Origin: Anastrepha obliqua
Lineage: Eukaryota > Arthropoda > Insecta > Diptera > Tephritidae
Direction of reading: 5' to 3'
DNA length: 64,000 nt
NCBI RefSeq assembly: GCF_027943255.1
Contig: NC_072892.1
Coordinates: 167,960,792-168,024,791 of the forward strand
Shown here: one piece after another, positions 1 to 64,000 of the stretch
Numbering within the stretch: the stretch's first letter is position 1
Layout of the letters: every line of letters begins with the position of its first letter
Position numbers and translations under genes: made by a program
Notes under the pieces: generated by a model
Database searches by the model: none
What the model saw: the letters and a program-made list of their open reading frames with translations, nothing else
Told to the model about the DNA's origin: nothing

Positions 1-200
1 ATTTGTAGCCAACATATAGCTAGCTATATGGACCCAGACGTGGGTGAATAGTTATTGGTCCATTTAATGGACCCCGTTTTGAGGTCTCCCGAAGTAATGC
101 ATATAGTAGTTCCGAGAAGGGAGTCTCCCCAGCCACACCCCACCATTGAACGCAGTTGACGAAGGTCGCTTTAATTGCGAAGGCGTTTGGACCCTACCCT
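1..200 (+). repeat. R1-clade retrotransposon 3'UTR fragment
   Basis: This stretch matches the reverse complement of about 2999-3200, which lies just downstream of a broken R1-type reading frame. It shares the cacccacgt and gggtcc blocks, the cccgaagtaat block and the gttgacg block. It is therefore read as a plus-strand 3'UTR remnant of the same family. It is joined at about 200 to an oppositely oriented piece of another retrotransposon. The left end is cut by the window edge. Confidence 0.55.
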
Positions 201-204
201 TTGT

Positions 205-490
205 CGGGACAGACTAGCAAGTACAGCACTTAGATACAATTAAATCCATTGTACTGCACTCGGATTCTCTTTTTAATTTTCTTTAAATCTATTCGACCTC
301 CGAAGAAATCTGAGTAGATCTTGTGGTGCCATGGAGCCAAGGAAGTCGCTTCTTTACACATCAGTGCCAAAGACCTCCAGCCTGATTCGAGCGAAGGCCG
401 GGCAGACGTACAGAAAGTGATCCGCCGCCTCATCCTCCCCTCCACATGTTAGGCCGAGTGCACTGTCTGAGATGCCCAAAATCATAAGTG
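205..490 (-). repeat. 3' end of RNase H-bearing non-LTR retrotransposon, antisense fragment
   Basis: The reverse complement of this stretch matches the 3' end of the retrotransposon remnant at 5521-6490. It covers the C-terminal Cys-His region, the segment encoding a Gly-Ser-Met-Ala-Pro-Gln run, and the 3'UTR words aatccgagtgcaat and tggatttaattgt. It is a 5'-truncated, antisense copy. The first bases (gtcgggacagactagcaag) recur at 2884-2902, beside another fragment of the same 3' end. Confidence 0.7.
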
Positions 491-2104
491 TCAACTGTCA
501 ACTTTAATAAAATAGAAAATTGTATACTAAAGGTTTCATTCCTGGACCTCTGGTAGGTGTGAACAACTCAATAGAGAGACGAAAGAGACTTTTTGCAATT
601 TTGGCACAAAGGCTGCTTCTCTTAACTTAGTAAAATTTACAACTTTAAAAAGTGCCCGCTTTAGGTCGCTCGGTCGTCAAGGGTTAAGAATTTGATTTTG
701 TACAAAAATGTGTAAAATCATATGCCAATCAATGGGAAAGTCATATTTTTTAATTTTCATTTACTTATAGTACTTAGCCGGAATTAATTTTTGTCAAAAA
801 AATGCGTAAAATTACCCACAGTGCATTGCACTCATTCACATTTGTGATCGCTTGTGATTTTTAGCTTTTTTGCTGTGATATTTTTAGCGGCAAAATCCGA
901 ATTTTCTTATCATTTATCGGAAATGTCGGTATCGGAAATACTTCAATGCTGTCCCCCCTCAATGCTTCACTCAACTAGCGACGCTTGCGGCGGACTGGTT
1001 GCTATTTGTTCAGCTCTGGAGCGCGTGCTGTGGACTTTTTAGGCCTGGGATTTGCAATATTGCGACCGATAAGCAGTTCACATTGTGAGTTCCACATGTT
1101 TGTTGTTATCGTATAGATACTTAATGAAATGTGGGTATTTGCATAAATGGCTAAAATAAATATTTGCGCGAACAATACGCGCGCTCAAGTATTTGTAATA
1201 AAAAAAATATTTACGATCATCATTTTGGCATAATGGAGCATTAGTGTCTTCTTTGCAGCTGCCTTTAGGGAATTTGAATTTTTTTATATTACTTTTATTT
1301 TTTTTTAAGAAAAGAAGTCATTCTTAAGGCACATATGAACAAGCTGTCCCAAATAGCTAGACCAGATAGGCTTATCGCTATTACTATTACAAAATTTACA
1401 AAGCCTCATTTCTAAGTCAAATAAATGAGCTTCATTCATTTAGCGTTGAAAACTTATTAAAAAAAAAAGAACAAAAAAAATTATTTTTTTAACTTTTTTA
1501 ATATTCATGCAAAATATGTGCGTAAACTGAATGGAAAATACATCACCAGGGCGACATGTTTAATTAATTTAATTTTTACTCCTAATTCATTTCATTAGAG
1601 ATTTCATGCCCTTCTTTCTATTCACAGAACTAATTTAGATTGACATCAAAGCGCAAACAACCCAAGCAAGTAACAATAAAATTCAGCTCAGCAATTTTTT
1701 GAGTGCGCGCATCAATTTGTTCAGCCACTCTTTAGTCAAAATGTTAAAATGTTGCCCCAACAAAACGGTTCTCACGCAAACGCAATGTTACCCCAAACCC
1801 CCATTAATGATCGCATGCTTGTAGGTAATTAAGAGGGTCACGAGCATAAATCGAAATGAAATTAAATAAAGCAAAATCCCATCGTCTTCACGTCTTCCAT
1901 ATACAGCATCGCCATTATTCTTAACTCAGGCACAGCCGTCAGTGATTACAAACATATGGATTAGCTCCCCTTTTGCGTTGACGCAAAACATTTGGTGCGG
2001 CTTGATTTGAAATTGCTTTTCAAGGAATGCGCGGAAATGAAGCTGAACTCCGCGTACTAGCCCTTGTTGACTAATTTGTATTACAAAAATAAAGTATTTA
2101 AAAA
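491..2104. other. AT-rich non-coding stretch, nothing recognised
   Basis: There are no open frames of convincing length or composition, and no terminal repeats were seen. Homopolymer A and T runs are frequent. Confidence 0.6.
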
Positions 2105-2105
2105 A

Positions 2106-2427
2106 AAAAATAAATAATTGGCGCGTACACTTTTGTTTGGTGTTTGGCCGAGCTTCTTCTCCTATTTGTGGTGTCCGTCTTGATGTTGTTCCACAAATGG
2201 AGGGACCTACAGTTTCGAGCCGACTCCGAACGGCAGATATTTTTATGAGGAGCTTTTTCATGGCAGAAATACACTCGGAGGTTTTGCCATTGCCTGCCGA
2301 GGGGCGACCCCTATTAGAAAAATGTTTTTTTATTAATTTTGCTTTCACCGAGATTCGAACCAACGACCTCTCTGTGAATTCCTAATGGTAATCACGCACC
2401 AACCCATTCGGCTACGGCGGCCGCCAT
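2106..2427 (-). repeat. tRNA-derived SINE, near full length
   Basis: On the minus strand the element starts near 2427 with a tRNA-like head. It has an A-box (tagccgaatggg) and a B-box (ggttcgaatct), the two internal RNA polymerase III promoter blocks. A body of about 230 bp follows, ending near gtgtacgcgccaatta and an A-rich tail at 2106-2112. Related copies lie at 26376-26581 (minus) and 41139-41445 (plus). The head has the tRNA promoter layout but the spacing is too long for a functional tRNA. Open frames crossing it on both strands are incidental. Confidence 0.75.
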
Positions 2428-2437
2428 TATAAAGTAT

Positions 2438-2870
2438 TTATCGGGTGTTTTTTTAGCTGCATGCGAAAGTATCGATATCGATAACTATGGTTTGACAGCT
2501 GGGAATGGCAAACTGTGTTGACATTTCGGTTCAGTAAGGCTTGGCCAATCATCATGAATCGTTTAACGCCAGAACATCGCTTCCAAATTGTGGAAATTTA
2601 CTTTGCAAAAAAAAAAAATCTGTTGGCGAACTTCATAGCGAGAAGTGTTGAAGAAGCCACCGAAATGTCGATTCGTCATCGTTTTTAATTTGTTAGTCTT
2701 TGTCCTTCGATTATGTGACAAATTTAAAGTAAGGATCTTGGCTTATGCTCCTATAAAATAAATCCCATGCAAGAATTGCAGCCAAATGATGCATCGTTTG
2801 CGTCGCATTTTTGCTAATTGGGCTCATTTGAAACTGGCCGAAGAAAAGCATTTTTTATGATACAATCGTG
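2438..2870 (+). pseudogene. DD41D mariner-like transposase, decayed N-terminal fragment
   Basis: The left end begins like a terminal repeat (gggtgtttttttag), similar to the start of the element at 21979. At about 2554 an ATG opens a frame reading MNRLTPEHRFQIVEIY, the N-terminal helix-turn-helix region of this transposase group. A poly-A run shifts the frame. Downstream pieces that resemble MSIRHR, KDLGL and QELQPND follow with stops and a deletion. The fragment ends near 2870, where another retrotransposon fragment begins. No catalytic domain remains, so it cannot make an enzyme. Confidence 0.7.
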
Positions 2871-2877
2871 TTTTTTT

Positions 2878-2965
2878 TTTTTTTGTCGGGACAGACTAGC
2901 AAGTACAGCACTCACTCGGATTCCCTTTTTAATTTCTTTAAATCTATTCGACTTTCGAAGAAAAC
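2878..2965 (-). repeat. 3' tip of RNase H-bearing retrotransposon, antisense
   Basis: It matches 210-310 and the reverse complement of 6410-6465 (cggattccctttttaat, ctttaaatctattcgac). It is a very short 5'-truncated insertion, sandwiched between the mariner fragment on its left and R1-type 3'UTR sequence on its right. Confidence 0.6.
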
Positions 2966-4150
2966 TAACTATACCCTTTTTTTGTGGTGGTTTAGGAGGG
3001 TTCAAAACGCCTTCTCACTTACAGCGACCGTCGTCAACTGCATCGTATGGTATAACCACTAAAACAATCCCTCCTCCTCTTCTAGGGAGACTCCCTTCCC
3101 GGAACTACCTTAAATTACTTCGGGAAGACCCAGAACAGTGTCCATTAATTCCATTCACCCACGTCGGGGTCCACCATATTTGTAGCCAGCTTTATGCTAT
3201 AGGCTCGTCTTCTAATGTCTCTGTGCCGCCATACCAGTGGTATATGTGGCATGCTCTCAGGTTCCTCTTACTTGGGCGTATGGATGTTGTACGCTATCGA
3301 GGTTTCTTTTGCATCTGCAGCAAAGAAGATGTTGCGATAATATTATACCGTCTTATGCCGTCGTGAGAACGTGACTCGACCGTCTGTGATTTGTCGTCAG
3401 TTTGTAGATAGTCCCACCTCCTTTCGAGGGCTCATTTGTTTTTCTCTGCGTTTTGCGCTGCCACTCCGCGCGTTGCAGGTGCAGCATTATCTTCTTTGCA
3501 AAACTTTTAATTGCGTTCCAACAGTCATGGGATGCACACATGTTATTGGTTAAGCTGTCTGGGCTCAGCTGTTCACCCAAGACTAACTCAAGCGTTCGGC
3601 GGTCTTCGGTGAAACGATCACAGTAGAAGAACACGTGCTCCGCGCTCTCTATTGCCTTGCTGCAGCTTGGGCAGAACGAACGTGAAAACGATGGAGGTAC
3701 TCCAAGAAACATCCGTGACCGCTCAATACTTGGGTTAAATAGTGGTATACGTCTCTGTGCCTTGTGGTCACCCACTGCCTAATTTTGGGGATAAGTCTAT
3801 AGGTCCAACATCCGTTAACAGACAGACGTCGTTAACAGAGTCCCATCTGCTTTGCCACTTTTCTAACGAATGCAGACGTTCTGCAGCTTTCGCTTCAGTT
3901 GTCGGCTTTACTCCTTGTCTGTCATAAAGTTGTTCCATTTCCTGCACAAGTATATCTATCGGGAGCTTTCCAGGGATGACGCAAACCGCGTCGTCTGATA
4001 CGGTCCTGTATGCGCACGCGACTCGTGGTGCATTTCGTCGGTGCACTTGAGCTACTGGTCTAACATTCGATGGCTTAGCTCCTGCCCATATAGGAACAGC
4101 ATATAGTATAAGATAACTGAATCCAGCACACTTGTCAGGAGGTCCCTTCT
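2966..4150 (-). pseudogene. R1-clade non-LTR retrotransposon, C-terminal ORF2 remnant and 3'UTR
   Basis: Read on the minus strand from about 4150, the frame begins in the region after the polymerase with a Tyr-Ala-Val-Pro-Ile-Trp-Ala stretch. It continues with ACAYRTVSDDAVCVI and LPIDIL (4046 down to about 3940), the typical R1-type segment that follows the reverse transcriptase. After a frameshift near 3770, a second frame reads FCPSCSKAIESAEHVFFYC, a CCHC-type zinc knuckle as in R1 elements. The stop lies near 3353. The 3'UTR runs to about 2966 and is shared with 1-200. The reverse transcriptase domain is missing through 5' truncation. R1 relatives often target rDNA, but this copy is not in rDNA. 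Confidence 0.7.
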
Positions 4151-4167
4151 GCCACCTTACGGTCCGC

Positions 4168-4222
4168 CGCTGAGTAGATCTTGTGGTGCCAAGGAGCCAA
4201 GGTAGTCGCTTCTTAACAAATC
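4168..4222 (-). repeat. Short antisense piece of RNase H-bearing retrotransposon 3' end
   Basis: ctgagtagatcttgtggtgcc and the following bases repeat 310-360 almost exactly, and are the reverse complement of about 6360-6405. Confidence 0.6.
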
Positions 4223-4739
4223 AAAGTTGTTTTTGCTCCTAAATTTAGTACTATTCCCAATTTTATCATCCACTTCATTCGCGCAAAAGAATTCTTGAAA
4301 TTCAAGGTTCACATGTGTAGGATTTTGGAGTCTCGGGATGTATGTTCGAACATGATTTTGCATTTTAGCGAATGTTTAAGAAACATTGCACGTACATAAA
4401 TGCGGTAGTCGTAAGTGCAAGTGGGTTAGGGATATCCTTAGTTGTATAAAATTTATAAAAGATTTTATTTTTTTATATTTTGTGTTTTTTATAATTTTAT
4501 TATTTTCCTTGCTAATCAAAGTACCTGCATCTCTGCGTTCGTTTGCTTATCCAATGGAAAATTTCAAGATCAATCGATTAAAACCTGCAGTAGGCTAGGC
4601 TTGATTACAAATTTGAGTCGAATAAAGGATATTTCAAAAATTAAGCCTAACGTTTACAATTTTCATTTTCATTTAAATGGAGGTATAAATAAATTGCCAT
4701 TATTGGTCACCTAAAGGACAGAAACCATTTTTAAAATAT
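4223..4739. other. AT-rich stretch, nothing recognised
   Basis: Short frames at 4386-4714 have low-complexity Phe/Ile-rich translations and no recognisable domain. Confidence 0.5.
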
Positions 4740-4860
4740 CGACAGCCACTTCGCAACAGTCCCAAAGTAATGGTTTGGTGTGCAGTGGAATAATTGGACC
4801 ATATTTTTTTTAAGTCGAGGGCAAGCAATTTCTGTGGACGGTTTCTCTTATCGATCTTAA
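4740..4860 (+). pseudogene. Small DD41D transposase fragment
   Basis: The translation contains PKVMVWCAV followed, in a shifted frame, by GIIGPYFF. This is the conserved strand between the first and second catalytic residues in DD41D transposases (compare VTVWCAVSS and IVGPYFF at 11610-11660). Both sides are lost. Confidence 0.6.
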
Positions 4861-4879
4861 GTAAAATCTATAACTGGTC

Positions 4880-5110
4880 ATTGGCTGTTTCGCAGGCATT
4901 CTTTCAGATTAGGAGTTTTCTCTCATGAATATTGTAGCTGTTGTAGAGATGAGGAAGAGGAAGAAACAGTTGAGCACTTCCTTTGCAATTGTCCAGTCTG
5001 AGCTAAAATCAGAGGAGGTTTTCTAGGTAATTTTTTTTTTTTGCAATTCTCACACGGAACTGTCTGGCGTGGGGTGAATATAATAGATTCTTATTGGCTA
5101 AGTGGGCAAC
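4880..5110 (+). pseudogene. Non-LTR retrotransposon C-terminal zinc-knuckle fragment
   Basis: The frame gives CRSC-like and DEEEEETVEHFLCNC residues. This is the Cys-His motif found after the RNase H domain in I/LOA/R1-type retrotransposons. Closely related pieces lie at 36230-36420 and 50701-50745, including a shared gaactgtctggcgtggg downstream block. It is 5'-truncated and a stop follows the motif. Confidence 0.65.
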
Positions 5111-5520
5111 ATTTTCAGGCTGATAGGCATTAAAAAAGAAAGTACAAATAACCAATTTATAATAAATATTCAAAGAAATCAATAGGCGATCTTTTGATCA
5201 TGAAAAATATATCTATATAAATTTCGAGATTTTACACAACACAATACGGACTCTAGTAATAGGAGTATTCCGAGCATAAACAGATTTTGAGAGACTAATA
5301 CAGAAAAACGCCGAAGTACGAAGAGCTCTGACCAGAATATTTAAGAAAACCCTCTCAAGTAGCGCGGGATAGCCAACAGCACCACAGATCAAATCGCAAA
5401 TGAGGGAGGCAGATGAGATAGTTCTCCTGTTCTGCAATGCTTTTAAGTTAATCAATAATTGATGCGGCCCCTGTCCGACATTGGACAACAGAGTAGGCAT
5501 TCGATCCAACGATCCTCGCC
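5111..5520. other. Unassigned stretch upstream of retrotransposon remnant
   Basis: A 128-codon frame exists on the minus strand (5213-5599). It runs antisense into the plus-strand retrotransposon below and shows no domain. It may be more upstream sequence of that element, too decayed to assign. Confidence 0.4.
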
Positions 5521-6520
5521 ATGCCCCTTGACTCCATGCCATCCACAGTCGTGCTTGACAAGAGATACAGTGTGATGCCAAAGGCTCAACTGTGGTCAAA
5601 CTCAGAAAATGAGCCCGGAAAACTCTGTTTTCGCATTTTCACGGATGACTCCAGGATCGAGCATGGCTCCGGCTCTGGAGTCTACGTGGGATCCAGCGGG
5701 ACAAAACTGCACTTTGCTCTTGGAATGCATGCATCTGTCTTTCAATCAGAAGTGTATGCTATTCAAGAAGTGATGAAATTTGTTGTGGAAAACAGATGGA
5801 GAGGCAGATCTATATGTGTCTGCAGCGACAGCCAATCTGCGCTCATGGCCTTAGACAGCCCCCCAACCACTTTAGGGGTAGTTGAGTCCTGTAAATCCAG
5901 ACTGAACTATGTCGGTGAACATAATAGCCTGATGCTAACATGGGTCCGAGACACGTCGGTATCGTGGGTAACGAGATCTCTGACTCTTTAGCTAGAATGG
6001 GCTCTGAGGCCAACTTCCTAGGCCCGGAGCCCATTCTGCCACTCCCTTCGGCAGCCATCAATGCCACGGTTAACAAACGGGTTACTTTAACCCACAAGCG
6101 AGTTTGGGCAAAACTGATGTTACCTGTCATGTCCGACCGACTGTCGCAGATCCTCCTGTCATTAAGCAGAAGGGACTGTAGGCAATTGCTTGGACTAATG
6201 ACGGGCCACTTTCTATGGGCGAAGCACATGGAAAAGGTAGGCATCTCAGATGGTGCACTCTGCCCAGCATGTGGAGCGGAGGATGAGGCGGCGGATCACT
6301 TTCTATGCGACTTCCCGGCCTTCGCTCGAATCAGGCTGGATGCCTTTGGCACTGATGTGTTAAGAAGCGACCACCTTGGCTCCATGGCGCCACAAAATCT
6401 ACTCAGATTTCTTCGGAGGTCGAGTAGAATTAAAGAAAATTAATAAGGGAATCCGAGTGCAATACAATGGATTTAATTGTGTCTGAGCATTGCACTTGCT
6501 CGTGTGTCCCGAAAAACGTA
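5521..6520 (+). pseudogene. RNase H domain and C-terminus of an I/LOA/R1-type non-LTR retrotransposon
   Basis: The frame from 5521 reads into an RNase H domain: FTDDSRIEHGSGSGVYVG (first catalytic Asp), then a Glu in FQSEVYAIQE, then CVCSDSQSALMALD (third acidic residue). The fourth acidic block (VPGHVGIVGNEISD) is reached only after a one-base loss near 5947. The second frame (to 6443) continues to a CPACGAEDEAADHFLC zinc motif and a stop, followed by about 60 bp of 3'UTR. The order matches the C-terminal half of I/LOA/R1-type elements. The reverse transcriptase is absent. Antisense pieces of the same 3' end lie at 205-490, 2878-2965 and 4168-4222, so this family inserted several times here. 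Confidence 0.8.
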
Positions 6521-6599
6521 AATCACGCAACGCGAAATGTAGACACACAAATATTACGCCCAAGTCCTTAATTTCACTTTCCCGTGAACAGGGCCGTGC

Positions 6600-6730
6600 A
6601 AGTTACGTGATAAGAGATGTCAATAACAGTGGCACGCTTAGAAAAGCGGTCCCGTGTCGCACATTGGTATCACAACGGGCCTGTAAGGTCTAAGTGCGTT
6701 GGTCGTACAGACCTAACCAAACCTAAGTAA
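6600..6730 (+). repeat. 3' tail of a second non-LTR family
   Basis: cccgtgtcgcaca, cctgtaaggtctaag and gttggtcgtacagac recur at 36450-36515, downstream of a retrotransposon zinc motif. Both end in short CCTAA-type repeats. It is interpreted as a truncated 3'UTR and tail. Confidence 0.55.
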
Positions 6731-8905
6731 AGGCTATGAAACCCAGCGACCATCTTAGCACTGAAAGAAAATATCTTTCGTGAGGTTATGAGGCATGGGG
6801 TATGTAGGCCAGATACCAAAAGTGTATCCGACGTAACGGTCAACATTTAGAGGAAATAATTTGTAAAAAGTAAAATCCGCGCTTGTCTTCTTTGCAAGAG
6901 TTATTGAAATAAATTTTTATTATTTGTAATTATTTTTTAATTTAATTTCGGTGTTAGACCAAATCTGCTACCGGACACCGTGTACTAAGTTGAACAGCTG
7001 TTCAAGAAAATTTGTAGCTGATAAACCTTCCAAAACAAAGAATGGATCAGCATATGCCTCTGGGAGGTAAATACTCACAATGCACGTCTTAGTACACACA
7101 GAAAGTTGCCTACAACAATCAGGCAAAAATTTTGCCTGTAATTCGTTTGGATTCAGAGAGCCCACAATAAAACAATAAACGTATAAACGTGGGCTAATGA
7201 AATTCGCCTAATATCAGAAGATAGATTTAGCAGCATTGAAAATAATCACTTATACCAGTTTCATGAGGTATAACGAGACTCAAAAGCAGCGAATCTTGCT
7301 CGATAGCTTTATTGTTATTTTCACATGAAAATTTTTCGACAAGTCAGCCGAACAAAGAGATAGCGAGCAGAGCAGTGGCGTATAGAAGAGGCCTAATAAT
7401 ATGAGAAGAACGAGAACACAATGGATGTTGACACAGCACGAGCGTCATAAGTAACGAGTTGAAGCAACAAAAGTAGCCAAGTACGAACGCGGTCTTACTA
7501 ATACTCATTAAGTGTTTCCAAACAAATGCTTTTTTTGGTAGCTCCTCTCCTTTCCTTTAATTATTTGTTTATCTGTTAAGTCTATGGATACAAGTTTCAT
7601 ACAGACCAATGGAAAAGTGTATGGAAAGTAGAGTAACCATCGACTAAGATTTAAAGACCTAAAAAAATTAATATAAAGTTATTGAAGTAAAGCGGGGATG
7701 AAAAATTTAGTTGGATACTTAAGCTCTGAGTTGTCTCTAATAGACGCACACTTACAAGCAGTAAAGTAATTTTAAACAGGACCAACATGAAATTATATCT
7801 GGTGGTTTTTAAGAACTTGAGAACTTAAAATGATTAAACAAATATCCCTGTCGAAAATATCCCATATGGAAAATATCCCTATATGGAAACCAAAATATAG
7901 GCTGGCGTCTGCAGTAAGCATTTAGGTTAAGCCTATCGCACAAATGGAGGGCCCTTCAGTTTTTTATTGCCTTTGATGAGCCATTGGTCGTCAAGAACAC
8001 ATTGGGCTCCACACCCGTAGGAAATTCTTATGCTTATACTTAAATTATAAGTAGATTAGCTTAATTTGAGGTTTGCTCTTCAACTTCATGATCTTCTGTG
8101 CGCCGTACTCATCCAGACTCAGTACCTTTATGCTTACACTTCAATTGAGAGTTCATGAAATAAGGACACAACTAACATACACATACACATAAACTTATGC
8201 CTACATGTGTGTGAGTTCTGCGCTGAAGTGTGTGCAAATCATGCGTTGAGTTATATAATAATTTTTGTTGTATTTAAATTTTATCGCTGAAAGAATATTT
8301 GCATTTGCGCGCGAATTTTGTTTTTTTTTTTGCTTTTTTTTGTTTTCTTTTTTGCTTTCGGTTCATTCTGGAGTGCAATTAGCAAACTTCCGGTCGTCTG
8401 CAGTTGGGTTGATCAGCTTTGGGTTGCGTTGTTTTATTGGACCACAGCCTTAGGGTGGCTGCACTTGACTCACTTCCTCTAAGATTTAGTTTCACACAGC
8501 CGCCGATTGAGCGTTTCCAGTGAAATGCTTAGAAGTGCACAAATACAAACTTAAAATAAGTGCACAAAAGTACATAAATACTTATGCCTGCGTTGCATCC
8601 ATTATTGAGTCATTTCCATAATTGCGTCATAGCACAACAACAGTGTGCAACTGATTTTTGCGCGAAGCATGTCGCATTGCGCTGTTTGCCACATAAATGT
8701 ATTCCGGGAAGGCAACGTCTTGCCGACCCACTGCTTAGTTGCCGCGCCCAGATTTCCACAATTTTTCTTTGGTTGCAGTGGTTACTTCCTTCTGCACACA
8801 TACCACCGAACCTATAGGGGCATAGCTCTCAATGGTCACATGGCAATTAGAATTCTGCACTTGATGCACGTACGTATTATGTATGTATGTGGGTATATAC
8901 ATATA
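6731..8905. other. Long AT-rich non-coding stretch
   Basis: No credible coding frame was found. A short block near 7938 (cacaaatggaggg) resembles part of the SINE body but is too short to call. Poly-T tracts occur near 8320-8350. Confidence 0.5.
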
Positions 8906-10108
8906 CAGCTGTGTTCAAAATAATAATAGCGACGTTATGTTGCAAAATTTTTAGAATTTTTTTCGTAAAAATGTAATTTAATTTGATATTTTAATATTAA
9001 TTATACTTTATGAAAATTTAAACTTTATAAAAATTAAAAATTTTACATCAATCGGATCTTTGATTATTTATTTATTTTTTGTTTAATTTTTTTTTCTTTT
9101 TTTATAAGAATATATTTCGTACTACAATAAAAGCCGTATAATTTGAAGTGTTTAGCTTTATACAAAATTTAAAAAAATTAAAAAATGTTCATCAAAAATG
9201 TAAAACTTTTGGGCAAAAATTTTTAGAAAAATTCCGAATATGCAGTTGCCCATTGAAGTAAAAAAATTGCAGATCTGCAGTTTTGTAGCCCATTAAATTT
9301 TATTGTAAGTGTGAAGTCTTTCAAAATGCGCAGATTTCTGTGTAAGTTTAAGTATTCACGTTAGTTTTTTACAATTTTTTTATTTTTTTTGTTGTAAAAA
9401 TATAGCTCGTACTACAATAAAATTCGTATAATTTAAAGTTTTTAACTTTGTACGAAATTTAAAAAACTTAAAAAAAATAAAAAAAAAAGTTTATGCAGCT
9501 TTGTGGTTTTTCATGAGTTTGAAGTATCTCGAAAATTGGGCTAATTCTTGATAATTTTGTAATTTTTTTTTATAAAAATAAATATCTGAAAATTTTGAAT
9601 TGTCCAATTTTGTACAAAATTTAAAAAATGTTTTATAATTTTTCAACGAAATTAAATTTTTATAAACAAAGTAGGAAATAAAAATTGCGGATCATTAAAT
9701 TTTTCTGTAAGTGAAAAGTATATAAAAATCGTGTTGATTTGCGAAAATTTCTTTGCCGGGCTTGCGGATTTTCGCCATATAAAAAAAAGTCTGTCATTCG
9801 TCATGTGACAGAAAATAAATACATTAGAATGTTGCCAAAAATTATGATACAAAATCAACGCCAATTTCGAGTCACTTTTACTAAAAAAAAAAAAAGTAAT
9901 CCGGCCTACCCCGAATATTTCTAAAAATTCTGACTAAAAAGATTTAAATTTTGATAAAAATTTGGTAATTTTTTTAAATTTTTCATAAATTTTTAAACTT
10001 TAGACTCTTATTGTAACATAAACTAAATTATAAAAAAAAAAATGTATATGAATAAAAAAAATTAAAACCACGAAATATATCGCACTGCTATTATTGTGAA
10101 CGCAGCTG
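8906..10108. mobile_element. Non-coding TIR element with TA target duplication, about 1.2 kb
   Basis: The left end reads cagctgtgttcaaaataat and the right end is its imperfect inverted copy (attattgtgaacgcagctg). TA dinucleotides lie immediately outside both ends (8904-8905 and 10109-10110). This is the insertion signature of the Tc1/mariner superfamily. The interior is very AT-rich and contains at least two diverged direct copies of a block including cgtactacaataaaa (about 9117 and 9408). No transposase motif is visible, so it is probably a non-autonomous element mobilised by another enzyme. Confidence 0.75.
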
Positions 10109-10110
10109 TA

Positions 10111-10916
10111 ATTAGAAGTCGTAACGCACAACAGGTACTTGCGGCATGCATCTAGCCATATCCATGTGGCCAGAGTCATTCATAGTTTTTGCCTCATGTG
10201 GCATGGTGATTTGGAATTTACTCGCTGTGCTGGTCATAAGAAGTTTGTGCCTGAGTTGCATAAACATTTTGCAGCTCTTTGAAATACGAAGCGTACCGAT
10301 AAGTGCACAATCGCAACTCCACAAAACCATACAGAAAACCTTAAAGAATGCAGTCGTAGAAGTAATGCCCATGACATTTACTCTCTTAGCTCTAGGAAGA
10401 ATTCCTGGAAAAATTCACTCATCACATCTATGTGCCACGTCTTCTTGACTCTTTGGCGCGATATTGACGTAGCCATAAATTTTCCTTATTGCCCGAGAAA
10501 ATGTTTGCCTGCAAATAGCTGCTTGCTGCTTGAATGTGTGCGTGTGTGTGTATGTGCACGTATGTATTGGTCGATGCGTTTATGTTGTAGGTAAACATAG
10601 ATTATAAAATCTCATTTTTCCTGTGAATCAGTTAATCAGTTGGACAGTTTTTTCCCATTGATTTTTTGCCCATTACGGGTCTGCTTGTAGATGAAATGTT
10701 ATGTTTAGAAAACTGTTTGATTTCGACCGCCACTGGACCGTTGGGTTTTCTATTTATATGCTGAAGATTTACTGATTGTAGGAAATGGAGTTCCTTTTTG
10801 GGATTGAATTGAGTTCAAATATTAGAGTTCGAAGGCGATTTTTAAACAGAGGTTGTCGATAGCGAAAGGAAATTCCTATGGGGCAGGTTATTAAATTATA
10901 ATAAAAACACTTAATA
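10111..10916. other. Non-coding stretch
   Basis: Two antiparallel frames at 10112-10448 are shadows of each other with no domain. A GT-rich microsatellite lies near 10535-10555. Confidence 0.5.
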
Positions 10917-12228
10917 CAGGGTGGCTGATGAAAGCCGCTACCAAAAAAAAATTGAATAACTTTTTTTCTTTTTCAGTTATCTGTTCCATTTTTGTTTTAA
11001 TTTGCAGATTGATCTTTAAAATTTATTAAAATGGATAACTGGGACACGCAAACAAGAATTTGGATAGTCCGCCGCTATCACGCACTGGAGTCCGTAGTTT
11101 TGGTACAAAGAGAGTACAGGCGGATGTTTGGCGGCGATCCCCCGACCAGATGGACCATAATGAGACTGGTGAATAATTTTGCTGAGCAAGGAACAGTCGC
11201 AAGAAGGCCTTATCATCGAAACCCACCAGTTCGGACGGAGGAAACGATCGCTGCTGTAGCTGCAGCTATACAAAGCAATCCAAGGGTTTCAACAAGAAGC
11301 TTATCTGCTCAACTTGGTGTCAGCCGACAGTCTTTGCAAACAATAATGCACAAAGATTTAGACTTATTTCCCTACAAAATTCAAATGGTTAACAAACTGA
11401 ATGCAGCAGACTTGCCGATTCGCTTGGCATTTTGCCAGAAGATCCTGCAAATGGTGGAAGAAGACCAAAACATGTTAAACTGCCTTTTCATGTCTGATGA
11501 GGACCATTTCGATTTAAACGGCAATGTGAACAAACAAAATTGTCGAATATGGAGTATTTCTAACCCACAGATACTCCACGAGACGGAATTGCATCCTCTT
11601 CGCGTGACAGTGTGGTGTGCGGTTTCTTCACGCTGTATTGTCGGGCCTTATTTTTTTGAAGAAAATGGTCACACCGTTACGGTTACTGGAGACCGTTATT
11701 TGAAAATGCTGAAAGAATTTTTCTATCCAGAACTACGTCGAAAGAGAATTCCTTTCAACTCTGTGTGGTTTCAACAAGATGAGGCAACGTCTCACATAGC
11801 CCAGACTGTTATGACAGAGTTGCGACGAAAATTTCCCAATAAACTGATTTCAAGAAACTCCGAATTTCGTTGGCCCCCCAGGTCGCCTGACCTTACTGCA
11901 CCTGACTTTTTCTTGTGGGGTTTATGTAAACAAGAAGTTTATAAAACAAAGCCAACAAATTTGGACGAACTAAAACAATCCATTCGGGCAACAATTGCGG
12001 CTATTCCTATCGCAACTCTCAAAGCAGCAATGAACAACCTTTTACTAAGATGCCGCACTTGTGTCAACGAGCATGGGGGGCATTTAAATTCAATTATTTT
12101 TAAAACTTGTTAAGCTACATTTAATAAAATGTAATGGCCTTCAACTTGAAAAAAAAAAAATGAATTCCATACACTAAAAAAAAAGTTATTTGAGTTTCTT
12201 AATGTAGCAAAATTCATCAGCCACCCTG
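10917..12228 (+). mobile_element. Complete DD41D mariner-like transposon (rosa/Visitor type)
   Basis: The element begins cagggtggctgatgaa at 10917 and ends with the exact inverted copy ttcatcagccaccctg at 12228. The repeat continues imperfectly to about 25 bp. TA flanks both ends (10915-10916 and 12229-12230), the duplicated target typical of the superfamily. Its 1312 bp hold a single uninterrupted transposase gene with about 114 bp upstream and 115 bp downstream, including an aataaaa signal near 12123. The layout is that of an autonomous element. Intact ends plus an intact frame suggest a fairly recent insertion compared with everything else in the window. Confidence 0.9.
11031..12113 (+). 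CDS. DD41D Tc1/mariner transposase, intact, 360 aa
   Basis: The enzyme would bind the element's terminal repeats in the nucleus and cut and paste it into TA sites. Residues 1-60 form a first helix-turn-helix (YHALESVVLVQREYRRMF) and 65-115 a second (VSTRSLSAQLGVSRQSLQTI). The RNase H-like catalytic core follows: D156 in MSDEDHF, D250 in WFQQDEATSH and D292 in LTAPDFFLWG. The second and third Asp are separated by 41 residues, which is the DD41D signature rather than DD34D mariner or DD34E Tc1. WPPRSPDLTAPDFF is the hallmark block. About 360 aa is a normal length for the group. The ATG lies 114 bp inside the left terminal repeat and no in-frame stop precedes the final TAA. QQDEATSH, rather than the more usual QQDGATxH, is the only obvious departure. 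Catalytic competence is inferred, not shown. Confidence 0.92.
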   Translation: MDNWDTQTRIWIVRRYHALESVVLVQREYRRMFGGDPPTRWTIMRLVNNFAEQGTVARRPYHRNPPVRTEETIAAVAAAIQSNPRVSTRSLSAQLGVSRQSLQTIMHKDLDLFPYKIQMVNKLNAADLPIRLAFCQKILQMVEEDQNMLNCLFMSDEDHFDLNGNVNKQNCRIWSISNPQILHETELHPLRVTVWCAVSSRCIVGPYFFEENGHTVTVTGDRYLKMLKEFFYPELRRKRIPFNSVWFQQDEATSHIAQTVMTELRRKFPNKLISRNSEFRWPPRSPDLTAPDFFLWGLCKQEVYKTKPTNLDELKQSIRATIAAIPIATLKAAMNNLLLRCRTCVNEHGGHLNSIIFKTC

Positions 12229-12429
12229 TACTAGCGACTTTCCGGTCTAGATGAGAAAAACATCTTCGTGTTCTTCTTTATTATAGGACTGGGTCCTGTT
12301 GTTTCAAATTACAATATGTTATTGTTTTTTTAAATGGAAAAAAACTATTGCATCACTCGTATCGGGATCCAGAGGTCCAACATTAGTTCCAAAGCTTTGA
12401 TGGTCTTCCTGGGGGTCGTGGTGTCTTAA

Positions 12430-13866
12430 AATAAATAAATTCGACCAAATCTGGCTGAAATCTCTGCTGAAATAAAACAATTACCAAATGCCAAGGCTGC
12501 CGTCATAGATGGTACGAGAATATCTAAGCTCTCCAAAAATGGCATCGCCCTCTCCGCGGAAATTCTGTCTTCCATTATAACAGCTGCCTGGGAACAACAA
12601 TCTTTTCGGCGAGAAAAGTATTAGTAAAGCTAGCAAAAAAAGGGGACCTTAAGAACTACAACAATTGGAGGTGCATTTGCGTGCTCCCTGCAGTAGCTAA
12701 ACTTATTGCGCATCTAATTATCACCCAGCTATAACATCGCCTGGAAGCACCTATTACTTTCTGCCAGCCGGTTTTCGCGGTGATTCCTCCTGTGCCGATC
12801 AAATGAACACCATCAGAATTATCATCGAGCAATGTGGTGAATTTGAGTCTAACCTAAATCTACTGTTTATCGACTTTGAAAAATCCTTTTACGGTGTCAA
12901 GTGGGAGACCATCGGGGCTGCGCTGAGGAAAGGAGGTGTCCTTGAAGTGGCGCACGCTCCTACCTCCTTCATAAATGAAAATTGTCAGACAGGACTGCAT
13001 CCTCTCACCAATTCTCTCGCTGCTTGTCATCGAAGACATCTTGAGAGTTGCATTTAACAATGAAAACCAACAGAGGGACACCCAATGGCAGATAGACAAT
13101 ACGTTCCTCAGATACCTGCCATAAGGGGATGACCTCTATATGCTCGCATACCAGCTGTGTGACCTCAAATTGCTGGCAAAATCCATCCAGGAGAATTTGC
13201 AACCAACCTGCCTCAAAACCAACGTCGGAAAAACGGAAGTGTTGCATCTCAATGACACTATATCGGAACCACTGATAGTGGGTGCACAAAAATTCGAAAC
13301 CGTTGAGAAATTCTGCTACCTTGGCTGAATAGTCGCCGCGGATGGCGGTTCTGCGATGGGTGTCGAATAAAGCATTAGCAAAGCTAAATCACGTTTCGGC
13401 ATTCTCGCTCCATTTAGCAAAACAACACTATCAATCTACAAACCAAGCTGCGCATCGTCAACTGGAACGTGAAATCCGTTCTATTATATAGTTGCACCAC
13501 CTGAAAAGTAACTGCGAAGATTACAAAGCGCCTGCAAACGTTCATATATCGCTGCCTTCGTCGGATTTTGTGAATTTAATAATTGCCCTGGACATTAACC
13601 AACGCCGAGTTGTTGGCGCAACCTAGCCAGGTCGATGTTGCATCAAAAATCAAAAAAGGAAATGGCAATGGATTGGCCAAACGCTAAGGAAAAATTACGA
13701 CAATGTCGCTAAACAAGCGCTGCGCTACAAACTAGTAGAGGAATTTACAGACCACCGAGCGGAGCTCAACAGGAGCTGAAATGAACATCCTTGGGTTATC
13801 GTAAAACGAACTAAGATCCCTAGCACAAAACCGTGTTCGTTGGCGAAGAGGAGTGGTTGACGCCCT
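12430..13866 (+). pseudogene. RTE-like non-LTR retrotransposon, reverse transcriptase and C-terminal remnant
   Basis: Pieces of an RTE-type reverse transcriptase are strung along the plus strand in several frames. WRCICVLP and ITQL lie near 12670-12735, LFIDFEKSFYGVKWETI (finger/palm) at about 12860-12910, and GDDLYML (the catalytic YADD box, with Ala replaced by Gly) at about 13126. Further on are EKFCYLG then IVAADGG, with a stop between, at about 13302-13346. The end is NRVRWRRGVVDALCS at about 13830-13870, the characteristic RTE C-terminus. The endonuclease is missing. Many stops and frameshifts show that it is old. The frame at 12803-13057 is the longest surviving piece. Confidence 0.75.
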
Positions 13867-13974
13867 ATGCTCCAATGCTGCCAACCGATCGTCTCCCATT
13901 CTCTTTACCTGCTGGTTCCATTCTTTTCTTCTCCTTCGGCTACCTCTCACTACATCGGATGCGAAATATATGCA

Positions 13975-14726
13975 GATTCGCTGGCAGAAAACTCTGCAGT
14001 CTATGCAACGCACCTGCGCTCTCAGAGTGGCTTCGTCATACAGAACAGTATCTGAAGCAGCGGTTTTAGTTATCAGCGGAACCATCGCTATAGATATTCT
14101 AGCACAAAAGCGCAAACGGAGATGGGAGGCAAAAACCACTGAAATCGCAGTACCACGCTCCTCCGATATTAGAGTTCAAACGCTACACTTTGGCAGGCAA
14201 GATGGAACTCTGAATGGTACGGTAGATGGACAGCGCGACTAATACCCGATCTAAAAAGTGGGTCGAGAGAAAGCACGGTGAGATTAACTATTACCTCACA
14301 CAGTTTTTGTCCGGGTATGATGATGCGGCGCACACCTTCTTTAAATGTGTGAGGTGGAACATAGAGATAACAAGTCTGCAACGAGCTATTGGTGTATTTA
14401 CACCTGAAGAAATAATCGAGAAAATGATGATAGACGAAGAAAAATGGAATGCCGTCGCAAATTTCGTGGAGGATATTATCCGAAAAAAGAAGCGTGAAAT
14501 TGAAAGTTATACTGAAGAGCATTGAGCATAGGTTTCTAAAAACAGTCGACCCTGGACGCAGGGTGAGTAAGTAAGTGCCCTTCTTAGGACGCCGTCTTGG
14601 CCCTCTACCTCGAAGCAATGCGGAAGCAGTCCCGGGGTGGAAGGAAAAATACAAGCGAAGAGGAGGGCTATTTTTAGTATATAGAATCAACCACACCGCA
14701 AAAAAAAAAAAAAAAAAAAAAAAAAC
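13975..14726 (+). pseudogene. R1-clade retrotransposon 3' end with poly(A) tail
   Basis: From about 13975 a frame reads MQRTCALRVASSYRTVSEAAVLVISGTIAIDIL, the R1-type segment after the reverse transcriptase. A shifted frame (14226-14525) reads KKWVERKHGEINYYLTQFLSGY and ends at a TGA after KREIESYTEEH. The Cys-His knuckle that normally lies between is largely lost. A 3'UTR of about 175 bp leads into a run of A residues at 14700-14725, the signature of reverse-transcribed insertion. The C-terminal segment and UTR are related to 54418-54710 (minus). It directly follows RTE-like sequence and probably inserted beside or into it. Confidence 0.75.
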
Positions 14727-15420
14727 AGTCGGGCTCAAAGCCCATTGGGATGAGTTTATTTACTCCTTCTTCTTTCTTAGCATGACAATTCTGGGTGGAC
14801 CACTGCTTCCTTCAGATTTCTCGATCCGGTACTAAGAGCCACCAGTTTTTCACGTTCATCTCTTTGAAATGTCGTTAACTCTTTCCTTTGGTCTATCCTT
14901 AGCTCGCTTCACATCCGGTTGTTTTTTGAAGGCTCGTTTTGGTGCTCTTGGCTCTGGCGTTTGGTTGGGTTTTTATGTAATTTATGATGTTCTGTCCTTG
15001 CATGAGGTGCTCAAGTTCAGAGTTGTATCTAATACGAGATGTGCCATCTTCTTATTAAGCAAATATAATTTTTGATTATTCAAATAATGTCTACTTTAAA
15101 GTTAATTATAGCACGTAAAGGATGCAGCCGCAGTTAACCAGTAGTTACTACTACATTTAGAAAAAAGATCCAGTTACTTACTCACTGACAGTGAAAATTT
15201 ACTTTTAGCAATTTGTATTTTTCAATGGGGCTTGTAAGACAAAGGCCAAGACAAATTTGTCATCTGAATTATTTTGTGGTAGCCACTTAAGGAAGAGTTC
15301 GGCGAACCTTCATGCTTTAAATTCTTTTTGTGTATGAGGAAAAGGAATATTTATATTCTTTAAGTACTTTCAGTTTTAGTGAATGAGAACAAATGAGTTT
15401 CATTCATTACGCACTTAAAT
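14727..15420. other. Non-coding stretch
   Basis: No domain is visible. Short frames at 14869-15075 have no recognisable features. Confidence 0.5.
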
Positions 15421-16060
15421 ACATGCATACACACATACATGCATACATACATACATAGAGAGGTAAGTAAAAATACGTACAAATGTCATATTTGCCTACT
15501 TTAAATTCCATTAATTTTTCTTAATGGCTAAGGCTAATTCTTCATATCTTCTATCTTCATTCATGCATAGTTTCACACCTCACATTCTGAGGCTCAGTAC
15601 ACACACGCACACATACACACACACACACAAATAGACGAACATAAGTGACAACATATCACGCTTGTGAGGAGATTCCAGTACACTACAGTTAGCAAAGCAA
15701 CCAGTAAACCCATCTGTGCTATACTCGAATGCGCATGAAGAAAAAAAATGTAGCCAATATGTTGCGATTATAATTTACAATCAAATATTCTTGCAGATTA
15801 CGCGTCCAACAAAATTTTCTTCGCCTGCCTGCTCTCAACCACTTCACATCGTCATACCGTCAAACAGGCAGTCAGTCGGGTCAGCTTGGGAGTTGCTGGG
15901 AGTCTCGTCAGGACTGACTGAGAGTTTTAAAAGACAGCTTGAATTTGTCTCGAATATCAATGAATTTTTTTCATTACCACTCTACATCATACATACATAC
16001 ATACATACAAACATACATACATGCATACGTACATACATACATACACACATATGCTCATAT
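15421..16060. repeat. Microsatellite cluster: (ATAC)n and (AC)n
   Basis: ATAC-type repeats occur at 15421-15460 and 15980-16055, and an AC repeat at 15601-15632. They generate spurious Tyr/Ile/His/Thr-rich frames on both strands. The sequence between them is unremarkable. Confidence 0.85.
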
Positions 16061-16407
16061 GTACGCACACACAATACCGCTTCACTTAACTCGTTCAGTC
16101 TTCAACTCTTGCGTTTTGTTATTATTTCAATAGTAGGCAAATACCCATAAGCCAGACTTCCTTCGCAAATCGAATGGAACAATGTTGTCGTAGCAAATTC
16201 TTATTGGCGCTCCAACGCCAACTCAACGAGTGCCTTATAATTAAGTGCGCGCACTGCGGATGTCAACGAACGGGATTTTACTGATGCCGCGATCCCGGGG
16301 CAATCCCGCAATTAAGACAGTTTCGATTTTGCGAAAATCTATTCCTAAAAGTCTGAAGCACACCATGTATGTAATCAGCTTATTATAAAAATATGTATGT
16401 ATATATA

Positions 16408-16585
16408 CAAGGTGGCGCAAAATTAATCACCTAATTTTGTTTTGCAACAACTTTTTTACGGAATAAAAAATTGCTTTGTAATGATGAAAAATTTGACCTT
16501 TATATTGTAGCTGTCCAGTAGATCACGACGCCATTTTCAAAAAGTATAAATCATCCGATAGGGTAATTAATTTGGCCCCACCTTG
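16408..16585 (+). mobile_element. Short MITE, copy 1
   Basis: The element starts caaggtggcgcaaaattaat and ends with the imperfect inverted repeat attaatttggccccaccttg. TA lies on both sides (16406-16407 and 16586-16587). It is 178 bp and non-coding. A second, diverged copy lies in opposite orientation at 26699-26864 and shares internal words such as catccgat and tttatatt. The right-hand TA is also the left flank of the next mariner element at 16588, so the two sit back to back on one target dinucleotide. Confidence 0.8.
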
Positions 16586-16587
16586 TA

Positions 16588-17430
16588 CAGGGTGGGCCAT
16601 ATAGCGTTTGCTTTTTGAACCACCTATTTTTTTGAGAATGGTGACACAAATGACATGTCAAATGTGTTCATTATTTACTTAAAGGTTTGACATTTACGAA
16701 ATGGGACACTGTACGCTTGAACAAAATTGGGAAATATTGAAAACCTATTTCCAAAGTGGTGAGTCTTCTTCTTCTTTTCTGATATTCACATCGGTGGCTA
16801 CGTCAATAAGCAAAATTGTCGGATTTTTGGCTCAGAAAATCCACACTTTACTGTAGAGAAGCAAACGCATCCACAACGAGTCACTGTTTGGTGCGGTTTT
16901 TGGTTCGGCGGCATCATCGGACCATTTTTTTTTTCGAAAACGAGCGAAGAGCCGCGGTTACAGTAATTGGCGAGCGTTTTTGTTTCCAAAAATTTAAGAG
17001 TATGGCATGGACGCCATTTGGTTTCAACAGGACGGTGCAACTTGTCGCACTGCCAAAGTTACACTCGAACTTTTGGCTACCGTTTTTGAAAACCGAATAA
17101 TCAGCCGATTTTCCCGATAAGCCCGTTGGAATATTTTTTGTGAGGAGCCGTTAAGGACAAATGCTATGCGAACCGAGACGATTGATGCTTTAAAACCGAA
17201 ATCGAAGTTGCCATTCATGAAATTAGAGCCCAAACAATCGAAAATGTGCTTAAAACTTGGGTTGATCGAATGGCCTACTGTAAAGCCAGTCGTGGCAGTC
17301 ATTTGAACGATATTATTTTTCTTCATAAATGACAATGTTCAATCTTCAAAATAAAAAAAAAGTTTGAAAAAATATTGATTTGTTTTTTTTATAGCCGATT
17401 CAAAAAGCAAATTTTAAATGGCTCACCCTA
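16588..17430 (+). mobile_element. Internally deleted DD41D mariner-like element, copy 1
   Basis: The left repeat (cagggtgggccatatagcg) and the right end (atggctcaccct) are inverted copies. The subterminal word tttgctttttgaa is repeated inverted at 17394-17413. The coding region opens with MGHCTLEQNWEILKTYFQSGES, then jumps directly to FFFSD and GGYVNKQNCRI. This loses roughly 130 codons that normally carry the rest of the DNA-binding region. Further on, WFQQDGATCRTAK (second catalytic block) survives, but the third block is frameshifted and truncated. The C-terminal block ending in the match to NDIIF lies near 17320. It cannot encode an active enzyme. The copy at 63581 has exactly the same internal junction. 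Confidence 0.8.
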
Positions 17431-18590
17431 AATATTAACAGAAAAATATAATATGTAGCAATTCATTTATTTATTATGAAAGTAAATTTTTCTTATTTAT
17501 AAACAAAGGCAAAACTCAGTATTCTATAACAAAGCTTTCGTAAAACAAACTTAAAGATGTTTTGTAAGGCAGCAACTGCCAATACAAAATTCTTTTAAGC
17601 CATTATTTGAGATCGATAAAATATCTTTGAGTCTGAAGTGCATAAAATGATGAATTACATTAATTGCTATCGCGCTGATCACTGGGCGCATAGGGGAAAC
17701 GATTTTTACAGGTGTGCCCAATATTAGACCTTTAACCGGCTCTCAGCGAATTTGACAGAATCAGCTGGCAGGTTGACGAAATAGGGGATGTAATATGTAC
17801 ACAAAAACTGTGATTGTGTTTGTGATATACGAAAACAATTAGCATAACCTGCGCCCATATTGTTCCGTTGCCGTTTGAATAACGACTGACTGAGTGTGTG
17901 TGTGTATGATAAACTTGTGAAACGGGCGGGTAGAAATCGGTTGCCAAAGGCCCTGTGACATGGCAGCTGAAGATGCTCGCCCAATTTTGGTTTTCACCAA
18001 AGCTAATGGCCAAGCCTGGTAAATCAATCAACCTTGGAGCTAGACTAACCAGTATCGTGAAATTATGCAGTACCGCAAAAGCCGAGCTGCAGGCTATTGA
18101 ACGGGTCACAGGTTGCGGTTAAGGTAATATGGCCTTCAGATATGAAACGTTGCTGGGAATAAATATTTATTTACAAATAAGCAGTCCCGAACAAGCAGTG
18201 GGTAGGTGTTACGGATGTGGGTGGTCTTGCCTTGCGATATGGTAAGTCCTTCAAAAAGCCCACAACGCTCGATAATTACCACCGACAAGGCCAACAAATG
18301 CCGCCTTCAAAATAAACATAAAAAAATTTCGGACATTCGTTATTTTAATAACATGCAAAAGACCGCCAGCAAAAACAAAAAAAAATTGTCAAATATCAGT
18401 ATGATTTTTGAGTCACTTTAAACTTGCGTTTACTATACCAAAATTCAATGGAATGCATACTCGAATCCTTTATAAAAGGAAAAATCCTTATCAAAAAGTG
18501 TAAAATTTTGAAGGAAATTTGATCAATTTTTTTAAGTTTGTACAAAGTTTCAAACTTTAAATTATATAGTTTTTGTAGTAGGGCGAACTA
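17431..18590. other. Unassigned stretch
   Basis: The segment at 17700-18310 has a more balanced composition and several overlapping frames on the minus strand (17724-18109), but no recognisable domain. It could be old transposon or host DNA. Confidence 0.4.
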
Positions 18591-18599
18591 TCCTCATCT

Positions 18600-19210
18600 T
18601 CATCATGATCATCATAGTGAGTACAGCTCGGGATGAACCAGTGCTTCCTTCACAATCGCGCTCCATATACGACTCGGTTCATTGTATCGCTTCTCTTAGC
18701 ATTTTGAGGCGTAAATCTGCATCAACATCGTCTGCCCATCCTCTTGACGGTCTTCCACACTTTTTACTGCCCATAATAACATACGAGAGTTGAAGGTCTT
18801 TTTCGTAATTCTGCTATAGTCCAGCCTGTAGTCTGAACCATCTCAGCCGTTGGTGATATCAGCTATTCGATCTCATCATTGTATCAGAATCTGTAAGATG
18901 TATCAGCTTCACTTACTGGTCCAAATATCCTTCTTAGGACTTTATGCTTAGAATTTTAATTTATTGCTTAAGAATCTTATATGTCAGTACCATATGTTGC
19001 TACAGGTCTTATTAGCCTCGTGTAGTTTTGTAACTTACACGGTCTCGATAGTACATAATTTATTTTTGAGAAATTTCACGTGAATAAAATAACTTCTATT
19101 AGCGCTTTCTAGTCTATTATTGATGCCTATTAGGGGCTTTGCAGCGCTGTTAAGATTTACACCCAGGTATTTAAAACTATCCACTCTGTGAAAAATGAAC
19201 TAAAATTTCA
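18600..19210 (-). pseudogene. RTE-like retrotransposon C-terminal remnant
   Basis: Minus-strand translation gives SFKYLGVNLNSAAKPLIGI at about 19195-19135, then NRLESANRSYF and FLKNKL, the thumb region after the catalytic site. A C-terminal block follows near 18755: RPSRGWADDVDADLRLK and a stop-broken continuation ending at SSRAVLTMMIMM. The 3' end runs into (ATG/ATC)-rich repeats at 18590-18620, a common form of RTE tail. Several stops and frameshifts are present, and the catalytic core is absent. Confidence 0.65.
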
Positions 19211-19700
19211 TAAAAAATTATTATCATTAAATAAGAAACAAATAAATTTTCAAAACTGGTTAATAAAAATAATTAATATAATTTCTAATAAAAGGGACTG
19301 AGTACATTTCATCCAAACTGGAGAGTTTGCCACTTAAATTAACGTTCGTTGCACGAATTTGAGTTGTTGTATTTAAAATATATTAGTGAACTATTTTTTG
19401 AAATATTTTCTTCTTGTTGGACCAAACTGTGACCTTAAAAAAATGAAAGCATTGAAAGTGTCGACCTCCACGCGAAATAAGCCAATGCGAAAGTCGTGGC
19501 TTAAAAAAAATCAACCGGCGTCGAAACGCGTCTTTATTGATTAAATGGTATTTTTCAATTACAAATTTTTATATGCTTACAGCTAGTATTTATAATATTT
19601 CCTATTGCTAATAGTTGATTCACTTACAATACAATATTTGGTGAATCAACGAAATATGAATATTGCTTATTCTAAGTTTCCTAAATTATTTGCATAAGTG
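19211..19700. other. AT-rich stretch
   Basis: Nothing recognisable was found. Confidence 0.5.
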
Positions 19701-19719
19701 TCGTTGCACTCATTTCATT

Positions 19720-20820
19720 ACAAGCTAATTGTGTCGCTTGCGAAATGCGTTAGTGCAATGGCACTTATTTGGTTGGGTATCGAGTTACGATGACCAGTCC
19801 ACTTCAATTGTATTTTCTTTTGGAGTAGAATGGTTGAGTGACGTAACTCGCGTGATCTAAATTTATTGCACTCAAAGTCAGCAGATAGCCATTCAGAACT
19901 CCATTCGGCTTTCACACAGTATTTGGGTGGATTTTTTGGTGGAACCCTAACCCAACATGGCTAAATGATGACTCACAAAAATGGTACGCATATGGTTCCA
20001 CAACACTCCAAGGAGTAGGAGCAGGAATAGTGGGGCCTAGAGCACACAAATCCCTAACACTAAGTACAGATACCACGATTTTCCATGCGCAGCTCTTCGC
20101 CATAATGGAAAAAGTGGAAATCATATCCATCATATCCAGAGGGTTCGAGAAAGTAAAAATTAAAATACTTTCGGACAGCCAATCGGTTCTCAAAGCCTTA
20201 AATAGCTTCACATTCAAGTCAAAAGTCTTAATAGAGTGTAACAATGCACTCAACGAGCTGGCCACTCATAATCAGGTCTCACTGATTTGGGTACCAGGAC
20301 ATGAGGGACACGAAGGAAACGAGAAGGCAGACTTTTATGCCAAAAAAGGGGCAGAATGGCTATTTATTGGACCAACCACATTTTTCGGCTTTAACAAAAA
20401 TAATATAAAATAGCAAACCAAAATGGATCCAAACTAAAATCAGGGAACACTGAAACGGCGCAAGCGGCCTTACTCACTCTAAAAAGTCTTTGAACTTCAA
20501 TGCCAACAAAGCAAAATCTGCTCTAACCCTAGATAAAAAGGGCCTCAGATTACTCTGTGGAGCACTCACAGGTTCACTTTTCCTGTAATAAACACTTCAA
20601 CCCAATAGGGTTTTCTAGACCAAGATCATGCAGGTTCTGATGTGATGAAGAGGAGTCTGTGGAACACTTAATTACCAACTGTGCGGCATTTGACCACAGG
20701 AGACACAGAATCCTTGGCTCGTACCTACTAGAGGAGGAAGACCTACAATTGCTCCCTCCTAAGGAGCTGGTTCGATTCCTCGGTATACTAAATAATTATA
20801 TTATAATTAAGTAATTAGGG
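19720..20820 (+). pseudogene. RNase H-bearing non-LTR retrotransposon remnant
   Basis: The best frame (20030-20413) reads KIKILSDSQSVLKALNSF followed by SLIWVPGHEGHEGNEKAD. These are the third and fourth acidic blocks of an RNase H domain. Upstream text at 19960-20030 gives WYAYGSTTLQGVGAGIVGP, in the place of the first strand, but the first catalytic Asp is not evident. Downstream, CDEEESVEHLITNCAAF (about 20645-20690) is the Cys-His knuckle, followed by PPKELVRFLG. Frameshifts separate the parts. It belongs to the same broad I/LOA/R1-type group as 5521-6520 but is a different family. Confidence 0.75.
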
Positions 20821-21976
20821 GCGCACAATAGATCAATTTGGTGGCAGTGCATAAAAGCTTTAGCCTAACCCGCACAACCATTACCATTGGGTGGATTGTG
20901 GATAAAAACTGAAATGCTTTCAGCAGGTAAAAGCCCCTATCATCACCATTACAAAAATACACTAAAATTTATTAATCAAAACTTCTTGCATATCTTATGC
21001 CTGCCTATTAACCCTGAAGTTTGCGAACTATTAGTTAAAGCGCTAAGAAATTTATCCTTCAGGCTTACTGCTGAATGTGTCAATAATTTTTGGCTGTTAT
21101 TTTTTCATACCCTAGAAACTCAATTCTCTACTAAATTCAAATTCGACTGTTTTTATAAAAAAGGTATTGCAAGTGCGTGAAGCTCAATCAGTGTTGCAAG
21201 TAAAGCTTTTCTTTCCTCAAAAAGAAGCGTCGTTGTCATAAAAAATTTACTAGTTGCAGCTGTGGTAAAAAAAAGTATACTAAAATTTATTAATAATAAA
21301 ATTTGAAGTGAACAATCATGGAATTTTCGGATCCTAAAAACGGTTGGCCTACCGAGATTGACATCTCTAATGCGCACATACACTCACATACATATTTACA
21401 AACATCCATATTGCAATCCACATGTCGGTATGCCAGCATATTTTTGAAATCATGTTGGGGTCTCACGCACTTTGGTGCCTGCGAAGCGCCGTTTTGACAG
21501 CAACTTTTGTTTTCTTTTTTCAATTTGTACGTACATACATACATACATACTTCGTATACATTATGATTTTGCATATGGACTCATACAGGCCAATCTAGTT
21601 GGTATGCTTACATGTGAGTATTTTAGTGCTATTTATTTTTGATGTTGATATGTTTAATACTTAAATGCCACTTTGTTGTTAAAAATTGTTATTTTTTACA
21701 ACATTGCGCTACGCAATTTTTTTCTTTGTTTGTTACTGGAGCAGACAAATGCTTGATATACACATGTTTGTATTTATGTATATATGTGTGTGTATGTGTG
21801 ATCGTGGAATTAAAAGACTTGGCTAGTTGAGGATGTAGAGGGGCGAACGGTGATGGATAACTGAGGTGGATCTATGAGCTAAACATATTTTACTTCTAGT
21901 GCTCGTGTTTATTTACATTTTTATTTTATATTGATAGCTCAGGTGTGCACTTCCTGCTGGGTAGCACTAGGCCTAC
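20821..21976. other. Non-coding stretch with a microsatellite
   Basis: A short ATAC microsatellite lies at 21530-21552. Frames at 20887-21180 and 21153-21574 show no domain. Confidence 0.5.
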
Positions 21977-21978
21977 TA

Positions 21979-23278
21979 ACGGGTGATTTTTTAGCTATTA
22001 TCTTTTCAAGCAGTTGGTTCAAAAGCTGACGCACGTTTCGTGTTTTGTTTCATTGTCAAACGTCTTCAGTTTGGTCTATAATTTAACCGTGAATCGTCTT
22101 ACAAACGAACAACGCTTGCAAATCATTGAATTTTATTATAAATGCGTGTTCTGTTAAGAAAGCTTATCGCGCTTCTTCCATTTTATGGTCAGTTTAATCG
22201 ACCCACTGAAGCGGCTATTCGAGCTATTGTGACTAAATTTAGAACCAAATTTGCATCATTGGACATCAAACCACCAACTCGCTTGCGTAGAGTGCGAACT
22301 GAAGAAAATATCTCAGCTGCATCGGCCAGTGTTAATGATGACCATCAATTATCGATTCGTCGCCGTTCGCAGCAATTGGGCCTCTGTTACTCAACAACGT
22401 GGGAAATTTTGCGAAAGGATTTAGGTGTGAAGCCTTTCAAAATTCAGCTGGCGCAAGAATTGAAGCCGAACGACCTACCGGAACGCAGAATTTTTGGTGA
22501 ATGGGCTCTTGGAAAGTTGGCCGAAGATCCACTTTTTTATCGAAAAGTTGTGTTCAGTGACGAAGCTCATTTTTGGATCAATGGGTACGTAAATAAGCAG
22601 AATTGTCGATTTTGGAGTGAAGATCAGAGATCAGCCAGAAGAATTGCAAGAGCTACCAATGTAGCCAGAAAACGTCACAGTTTGGTGCGGTTTATGGGCT
22701 GGAGGTATCATTGGACCGCACTTCTTCAAAGATGCTGCGAATCGTAGCTGTGAATGGTGAGCGCTACCATAAAATGATATCCAACTTTTTTTGCCCAAAA
22801 TGCAAGAGCTTGACTTGCATGACATGTGGTTTCAGCAAGACGGTGCCACATGCCACACAGCAGGCGTAATAATGGACTTGTTGAGAGGCGAGTTCGGTGA
22901 ACATTTTCTTTCACGTTCGGGACCTGTCAATTGGCCACCCAGATCGTGCGATATAACGCCTTTAGATTATTTTTTGTGGGGCTATGTTAAAGCGCATATT
23001 TATTCAGAAAAGCCTGCTTCAATTAACGCATTGGAAGACAACACAAAAGCACGCATATGTGAGATACCGGCCGAAACATTGGAAAGAGTATGCCAAAATT
23101 GTACTAAGCGGATGGACCATTTGAAGCGCAGTCGCGGTCAACATTTGCATGAAATAATCTTTAAACATTAAATTATATGGGGTGTACTATCGATTTAAAT
23201 AAAAATTTCATGCATTTTTCTGAATTTTACGTGTGTTTTTTTGAAAAACTCTCCTAAAGCTCTTAAAAAATCACCCTT
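21979..23278 (+). mobile_element. Full-length but inactive DD41D mariner-like element
   Basis: The ends read acgggtgattttttagct at the left and, inverted, aagggtgattttttaagagc at the right. TA lies outside each end (21977-21978 and 23279-23280). The 1300 bp length matches the intact element at 10917, but the terminal repeats and protein differ, so it is a separate family. The family also left the fragment at 2438. Confidence 0.85.
22090..23171 (+). pseudogene. DD41D transposase pseudogene
   Basis: The expected initiator is GTG instead of ATG (VNRLTNEQRLQIIEFYYK at about 22089). The frame breaks near 22142, resumes as ALLPFYGQFNRPTEAAIRAIV, and runs through two helix-turn-helix segments (RRRSQQLGLCYSTTWEILR). 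It then reaches the first catalytic block FSDEAHFWINGYVNKQNCRFW at about 22556. Another break near 22640-22750 damages the VTVWCGLWAGGIIGPHFF strand. The last frame (22791-23171) holds WFQQDGATCHTAG and, 41 residues after that Asp, PLDYFLWGYVK. All three catalytic Asp are therefore still encoded, but in different frames. The stop lies near 23171. It is inactive as it stands. Confidence 0.85.
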
Positions 23279-23469
23279 TAGTAGTGACTCTGATTAGGGA
23301 CAGATAACTACTTCCACATAGTCGTGTACGCACCACCAGGTGGACCTTAAACATGTGGCCATATCGCTCATTTGCTGCAAGGGTGTCATAATTCAAAAGG
23401 CCAAAATGTTGAGATAAGCGGCTTTATGGTTTTAAATTTACTATGTGCGTTATTAAAATTTACTATGTA

Positions 23470-23650
23470 CTAAGAAGATGATTATGTTAGGTTCGGCTAG
23501 CCAGTTTGCTTGTCTAAAGCCAGACACTGGGTGGTCCTATGGCCCATTGAGATACCTGAATTGGACATCCCTTTCCAAACCAAGTTACTTGAAACACTTG
23601 AATCTTTTTAAGAAGGTAACTAACTGGTCCCTCCAGTAAGACTTTTTGCA
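23470..23650 (-). repeat. 3' end fragment of a non-LTR family, antisense
   Basis: The reverse complement matches 30450-30570: cttactggaggga, ttaccttcttaaaaagatt and aggaccaccgagtg-type blocks. That segment follows a retrotransposon zinc knuckle, so this is an isolated 3'UTR piece of the same family. Confidence 0.65.
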
Positions 23651-23724
23651 AATCTCCCACGTCTTCATAGAAATAATCGCCACGGCTTCCTTAAATATAT
23701 TGTTAATTGATATCGCTATACATA

Positions 23725-24576
23725 CGAGGTGTGTTCAAAAAGTATCGCGCATTTTGTGTTTTTTTAATTATTTATTTATTCATTAATACCTATATATTTT
23801 GTCCCATTTAAAGTAATCCCCATAAGATATTATGCACTTGTGCCAACGTTTTTCCAATCTTCGAAGCACTTCAAAACATCATCTTGTTCAGCTCCTCCTT
23901 CGATGCCGTCTTTATCTCGTCAATCGTAGCGTAGCGTCGTCCTTTCATGGGCCTCTTCAGTTTCGGGAACAAGAAAAAGTGGCAGGGGGCCAGATCTGGG
24001 GAATACAGCGGGAATAGTTGTGTTTGGCCAAAAAGTCGCGCACAAGCAACGATGTGTGAGCAGGGACGTTATTGTGATGCAAGAGCCAATTTTTGTTCTT
24101 CCACAAATCCGGGCGTTTCTGGCGGATTTCTTAGCGCAAATTGCGCATAACTTGCAGGTAATATTCATTATTGACCGTTTTACCCTGTGCCAAGAATTCG
24201 TGATGCACAACGCCTCTGCAATCGAAGAAAACGGCAAGCAAAACTTTTACATTCGACCGAACTTGGCCGTGCTTTTTTCGGTCTTGGTTCGTGCAGCAGC
24301 TTCCTTTGAGATGATTAAGCTTTGGTTTCCACGTCATAACCATAAACCCACGATTCGTCACCAGTTATGACCCTCTGGAGCAAATTTGGGTCGTCGCGAA
24401 CAGAGTCCAACATCTCATTAGGAATGTTCATGCGATGCTGCTTTTGGTGGAAATTGATCAGTTTTGGTATGAATTTTGCGGCGACCCGTCTCATGCCCAA
24501 ATCATTGAAAAAAAAAATCAAATGGCACGAGCCAATCAAAATTTGAAAATTCACCTTATTTTTTGAACATACCTCG
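23725..24576 (-). mobile_element. Internally deleted DD34D mariner with disabled catalytic triad
   Basis: The ends are inverted repeats (cgaggtgtgttcaaaaagta at the left, inverted cgaggtatgttcaaaaaata at the right) with TA outside. On the minus strand the transposase lacks about the first 150 residues. It then reads NDLGMRRVAAKF and VITGDESWVYGYDVETKA, with the first Asp intact. Later blocks are LLHHNNVPAHTS, where the second Asp is Asn, and YSPDLAPCHFFLFPKLKRPMK, where the third Asp is His. The frame is also broken between these blocks. The N-terminal loss, frameshifts and two lost catalytic residues make it a dead classical mariner. Confidence 0.85.
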
Positions 24577-24654
24577 TACAAATATAGGCCAAGGATATGC
24601 GCCACTGATTTACATATTTTTTCACATTATCCCTATAGTCACACGCATCCTTTG

Positions 24655-24735
24655 CTGGTTGTTCGGCCGATCATCTCAGACAATTTCTAGTGCGCGCCTT
24701 GATGTTTTTGCACAAATAAAGGGACCTACACTCCT
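24655..24735 (-). repeat. SINE body fragment
   Basis: Words such as gcgccttgatgtt and aagggacctacac parallel 2165-2212 in the SINE body. The head and tail are missing. The match is short and diverged. Confidence 0.4.
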
Positions 24736-24739
24736 ACAC

Positions 24740-25910
24740 CCAGACGACATTGCGTTAACGATCATAGTGTCAGCAGTGAGGGAACAATAAAGGTCAAAGA
24801 ATGGCTCTCGGTGGCTAAACTTCAGCTAGCAGGACAAATAACGGAAACAGTACTCGTACTTATCACGAGCAGGGAAAAGTTAGAAACGATCACACTAAGC
24901 AGTGATGGGTATAACATCACAACACAAGCGGCACTAAGATCTGGGCGTTATAATCGATGCCCGACTAAGTTTCAAGGAGCATATCAAAAAAGCATATGGA
25001 AAGGCAGCCATGGTGACGACGGCACTGACAAGGATTATGATCAACAAGGGTGGTCCCACTCAGAGCAGCGAGCGGTCCTGAGTAAAGTTAGCCAGTCTAT
25101 ACTCATATATTCAGCACCCATATGTGGAAAGCTCCGATGCAGAACACATACGCGAAGAAGGTGGAAATAGTTTTTAGACTAAACCCACTTAGAGTTGACT
25201 GGGCTTTCAGCACAGCGTCGTATGAAGCGATGTGTGTCAAATTGGTTATCATGCCACCAGATATAATAGCCTCCGAACTGAGTAGAGTGTACGTCAGAGC
25301 CAAAAGCCTTAACAGGCGACCAACGGCGGACGGGCGCATGGAAGAAAAACAGAGAAGCATGAACGAGTGGCAACATCGCTGGGCCTTAACCACAAAAGGG
25401 AGTTTGGACACATTGACTGATCAGAAACGTACAGGCATGGGTTGAGAGAAGACAAGGCGACCCGGATTACTACGTGACACAATTACAGATGGAACATTGC
25501 TGCTACAGAGAGTATCTGCAAATATTTAGCCACGATAACGCAACATATTTTCTTCTTTTGCTCGAGGCACCTAACTGAAAGAGCGTCGATCGAAGAGCTA
25601 ATAAAAGTGAGAGTAACGCCAGGTAACATTGTAGATCAAATGCTGCAATCGAAGTTGATGTGGGTCAAGATGAAAGAATGGTCCGCGAATACGCTACAGA
25701 AACTGCGGAAAAAAGAATGACAACGCGGTAAAGAAAAGAGACAAGTAAGTGACGAAAAGCAGACAGAAGCTTATATGAAAAGCCATACTGATCAGCTTGG
25801 CACTGCGAAGCAATGCTTAAACGGCGGTACCGCAAGGCAAACTAAAGCTACAGAGGTCGGAGTTGAGGTGTACTATTTCGCAAGTCCAGTTTGCCTAGTA
25901 AGATAATAAT
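24740..25910 (+). pseudogene. R1-clade non-LTR retrotransposon ORF2 remnant
   Basis: The segment opens at the catalytic site: PDDIALTIIV occupies the place of the YADD box, with the first two residues changed. It continues as IKEWLSVAKLQLA and, after a frameshift, LRSLGVIIDARLSFKEHIKKAYGKAA and SILIYSAPIWGK. The R1-type post-polymerase domain follows at about 25130-25440 (HRWALTTKGSLDTL), then WVERRQGDPDYYVTQL at about 25435. The final zinc knuckle is degraded. At least three frames are needed. The upstream endonuclease and fingers are missing. It starts right after a SINE fragment. Confidence 0.7.
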
Positions 25911-25934
25911 AACTTGGCGTGGTCCCAAATGAGG

Positions 25935-26312
25935 TGTACCTTTACCCGACTAGAATTACAGTGAGGCATGCCGAAGAATCAGTTAGGCCCGAATTAGGCA
26001 GGCCTTACTGAGGCACGCCTCACTATTACCTTACCAGAACAATACCAAATTTGGTTGTTGTCCCGAAAATCTGTGGCAGTGTCTCACTTAGGCATAAATT
26101 GGAGTCCCTAACTGATTTGTAGAAGGGCATCCGGAGTATTACCGAAGTTTAGTTTTTCGAACCTGCGCCTAATGAAGCAGATGTGTGGCGATACCTTTCG
26201 GGACTTGGGCCTAGTTTGGCCGCCTTATGGGGAGCAAATTTGGAATGCGGTCTGCCTTATCTGCGCCTAATCACCGTCTTACCAAAATTTCTAGTCCGGT
26301 AGCGAGCAGTAT
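25935..26312. repeat. Candidate foldback or MITE-like sequence
   Basis: tacccgactagaatt near 25942 is an imperfect inverted copy of aatttctagtccggta near 26288. Further short matches lie just inside (tgaggca against the inverted tgattaggcg). The interior contains repeated AGGC/GCCT words and no coding frame. No target duplication was identified, so the boundaries are uncertain. Confidence 0.35.
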
Positions 26313-26375
26313 GACGGTATGTTGACGGTATCTATGTAAGATTCCCTTTTCGGATACAGAAAAAAAAGACTTCTA

Positions 26376-26581
26376 TGACCTCTCCAAACTGCAGATGATT
26401 TTTTTGAGGAGCTTTTTTCTGGCATAAATACACTCGGAGGCTTGCTATTGCTTATCGAGGCGCCACCGCTATTAGGAAAACTTTTTCTTCACTTTAGTCT
26501 TTCACCGACATTCGTACCTACGTTCTCTCTAAAATACGAATGGTAGTCACGCATCAACCCATTCGGTTATGGCGGCCGAAA
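26376..26581 (-). repeat. tRNA-derived SINE, truncated copy
   Basis: On the minus strand it starts with cggccgccataaccgaatggg (A-box region). It passes a degenerate B-box near 26512 and shares the body words ctccgagtgtatt and aaaaagctcctc with the copies at 2106 and 41139. It ends near 26376 without the tail seen in the full copy. Confidence 0.7.
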
Positions 26582-26596
26582 AATATCTTATATAAT

Positions 26597-26686
26597 TTTG
26601 GTATTTCATGCCCACAGCGGGTTCGAATCCGGTCTTTACGGAATGGCTGCACCGCACTAACCCATTCGACTAAGGCGACCGGTGCA
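26597..26686 (-). repeat. Second tRNA-like SINE head
   Basis: The minus strand has ttagtcgaatgggttag as an A-box and ggattcgaacccg as a very good B-box. It lies immediately upstream, in the same orientation, of the preceding SINE copy. The heads differ, so it may belong to a related subfamily. It is not a tRNA gene: no acceptor stem closes around it. Confidence 0.6.
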
Positions 26687-26698
26687 TTATTATAACTA

Positions 26699-26864
26699 CA
26701 AAGTGGCGCATAATTGATTCCCCCATCGGACGTTTTATAATTTTTTGCAAAAAGGGAAAGGCGTAAAAGTGCGTAATATAAAGATTTTCATCACTCAAAA
26801 TTATTTGTTATTTAGTAAAACATTCTATAGAAAGAAAATTGATGAATAACTGTGCGCCACCTTG
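26699..26864 (-). mobile_element. Short MITE, copy 2
   Basis: caaagtggcgcataattgat at the left mirrors aataactgtgcgccaccttg at the right. The reverse complement aligns with the MITE at 16408-16585 over the ends and interior (ccgatggggg against ccgataggg, and tttatatt). TA lies at the left flank (26697-26698) and CA at the right, so the target copy is mutated. It is 166 bp and non-coding. Confidence 0.75.
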
Positions 26865-26865
26865 C

Positions 26866-28540
26866 ATTTCCCAAGCAAACCTTTTCCACTTCTTTATATG
26901 GGCTTTCTCAGCACACCTGAACGGTGTCATACACTCTCGACTTGGCCTCCATTATTCTCGGTCAATCAACGGAAAAAGTGCAAGTACTGCCACTCTAACT
27001 GTGTCGCAATGTTGCAAGTTGGCTTCCTTGGTATTCTTGTGGATTGCTGGTGCTTTAGAAATTCCTCAAGACAACATGCTGACAAATCATAATTTTGAAA
27101 CGCGTTGTAAAGGGTATGAATGGCACGCCTTTCTTTCACGGTCCAGCGGAGGCACTAGCGGCGTTGGCTGCAGCAGGTATCCGCGTCACTTATGAAAGGA
27201 CGCAAAGCGTGAATAGCATGATTTGGAAATGGTCAAGTTACTGTGGTGAAGGCACGCATTGGCTAAATCCATGCAGAGCAATTCATAAGGCATTCAAAGG
27301 TTGAAATTGATGTGAAAGGAAAATCACTTCAACCTCAACAATGCGCCATTGTAAGAAGTCGTTCAGACACACACACAAACATATTCACCTATATAATGAC
27401 ACACATACATACATATAATAGTATTGACTGCGTTTTTTTTTATTGGTATGCTGCATATTGAATTTGATTTTTGAAGCAGAATATTTCGGAGCAAATAATT
27501 TATTTTATTTTATTTTTAATTTTTATATTTATTTTGTTTTTTTTGGTTTTTGGTTTTTGGTTTTTTTCTCTTTAACAGCTTGAGTAATCCGTTCATGCAG
27601 TGCCCCTTCTGGTGTTTGGGAAATCTCTTGAAATGCTCGCATGCGCATGAATGTGCATATGTTTGTCTGCATTTTTTAGTATAAAATTTCTTAAGTTTTT
27701 CATTGAATATAAAGAAAACAAAGCCTTATTGAGCGCCGCATAAAGCAAACAATGCCGACCGAGGGCTGTCGCAGCTCGACAATCGAAGGCCAAGCAGCAA
27801 ATGCAGTGGAAACCAAATGAGTGGACACTTGAAAATCTTTGGGCCGCCGTTTCTTCACTTATTCCTCTGCTCTTCTGTTATTCCAATGTATTTTATTTTG
27901 TTGCCTTTATTCAGCCTTCTGTTAATATATTTTTTTGTTTCTCAAGTATTCATATGGATGGCATTGCAGAAGTTGCCATTTTGCAATTAAAAACTGACGG
28001 CGGCACATTCCAAACAAGAATGAGTTGCACCCATGCAATGAGTTTGAGGCCAAACAGCAAAGAAACACCAACAATAAGTGAAAATAAGAAATTATTTGCT
28101 CTTGCAATGTGTTGCAATATGAACGGAATATATGCAAATGTGGCATATAAATACCTGCGATAAAGGAGGAATACATATCCGGTTACATACGGACATGTAT
28201 ACATACACAAATATGTATGTATGTATGCATGTGTGTATGGGTGTTGGTATATATTTCCGACATCGTGTAGCAAACACCCTAATTTTGATAATGACCAAAT
28301 CTGGTATTCACAGAGAATTTGTAAGAAATTCCTATCCTTACAAATTCTTCGAACTAGATTTTTTATACAAGCCGCTCCATCAAGCAATTACAATTTAAGG
28401 TATCAATTTTTTTTATTTTCACATTTTTTTTACTGAACTAAGATCGGCGATGTGCCAAAAACTGGCTTATTGACCAAGCAATTACTAAAATGATCCCTTG
28501 GAAAAGTTGTAAAACATTAATAACGTTCGAAAGCCTTCTA
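26866..28540. other. Probable unique host DNA with microsatellites
   Basis: Balanced composition at 27095-27304 gives a 69-codon frame with an Ala-rich stretch (PAEALAALAAAG). Its status is unknown: there is no splice site or homology cue. A possible very weak RNase H-like phrase (VFLWIAGALEIP) occurs near 27030. Poly-T and GTTT-rich runs lie at 27430-27570, and an ATGT microsatellite at 28200-28230. Confidence 0.4.
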
Positions 28541-28549
28541 ACATATGGA

Positions 28550-29770
28550 ATAATCAGTGGAAATAGTGAAGTTAAGTGGTCGCATAGACTACATAGTCAG
28601 CCATTCCACGCTACTAGATGATATTTATCAGTCGACACTCCCACCAGGTCTGAAGAGGTGGTCCGCCAACTATCTGAGCGGTCGTCACTCGTCAGTGATT
28701 TTTCGTGACCAACAGAGGAAGATCAAGCAAGGTGTTTCACAGGGTGGTGTCCTTTCACCCTTGCTGTTCAAGTTCTATATATCGTAGCTCCCCCAACCAC
28801 CAGAGGGAGTCTCCCTGGTCGCTGACGCCGACGACTGCACGATAATGTCGTCGGGCAATGACACAGATGGCCTGTGCGCCAAATTAAACGGCTATCTCAC
28901 CCGTCTTTCTCGCTTTTTCACAGCCAGAAGAATACAAGTTTCCCCCACGATGACTATGGCGTTCTTCTTCATAACTTGGACAAAGGAGGTCAAACTGCAA
29001 CTTAAGGTAAAAGTCGACGACACACCAATTCCCCAAAATCTTGGGAGTTACCTTCGACAGTTTGCTCTCCTTCTCAGCGCATACAACCGCTATTGCCACT
29101 TAAGTCCAAAATCGCAACAAGATTCTCAGATCGCAACAAGGTTCTCAAATCGCTTGCCGGCAGCACTTGGGGCAAAGATAAAGAATTGTTGCTATCGACA
29201 TTTAAGGCAATTGGCTGGCCGGTCCTAAACTACTCTGCGCCTGTCTGGTAGCCTGGAACCAGTGACACGCAATGGATAAAGCTCCAGACATGCCAAAACA
29301 CTGCCATTCGGACGGCGACGGGTTGCCTCCTGATGTCCCCAATACAACACCTTCATGACGAGACCCATATGCTACCTGTGAAGGAGCATAACAAACTGCT
29401 CAACAAGCAGTTCTTGTTAGGGTGCTACCATAGGTTTCACCCTTGCAGACACCTGCTTGAGCAAGAGCCGCTTCTCAGGCACGTCAGGAGACCTAAACTA
29501 CGCCAACGAGATCCAGGACAAGACTAACAGACACCTACTGGACCAGACAGTGTGTAGACAGACGTTGAACGAAATTCTCCGGGAGACCGTAATCGGAGTC
29601 CAATCACCACCTATAGCAGGTGAAGAGCTCCAGCTTCCCAAAACAGCATGTTTCCTGGGCCTGCCTTTAGATGAGCCAGACGAAGGCCACCGGTGATATA
29701 CCCTACACTGACGGAGCTTCTATTACTGTTAAAACAACAACAACATCAACAACTACATTTTCAAATTTCT
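28550..29770 (+). pseudogene. Jockey-clade non-LTR retrotransposon, 3' half of reverse transcriptase
   Basis: The translation gives VSHSTLLDDIYQSTLPPGLK, YLSGRHSSVIFRDQQRK and KQGVSQGGVLSPLLFKFYIS, conserved reverse transcriptase blocks. An in-frame stop follows, then ADADDCTIMSSG, the catalytic box in which the usual aromatic residue before ADD has become Asp. The next frames carry LNGYLTRLSRFF, GSTWGKDKELLL (shifted), MSPIQHLHDETHMLPVKEHN and LPLDEPDEGHR before a stop at 29697. An internal deletion lies just before that last block, where the Cys-rich region should be. A short (CAA)n tail at 29730-29750 marks the 3' end. It is 5'-truncated and inactive. Confidence 0.8.
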
Positions 29771-29849
29771 TCAGAGAATATTAAGTGTTAAATGTAGTAT
29801 TGAAGATGGACTATGGCCGGCATCGAGGGTGTACTTGGAACAACTATTC

Positions 29850-30580
29850 TTAAATTGCTCTTTTAGACTCCCAGACCGGTGTTGCGTCTTCCATGCTGAG
29901 ATCTTCGCTAAAGACAAAGACGATTAGATAAATAGACTTACCTCCGGCAAACCTTACCTCACTGGACTCACTTTGCGTCAATTCAAGATGTATTAAAGAT
30001 TCCAGGAAGTCGGTCTCGCTCATCCAACATAACAACCCATACTTTGTTGGATCCCGGGCCATTCTGGAGTGGAGGGAAATTAAAGAGCGGATTAGCGTGC
30101 AAGGAAAGGCTCTGAGAATAGTAGATGACATAAACATTCCTCAAAACGAACTATACACAGCGATTGAGCGTGAACGCGGAAATCAATAGAAGGTGGTCTC
30201 TGACTTCTAACTGTAGGGTCTCCAAAGCGTTCTGGCCAAAACTGAATCTTAAAAGGGAAAAATGTCTGCTTATATTCAACAAATCAACTACCAGCCTATA
30301 GAATGGCTGTGGTACCTCACAATGACTTTTGCAGCAGCTGTGGAGATTAAGAAGAAATTGAGCCACCTCTTCGGTTATTGTCCCGCACTTCAAAATAGCC
30401 ATGCCAAATATCTTGGCGATTTTTTCTTTGAAGACTAGTGAAATTTGCAAAATGTCTCACTGGAGGGGCTAGTTACCTTCTTAAAAAGATTTAAGTCAAA
30501 TGCAGTCTCAATGGACCTTAGGACCACCGAGTGTTTTGTCTTACACAAACAACCTGACTAAGCTATCCCAACATAAGTAT
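29850..30580 (+). pseudogene. RNase H-bearing retrotransposon, C-terminal remnant and 3'UTR
   Basis: Around 30180 the frame reads INRRWSLTSNCRVSKAFWPKLNLKR, a block found between RNase H and the zinc knuckle. Near 30325 NDFCSSCGD then EEIE corresponds to the Cys-His motif, broken by a stop. The 3' part (EGLVTFLKRFK) and UTR match the antisense fragment at 23470-23650. The 5' side (29850-30130) is too mixed to assign with certainty. Confidence 0.65.
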
Positions 30581-30915
30581 TAGAATATAAAATCGAAGTT
30601 TCTATTGGTTGGATTCCCCCGAAAATCTCAAAAATTGTGTTGACAAAAAGGATTACTTCAAAGCCAGCTTTTGAAGTTATTTGACGAAAATTGTGCTTTG
30701 GGTGCCATATTTAATGAGAGGTTTTGTTCGTTCCAATAAAAATTAAAAAAAAAAGCGTCCTTTACTTAGATATATGTAAATTGGACCGAACCGAAAAAGA
30801 AAAATTTCACCGAATACCCCTGAGCTTAAAATATTTTTGCAAAGGGTAACTTCGAAAAAAATTTGTTTTTGGCATTTTTCGTTATATCTTCGGAATTTAT
30901 AGTTAGATCTTAAAG
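30581..30915. other. AT-rich stretch
   Basis: No coding frame or terminal repeat was seen. Confidence 0.5.
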
Positions 30916-30917
30916 TA

Positions 30918-31772
30918 CAGTCTGTGTCAGAAAAAAGGTACTGCGATTATTCATGAAATATAAAAGATATATATTTAAAATTCGTTTACCTGAAGTATGT
31001 ACCAAACTACGGGGCACTATTACTCAATAAGCCCTGTAGTCTTCATCGTTGTCGAGTATAGCGTGGCATCTTCTTCATGCTTTGAATCAACAAACAGGAC
31101 TCAATTTTGCGAACTTGACGCACGATTTGCTTCCCCACACATTTTCAATGGGGTTGGCGTCTAGGTACTGGGAAGGCCAGTCCAATACTGTGTCGCCATT
31201 TTCTTGTTTTGTTGTTTCTCAATGTGTATTTGTGAGAGCAGTGGTTTGATGATGTGGGACGGTAGGATATCTTCGCCTTCTTCAGTCGACATTCGATGGT
31301 GTTGATACTAACTATTCCTTATCTATTCCCTTTTTAGCAAGAATTGTACGTGCTTGGCGTAGTCACAAAGAAGGGTCCCTCTTAAAAAGTTGGACCATCA
31401 CTTTATCCTGCTTTTCTGTCGTCACTCGCTTCAAGCCGCGTTCGGAAAAGTCATCAACATTTTTGTACACCCTATACCGCTGATTCCACATCACAACAAA
31501 CTTTTTTGATATTTTAATCACTTTTGCAGCCGCGGCGCAAGATAATTTCGGCCCTTTCGAATGCGTGCATAAAAATAGAGCCTCGAAACGCTTCGCGTAC
31601 TTCTCACTCATTTTTGTTTGATTGCGTTTACGGGAAAGTTTCGAACGACACTAACCTGAGTGAGCACTGGCATCGTATCCCTTGAATTGGACTATTACGC
31701 AGCAAAAAGCAGAATAAAATATATCTTGGAGTTACAAGAATAAAGCCGGTTCTTTTCCTCTGACACTGATTG
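30918..31772 (-). mobile_element. Internally deleted Tc1-like element
   Basis: The left end (cagtctgtgtcagaaaaaag) and the right end (tcttttcctctgacactgattg) are imperfect inverted repeats, and TA flanks both. On the minus strand an 82-codon N-terminal frame (31363-31611) starts MSEKYAKRFEALFLCTHSKG and contains a helix-turn-helix (AAKVIKISKKFVVMWNQRYR). It is followed almost directly by C-terminal text VLDWPSQYLDANPIENVWG (about 31190-31130), the end of the DD34E catalytic domain with its final Glu. The first two catalytic residues and about 200 codons are deleted. It is non-autonomous. Confidence 0.8.
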
Positions 31773-31774
31773 TA

Positions 31775-32255
31775 TTTTATATTGATATTTTTTCTCGAGA
31801 AGGCAGTTTTTTTGTTTCAAAGCGTTTTGATTCAGTACCCCGTTCTAGTACTTAGCGACCAGATCTCGGTTCATATCACTCACCCTAATACCAGTAATTT
31901 AAAGCTCGCCAAAAATTATTAAATATTTGCTAAGAAAGTTTTTCGATTGACAGGCAATTCAAGATTTTTTTTTTTTGGTCGAGCGTTGAGGTCGCCTTTT
32001 GTATATTTTTGCTTTGGTAATGACAATTATCCCGCCAAAATATTTTAAACTCCGAGTGTGCGGTTTAATGTGCATATTATTAAATAAATTTCCAAACACC
32101 AAATGAGCAACCTGTATATATGTATAAACGCAAAAGTATGTTTGTAGCTTATTCTTATACTTCCACTCTTAAGCTGTTCGTGTGATTGCGAAGAAATTTT
32201 GGCTAATTGTTGGAAGGCTTGCGCTGGAGTTGAGTTATTTCGAAAAATTTGATTT
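31775..32255. other. AT-rich stretch
   Basis: Nothing recognisable was found. Confidence 0.5.
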
Positions 32256-32259
32256 ATGC

Positions 32260-33260
32260 TCGAAATATACTATATGGTAGCTACAAGGACCATGCCATCC
32301 ATGGCTTTGGATATCATATTACATCTGCCACCCCTAGATCTCTTCTGCAAATACTCAGCGGCCTGTTCCGCTTTAATGCTCAGAACGAGCTCACAATGGA
32401 AGACTGTCACACATGGACATTCAACCATCTTAGATTCCTATACGGATATACCCCTTCGAAAGGAATTTCCTAATGAAAATCCCGTCTAGAATGGATTGGC
32501 TTGAAGAAGATCCAAAGATAAACAGAATATCATCAACAGATATCTGATTCTATCAGACAGCCAAGCTGCCCTACGGACCCTGGATGCATTCCAAATAAAA
32601 TTAAGGAGTGTCTTACATTGTCACAAATCTCTTAATGAAATGGCCAAACAATATCGTAGTATCTTATGCTGGGTTCCAGGCCACAGAGATATACCAGGTA
32701 CCTGTATGTCAAACACAAGCAATTTTATGGGGGTACCTCTCGCAACTTGTAAGCTTCTTATTAAGGACGCACTAATCAGTTGTGTAAATTAAAATAAATC
32801 ATGGATTAGTGTCAATACCTGTGAAATTGCTAGGTAAACATGGCCAAGGCTAAATCTACGTCCGTCAAAGAATATTATGAAATTGAGTAGACTCCAAATT
32901 CAGACCTTAGTAGACAGGACATTGTCTCATAGGAAATTATGCAAGGCTATTAGGTGTTTACATGCATGATTACAGACGTAGCTGCATAAATGAGGATGAG
33001 TTGGAAACAATTCAGCACCTTTTTTGCATACGCCCAGCTCTAGCCAGAAGCAGGAACCGATATTTAAGATCCTACTTCTTAAAGAAACTAGATAATCTAT
33101 ACACTTTAGGTATCAACAACCTTTTACACTTTGTCAGAAGCTCATTAGGGTTCAATATGGAAAGGGAAATGTAGCCCAGCCCCTGCTGGTGGTCTTAGTG
33201 GCATCGCTGTCTCTATGTGCGATGCGGCTGCCAAACCTAAGCCTACAGAGACCTAAACAT
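32260..33260 (+). pseudogene. RNase H-bearing non-LTR retrotransposon, C-terminal half
   Basis: The connection region comes first: MALDIILHLPPLDLFCKYSA and TVTHGHSTIL (about 32290-32430). ILSDSQAALRTLDAF (about 32545) and LCWVPGHRDIPG (about 32665) are the third and fourth RNase H blocks. The first strand is lost in a deletion. Downstream, DYRRSCINEDELETIQHLFCI (about 32965-33030) is the Cys-His knuckle and a final frame runs to a stop at 33174. The last approximately 85 bp are 3'UTR. Stops and frameshifts show decay. Confidence 0.75.
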
Positions 33261-33379
33261 AGTTGTTTTTAGAAGAAATGTGTCCTATTCTATTCTATTA
33301 ATTCTATAAGACCGCAGATTTTATTTTGCAAATAAAGTACAAAATACAACAGAGTTTGGCTAATGACTTTTTATTACAC

Positions 33380-33730
33380 AAACTTTTTTAGCCCATGGGT
33401 ATTTATTAATGAAACGCAATATCCGTTATATGCCAGTATCGTGCTTTACATAATTTATAACGCGTATCTCTTCATTCAGTTCAGCTCTGGAATAGTCTCG
33501 GGCTGATTGGTATATGCATACCAATTTTTCCCGTAGCACCAGAGACAGATGTCCAATTGTGTCAAATTAAGGACTTTCAACTTGGTATTTCGTGAGCTGT
33601 TGCGACCAGAGTGCTCCTTTCGCAATAATGCCATTGTTTCATGAGCTGTGTGGCAAGTGGTACCGCCCTGTTGAAATAACGCACTGTCAAAGTTCATGTC
33701 ATCTAATTTAGGTAATAAAAATTGTGTGAT
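33380..33730 (-). pseudogene. DD41D transposase C-terminal fragment
   Basis: The minus strand reads LFQQGGTTCHTAHETMALLRK. The second catalytic Asp of QQD is replaced by Gly. LTQLDICLWCYGKN (third block, Asp kept) and ETIPELNE follow. The remaining C-terminal part towards 33380 is degraded. The block order is the same as in the intact enzyme at 11031. Confidence 0.7.
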
Positions 33731-35288
33731 ACATCACGCGATATATGACGTGAATGCGACACCTTAAGCCCAATGCTGTCAATGCTCTTAATGAGGTGGG
33801 GTAACCAGCAGCTCCAGGATATCGCATGTCCATTGGAGATTTGCTCCAATCACTCACAACGGGCTGTGACAATCGACAATTGAGCCTCTGGTTGAGTGCG
33901 CGCTTTCCTCATGTACGCTCCTCCAATCCAACCTATTCACAGACCTAAAGCATCACTAATGAGATGCTGAACAGATTCAATGTGCCTTCTTATCTACCGC
34001 ATATATTTGTAAGAGTGATCCCTGCGCGTGTCGTCATAGACGTCGTTGCAACTAATGAGCTCGTCTGAACCTCACTGCTCCACTTTGTGCATCGCAGGGG
34101 CATAGGCACCCACTTTCCGCGACTAGACTGGTTTTTAAGGCGCGAATATTTGTCAGTTAATGCAAGTCCCAATCAATAGCAGGTCCAACGGCGGCTAACA
34201 CATACCAGTGTATGTGTGTATGTATTTGTGTAGCAACATTCATATCTTCGAGACAGCATAAATATTTTCGGACAACGACTTGCTGCATATTGAGAATGTT
34301 GAGCTACGAATGGGTGACTTGTTAAGCGGCGCAAAGGGCACCAACCCAGGCTAACACAGTCGACGAAACGGCCGTTAAAAAACTGCCAACAAGCATAAGC
34401 ACACACACCTCTGTATGTATGTATGTATCTACACAGAAGAAAACACATTTGTGTGTCAGTGATTTCTCGCCTTAGCACTGGGCAAACACAGAACATACTT
34501 GCGCCAACAACAATAGCAGTAGAAGTAGCAGCAGCAGCGGCAGCAGAAGAAGCAATAACAATAGTTGCTCCCACCCGTGTGTGTGGCTGATACGGGATAA
34601 GTTGTGTTGGTGTTTGTTTGCGCGCGCTGTCACCCGCTCAAACTCAAACATTCATGTATGTACGAGAGCTATGCACATCTAATTTCCAAGCGACACAGAG
34701 CGTAATAGCAACAGCAACAACGCCAACAACGTTTGTCAACCGCAAAAGCCGATAAAAGTACTCGAGAGTATCAAAATAACCAAAAGTAAGAAACAAACCC
34801 AATTTCGCCCGCCAAACAATACGACTCAAGCGCCCTGCTCAACGCGGCGTAGCGCGGCGCAGCGCGGCGCAACATAACCACAAGCGGCAACGGCAATGGC
34901 AGCAGCGCAAATACACACACTTACAAACAGCATATACCTATATGTGTGTACTTAAGTTGAGCCCAGCCATAACAAAAACTTCGTTAGCGGCAACAATAAT
35001 AAAAACAAATCAACTGTTGCACGTACTAAAGGCAACGGCGAATGGGTGGGCGCGGCAAGCGGTTAGGCGGGTGTCAATGCTGCCGTGCGGTGTATCTGTG
35101 GGTTGAGAATGCGCTATTGCATGTCGGCCACTTCTGCCGCGACGATGTATGTTGTCGTTAGGCGAGGCATGAATTGCGGCAGCAGAATATGAGACAGCAG
35201 TAAAACATCAACAACACCACACAGCCATTACCAGCAAGAATGGGGAAGAAATGCAATCAGAAATTTTGTCCGTTACGAAAAACACCAC

Positions 35289-35320
<32 letters not shown>

Positions 35321-35740
35321 CATACATGCATGCATACATATGTACATTCATCAGTGCTTCGTTGTTGAGCCGTTGAGCTATGCGCATAATGTACAATGAC
35401 ACACACACTTACACGTACAATGCAGCCACACACGCACAGATATGCTACACCAATACATGTGCGGGCGCCGTCTTTTTGACTGCCTATAAAGTTCTGGTTT
35501 TTGTGTCGGTGAGTTTCGCGCGCGCCACACACACACTAATGTGACTCGTATGGCCATGGCATAATTCTTGTTGTTGCTATTAACGTTCAATTTGCTGGTG
35601 TTATGTTTTTTGGTTGGCTTTATATAGGAAAGTATGGGCGCGCGCTTTTGAGATATGTACGTAGACACACACACATAGATAAAAAAATACAATGCTAATC
35701 TACATACACACACACACACGTATGTAAAGGAGAAAATAGA
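33731..35740. other. Probable unique host DNA: GC-richer block with CAG/CAA-rich and CA repeats
   Basis: 34495-34570 is rich in AGCAGC/AACAAC words. 34838-34872 contains three near-repeats of gcgcggcg. 34890-35180 is unusually GC-rich for the window. An (AC)n run at 35297-35325 and further CA-rich tracts at 35525-35720 create the Cys/Val/Tyr-rich minus-strand frames there, which are not genes. No exon with clear splice sites was identified. The composition resembles regulatory or 5' non-coding DNA of a fly gene, but that is inference. Confidence 0.45.
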
Positions 35741-36119
35741 TATTATGGCAACTAATAGTAAGATCCAGGGAACCGAATTCCGAATTTCCCAGTACTTTTT
35801 TGCATGCCGAACCCACGAGCTGCCTCATCGTCATCATCAATTTCGTCTCTCACGGATAGAGCATAGGGCCTCAGGAGGTGTAAGGGGGCTTAAAAAATCT
35901 GAGGAAGTACCTATCAGTATTCTGTTATCACAATTCCTACTCTCACGTCCACTCGATGCGCCCTAGTAACCTGAGCAACTATAGTTGAAAACGAGGTATC
36001 CAATGGGCGTGGAAGGCATGGTCAAGGATATTAATAATTAAGAGGTGATTAATAATTAAGAATAACATTATTCAAGAGGCCAAGACGCAAATAGCACATG
36101 GAGAGCTGAAGACACATCC

Positions 36120-36622
36120 ATAGCAGGCTAGGTGACTATGGCCGCAAATAAACAAGAAAAAGACAAAGGAGCTGCTTTGCCTCTCAAGAGAGAATATCTC
36201 GAAGGTCGTGGCTTGTACAACCGAACATTCGCTATTTGACAGGCATTCCTTAAGACTAGAAGTTTTCTGATGAGGAAGAGGAAGAAACAGTTGAACACTT
36301 CATTCGCAATTGTGAAGCCTGAGCTAGAATCAGAGCAGGTTTTGTAGGTTAAAACCTTTTCAGTTCTCTTACAGAACTGTCTGGCGTGGGGATGGATCCA
36401 ATCCAGTGCTTCATAAAAGCCACAAAATGGTTTTGTCGAAGAGAAATAAAAGAGACTCCCGTGTCGCACAATGCACCTGTAAGGTCTAAGGGAGTTGGTC
36501 GTACAGACTGACTACCAACATAACCTAACCTAACTTATGCCCAAACACAGGTCTCTGGCTCGAGTGAGTCGCTCTGCATTCTCATGGAGTCCGGCAACTA
36601 CAGCAACCTAACCTAACCTAAT
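36120..36622 (+). pseudogene. Non-LTR retrotransposon 3' end with CCTAA-type tail
   Basis: REYLEGRGLYNRTFAI and, after a deletion, DEEEEETVEHFIRNC (about 36270-36310) are the end of an RNase H-type ORF, closely related to 4880-5110 and 50370-50745. The UTR shares gaactgtctggcgtggg with the first. The 3' tail (cctaacctaac at about 36519 and again at 36606) follows a block shared with 6640-6715. It is 5'-truncated. Confidence 0.65.
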
Positions 36623-36839
36623 GAGAAGGAAAGCTTCGGTGGGGCTCCTTTGACATATACAATTTAAAGGCCTCACGAAGTTCCCAAAGTCTGTCTCGAG
36701 AGGCTCCCAAAGGTGCAAGTTCTTCAGGCTAGAAGCGGTATCATGCTACGTAATATCTGGTCATCTTACTCGTGGAGCTTACCAGACCTTCCTTAGGCTC
36801 GTAACTTAAGGATCTATTCCACGCTTTTCAAATTGTAAA

Positions 36840-37640
36840 TATAATGAGAAACATGAGTCTAAACTCGCGAGACGCAATATGGCTGGCAATGAGTATAAAG
36901 GGTGTTCCCGCCAAAAAAATCCGCCTCATCAAAGCCATGTACGAGAACTCCGAACTGGCAATGCTTCACAAAGGCGATATCAGCGATCCAGACATCTTGA
37001 GGACCTGGACCTCATCGATGACGTCCGCCTCCTCTCTCACAAACTCTCTGACATGCAAGCGAAGCCGGACAAACTAATCGCGCTGCCACGCATTGTCGGA
37101 CTGGAGGTCAACATCGCCAAGACCAAGCCCATGAGAATTAACCACAATAACGCATGGCAGATATTGGTTGACGGATGCTCTGTGGAATTCGTCGAAAGCT
37201 TCTGCTATCGCGGCTGCATCATCACGGCAGATGGTGTAGCAGATGAATATGTCAACTGCAGGCTAAACAAAGCAAGGGCGGCATTCGGGCGAATGCATAC
37301 AATCTGCGGGAGTTCGCAAATCTCCAGGCGCTCTAAACTACGAATATTCGACTCATGCGTAAAGGCAGTATTCTTGTACGGAAGCGAAACATGGATGGTC
37401 TCTAAGACCATCACACAGAGGCTACAATCCTTCATCAACAACGCATCATCTGCAGAATACTCTGGCCAAACACCATCAGTAACGACGCACTGTGGATATT
37501 AATGAACGAGGAACCCATCCTTAGGCAAAGGTCGATGCTGCGCGAACTAGCAGATGCCGACATCTCATGGGACGGTGCAAAAACAACAGCACAGAACCAT
37601 GCACGTTGGAAGAGTCTTGTCGGGACCCGATGCTCCCGAG
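36840..37640 (+). pseudogene. RTE-like retrotransposon reverse transcriptase remnant
   Basis: The first frame gives AIWLAMSIKGVPAKKIRLIKAMYEN, a segment before the active site. An internal deletion brings this next to LDLIDDVRLLSHKLSDMQ, in which the YADD box has become LIDD. A long frame to 37502 carries VEFVESFCYRGCIITADG, CRLNKARAAFGRM and VFLYGSETWMVSKTI, the thumb region typical of RTE elements. The C-terminus then breaks up across frames. The catalytic box and the deletion make it inactive. Confidence 0.75.
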
Positions 37641-37789
37641 AGAAGTGAAAAAGGAAAAAAACAAACCGCGAGAAATACAGTCACCAAGTGGCCCCACAGA
37701 AATGTGGAAAATTCATCTGCACATCGAATTTAGAGGTACAGAATTTATGTTAATATGGAAACAGTTCTACGACTGAACCCCCGAGCTTA

Positions 37790-38235
37790 GGCTTCCCGTT
37801 TTCCGCGTTGTTCATACATTAAACTATGCTTTTTGTATAAAGTTGTTCTGTGAGCTTTTGACAAAATGGCTTAGCACTTTCTACCAGCCAAACTCTAAAT
37901 TAAGGTTCCAATGATAAATTTCAACTATTATTGTAACTATTCACGATTGTGGCTAAAGAAGCCATTCCAAGCTACCTGAAAGTATGCAAAATATAATATA
38001 ACAACAAAAAAAATATTCCTTCTTACTTTTGGAAACACTGGCCTAAGCATGTCTCTTAAGAGCTAAACGGCTAGAAGCAAAGTCGCTTGTTCATCGCTAA
38101 ACTGTTGTTGCTTTCACATACAAATTTTACGCTTAGCGAGCAATGAAAAATAGTGGAATACTCTCGAATCGAAAGCGGCAATTGTTTGATTCCACAAAAT
38201 AGCCAGCCCTACTAAAATTTTTCTAAAATGTGTGC
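37790..38235. other. Non-coding stretch upstream of promoter-like site
   Basis: An inverted pair gtggaat and attccac spans about 38153-38204. No transposon motif was recognised. Confidence 0.4.
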
Positions 38236-38238
38236 GGG

Positions 38239-38247
38239 TATATAAAG
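38239..38247 (+). promoter_or_regulatory. TATA-box-like site
   Basis: tatataaag is followed about 25-30 bp later by cgagtttag, a plausible start region, then an A-rich leader and an ATG at 38333 in the context aaaatg. The short frame from that ATG (61 codons) is Ser/Pro-rich and unrecognised. A second overlapping frame ends with KKYLMYLKSAVAAEAP and a stop near 38518. This could be a small intronless gene or its remnant, but evidence is weak. Confidence 0.35.
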
Positions 38248-38519
38248 TGCGCTGCGGACCGAGTTTAGCTTTCTTCTCTTGTTTTAGCTAACTATTTTCC
38301 AAAAAACAAAAAACAAGAAGAAATTTTTTAAAATGCCTATAATTCCACATCGCATAGTTTCACCTAAAAGTATTATTTGTAACGGTCTAATTTTCATGCC
38401 ATCAGTGTGTTGCACTTCTTTTTTTCCGTCGAGAAGTTTAAAAAATATCTCATGTATCTCAAAAGTGCCGTCGCAGCAGAGGCACCCACAAAAAGCATTT
38501 GCCTCATCATGGACTTAGA

Positions 38520-40535
38520 TGCAGCCTGACACTGCTCTCACATAACTTCGGGGTTGGAATCCACTATTTCCATATGTAAGTGTCGAAGGGATACCAGCGC
38601 TTCTTCCTGCGTAGCACGTCTTCTATATATTATAAAAAGCTATCTTCTTCCTTCTTTTTCTATTATTTTTGAAACTATATTTTCAGCCGTTACAAATGCC
38701 TACTACTGGGAGTCATTCGCGTTCTTCTTGTCATCTTTTGCGTTCGGAAAATGTGTGGTTAGCGTCATCTGATCAACTGTCACCGTATAGGTATACAGAT
38801 TCTCTCCTACTGTATACCTATACCTACTTTGGCCATTTGAAATGGTATTGTCTGAAATACCCGTAGTCGGAGAGAAGCTGTGTGAGGTCAAAGTTTACTT
38901 TTGCGAAAGCCCTGCTGCAAAAATTTTATATGTTGCCGATCATCGTATGTGTGCATCTTAATGTACATAGTTTCCGTTCTTCTAAATGCTCGGTTTCTTT
39001 ATTTTGAGTCCAACGATGTTTCCGATTCATCGATAGAAGGTCTAAAACATTGACAACTGACTGCATTGTAAATTTATGTAATAATAAAATTACTAAGTAT
39101 GCCTTCATAAAATAAAATTAAATAAAAATTAATTATAATGATCTCCAGAAATATCTCTGCAAATTCCACATTCTCAGAATTACGATTTTCAAACCCCAAA
39201 AATGCGATTTTACAAAGTTGAATGCCTCAAGAGCTGTCTACGCATATCTGTATGCCAGTATGTAAATATATCATTTACTTGTCCACATGTACTTATACAT
39301 ATGCACTTTGTATCTAAGTGAATTCTTATTGAGGGGAGTTGAAAATATGGATCGCCTGCGCTGTGCTCTCGTGCGCCGTATTGAGCGCTTCTCAAATGTT
39401 GAGCACCACTGCCCACCAGCAGCAAGTCAGCTGGTGTTGCGCTCGCCTATCGCCCTCACTGCGCTGGCGGTTACAATTTTCGTGATAGGGTCTATGGCGC
39501 GTATGCTAACAGTCGAGCTGACAATTCAATTGTTTGCATTAAAAGCAAATACAAATAATGAACTTTCCAAAAGTTATTTTATTCTCCCCCTCTCACTATA
39601 TTTCTTATTGCTTTCCGTTTCATTGCGCCAGATAAATGAATGTTTGATTAAAGAAAGAACAAACCAACCAACCAACCAAAGAAAGAACAATAACTATTTT
39701 TTTTTTTAAAGAACTTAATTGTTTAGAAATAAAAGCAACAAAGAAAACGTAAGCTTTTCAAGCAGATGTCAGTATTCTCTAATGCATTTCACGAAAAATT
39801 TCTTTTTAGGTGGTTTTGTTAACTTGAAATTTGAAATGCTCTCTATTTACTGGAAACCAGCTCACAAATCTGTCCTCCAATATTAAATCTGCAACTAAAT
39901 ATTATAATAAAATTAGATTTCTGAAATAACGTAACATTTAAGTTCCTTCGCTGTTAAGCCAAGTTATTAAGGAAAATTTATTTATTATATTAGCAATCGA
40001 GAAAATATGGCATTTCTTACAGACTAAAAGACATTTTACTTGTATAAGAGGAATCAAAAGCAGAAGAATTAAAATAAATTATTTGAACTAAACTTGCTTG
40101 TTTGTTGTTTTTTACGTAAGAACTTTTTTACACGTAAAGACTTTTCTTTTTCTTATAATAAAAGAGGAACAATGACTTAGTAGGTGTATCCATTTTTTGT
40201 ACAATAATTACACAGGAAATAGTAATTCTCAAAAATCTAGAACCACTTCGAATAAAATAACTCTTTTTTTAATTATCGTCTTTTCTGGGTGAAATTGGGA
40301 GCTGAGGGTTTACGGGTTCTCGCTGTTGCTGGCATCGGAAAGTTTGAGTAGAAGTATAAATAGTTGGCCAAATTTTTTTTTTTTTGTTTAGATAGCCACA
40401 TTGATTCATTCCTAGCAAAACATTATCGCCATTGCTTGACATTTGTAAAAGTTAAGCCGACTTGAGTAAATCTACCTCTGCACGTGTTTTCGATTTTTTA
40501 TTGTTTTAAAAATTTATTTGAATTCGCTGTAACGA
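38520..40535. other. Probable unique host DNA
   Basis: A frame at 39287-39709 has a hydrophobic stretch (IALTALAVTIFVIG), but its start lies in AT-rich sequence and its end in an AACC-type microsatellite (39662-39680). It is not supported as a gene. The remainder is AT-rich. Confidence 0.4.
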
Positions 40536-40539
40536 CTTT

Positions 40540-41095
40540 TTATTAAATTTGCGTTAAAAATGGATTCAATGGTGCGAAAGCCTCAGAAATGTGAGAAAAC
40601 TGTTTTAAAAATGATACTCTAAAGAAAACAGCCGAGTGGCATGAATGGTTCAGAAGAGATCTTGAGGCCATCGAGGATGTCGAGCGTAGTGGCAGGCCGT
40701 TGATATCGAAAGTGATGAAAACATCAATTGACCATCAAAGAATTGGCAGAGGACTTGAACAATGTTTAAGGATCCGTTCAGGACTTTCTAGTTAAAGATT
40801 TGAGTTTGTGCCGCTTTACTGCAAATTTGGTCGCAAAGTACCTGAATTTCATGCAAAAGAGGGACCACATGCGCATCGCCAAATACGTGATTTATAAGGC
40901 TGAATCCGACTCAACGGTCATCAAACGCCGGTCGTTACTGGAGACGAGACGTGGATTTATGACCTTTTTAATCAAGGTGGTATTGTCCATTCTCCTTAAG
41001 GCCTAAAGCGAATTCGTCGCGTGAAAGAAAATGCAGCTTATCCACTCTTAATGCATCCAAGCCTCAAATGCATCTTCTAAGTACGTCAAGCGAAA
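40540..41095 (+). pseudogene. Mariner transposase remnant
   Basis: Translations give AEWHEWFRRDLEAIEDVERSGRP, the linker after the first helix-turn-helix of mariner transposases. Also seen are KVPEFHAKE and VTGDETWIYD, the first catalytic block at about 40935. NQGGIVHSP and RVKENAAYPLL follow in shifted frames. The second and third catalytic blocks and both ends are missing, and numerous indels are present. It is distinct from the DD41D elements. Confidence 0.65.
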
Positions 41096-41138
41096 GCCGG
41101 GCCGCGCCATAGAAAATACTTTGTACTATTTTCTTTAA

Positions 41139-41445
41139 GGTGGCCGCCATAACGGAATGGGTTGGTGCGTGACTTCCATTCGGATGTACTTAGATTCGAA
41201 TACCCGAGCATCGAACATCAAATGAAAACGCTTTTTCTAATAGTGATCACCCCTCGGCGGATAGTGGAAAAGCTCCGAGTGTATTTCTACTTGTATCATG
41301 AAAAAACTCCTCATAAAAAACCATTTGGCGTTCGGAGTCGGCTTGAAACTGTAGGTCCCTCCATTTCTGGAACAACATCAATAGGAGGAGCAGCTCGGGG
41401 TTACACCTTAGAGAAGTGTACGCTTTAGTTATTCATTTTTCTTTA
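41139..41445 (+). repeat. tRNA-derived SINE, near full length
   Basis: It starts ggtggccgccataacgg with the A-box (taacggaatggg) and a decayed B-box (gattcgaatac). It contains the shared body blocks (aaaagctccgagtgtattt, ggagtcggcttgaaactg, tccctccattt) and ends in gtgtacgctttag and an A-rich tail. Compared with 2106-2427 it is in the opposite orientation. Frames across it are incidental. Confidence 0.75.
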
Positions 41446-41608
41446 TAATAAAAAAAAAACAAAAATTGTTATAGTTAAGTTTGCGTTAAAGGGTTAGGCG
41501 TAGTCAGAATTTTGAAAAAATTGAATTTTTTTGCATTTTCTTAAAGTATAGTATATTTTATGAAAATTTTAAGTGAATCCGACTAATACTTTTCGAGTTA
41601 TTCAACAA

Positions 41609-44105
41609 TTGAGCCCTTGATTTTGAAAGTCGACTAAGTCATATTTTCCTTGTTTCGAGATAATTAGAGTTTTGCGTTTTAAAGGATTAAAAAATATTTT
41701 TGCACTATGGAAAATGATTTTTCGACAGTAAAGTAGTGCCAACAAACAAGAATTTATTATGGTTGTGAAATTTATAACCATTTTTAACTGGATATGTGCT
41801 TTTGAAAGGTTGCAAATGACTTAGTCGACTTTCAAAATTAACAGAATGACTTTATAAATGACTTATACCATCAAGGAAACATTTTTATTAGTAATTAACA
41901 TTTTATTCAAACTCATTTCATTGTAACAAAGTAAATTATTTGTTAATACATATTTAGGGAAGTAAAGTGTTTGTGAAAAATTGGTGGGATATAGGGTAGT
42001 AAATCCATCATATCTTTATGTTTTTCTTTTGTTATTGGTCTAATAGTTGTGTACAATGGAGGCAAATCAATATTTTTGTATATTTTACGTCTTCCTATTT
42101 TAGGTGAGAGGTCTAATATTTTGAATTCGGAATTCTCATCTAAGGAAGTTTTATAAAACATCTTATATGGAGAATTTTTTAGAAATCTGATCCATTGAAT
42201 TTTTAGCCAAGACACAGCTTCTCCATTGGTGTTTTTCTTTCTATTATTCGTTGAATCTTTTAGTTGTTTTGTCGAAATGAAATTTTTCTGAGCCATTTGT
42301 ACCACCAAAAATGGGTTTTTTTTTACATACTTCTATTAAATTATAATAATGCTCAGGTATGTATAAATAATTCGATTTTTTAATTTTAGTTTCTATCATA
42401 CCAAAATCGCGATCATTTGGCAAAAAAGAATGGCCGGATACCATAAATTTATGATCAACAGTTTCATCATTGTTATCAGATGACTGTACAATTTTTAACC
42501 AAACTAAAGCTATATTGATGTTACGATTTTGTCCTGTGCAGGCATCACTGTAAGCTATGACGTGCTTTTGAGTGGTAATGTCCTGAATGTGCTTTAAGAT
42601 GCAGGACGCAACTTCCTGTGATCCTCTTGAAGCGATTGTTTCATCCCATACATATATTACATTTTAGCATTTTCATTGTGGAAATTATGAAACCCCAAAT
42701 TGTATACATACATGTTGCGCTTATAATAAGCTACCGAAACAGAAAGTTTTGGATACGCAAGTGCTTTCTGTAGATCAAATGTGAAACCGTAATATTCACT
42801 CGGGTTATCTTTTGCTTTTTGTATGTCATCTGTTAAACTTTTTCTGGCCTGTTCGGCACTGATAAGATGTGAATCACGAATTTCCATAAGATGCAACTTC
42901 TCGTCTTCGTTACTGGATGCTTCTATTTTTAGTTTTAGTGAATCACACTTTTGGCAAGTGTCTTTACGAGGAGTATGAAAATTTAAGTTGAACTCCGTAT
43001 TGAAAATTTTCCTGTAAGTCCACTCCTTCACACGTGATATATTATTTTCATCACATTTTTTCACATACAGCTCATACATTTTTCGGATATCTAAGTCAGC
43101 ACTTAAATACTTTCGACCTGAAGTGTGATGTGATCTCGTGTAATGGCTCTCACATGCTGGAAAACTCAGAATATGTTCTCGTACCACTTTAATTTTATTT
43201 TCATCTGTTTTTCTAGATGAACCAAGCATTTTGCCACGTAAATCCATTCCAGGTGATTTGGCATTTAAGGCACCGTTTAATCTTCCGTAAGATATTTTAA
43301 AAGTATCCAAAAAAAAAAAGTTCTACAAATGGAAACTTCTGAATTTGGTAAATTTATATGATACTTATAACTACATTTTCCCATATATCCTTCTTCATTT
43401 CTGGGTCGTCTTTGCTTTATTGATAGTTTTCGAACCAAACCGTACAGAAACAAATTTGCTTTCCTATCTTCATATCCAATTGCATTTATACATTGTTTGG
43501 AACAACGGCAATCTTTATATTCGAAAAGTTTACCACTCACAAGCTTAGACTTTTTTGTTTCATATTCCTCTCCACTATTTCTCTTCATTTTTCTTATACT
43601 TCGTGCATAATTAAGTTGATTTCGGCTCCTCTTTCTTGATTTCATGTTGATTTCTTCCATTTGTAGGGGTTCCGAATTCACTTTCACAGTATCAGTTGAT
43701 TCATCTGAAGACGATATTGCTCTTATTCGTTTCCATTTCTTGGGAGCATTACTTAAACTTCTTCGCAGTACAATGTCTACAATTAACTATATTATAAATA
43801 GTACGTTTTTACATTTAAATGATTACTTGATCATACCTGAATCGTTATCTGAAGGCATTACAAAATTATTATTTATTTTCCAAAATTTCTCAACGAACTG
43901 ACTTAGTCGACTATCAAAATGAACAGTTTCCGTATTTTGTTTAACAACCAAAAAATACACTCAATTTTACGAGTTAATTTTCATGGCATACTGCTAATCT
44001 CTTCAGATTATGTTAGTTCATTAGGATTAGATAACAAGTAGCTGATAAACTCGATTTTTAAAAATTTTGACTTAGTCGACTTTCAAAATCAAGGGCTCAA
44101 TTAAC
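41609..44105 (-). mobile_element. 2.5 kb DNA transposon with DDE-like cysteine-rich ORF; superfamily uncertain
   Basis: Inverted terminal repeats of about 31 bp begin gagcccttgattttgaaagt at the left and end actttcaaaatcaagggctc at the right, with AATT outside both. Joining the flanks gives a continuous caacaattaaca, so AATT is the likely 4-bp target duplication. The core word gacttagtcgac plus ttcaaaat is repeated inside both ends (about 41820 and 43900). The single gene on the minus strand fills the interior. A 4-bp target and subterminal repeats fit Sola-type elements better than Tc1/mariner or piggyBac, but this is tentative. The element interrupts another AT-rich repeat-like sequence. 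Confidence 0.75.
41943..43858 (-). CDS. DDE-like transposase candidate (DUF7869-type), two exons, three frame breaks
   Basis: Exon 1 (43837-43858) encodes MPSDNDS. A 60-nt GT-AG intron (43777-43836) joins it in phase to a long second exon. The protein has a basic N-terminus (KSRKRSRNQ), cysteine motifs (CRCSKQC, CQKCDSLK) and an RNase H-like core. Candidate acidic residues are in GFTFDLQKAL, IAYSDACTGQNRN and SGHSFLPNDRDFGMIE. The last two motifs recall insect proteins carrying the domain I know as DUF7869; this is from memory. Three breaks interrupt the frame, two of them inside A/T homopolymers (about 43309 and 42315) and one near 42657. Apart from these the frame is open for about 600 codons. 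It may be a young pseudogene or an intact gene with assembly errors. It lies inside inverted terminal repeats, so a transposase role is inferred. Confidence 0.7.
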
Positions 44106-45269
44106 AAAGGGCGCCCGGGCAAATCGGCAATCGATAGCAAAACTTTAAATGCGTTTTTCTCAAAACTACGTTTTTTAAATTGGTGATCACTGTAACTTAA
44201 AAACCGCTTATAGATTTCAATGAAATTTATACCGCTTCTGAAAAACATAAAAAACTCGTGCCTGATGGAAGGAATTTTTTTTTTCAAAAATTTTGATTTT
44301 TTTTTTAAACAATTAATTGTCGGTTTTTTTCTCGGAATTCTGAAAAATATTTCCTGAGGCAGCCATATTGTTAATTTTACGAAAAAAAGGTTCGATCGGG
44401 ATCCACAGCGATAACTTTACAATAATAACAGTGCACACCTCCTCTGTCGGAGAAACAATTTTTTGTTACTCTTTCAGGCGAAATTTATATATGTATGGAT
44501 GTATGTATGTCTACCATCTAATATTTAAGCTGCTGGGATATTTTCAAAGTTCTAGGAAACAATTCATCTTTTATTCCACAATATTTCAAAGATTTTCCGA
44601 GAAAATCACATAGCAAAAATAACACTACTAAACCCACCGCTCATTTAAGACGCAAAATATTTTAAGATTATGACTTTAACAGCTTACAGTAATAACAAAA
44701 CAAACTCTCTCTATATGCACTTGTTTACATCCCAACACCTCCCTAACGAGTGAATGCAATATTTTTTTTTTCATATTACATTTATTACTGCAGCGTTAAA
44801 AAATAGTTCCTATCCTTCACTCTTTTTGTCAACTCAAATTTTTTCACAATACTAAAAACACATATTTTAAATAAATCCCACGCTATAATTTGTTGCTTAC
44901 TGACATCTTCACAATTGCAATTTGCCACACCCTCGTACATTTTTTAGAATTTTCCAATTTGATCCGATTTTTCGAGCTGCCTTTCTGATCTTTTTTGTGC
45001 TGATTTCCTGTACGATAATTCAAAGTGGCTGACAATAATCGCAAAGCGAATTGAATTGAAATGAAACAACGTAGCCGGCGAGATGCCAATGATTTTCTTT
45101 TCATGACATGCCAAATCAGCGCAGGAATCATTAACGGCGGACTGCTGTTGCCCTATGCTCATGCATATGCGTGTGTGTGTGTGTGTTGACCTTTCACTGT
45201 GCAGTTTTCGTGTAGATATTTATTTTTTTGTTTAATTTTTTTATCATCAAATATTTTTTTTATTTGCAG
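44106..45269. other. AT-rich flank, then probable host DNA
   Basis: 44106-44400 continues the sequence interrupted by the transposon. A GT microsatellite lies at 45171-45185. The interval ends in a pyrimidine-rich tract and tttgcag at 45263-45269. Confidence 0.45.
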
Positions 45270-45663
45270 ACCACCAATACGTGGAGGCTTACCGCTCCGT
45301 AACGTTCAATAGAAAAATAAATGGCACAATAGAAGGCCGAGATTTGAGCGCAAGATCAGCACACGCAGCTCGGTCGGATTCCAGGGATAATTGTGAGAAT
45401 CAGCAGCTACTTGCCTGCGTAGGTAGGGCGATATCAAAAGCGAAAGAAGAGTGGCGCAGGCACACACAATCAGCTGATTGCAGGTGGATGCGCTATTGTG
45501 CAACAAAATGCCCATTGAATTGCTACACCTCATCAGCACCTGAGGATTACCCATGAAGATCAGCCGGCAGCAGATCGAACCGTGTGACTTTCTGCGATCA
45601 GCGCAAGAGCAAGCAAACACGACAATTACCCTTAAACCAGCTGATGGTGATGACTTTTCTAAT
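45270..45663 (+). other. Candidate host exon with splice signals
   Basis: A long T-rich tract ending ttatttgcag (to 45269) is a strong 3' splice site. aatgtaagt at 45661-45669 is a consensus 5' splice site. The enclosed 394 nt are GC-richer than their surroundings. An ATG at 45553 opens 37 codons (MKISRQQIEPCDFLRSAQEQ and onward, ending ADGDDFSN) that reach the donor exactly in phase 0, with an in-frame stop just upstream. A second frame (from the acceptor to a stop at 45556) overlaps it by four bases. The simplest reading is a 5'UTR-plus-start exon of a fly gene, the rest lying outside this view. No homology is recognised, and the alternative is a chance frame. Confidence 0.4.
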
Positions 45664-47055
45664 GTAAGTCCGTGCAGTATTAGTGTTTTTGTTGTGTGGG
45701 TTTGTTTTTTATTTATTTTTTCTTTTTTTTTTTCTTTTTGCTCTATTCGTCTATGCGTGTGTGAACAGGTCTCCTGCAAAGAAAGGAGGAAAAAAAACAA
45801 CGTATTTAAGAAAAAATATTGTGTGCGACATTAAACAGCTGATCGCTCGGAAATTTTCCCAGCCTCTCAGCCCATTGGAAATTGTTAGTGTCGCCGCCGA
45901 GTTTTCGACCGAACTGAGCTGTGCACTGTCAATAGGACGAGATGAGACTTTATTGCTTTGTTTTTTGCTATTTTCAACTACTTACAGTTTCTTGTTGTTG
46001 TTATTTACTTAATTCCTCTGCCTGAGAATCACAAATACAGCAAGGAAATTTGAGTTCTTGTTTGATTAACTGCGCAGCAGCTCAGGAGAAAACAAAGCAC
46101 GAAGTGCTTAACACATGTTGTTCTTGTTGTTGGTCAAGTGCAGTGGGAGCAATGTCAACCTGCCAGAAAATAACAACAATGCACATACAACAACTATGTG
46201 CCTAAATAATTGGCATGAGAATCAGTTACTTTTTCGAGCAAGCAGCCCGGATTAAATGACTTTTCTTTCAGTTTTGTCTCCCGCACAGCTGATGGGCCTC
46301 GCTCTTTTTTGCTTCATTCGGCATATGAGCATATTTAGACTATTTGTTTTTGTTTTTTATTGTGTATTTTTTTTTGTATTTTTTTTTTGCATTTTCTCCA
46401 CCGGTGACATGTTAACTGTAAAGCGCACAACAGGATACTCAAATTCTATGGCTGCTACAACGGCCCAGCCACTTAAAGTATTAATTGACCATTTTACCGT
46501 TTTACTTGGCACTCAAGTCCTCGCCGTGACTGCCACTTGCAATCTTCCTTGCAGACAATACGAAGAAAGCATTTAGCAATTAAAGTGTTGGGAAAATGCC
46601 GCACAGCTACTACACACAGGGCATCTACTTGGAAATGTCGAAATGTGGGCTGGGCTAACATACAAACATTCATTATATTTATTATATATGGACGCTCTAC
46701 TTTGGTTTTTGTTGTTGCATTCTCTGAAAATATCGTGTGTCAATCGCGCCGATTATTTTCCTACTTCCTTTACATTTTAGTCCATATTTTATTTGACCAA
46801 TATTTGTCAACTGAAATTTATACCCAACAAAACCGAACTCCACAAGTTTTCTGTTATTTAATTTTATTTATAATATTTTGCTCCTCGCCTTTCTCTGGCA
46901 ATCACATGTTTGTATAAGTGTGTTTATTAACGGACAATGTTTGCAGCTAAAGTGATGTGTAAATACTTGCTTACAGGGTGTCTGGGATATTTAAAGACAA
47001 GTTTTTAAGAAAATTTGTAAACCTCTCTAATTTTTCGACTTTGTTAGATGGATAG
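45664..47055. other. Putative intron or intergenic DNA
   Basis: T-rich tracts and frames with low-complexity Phe runs (45683-46012, 46256-46576) are present. No domain was seen. Confidence 0.4.
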
Positions 47056-47059
47056 CCAC

Positions 47060-47345
47060 TGCTCTCGAATTTGGTAGGTATCCTTTCCGGTCACTATTCG
47101 TTAGGTGTCCATGCGGTGAGGCTTGTGATTTCTTCAAGTCCTTTCTGCAGATGCTGCCTGGAGGACGAGGTGGAATCATCTCAGTACCTGTTTCTCGGCA
47201 CATTCTTCTCAGCACCTTCTTCTCAGCTGCCCTGCTCTCGTTGGGTGCAGATTTAGACATCTGGGATCTCACTTTTACGCTACACTTGCGGATATCACAC
47301 ATCTGGTGAATTTCATCAGTAGCTAGAAGCTGTTAATACAAACAT
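47060..47345 (+). pseudogene. RNase H-type retrotransposon C-terminal fragment
   Basis: The frame reads VGILSGHYSLGVHAVRL then FCRCCLEDEVESSQYLFLGTF, the segment and Cys-His knuckle that end RNase H-bearing non-LTR ORFs. After a small duplication around tcttctcagc, the 3' part continues in another frame. Minus-strand frames here are shadows. Confidence 0.65.
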
Positions 47346-47479
47346 GAAACGCCACTGTTGGTCGTCATCCTCTAATCCAAAGCCCTCTTTTCGCTTCCTT
47401 TCACCTGTCTGGTTCCTTCCCTTCTCATACTGAGCATTCGCAATTTATCAGCATAGGGATAATAATGACTTTTCTAAAC

Positions 47480-48600
47480 ATCTTTTGGTTGTACCCTGGC
47501 GGGTAAGGGTTTCGCCTGGCGTAACCCCATAGTTTGGTGCCAGCTAACCTCACTTAGCCTTAGCACTTCACCTCTAAGCTTCTCCTTGATGTGTGTTGTG
47601 CCATAACAAGGAAAGTCTCGGGTCCTTTTAATGAAGAGGTCGCAGCCTCTCTTGCCAATGCGTCCGCTACTTCGTTCCCATTATACCGCTGTGCCCTGGG
47701 ACCCACATCAGCCGGATGCGATGTCTGACAGACCCTTCCTCCTCCTCCTCATTCTTGCAGCTTCTTTAATAGTCGCAATGAAGTTTATTAAATATCTTGT
47801 ATCAAAGCCACTAGCATTGAGACGTTTGCCTTAGTTGATGAAGTAGCTACTTTTTCGGATTATCCACCCATCTCGAGAATGGCAAACTGTGTTAACATCT
47901 CTGTTCAAGTCGTCATGCCGAATGTGATGCTGCGTTCATAATAGATTCAGTTTCTCGATACACGCAAATATCAGTGAGGACTTAATTTCACAGGATGGCA
48001 TAGCCTTCAGTGCCGCCTGACTGACGCTCATAATGACAATTCGCTCATTCCGGAAGTTCTTGTCTAAGTTAATCAGTTAATCTCTGCACACAGACAGATG
48101 ACACACATTTCCGTTTGAAAGATGCTTGAACAACTACCCATCGACACAGAACGCTTGGCTCTGGGGCCATATATTCCCGCATCTATCTTATGCCTATGTT
48201 ACCTTCGAGCCATCTGTGTACCAGTATATGGTAAACTCCTGGAGTTTCCTTTCAAATGCAGGTGTCCTCCAGTTTACGTTATCGACCTGTTCAGAGTAGC
48301 TGGGTAAGTGGCAACTGTAGACTCAGCACTGCCATGTTCTTAGATGATATCACTTTTCCTCTACCGAAGCATTCCCTTGTAATATTCAACAGCGTACGCT
48401 TAGTTGATTGTTGTATAACTATATGAAGCTCCAGCATCACCTCCATCGCAGCTGTATGACAGATTCGCATCGTCCCCGTAATGCACAGGCATGCTAAGCG
48501 CTGAAGCTTAATTAGTGCTGCCAGCAGTGTCGGGAGAGCGACTCTCGATGCCCATCAACTGCTCCATATGATATCATTGGCTTTATTGCCAAGATGTACA
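47480..48600 (-). pseudogene. RNase H-bearing retrotransposon remnant, tail-to-tail with the preceding one
   Basis: Minus-strand text from about 48560 gives LACLCITGTMRICHTAAMEV, the connection region after the reverse transcriptase. RLMWVPGHSGIMGNEVADALA follows at about 47720-47650 (the first part of this phrase is separated by a one-base shift), the fourth RNase H block. KEKLRGEVLRLSEVSWHQ lies near 47590. The RNase H strands with the first acidic residues are too damaged to see. Many stops are present. Confidence 0.65.
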
Positions 48601-49170
48601 TCCATTTCAGGATTCTTGGGCTACATCGCCAGGATTTTGCAGTTAAAAGTTTGCAAATCATGAAAGCCTTTGCTGCTTCGGACAAGGTTGCGACTTTGCT
48701 AACTTTGAACCTTGCAAGGTGCCTCTACTTTAACATCGCATACTGCATTTCAAAGAGAAGGATTCACACTAAGCAGCTGGTCTGAGTTAGAGTTCAACTG
48801 CATATTTACCGCTACTCACTAACATAATTACTAATACCATATAATACAGGATTGGCAACATTTTTCTAAGCCCCATGTTCTGCGGAAGCATTCACCCTAA
48901 GACATTACGGACGGAAATCCATTACTAAAACCAATGAAATACCTAAAGCACTTGAATATTTAATACAGCGCGAACACAGCCAAACAGTTTCCAACAAATT
49001 TGGAAGGGCCTCGATTCCAATTTTTTAGTCCAAAGATCTTGGAATTGCCATTAATTGTGTCAATCCAGATTTTCCTTGAGCGATCATTTTACATGGCACA
49101 TACAGTTTACTATACTACAATAATAAGATCTACATATTTTTTAAAATTTCGTTTGGGTCCATCCTCACAA
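48601..49170. other. Unassigned stretch
   Basis: No recognisable motif. It is possibly the decayed upstream part of the minus-strand element. Confidence 0.35.
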
Positions 49171-49179
49171 CATATCGGG

Positions 49180-49720
49180 CCACTTAAGACGCTGTAGCTT
49201 GATGTAGTCGGCGATTTGGAAGTCGTTTAGCTCTGCTAGGCATTCATCGTTGTAACGTAGGCGATAGTTGATGTGATCTTTCAGCATCGATCCAAGGGTG
49301 CAACGTAGAGTTTTTTGCTCAAATTCGCTTTTAAGCTTTTCTTCATTCCCTTTCCAATGATTTCCGCCTCAGCTTTCAGAAGCATTAGTAACGCAAGGCC
49401 TTGTTTTATTGAGTTTCAGTTTCGTTTCCTTAGAAAAAAAAGAAACGAGTAGCCTGAGCCTTGTATAGCAAAAAGAAGACCACGTTCTTCGTCTAGAGCC
49501 TCACATTAACTTTTTATTTGGATGTTGCCTCCGCAGAGATGATAGATCCAAGATATTTGAACAACGCTATTAGCTCAAAAGTATGGCAGATTTACGTTCA
49601 TTTGAAACTTTTCCAGTGCCCAAAACTTCAATATTTGATTCATTTATGCGGTGACTCGAGCTTCTGGCTGCATTCTCAAGTTTTAGAAAATCGTTTAAAA
49701 ATTTAAGATAGTTCCCCGAA
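49180..49720 (-). pseudogene. RTE-like retrotransposon thumb-region remnant
   Basis: The minus strand gives FELIALFKYLGSIISAEATSK at about 49600-49520, and YNDECLAELNDFQIADYIKLQRLKWPDML at about 49260-49175. These two conserved segments flank the thumb in RTE-like elements; compare YELYDNIDIAERIKIQWLRWLDHV at 55345-55415. The section between is degraded and the active site is absent. Confidence 0.6.
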
Positions 49721-49744
49721 ATAGTCAGGTTGCAGTCGAGCTAC

Positions 49745-50760
49745 TTACCAGAGTAGGGTAGGAAATCACGAGGCCGTCGCTTCAGCACTCAGACTTAATA
49801 GTATGGCGTTATAGAAGAGCCGGCGGCTCGGCCACGGCTCTATACTACACACTATGGGGAGCCACCTTCGACAGGCGCTTCAAGACTAGCATCCCGTGAA
49901 GAAGAGAGTGGCAAACACAATGACCATGGAGAAGAGGGAAAATAAATTTTCACGCGGATGGATCCAAGTTAGAAATAAAGTAGCTTATGGGGTTTTTTCA
50001 AAAGAGGAACATAGGACTGGAATTATCTGAACTACTCTAGGGTCTACCAGGCATAAAGGGTCTTAGTCATAAAGGAGGTATCTGTGTACTGTAACTGTCT
50101 GGCAGCTAAATGATATTAGCACCGACTTCAAGGTCAGTCTTACATGGATTCCGGGACGTAGAGATATTGAAGGAAATTGCAGCCAGAAGGTAGCCAGAAA
50201 GGGTGTTAATCTGCCACTGCTTGAAAACAGAGGCAATATTGGAATCCCTACGGCAACTTGCAAATTGAGGATAAAAACAATTATTCTCTAAGAGGCCAAT
50301 AGGTCATGGAGAGAAGAAAATACGTGTATTACAACCAGGCTGATTTGGCCGCAAATAGATAGCATAGAAGACGTCAGGAGATCGTTCAACTTTTCAATAG
50401 AGAACATTTCGAAGGTCGTGGCTTATGTCAACGGCCACTTGCTCTTAGGCTAGGAGGATAATATGAAATTCATGAAATTCAAAAAAATACTAAATAAACA
50501 AAGACCTATTAAAAAACATAAATACAAAAACAAAAAATTAAAAAAAAATATTTTTTTTAATAAATTACTCAAATTAAAACATTTTGGTAATAAATTACTG
50601 AAATAAAAAAAATGTTTAATTTTTAAAACTTTTTTTATATAAAAAAAAATATGTAATATATTTTTTGTTTGATAAAAAAAAATATAAAATAAAAAACGTC
50701 TCATGAATACTGCAGAAGTTGTAGAGACGAGGAAGAGACCAGTTAGTCCACTCAGCTTCC
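49745..50760 (+). pseudogene. RNase H-bearing retrotransposon remnant, interrupted by an AT-rich insertion
   Basis: VASALRLNSM and RLGHGSIL (about 49770-49840) belong to the connection region. DFKVSLTWIPGRRDIEGN (about 50125-50175) is the fourth RNase H block. RSFNFSIENISKVVAYVNG precedes the break at about 50457. The sequence resumes at 50701 (ctcatgaatactgcagaagt), which in the related copy at 4880 is continuous with taggagttttct. The zinc-knuckle text after 50720 is cut short. It is the same family as 4880-5110 and 36120-36622. Confidence 0.7.
50458..50699. repeat. AT-rich insertion inside a retrotransposon remnant
   Basis: About 240 bp of almost pure A/T separate two halves of retrotransposon text that are continuous in the copy at 4880-4990. 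No convincing terminal repeats or target duplication were seen, so its nature is unknown. The minus-strand frame across it is a low-complexity Phe/Leu artefact. Confidence 0.5.
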
Positions 50761-51028
50761 GTCAAATGTCCTCTGTACAAAGTTATTTCTTTGCTCTAAC
50801 TTCAGGCTGTTCGATGAATATCTTCCTTCAAGATCAGCTAAAAATAGAACGCGAAACGATATACCCTGTTTATAATTAAACTGAAAGAAGCAGATATTTG
50901 TTTATTATTTACACTTGATTGTGCAATGGATATTCTCATCACTTGTGTCCACAAGAGTGGTAGCCACAATATTTCAGTTCTCGTATATCGTCCATTAATA
51001 ATGTCACCAGCACTTCATTCACACCAAA

Positions 51029-51425
51029 CCACACACACACACACACACACGCACGCACACCAATTGGATAAAGATTCCAGGAATCCCGCCAACAGCCAAA
51101 CATAAGTGACACATTTATCAGCGCATTTACGATAAGCCCGATTTCCTACAGGAAGGTCAAGAAATCTTCAAAGAGTGGCAGGCAGTGGTAAGAAGCAAAA
51201 AGGAGCATATGAGCTACCTTCATATCGACTGCCGAGCGATTTAATCAAAACCGAATCACATTTGTACGCGCTTGATTGCCTGCATATCCAAAGGATATAC
51301 GAAAACCCATACAAATACACACAAACTTCCCGCGCGCACTGAAAGGATTTCCTCTTGATTGACATTAGATTGCTATACATTGTTTGTTGTTGTTCTATTT
51401 GTTGTTGTTCCATTTGTTGTTGTTC
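51029..51425. repeat. Microsatellites: (CA)n and (TTG)n
   Basis: A CA repeat lies at 51029-51059 and a TTGTTG-rich tract at 51380-51427. The latter yields a Gln-rich minus-strand frame (51168-51449), which is not convincing as a gene. Confidence 0.8.
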
Positions 51426-51427
51426 TT

Positions 51428-53215
51428 TGTGGCATTTAATCAAATTCATTCATAAATTGGCGGGATAAGCGGCGTGGCAAACAATAATGCACTGACAACA
51501 GGTACCAACCAAGCCGCTTGATACACTTGTGCCTGCCGTTCCACACACCCTGCTTCTCCATCAATCCGGCAAGTAAACCCACAAGAGACAATGATTTTCT
51601 TTCAGCGAAGTGTTGATATTGCTCGTACAATGTTGTTATTGTTGCTGCCTATTATCCTGTGTGTCTTCCTTCGCGTTCAAAGGGCGCACAAACAACAACC
51701 AACAGACCAATCGACCAACCTTCCGAACGACCGACCGACCGACCAATTCGTGCGCCGTGCATGAGGCATGGGAAAGTCTGGTGGAGAGAGTGTGTGCGTA
51801 TGTATGTGTGGTGCACTTGAAAGGATTTCCAAGAAATTTCAAACGTACGAAATAACCATGAATGGCTCATTTTTTCCACTTCTTTCAAAGCCGAAAACCA
51901 CAGGTTGGAGGAGAATTAAAAAAAAAAAATAGCAGAAAAAGATAAGTTCGACTGGGTTGTGGCCGAGCTCCATTTTTCTGCCGTTTGCTGCTGCTCTTTC
52001 AACGCCATCGTCTGCTTAAACAACAAGATCGGCGCAGCTTCTCATGATCAGCGTAAACGTCCGCCACTTCGTCCTCAATGTCGCCCGTTGTGCGGCCGCT
52101 AAGTAAACATAAAAAAATTCCTCGAATTTTGTGTTTTTGTGGGCATGAAAAAGCGCGCCAAAAATCTCGCCGCTGCGCAAAGTGGAGCCATGAGAAAATA
52201 AAGAAAAGGTAGCGGCGATAGTGATGTTTGTATGTATAGGTGCATATACTCGTACAGAGGTTCCATATGTATGCGCTTGCCCATAAATTTGTTAGGAGTT
52301 CTGTGTGCTTGTATGTCTGTTGGTTGGTATGGTTGTTGCACAAAGCAACTGATTATGCACAAGAACTTGTTTGGACGACATGCGACTTCCCTTCGTGTGG
52401 GGTTGTTCTGTGAATCGTTTTCCAATAACGTTTCCCTGATAATTCTTCGATACTTTAAGCAGACGTAGGTTGTAGAAATCACCACATCTTGTCAGTTAGT
52501 TGTCATTCGCAATTCATTTTTTACACAAATTCTCTAATTATCTGTAGGCACTTCTCGACATTCCGCTTCATTACACTGCTGGTACGCAGTGTTATGCAAA
52601 TTCACTCCAGTGTATGAGCTGAGCAAACAGATATGGTTCGAAAGGGAAGCAAAAAGTACAAACATCAGCTCAAGAGTTATTATCCTGTGCCTTGCGAGAG
52701 GATGCTGTTTAAACAAGTTTTTTCTTTAGTACAAAAAGGAGCAAATATTGGCACTACGCAAATAGTGGAAAGAATATTCAAGTAGCGTTCAATTAGTTAG
52801 TTAAAGAAGCACAAGAATTCCTATTTTTTCTACCAGAAGTGATTTCAAGCCTTTCCTGTTGCGGATTTCTTAAAGTTTCTTCTTGTTCAACAATTTTTTT
52901 TATTTCTTCCTGTACTGCCACAATTTTTTATATTTGAGACCAGCAACTTGCGCCAGGTAGCTTCTAAATCTAATTTTCAGCTAACTGCGCACCGGTGTCC
53001 ATGTCACGAAACCCGATTTTTTTTATACTCATGAATATTTAAGTCGCTGTAGACGGTGTACCATACATCTAAATCCCAGGGCCCATTCCTACTACATACA
53101 AAAACCACAAAAGGTAATATTGAGAAAAAGTTTTGTCTCATGGTAATCCTTGCCTGCTTTTTTTTAGCGGTGAGGTTTGGTGCCACATCTTGAAAAAAAA
53201 CGATAAAAAAGATAA
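51428..53215. other. Probable unique host DNA
   Basis: Mixed composition, with CCGAC repeats near 51735. Frames on both strands near 51610-52485 overlap heavily and lack domains. Nothing could be assigned. Confidence 0.4.
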
Positions 53216-53221
53216 CGATTG

Positions 53222-54345
53222 TCGATTATAAGGCAGCTATTGATAGCTCAATAAGAGATCGCTTATATGTCACAATGTCTGAGTTCGGTATTCCCGGAAA
53301 CTTATTCAGCTTTGCGAAATGGCATTGAGCAACATATCAAGCTCTGTCAAGGAAAAGACATCTCCAAACCTTTCAATACCGAGCGAGGTTTTAGACAAGG
53401 CGATACACTATCGTGTGACCCCTTTAACTTCCTTATGGTAGGATCTACTGCGGGGAGCCGGCATTCATCGAAATAACACTATTTTCACTAAAATTGTCCA
53501 GCTCCTATGCTGATGATATTGAAATCATAAGGCACTGCACGCGAAATGTTATCGCAGTATTTTCCGATATCGAAAGAGAGTCAACTAGAGTGGGTCTGAC
53601 GGTTAACAAGGGCAAGACGAAGTATATGCTGTCCACTAGGACAGTTACACGGCATTTTGGATCCAGCCTTTCAGTGGCCAACTTTACTTTTGATATTATC
53701 AAAGAATTTACATATATATCTTCGGACAGCGTCACAACAACAAACGATGTCAGCCTGGAGATAAAGCGACAAGTCTTGCTTGCTAATGGGTGTTACTATG
53801 ATCTCAGTAAGCAAATGTGTAGCAGAGACCTCTCTCGCCCGACAAAACTAACACTCTACAAGAGGCTCATCTTTCCCGTGTTACTCTACGGCGTTGAAGC
53901 ATGGGTTGTGCCGCAGATTGATGCAGCAGCTTTTGGGGTATTCAAGAGAAAGATACTTCAGAAATCGTGGGTCCTCTTCGACAATTACTACCGCCGAATG
54001 ACCGACGAGCTATATGAGCTTTACGCCCATGTGGACATAGTGAAGCGCATCAATTTTCAGCGCTTTCGCTAGTTGGACCACATCAAGCGTATGGATGCAG
54101 TAGCTCAAGCAAAGAAGGTGTTCGGATGGCAAGTTAGAGGACAAAGACGTAGAGGAGGACCATAGCCTCGATGGCAGAACCAAGTCGGGGGAAACCTATC
54201 ATCGCTTGGTGTAACAAATTGGAGTAGACGCGCGCAAAGCAAAGACGCCTGACGACGTTTGTTACAGTCGGCCTTAATCCGGTAACGGGTTGTGATGCTT
54301 GATCAGGTGTGATCCTTGATCAGGTGTGATCCTTGATCAGGCCAT
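53222..54345 (+). pseudogene. RTE-like reverse transcriptase remnant with an intact YADD box
   Basis: Starting near 53222 (VDYKAAIDS-like text), the frame passes LSSVFPETYSALRNGI and GFRQGDTLSCDPFNFLM. After a frameshift near 53480 it continues for 192 codons: SSYADDIEIIRHC (catalytic box, unaltered), LTVNKGKTKYMLST, FDIIKEFTYISSDS, LYKRLIFPVLLYGVEAWV and DELYELYAHVDIVKRINFQRF, then a stop at 54070. The C-terminal block (SLGVTNWSRRAQSKDA) is out of frame near 54195-54245. The 3' end has three 17-bp tandem units (ttgatcaggtgtgatcc, 54299-54345) and AAGT repeats. The endonuclease is missing. Confidence 0.75.
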
Positions 54346-54417
54346 ATAAGTAAGTATGTAAGTAAGAGGTAGGGTTACAAACACCTTCGCACCATATAGT
54401 AACCGTCGTTACTACGT

Positions 54418-54710
54418 GTGTGGGGTGGCTCCACTAAAAACATCCCTCCTCCACTCTTAGATTTTTTCCTCAGCCCCGCGACGGCTTACGCATTGCCTCG
54501 AGGTAGAGGTCCAAGATGGCGTAATGAGAAGGACACATTCACTCTGGCACCAGGACCGCCTGTTTCGAAAAACATATACTTATTGCTCGTCATCTCTTCA
54601 GTTTCCATTTCACGACTCCATTTTCGGTTAATATCCGCAACAAAATTTTCCACGGCACTCCATTTTTCTTCGCTTATTATTCCTTCAGATGTACACATAA
54701 CAAGGATGAT
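54418..54710 (-). pseudogene. R1-clade retrotransposon 3' end
   Basis: The minus strand reads EGIISEEKWSAVENFVADINRKWSREMETEEM, followed by a stop-containing tail and 3'UTR. The protein segment and UTR parallel 14400-14640 (EEIIEKMMIDEEKWNAVANFVEDI; cctctacctcgaagcaatgc against the inverted gcattgcctcgaggtagagg). It is a strongly 5'-truncated copy of the same or a sister family. Confidence 0.7.
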
Positions 54711-54964
54711 TTCATATATAGAAGGCCACGCAAGTGGGAAAAGTTACTAATTGCCATTCACTTGGAAGTGGCCAGGACAATTTTTCTGCATATGGTCCAA
54801 GCAGCTCCCAACTTAGCCCAAGTATGCTCTGGGTAGGTTCCGAGCATCCGTTCGAGAGAAAGGTAATGTGAGAAGGCGAAGCTAGAAGGAGCGAGCTGAT
54901 GTGCGCAGTGTTTGAGACCCGCCACGTAAAAATCCCGCTTTAGAGCTGGAAAATCTACAATACT

Positions 54965-55625
54965 CCAAGTCTTGAAAAATATCCTTAAAAGGAGAATGGG
55001 TACACACAATCTTTGCGTTGACTTCAAAGCTGCATTCCACAGTACGAAAAGGAGTTGCCTATGTGCCGCGATGTTTGAATTTGGTATCCCCGCAAAACTA
55101 ATACGGCTAAGGAAAAATGACGCTGGTCAATATCAGCAGCGCCGTCAGATTTGGGAACGATCTCTCTGAGTAAAACTAAGGTTCCCATCATGCCCTTCCT
55201 ATCGTATGGTGCAGAAGTTTGAACGATGACAGTATCCGATGAGGCGCCACTTGGAGAGTTCGAGAGTAATATTCTGTTGAAAATTTTTGGACCTTTGCAC
55301 GTTGGCGACGGCGAATATCGCAGGCGATGGAACAATGAGCTCTATGAGCTTTACGACAACATAGACATAGCGGAGCGAATAAAGATCCAGTGGCTTCGTT
55401 GGTTGGATCATGTCGCTTGAATGGAAAGTATTCGATCCGGTACCAGCTGGTAGTAGCAGAGGAAGAGGAAGGCCTTCTCTGCGCTGGAAAGTTCAGGTGC
55501 AGAAGGACTTGGCTTCACTTGGTGTGTCCAACTGGCGCCGGTTAGCACGAGAAAGAAACGTCGAAAACCAAAGCGGTTATCGCGCCAATCAAGAAGAAGA
55601 AGATATTATACATCTTTTAGCTCAC
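54965..55625 (+). pseudogene. RTE-like retrotransposon remnant with palm deletion
   Basis: NLCVDFKAAFHSTKRSCLCAAMFEFGIPAKLIRL (54995-55105) is the first palm segment with its catalytic Asp. The text then jumps to LGEFESNILLKIFGP and ELYELYDNIDIAERIKIQWLRWLDHV (55250-55415). It ends with RGRGRPSLRWKVQVQKDLASLGVSNWRRLARER, the C-terminal block. The YADD box is deleted. The last approximately 120 bp are nearly the same as 59150-59270. Confidence 0.75.
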
Positions 55626-55699
55626 CAGAAAATACAGGTTTAATACTTGAAATGAAGAAAAGTAATTTTTTAATTGGAAAGAGGAAATATTCATATTAT

Positions 55700-56045
55700 T
55701 TATGGAACGCGATTTCATTGATGTGACTTCTTCAACTGGCTTCGCAGTAGCGCATCCTATTAGCCCAGTTTACTAAGATATTTGTAACAGTTTTTCATCC
55801 TATCTCACGAATAGCTCGCTTGATATTCATCTCATATGCCTGAATCGTTAATGGATTGTTCGCATACTATCGATCCTTCAGGACACCCCATCAAATTGCA
55901 ACAATGAGAGGGTCACTTAACCAGTAGACAGTTGATAACACGATTTCCGTGTTATTGGCGCGCAAAAGATCGATTGTGGCATGGGCATGTGGCAAGATTC
56001 GCCATCCTGCTGAAATTCGAAGATTCTCCATGTGCATCTCTTCAA
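55700..56045 (-). pseudogene. DD41D transposase C-terminal fragment
   Basis: The minus strand gives FEFQQDGESCHMP (second catalytic block) and, in other frames, IDLLRANNTEIVLSTVYW. Further pieces are WGVLKDR, YANNPLTIQAYEMNIKRAIREI and NWANRMRYCEAS then RSHINEIAFH. The order and spacing follow the C-terminal third of DD41D transposases, but the WPPRSPDLTP block is destroyed. It is ancient and inactive. Confidence 0.6.
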
Positions 56046-56949
56046 TTTCCGGCACTAAATGGACCACTCTGTATACATATTTGCATAACTCATAATCCGC
56101 ACGGCTTCCGCAAACTCCGTTAAGCTAATACATCACGGACGGTCCGTTCGCTATGTCCGGTACTTTCCTTTATGCGAACCTGCTGCACCGGCTAACTGCA
56201 TTTGAGTGCGCGTGAAGACCATTTCCTAAAATTCATTACGATCAATTGGCACTCGCTTTCCTGCCTAAAATGTTCTTACGCACTTCTTTCTTGGTTACTT
56301 GCATCAAATTTCAATATTTGCGCACATTTAGATGATGAAATTTTGTTTGCAATAGAACGGAAATTTTTGTTTTTGCATTTTCTCCGGCCGATTTGAATGC
56401 AAATAAGAAATATTCTTAACTTTTAACATAACTGTTGTGGTCACTTCGTCATGTGTACTTTCTTCAGAGGAAGATTGAGTTCCGTTTTTTTCTGGGTTGA
56501 GTATCTCGCAACTTCCTTCCTTCTCGCACAATATGCGGAACCTTGTCTTTGCGTGTGTGGGTTTTAATGTAAGAATCGTTTATACGTGCATATGTTAAAT
56601 TTTTTTTCAGTGATTGCTAATTTGTGATCCCATTTCGTTCAGCTACTCCTGTATACTTAAGATCTTATTTCACTTAATGGTTTAAATTTCAATATTTTCA
56701 GTAGGACAGGTTTTTATGATTTAATACGTACACTCATACAATTATGGTGAATTTAAGAGACGCGACTTTTTACATCATCAAGAAGAATAGAAAATTCGAT
56801 TCGCCTTGATCATTTGGTTTTTTGTAGGTTTTCACAAAAAGAGTCTTATTAGTCTAATGATCTTAGGAATACTGAACCATACTCAAAAAACATTGCTTTG
56901 TCAATCAGGATTACAAATACGGGGTGGTGCATTTAATGTTTTTTTTATA
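56046..56949. other. Non-coding stretch
   Basis: Possible further decayed transposon sequence, but no motif can be named. Confidence 0.4.
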
Positions 56950-56951
56950 TA

Positions 56952-58619
56952 CAGTGGTTCAAACGTCTAATCGTACATGCAGAGAGCTCATCTTAAATAT
57001 TAGTTTTAAAAGAGAAAATTTGTTTAATTTAAAATAATATACACTGATTTTATTTCATAATAACTTAATTTATTTCGTCATATACAAAAGTTTTAAGTTT
57101 TCACAACATTGCCTTAAAAAAAACAAAAACAAACAAAACAAAAGAAATTCATGTCCAAACGAATAATCGTACAATACTGAATTTATGCTCTCAATCTAAA
57201 TATTTTTAAAATTAATGCTTAGTAGAGAGTCCTTTAGCTTTAAGCACAGCACTCAAACGTTTTGGCATCGATTCTACTAAGTTTTTACATACTTCTGGTG
57301 AAATATTATACCACTCAGTTCGTAGAGTTTCTTTTAACTCATTAACATTTCGAAAGACTTTGTCCTTTAATCTTTTAGACAATTCCTCCCATACATGCTC
57401 AATTATGTTAAGATCAGGTGATTGTGTGGGGGTTTGGAGTAGTTTTGGACAATTATAAATAAGCCACATCCTCGCAACCATTGATGTATGTTTCGGATCG
57501 TTGTCTTGGTAGAAAGCAAAATTGTCTATTTTCCCCAAACGCTCGGCACTTTGCTTCCCATTATTTTTTAAAATATCTAAATACTTGTATTTATCCATAT
57601 TGCCTTCAATAAATTCAATATTTCCAACACCTGAACTCGAAACACACCCCCACACCACCGTGTTTCACAGTAGGCTTTGTATTTTTACAATCAAATTCTG
57701 CATTGGGTTTTCGCCATACGTAGCACTTTCCATCGGACCCTTTTAAATTAAATTTACTTTCGTCTGTGAATAGTACCTGTCAAAAATGAAATTTAGTGCC
57801 AATAATTTAGATTTTATTTTGTTTTTACCGTTTTCCAGAAGTTAAAAGCTTTTGTAATATAGTCTGTAGCAAATTTCATGCGAGCTTTTTTGTTTTTAGG
57901 ACTTATGTATGGCTTTTTTCGTGCTATTCTGCCATGATAATTATTTCTTTTCAAAACATCTCGGATTGTCTCATCACAAACTATCTTATCAGTCTTTTTT
58001 TAATGTTCTGTTAATTTCTACTGCTGTTACAAAAGCATTTTTTTTCACTTCCCATAAAATCAAACGTTCATCGAGCTTCTTGCCTTGGCCAACACGACTT
58101 TTATTTACAATAGAGAGGTCATTTTTATATCTTTTAATGATATATTGCACGGTAGAATGAGCTCTATTTACTAAAACTGCCATTTCTCTAAAAGTTTTTC
58201 CGGATTCGTGCAATTTAATTATTTATTTTCGTTCTTCTACCGTTGTCTGTTTTCCTGAAGGTGCCATTACGTACCGATTAAGTTTATCACTTAAAGCAAT
58301 CTGGATAACTAAATAAGAATTTATTTATAGTCCAGTGCAAAATATAATTTGAAAAAAATGCTGATAGGATAACGGTATCCAGTCGAAGTCTACTTATGTA
58401 CGATTATTCGTTTGGACATGAATTTCTTTTGTTTTATTTGTTTTTGTTTTTTTTTTAAGAAAATGTTGTGGAAACTTAAAACTTTTGTATATGACGAAAT
58501 AAATTAAGTTATTATGAAATAAAATCAGTGTCTATTATTTTAAATTAAACAAATTTTCTGTTTTAAAACTAATATTTAAGTGAACCCTCTGCATGTACGA
58601 TTAGACGTTTGAACCACTG
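56952..58619 (-). mobile_element. Tc1-like element with long inverted arms
   Basis: Arms of 222-223 bp (56952-57173 and 58397-58619) are inverted copies with only about ten differences by eye, starting cagtggttcaaacgtctaat. TA flanks both ends. Within each arm the outer word ctaatcgtaca recurs at the inner edge as ataatcgtaca. This gives the inverted-repeat/direct-repeat arrangement known from Minos- and Sleeping Beauty-like Tc1 relatives, where each arm carries two transposase sites. Length is 1668 bp. The transposase gene inside is broken, so the element could move only if an enzyme were supplied in trans. Confidence 0.88.
57212..58265 (-). pseudogene. Tc1-like DD34E transposase pseudogene with a 52-nt intron
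   Basis: The N-terminus starts at 58265 (MAPSGKQTTVEERK) and hits an in-frame stop immediately after. The helix-turn-helix part follows (ESGKTFREMAVLVNRAHSTVQYIIKRYK), then a frameshift near 58000. A 52-nt GT-AG intron (57777-57828) separates FNFWKT from VLFTDESKF, which carries the first catalytic Asp. Near 57660 a small deletion shifts the frame before MVWGCVSSSGVGNIEFIEG. The last frame (57212-57658) holds FYQDNDPKHTS and SPDLNIIEHVWEEL, giving 34 residues between the second Asp and the final Glu. It ends in SMPKRLSAVLKAKG, typical of the family. Minos transposase also has a short intron, which is a family-level parallel. Confidence 0.85.
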
Positions 58620-58789
58620 TATATATTACATAATCATATGATCAAATGTTGTTTTGACAGTGACAGTTTTTTTTCGCTGGAAATATTAATATAAATTTAG
58701 TATCATATCTCCGCGGTACGAAATGAATCGCTTTGCGCTCGAACGCATTTTACTTTGGGAAATATTGCAAAATTATCTCCAAACTTTAT

Positions 58790-59150
58790 TCTCAAAAAGT
58801 CAAAGAAACCCTGAAACATATTTGCCGAATAGACCCGGCCAGAAAGAAGCAAAAGCAGCAATAAAAAGCTTAAAACAAAGAAAGCCTTCGGATATGATCT
58901 CATCATAGAAGAAGTACTTAAACAACTGCCAGATAAAGGAATCACTAATATAGAAAAGTGATTCCTATAAAATTCTATAATATTAATTGGTTTTGTTCCT
59001 CTCCATTGGATAGTTGCACAAAAAACATGATCCCTAAACCCGGAAAAAGGGCCGAATCTTATTGTTGCATCAGGTTATGGCGTATTGCCTCAAAAATTAT
59101 GGGATCCCTTTTTCTCAAAAGAATGATGCCCAAAATTGAAGACCGAAAAG
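58790..59150 (+). pseudogene. Jockey-clade reverse transcriptase fragment
   Basis: EAKAAIKSLKQRKPSD (shortly before the start of the reverse transcriptase) is followed, with stops and shifts, by PDKGI near 58930. MIPKPGKRAE, WRIASKI and LFLKRMMPKIEDRK follow (59030-59145), the first conserved polymerase blocks of Jockey-type elements. The remainder of the enzyme is absent. Confidence 0.65.
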
Positions 59151-59335
59151 TGGCTGGTGGTAGCAGAGGAAGAGGAAGGCCTCCTCTGCGTTGGAAAGAT
59201 CAGGTAAATAACGACTTGGTTTCACTTGGTGTGTCCTATTGGGGCCTTTTAGCGCGAGAAAGATACGACTGGCGCGCTTTGTTTAACTCGGCCAAAATCG
59301 CGTATGCCGTTATCGCGCCAATTAAGAAGAAGAAG
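59150..59335 (+). pseudogene. RTE-like C-terminal block and tail
   Basis: GSRGRGRPPLRWKDQVNNDLVSLGVSYWGLLARERYDWRALFNSAK is the C-terminal block of the family at 54965-55625, followed by an (AAG)n tail at 59325-59340. It is fused without a stop to the Jockey piece in front, so one frame spans both; this is a junction of two elements, not a gene. Confidence 0.7.
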
Positions 59336-59339
59336 AAAA

Positions 59340-59760
59340 TGAAATCCAATGAGACAAAATCAATTCAAGTTACTTTAAAACTCAAGCATTGGCCCTCCCG
59401 TGAAACTGAATATTGTAATCATATCCCAAAATAATGCTACGAAATATCTGGATATGCATCTCGCACCTCCGTGCGGCTTCTTTCTTAGAAAATTGCATTT
59501 GGTGTTATGCAAACATGGATGGCATTCAAAGATTGGCGACCACCGTATTAAACTAGATTTCCAAAAACGTGTAAGTCGTTTGATATGCTTCTCGGCCGTA
59601 CAATGCGGTGTATATGTAGAGTTTCGAAGAAATCTATTTTGAATAAAATAAACCCGATTTTTCAAAATCTTCCTTAGTTGTGAACGCTTGCGTCATTCTG
59701 CACTTACTTCTCGTGGATCTTCAAGTTAAATCCATTGCTGCTCAGAGCTCTATTAGGTTG
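59340..59760. other. Unassigned stretch
   Basis: An 80-codon frame (59400-59642) has no recognisable domain. Confidence 0.35.
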
Positions 59761-59769
59761 AACAAGATT

Positions 59770-60870
59770 GGCCTCTGGAGGCAATTTCCTGCAGGACATA
59801 GTATCATCTTAAAGTAGATCTCCCCTTCCTTCTCTGTACTTCGTACAGATCTCTCCATCCACAAACTGGGTATTGAGGTTTGTGCTAGGGTTATCTTTCC
59901 GAACAGGAAAAATTGGGAAGAGGTGAGAGTCGGTACGGATATACTTAGGTATCTACCTATGTTTTCACTGACGGATCCAAGATGGAATCTGGAGTGGAAG
60001 CGGGGGTTTTCTCTAAATCAACCAGCATTTCGTTCTCCTTTAAACTGCCGGAAGCGAGCAGCGTTTTTCAAGCAGAGGTCTTCGCATTTTGCATGCTTGC
60101 AGGATCGCTGTTGGGAGGGAGCCATTAATATTTTTTCAAGATAGTCAAGCTGCGGTCAAGGCCCTGTTGTCGCCGTATTGCATCTCTCTTCTGGTAAACT
60201 CCTATAAGGAGGAACTCAAACGTCTTGAACGTGTAGGAAACATTTCCCTTATCTGAGTTCCTGGGCACAGGGATATAGAGGGAAATGAAATTGCCGATGA
60301 GCTTGCCAGGATGGGGTTAACAGAACCGGTTTCAGTTGTCCCCTTCCCAGATATCAGTATCCCGTTGACCGTTGTTAAATGGAAACTGCACAAGTTCTAC
60401 CTTAAAAAAGCGAAAGACAAATGAAGGTCTGTCTCATCGTCTGTTATTTCGAAATCACTTTGGCCTCAGTACGACAGAACCGGAACTCTTAAGGTGATGG
60501 GAACTCCCCGCCATTCAATTTCCAAACTCTTTGCAGTGTTCACTGGTCACAGGATGATCGATACGCATGCGGAGAAGCTTGGAATTTCGTACAACCCCTA
60601 TTGCAGAAGCTTTGGGGATCCTGTAGAGAAAGGCGGCTAGACTCTTGAGATTCCTTAGCGTGGCCTTTGGGGATGGCTTGAGGAAATTCTCCAGCCTAGA
60701 TCCCTTTTCTCTCCTCCACTACAAAAACAGCACTGGATGGCTTTAGTTGGTTTCACAGGTAGTGGTTCACATTATGGTATCAAAACGACTCATAAGTACT
60801 ACTTGAAGTGTACCTGGGGTATTCTTGCCATCTAACCTACCTACCTATCTACCTACCTGTGTAGGACCCA
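59770..60870 (+). pseudogene. RNase H-bearing non-LTR retrotransposon, C-terminal half with CTAC-type tail
   Basis: YVFTDGSKMESGVEAGVFS (about 59955-60010) is the first RNase H strand with the catalytic Asp. VFQAEVFAFCMLAG supplies the Glu. The SQAAVKAL block follows in a shifted frame near 60150, and VPGHRDIEGNEIADELARMG near 60260-60310. LFAVFTGHRMIDTHAEKLG and a degraded zinc knuckle (YNPYCRSFGD) follow. The 3' end has a CTAC-type microsatellite at 60836-60865. An in-frame stop sits before VPGH, and several frameshifts are present. Confidence 0.75.
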
Positions 60871-61164
60871 ACGTGAACATCTATCACAAGAAGTTCATGC
60901 AAAATCTCATTGATGCTCGTTAAAGACGATCTTGCTTCAAAATTTCGCGCTTAGCATTGATATATGGAGGACCTTCCCGGATTTCTTCGGTGAGCGAACA
61001 GCGACCACAAAAAAGTTATTTATACCTGTTTTTAAGCTGCTTGCGCACCGTGTAATGATTTTAGTCCATCTTCTTGTCTTATTAATCCCCGTTGAAAATT
61101 TTGAAAGATATCCATACGAAAATGTTCACGGTTTAGTTCCCTTTTTTGCCGAGATGAGTTTCTA

Positions 61165-61290
61165 AAGCCACTCTTATTGTTATTGTAGCAGCATAAACAT
61201 TCCCCATATATGTCCGGGGTGCTGCTGAAGTGACAGTTATAAATCCGGGTCGTTCCCGTTGCGAAGAACCGACTGGCGTGGGAATGAACT
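61165..61290 (-). repeat. Jockey-type 3'UTR and tail fragment
   Basis: On the minus strand, ggttcttcgcaacggga, cccggatttataac, agcagcaccccgga and atgtttatgctgctac lead into an (AAC/AAT)-rich tail. This arrangement resembles a Jockey 3' end I know to be widespread in fruit-fly genomes. Family assignment rests on memory of that pattern. Confidence 0.45.
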
Positions 61291-61309
61291 GCCACTCTAA
61301 ACAACACTA

Positions 61310-63578
61310 ATATGGCTCATATATTACATCACAATGATCTGAGAGAAATTATGGTAAAATTTATTAAACTGCAATGGTGAAGCCAAATGGCGCCTGACAA
61401 AGCTGAAAGTGCCCAAGCCTCGAAATATAAATAGTAATCCTCGATCGAGTAACACAGTCAATCCAAGCAAGTGTAAATAAGATCGCTTCTTGTCACGTAC
61501 GAAAATGATACTTCAAAAATATACATATTTACATATCTATGCAGAAAGGTCGACATATCAGATGTTATCGCGATGTTTTGTTTTTGTTTTTTGACTTGTC
61601 AGCGACATGAATTAAATAAATAATTTAAATGGATCCTGGAAATCAAATGTTGAAAAGTTTAAATATTAGTATTCAAAATTAAGATTTAGTGCTTCCTTGC
61701 CTTTCAGCAGCATACATACATACATACATACATGTGAATACTCATACGCGCTTGTATGTGCGTGTTTTTGTAGAAGAGCAGGTATCGAAATTTGTTGACA
61801 TTTTGTATGTGATTTGATAAAATGCCTTAAAAAACATTCCCGGAATAAATACGACAAACAATTACAGACAAATGAGACAACACTGCATACAAGCAAATCC
61901 AAGTGAACTTTGCCGCCAAAGAGTGCACCTTCAAGTGGAAATGGTTTCGTTTTATTGTAAGTAATGTGAAAAGGAACGCGTCCGAGGCTTCACAAATATT
62001 TAGATAAACGCATTTTATTTTCTAATCACGTCCACACTATAAATTCTCCACCAACAAAAAGGCAGCGCTACAAAACGCTGAGAATCTTTTGAATGGTGGT
62101 GACCAGCACGCAAGCGCCGAACAGGGACCAGTTTAAGCCTGGGTAACAAAATTCAATTGCTACCTACACGCAATGACACGGACTGACGTTGCCAGTTAAT
62201 AAGTGCAATTCGACAGCTACCAAAAAGAAATCTGTGGAATTCTTAAGATTATGCATATTCTGCTATATTAAATTTTAAACATAAATATATTGATTTTTTT
62301 TAATTTTTTTTTTTATAAATTTTTGTATGCTGCCATACTTCCAATATAAATCAGCTACTTATCGACTCAACAACTACAACAAATAGAATAAGTTAATTGG
62401 TTATGGTGTGAATTGTTGGCTTGAAAGAGGCCGCAATCATGCGACAGGAATTGGAGTTGAAAGCCTTTTAAGTCACCTATGGACATACATACATACATAA
62501 ATACATGCATACATATGCACAAACACACATTCATACATGTGTACATATGAATAGTCATTAAGTTTAAATGGCAGAATATGTCACAGTGAGAAAGGTAACC
62601 GCAGCGTTGGAAGGCGATATAGAGAGAAGCCTGGCGTAAAGAACTGAAACACTGCAGGCGCGGTAATCAAGTGGACTTTAAGAAACCACATTTCAAAACT
62701 AATTTTATGGCGAAAATGTGGCCAGGCTAAGGCGACTGCAGCAGCAGCACAAAGCTACCTCATACAAATGCACACCAAACGTGTGGCCAAAGCGAAAACA
62801 AGTAACGAAGGGGGATGGGGATGATGGTGATGATGAAAAGCAGCAAAAAGTTGCACAAAAAAAAGAGTTAAAAAGCCAGCAAAATGGGCAGGTAAGGCGG
62901 CGAGATATTCCAAGTTATGCCATAATATTTAGCACCGCGACGCTTCATCCCGCTGGAATCGCTTCAATTACTTTGATTCGTAAAAATTCCCACAGGACAA
63001 GTTTCCGTTGCTGACTGACAGCCAGTTAGCCAGACAGATATCCCAGGCAGTTGGCCAGTGCACTGTCATGTGTGTAATTTGTGCATACATAAATACATTT
63101 TTTTGCATATGACTTTGCTCACACATACATACATACATACATGTGTTTGCATGCACTTGAGAAGCCATGCACTGCGCATTCATGCATATCTTCCTGCTTT
63201 TTATGATTATTATCAAAGGCAATGTCAATCATTTGTCGATGGTGACGAAGTGTCGTTTACTGCATATTCCATATTCATATTTCTGCTGACACATACATAA
63301 ACGGCCAAGTGCATGTGTGCCTGTATGAGCCTGTATTTGTCGGTGCTTTTTTTCATTTTTTATATTTATGTATTTATGTATGTCCATAAGGTGTTCCATG
63401 ACGTCCTCAAACAGCTGATCGAATCATACTCCATATGCGAATGCACATTAATATTTTAACCCTTTAATGACTGAATTAATTTAATGATACTTTGTTGTTT
63501 TTAAACATTTTAATACAAGTATACGCGTATGTGGATTTTTTTAAAGCGACAACCACGTTGCCCGCTGTGTTACTCTTC
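61310..63578. other. Probable unique host DNA with microsatellites
   Basis: ATAC/ATGT microsatellites lie at 61708-61732, 62483-62515 and 63121-63142. A GC-richer segment at 62580-62900 has a 98-codon frame (KRKQVTKGDGDDGDDEKQQ) and a gcaggtaagg donor-like site at about 62888. No acceptor or start makes it a convincing exon. Confidence 0.4.
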
Positions 63579-63580
63579 TA

Positions 63581-64000
63581 CAGGGTGGGCCATTTAGCGT
63601 TTGCTTTTTGAACCACCTATTTTTTTGAGAATGGTAACATAAATGACATGTCAAATGTGTTCATAATTTACTTAAAGGTTTGATATTTACGAAATGGGAC
63701 GCTTTACCCTTGAATAAAATTGGGAAATATTGAAAACCTATTTCCAAAGTGGTGAGTCTTCTTCTTCTTTTCTGATGAAGATCATTTTCACATCGGTGGT
63801 AAGTCAATAAGCAAAATTGTCGGATTTGGGGCTCAGAAAATCCACACGTCACTGTAGAGAAGCAAAGGCATCCACAAGGAGTCACTGTTTGGTCTGGCGG
63901 TATCATCGGGCCATTTTTTTCGAAAATGAGCGAGGGGCCGCGGTTACAGTAAATGGCGAGCGTTACCGTGACATGCTCAACGAGTTGTTTCCAAAAATTG
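63581..64000 (+). mobile_element. Internally deleted DD41D mariner-like element, copy 2, cut by window end
   Basis: It starts cagggtgggccatttagcg after TA (63579-63580) and runs about 93 percent identical by eye to 16588-17000. It shares the direct junction of YFQSGES to FFFSDEDHF. The word tctgatgaagatcatttt is better preserved here than in copy 1. A stop replaces the Gln early in the first frame (TLE then stop then NWEIL), and the segment around tggtctggcgg has a small deletion. The right end lies outside the window. Confidence 0.8.

Follow-up and report, generated by a model that had tools for sequence, protein, structure and literature searches.

A stretch of 64,000 nucleotides of the Anastrepha obliqua genome (contig NC_072892.1), referred to below as the window, contains at positions 41611-44098 an element of 2488 bp with inverted ends and a protein-coding sequence. 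This raises the question of what kind of transposon the element is, and what its protein can tell us about DUF7869, a domain catalogued as of unknown function. A preliminary description had read it as a DNA transposon with terminal inverted repeats (TIRs), unlike Tc1/mariner, and had hinted at a new kind. The first reading is borne out by the other copies and by their 4-bp target site duplications (TSDs). The hint is not, since the TSD and the triad of aspartates (DDD) are those published for Sola2 and Sola. On the basis of published descriptions, we consider it highly likely that the element belongs to a cut-and-paste DNA transposon family of the Sola2 type that was active recently; the family is here called family A.

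Ends and inner repeats

The features of the window copy are collected in Table 1. A repeat search gives inverted arms of 41 nt (41607-41647 and 44062-44102) that are 95% complementary, a length in which the palindromic AATT flanks are counted; the perfect TIR is the 31 bp originally claimed, and both ends start with GAGCCC. The limits first given for the element, 41609..44105, are thus a few bases off. The motif GACTTAGTCGACT makes up the inner portion of each TIR, and one further copy lies inside each end, in agreement with the subterminal repeats noted earlier. On the left side of the window copy, the inner motif is inverted with respect to its own TIR; on the right side it is direct. All four sites are present in all six copies examined, the window copy among them. 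A second family, B (see below), has four sites of a motif of its own, with an outer and an inverted inner site at both ends. Judged from sequence, the inner copies are likely to be transposase binding sites.

Table 1. Features of the element in the window, in order of position.
Feature	Position	Strand	Basis
TSD AATT, left	41607..41610	.	same 4-mer as 44099-44102
Left TIR, 31 bp, perfect	41611..41641	+	repeat search; other copies terminate at same base
Inner GACTTAGTCGACT copy, left end, inverted relative to left TIR; putative transposase binding site	41818..41830	+	repeat search; four sites in each of 6 copies compared
Transposase exon 2, three frame breaks in window copy	41943..43776	-	ORFs, translation, comparison with other copies
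ORF piece: C-terminal domain	41943..42332	-	ORFs, alignment
ORF piece: second (YSDACTGQN) and third (GHSFLPNDRDFG) triad Asp; weak DUF7869 match	42244..42663	-	17.9 bits against cut-off of 26; models, alignments
ORF piece: KDTCxxCD motif and first triad Asp (FDLQK)	42657..43322	-	ORFs, alignments
Intron, 60 nt, GT-AG	43777..43836	-	predicted from sequence
Exon 1 with start codon, 22 nt	43837..43858	-	predicted from sequence
Inner GACTTAGTCGACT copy, right end	43900..43912	+	repeat search and comparison of 6 copies
Right TIR, 31 bp	44068..44098	-	repeat search; end comparison of copies
TSD AATT, right	44099..44102	.	flank comparison

Copies in the genome

A search of the same genome (836 Mb, 204 contigs) found at least 23 dispersed copies, the window copy included, that match at least 2483 of 2490 bp and end at the same bases, the count being a lower bound from 40 scored candidates out of 333. 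The other genome-wide counts are likewise lower bounds (40 of 333 or 40 of 182 candidates scored). Because the pairwise substitution distance among the 23 copies averages only 1.56% (range 0.04-2.19%), the sequences suggest a recent burst of family A. The copies L013 and L022 are 0.04% apart, although they lie far from each other and have unlike duplications (ATTT and ATAT), and they look like the product of a very recent jump.

Both ends could be compared in 28 copies, and the flanking 4-mers are identical in 27 of them: ATAT in 15, AAAT in 6, AATT in 5 and ATTT in 1, all of the form AWWT. The exception is L012, with ATTT and ATAT. This count leaves out L001-L004 and L008, which are repeats of L009-L013, one L021 row in which a neighbouring end was paired, and the loci L027 and L034, where the end pair was not found. 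When right flanks were shuffled among the 28 copies, the mean number of matches was 10.8 and the maximum 22 in 100,000 shuffles, against the 27 observed. AATT does flank the window copy on both sides, as had been claimed, but it is not constant, being found at only 5 of the 28 copies; a constant AATT target is therefore rejected in favour of AWWT.

Five further deletion derivatives have both ends. Their flanks are equal in four (L043 AATT, L044 AACT, L048 AAAT, L049 ATTT), three of these being AWWT, and unequal in L046 (GATT and AATT); L045, which consists of two adjacent copies with AATT outside, and L047, L050 and L051, with one end only, are not in this count. An internal deletion at about 395/1180 recurs in L043, L044 and both L045 copies, and one at 998/1506 in L048 and L049, in each case at different places in the genome. 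The identical deletions therefore show that defective copies have multiplied, the simplest explanation being enzyme supplied by other copies. L050 and L051 represent a related subfamily, with 82-89% identity to family A in the pieces that match, and the single end found has TACCAC in place of GTCGAC. L002 contains at about 4820-5310 a long simple repeat that reads as a repeated CYVML ORF in all three forward frames.

The protein and its predicted catalytic core

The coding sequence had been described as near-intact. This does not hold for the window copy, whose exon 2 contains three frame breaks and lacks 14 codons present in other copies. It is thus a broken copy, which could move only with enzyme from another element. 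Among the 28 family A copies the longest open stretches reach 525 codons, and none of the 28 has the full set of seven marker motifs, searched for as exact strings, in one frame.

Three aspartates are invariant in two alignments, in 61 of 61 and 45 of 45 rows, and in the predicted models they occupy the active-site positions of RNase H, as judged by topology. The protein is therefore predicted to have an RNase H-like core with a D-D-D triad, and both the three acidic motifs proposed from the sequence and the fold expected for them are upheld by the models. The closest folds include retroviral integrases, and mariner transposases match about equally well, in a comparison that re-aligned Foldseek's own list and covers the families in that list.

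The longest C-terminal stretch of the copy L006 (467 residues) has 406 relatives at E 0.001. Among the best 120 of these, which were listed, the closest is P0001, of 569 residues (95%), followed by P0002 from Glossina palpalis gambiensis (87% over 92% of the query), a likeness that may reflect shared ancestry or horizontal transfer. The named species in this list are all insects, most entries being without a name. Database entries for the related proteins, from many insects, call them uncharacterized.

Relationship to DUF7869

The match of the window protein to DUF7869 (PF25273) is weak, its 17.9 bits lying under the Pfam gathering cut-off, and P0001 does not match the profile at E 0.01. A match at this threshold is present in 31 of the 61 proteins of the larger alignment; four other Pfam families, each matching a single one of the 61, were taken as chance. 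Two further families, B and C, score 56 and 48.7 bits and pass the cut-off. Compared with them by pairwise blastp, P0001 gives E values of 5e-50 (residues 13-414) and 2e-58 (residues 13-527), which supports, at the level of sequence, homology of the family A protein to DUF7869 proteins.

In families B and C, whose copies are nearly identical, the DUF7869 proteins are enclosed by inverted ends and by 4-bp target duplications; one of the two families, when modelled, has a predicted RNase H-like DDD core. The proposal that this domain can be tied to real transposon ends is thus sustained by two further families, while the window protein itself stays below the cut-off. The first triad Asp of family C is residue 457, and the Pfam match starts only at residue 492 (position 23 of the profile), so the domain as currently drawn cuts the transposase core. 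The loci L036-L042 belong to two DUF7869 transposon families other than family A, whose copies are almost identical and whose open frames reach 650 and 736 codons; both were probably active very recently. Neither DUF7869 nor PF25273 was found by name in the literature searched.

Probable assignment to Sola2

The Sola superfamily reportedly goes back to a founding paper by Bao et al. in 2009. The protein motifs of family A presumably resemble those of Sola2 transposases, an impression that was given no weight. The assignment is made instead from published descriptions of TSD, triad, TIRs and size. Sola elements are described as encoding a DDD transposase and producing 4-bp TSDs; their TIRs span 11-1124 bp, and most of the elements are 2-9 kb long (PMC10741241). 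In a second account, Sola2 elements of Dictyostelium fasciculatum have AT-rich 4-bp TSDs (AWWT), a 4-bp TSD is considered consistent with Sola2, and Polysphondylium Sola2 TSDs are ATAT, AAAT and ATTT (PMC3627910). Family A is like Sola2 in each respect: a 4-bp AWWT duplication in 27 of 28 copies and in three of the five further deletion derivatives, a DDD triad that is invariant and placed on a predicted core, 31-bp TIRs and a length within 2-9 kb. It differs from the amoebozoan elements, as these are described there, in its longer TIRs (theirs are 12-13 or 21 bp) and in the extra inner motif copy; one amoebozoan transposase is given there as 888 residues, and the elements carry Fanzor1 genes (PMC3627910).

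Tc1/mariner elements such as Mos1 and the SETMAR transposase domain differ from family A in their 2-bp TA duplication (PMC10741241), and no mariner family in Pfam gave a sequence match to the four ORF pieces or to the 61 aligned proteins. The window does contain, at 11013-12113 (+), an open frame of 366 codons that has a helix-turn-helix domain (DUF4817, 31.2 bits) and looks like a Tc1/mariner-type transposase; a fragment at 22142-22747 is similar to it by eye and has no Pfam match. Remnants at 36810-37502 and 53428-54072 (+) resemble reverse transcriptases of non-LTR retrotransposons (DUF6451, 30.1 bits; RVT_1, 18.4 bits, below cut-off). The target of piggyBac and Kolobok is TTAA, which was found at none of the 28 flank pairs of family A.

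The best surviving alternative is that DUF7869 elements form a superfamily of their own, large (99 hits in this one genome), unnamed and spread across insects under the label 'uncharacterized protein', with a DDD transposase, whose likeness to Sola2 would be convergent and confined to the AWWT target. The comparison with Sola2, made by published description, leaves some room for this, as does the lack of Sola or transposase in the names of the 240 relatives listed, most of which are nameless. Against it, TSD length, TSD motif and triad all agree with the published Sola2 and Sola, and Sola is described as holding distinct subgroups (PMC4455052). A new superfamily is therefore unlikely, and less likely than Sola2.

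Ginger and other integrase-derived transposons also make 4-bp TSDs, and retroviral integrases are among the closest folds. However, the integrase core (rve) is unmatched in the four ORF pieces at E 1 and in the 61 aligned proteins at E 0.01, and the fold is matched about as well by mariner, which makes such an origin highly improbable. That the protein is a conserved host gene lying by chance between repeats, as its uncharacterized relatives in many insects might suggest, can be dismissed because the copies are dispersed and share their end points, 27 of 28 with a duplication of their own.

For the Sola2-type element favoured here, we propose that the transposase would be made from the two-exon gene, bind the GACTTAGTCGACT repeats, two per end, pair the ends and cut next to GAGCCC. 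Insertion of the element would follow through a cut at AWWT with a 4-bp stagger, repair of which would give the duplication. That the element moves by cut-and-paste and not by copying is an assumption based on its class.

Implications

These observations indicate that the DUF7869 family is the enzyme that cuts the DNA for elements of this type. The transposon family itself is of a known, little-studied kind, and what is gained is a functional interpretation of the domain. Databases give numerous insect proteins the label 'uncharacterized' or 'DUF7869 domain-containing'. If DUF7869 were renamed as a Sola-like transposase core, many false host genes would disappear, and candidate elements would become available for tests of a little-studied superfamily.
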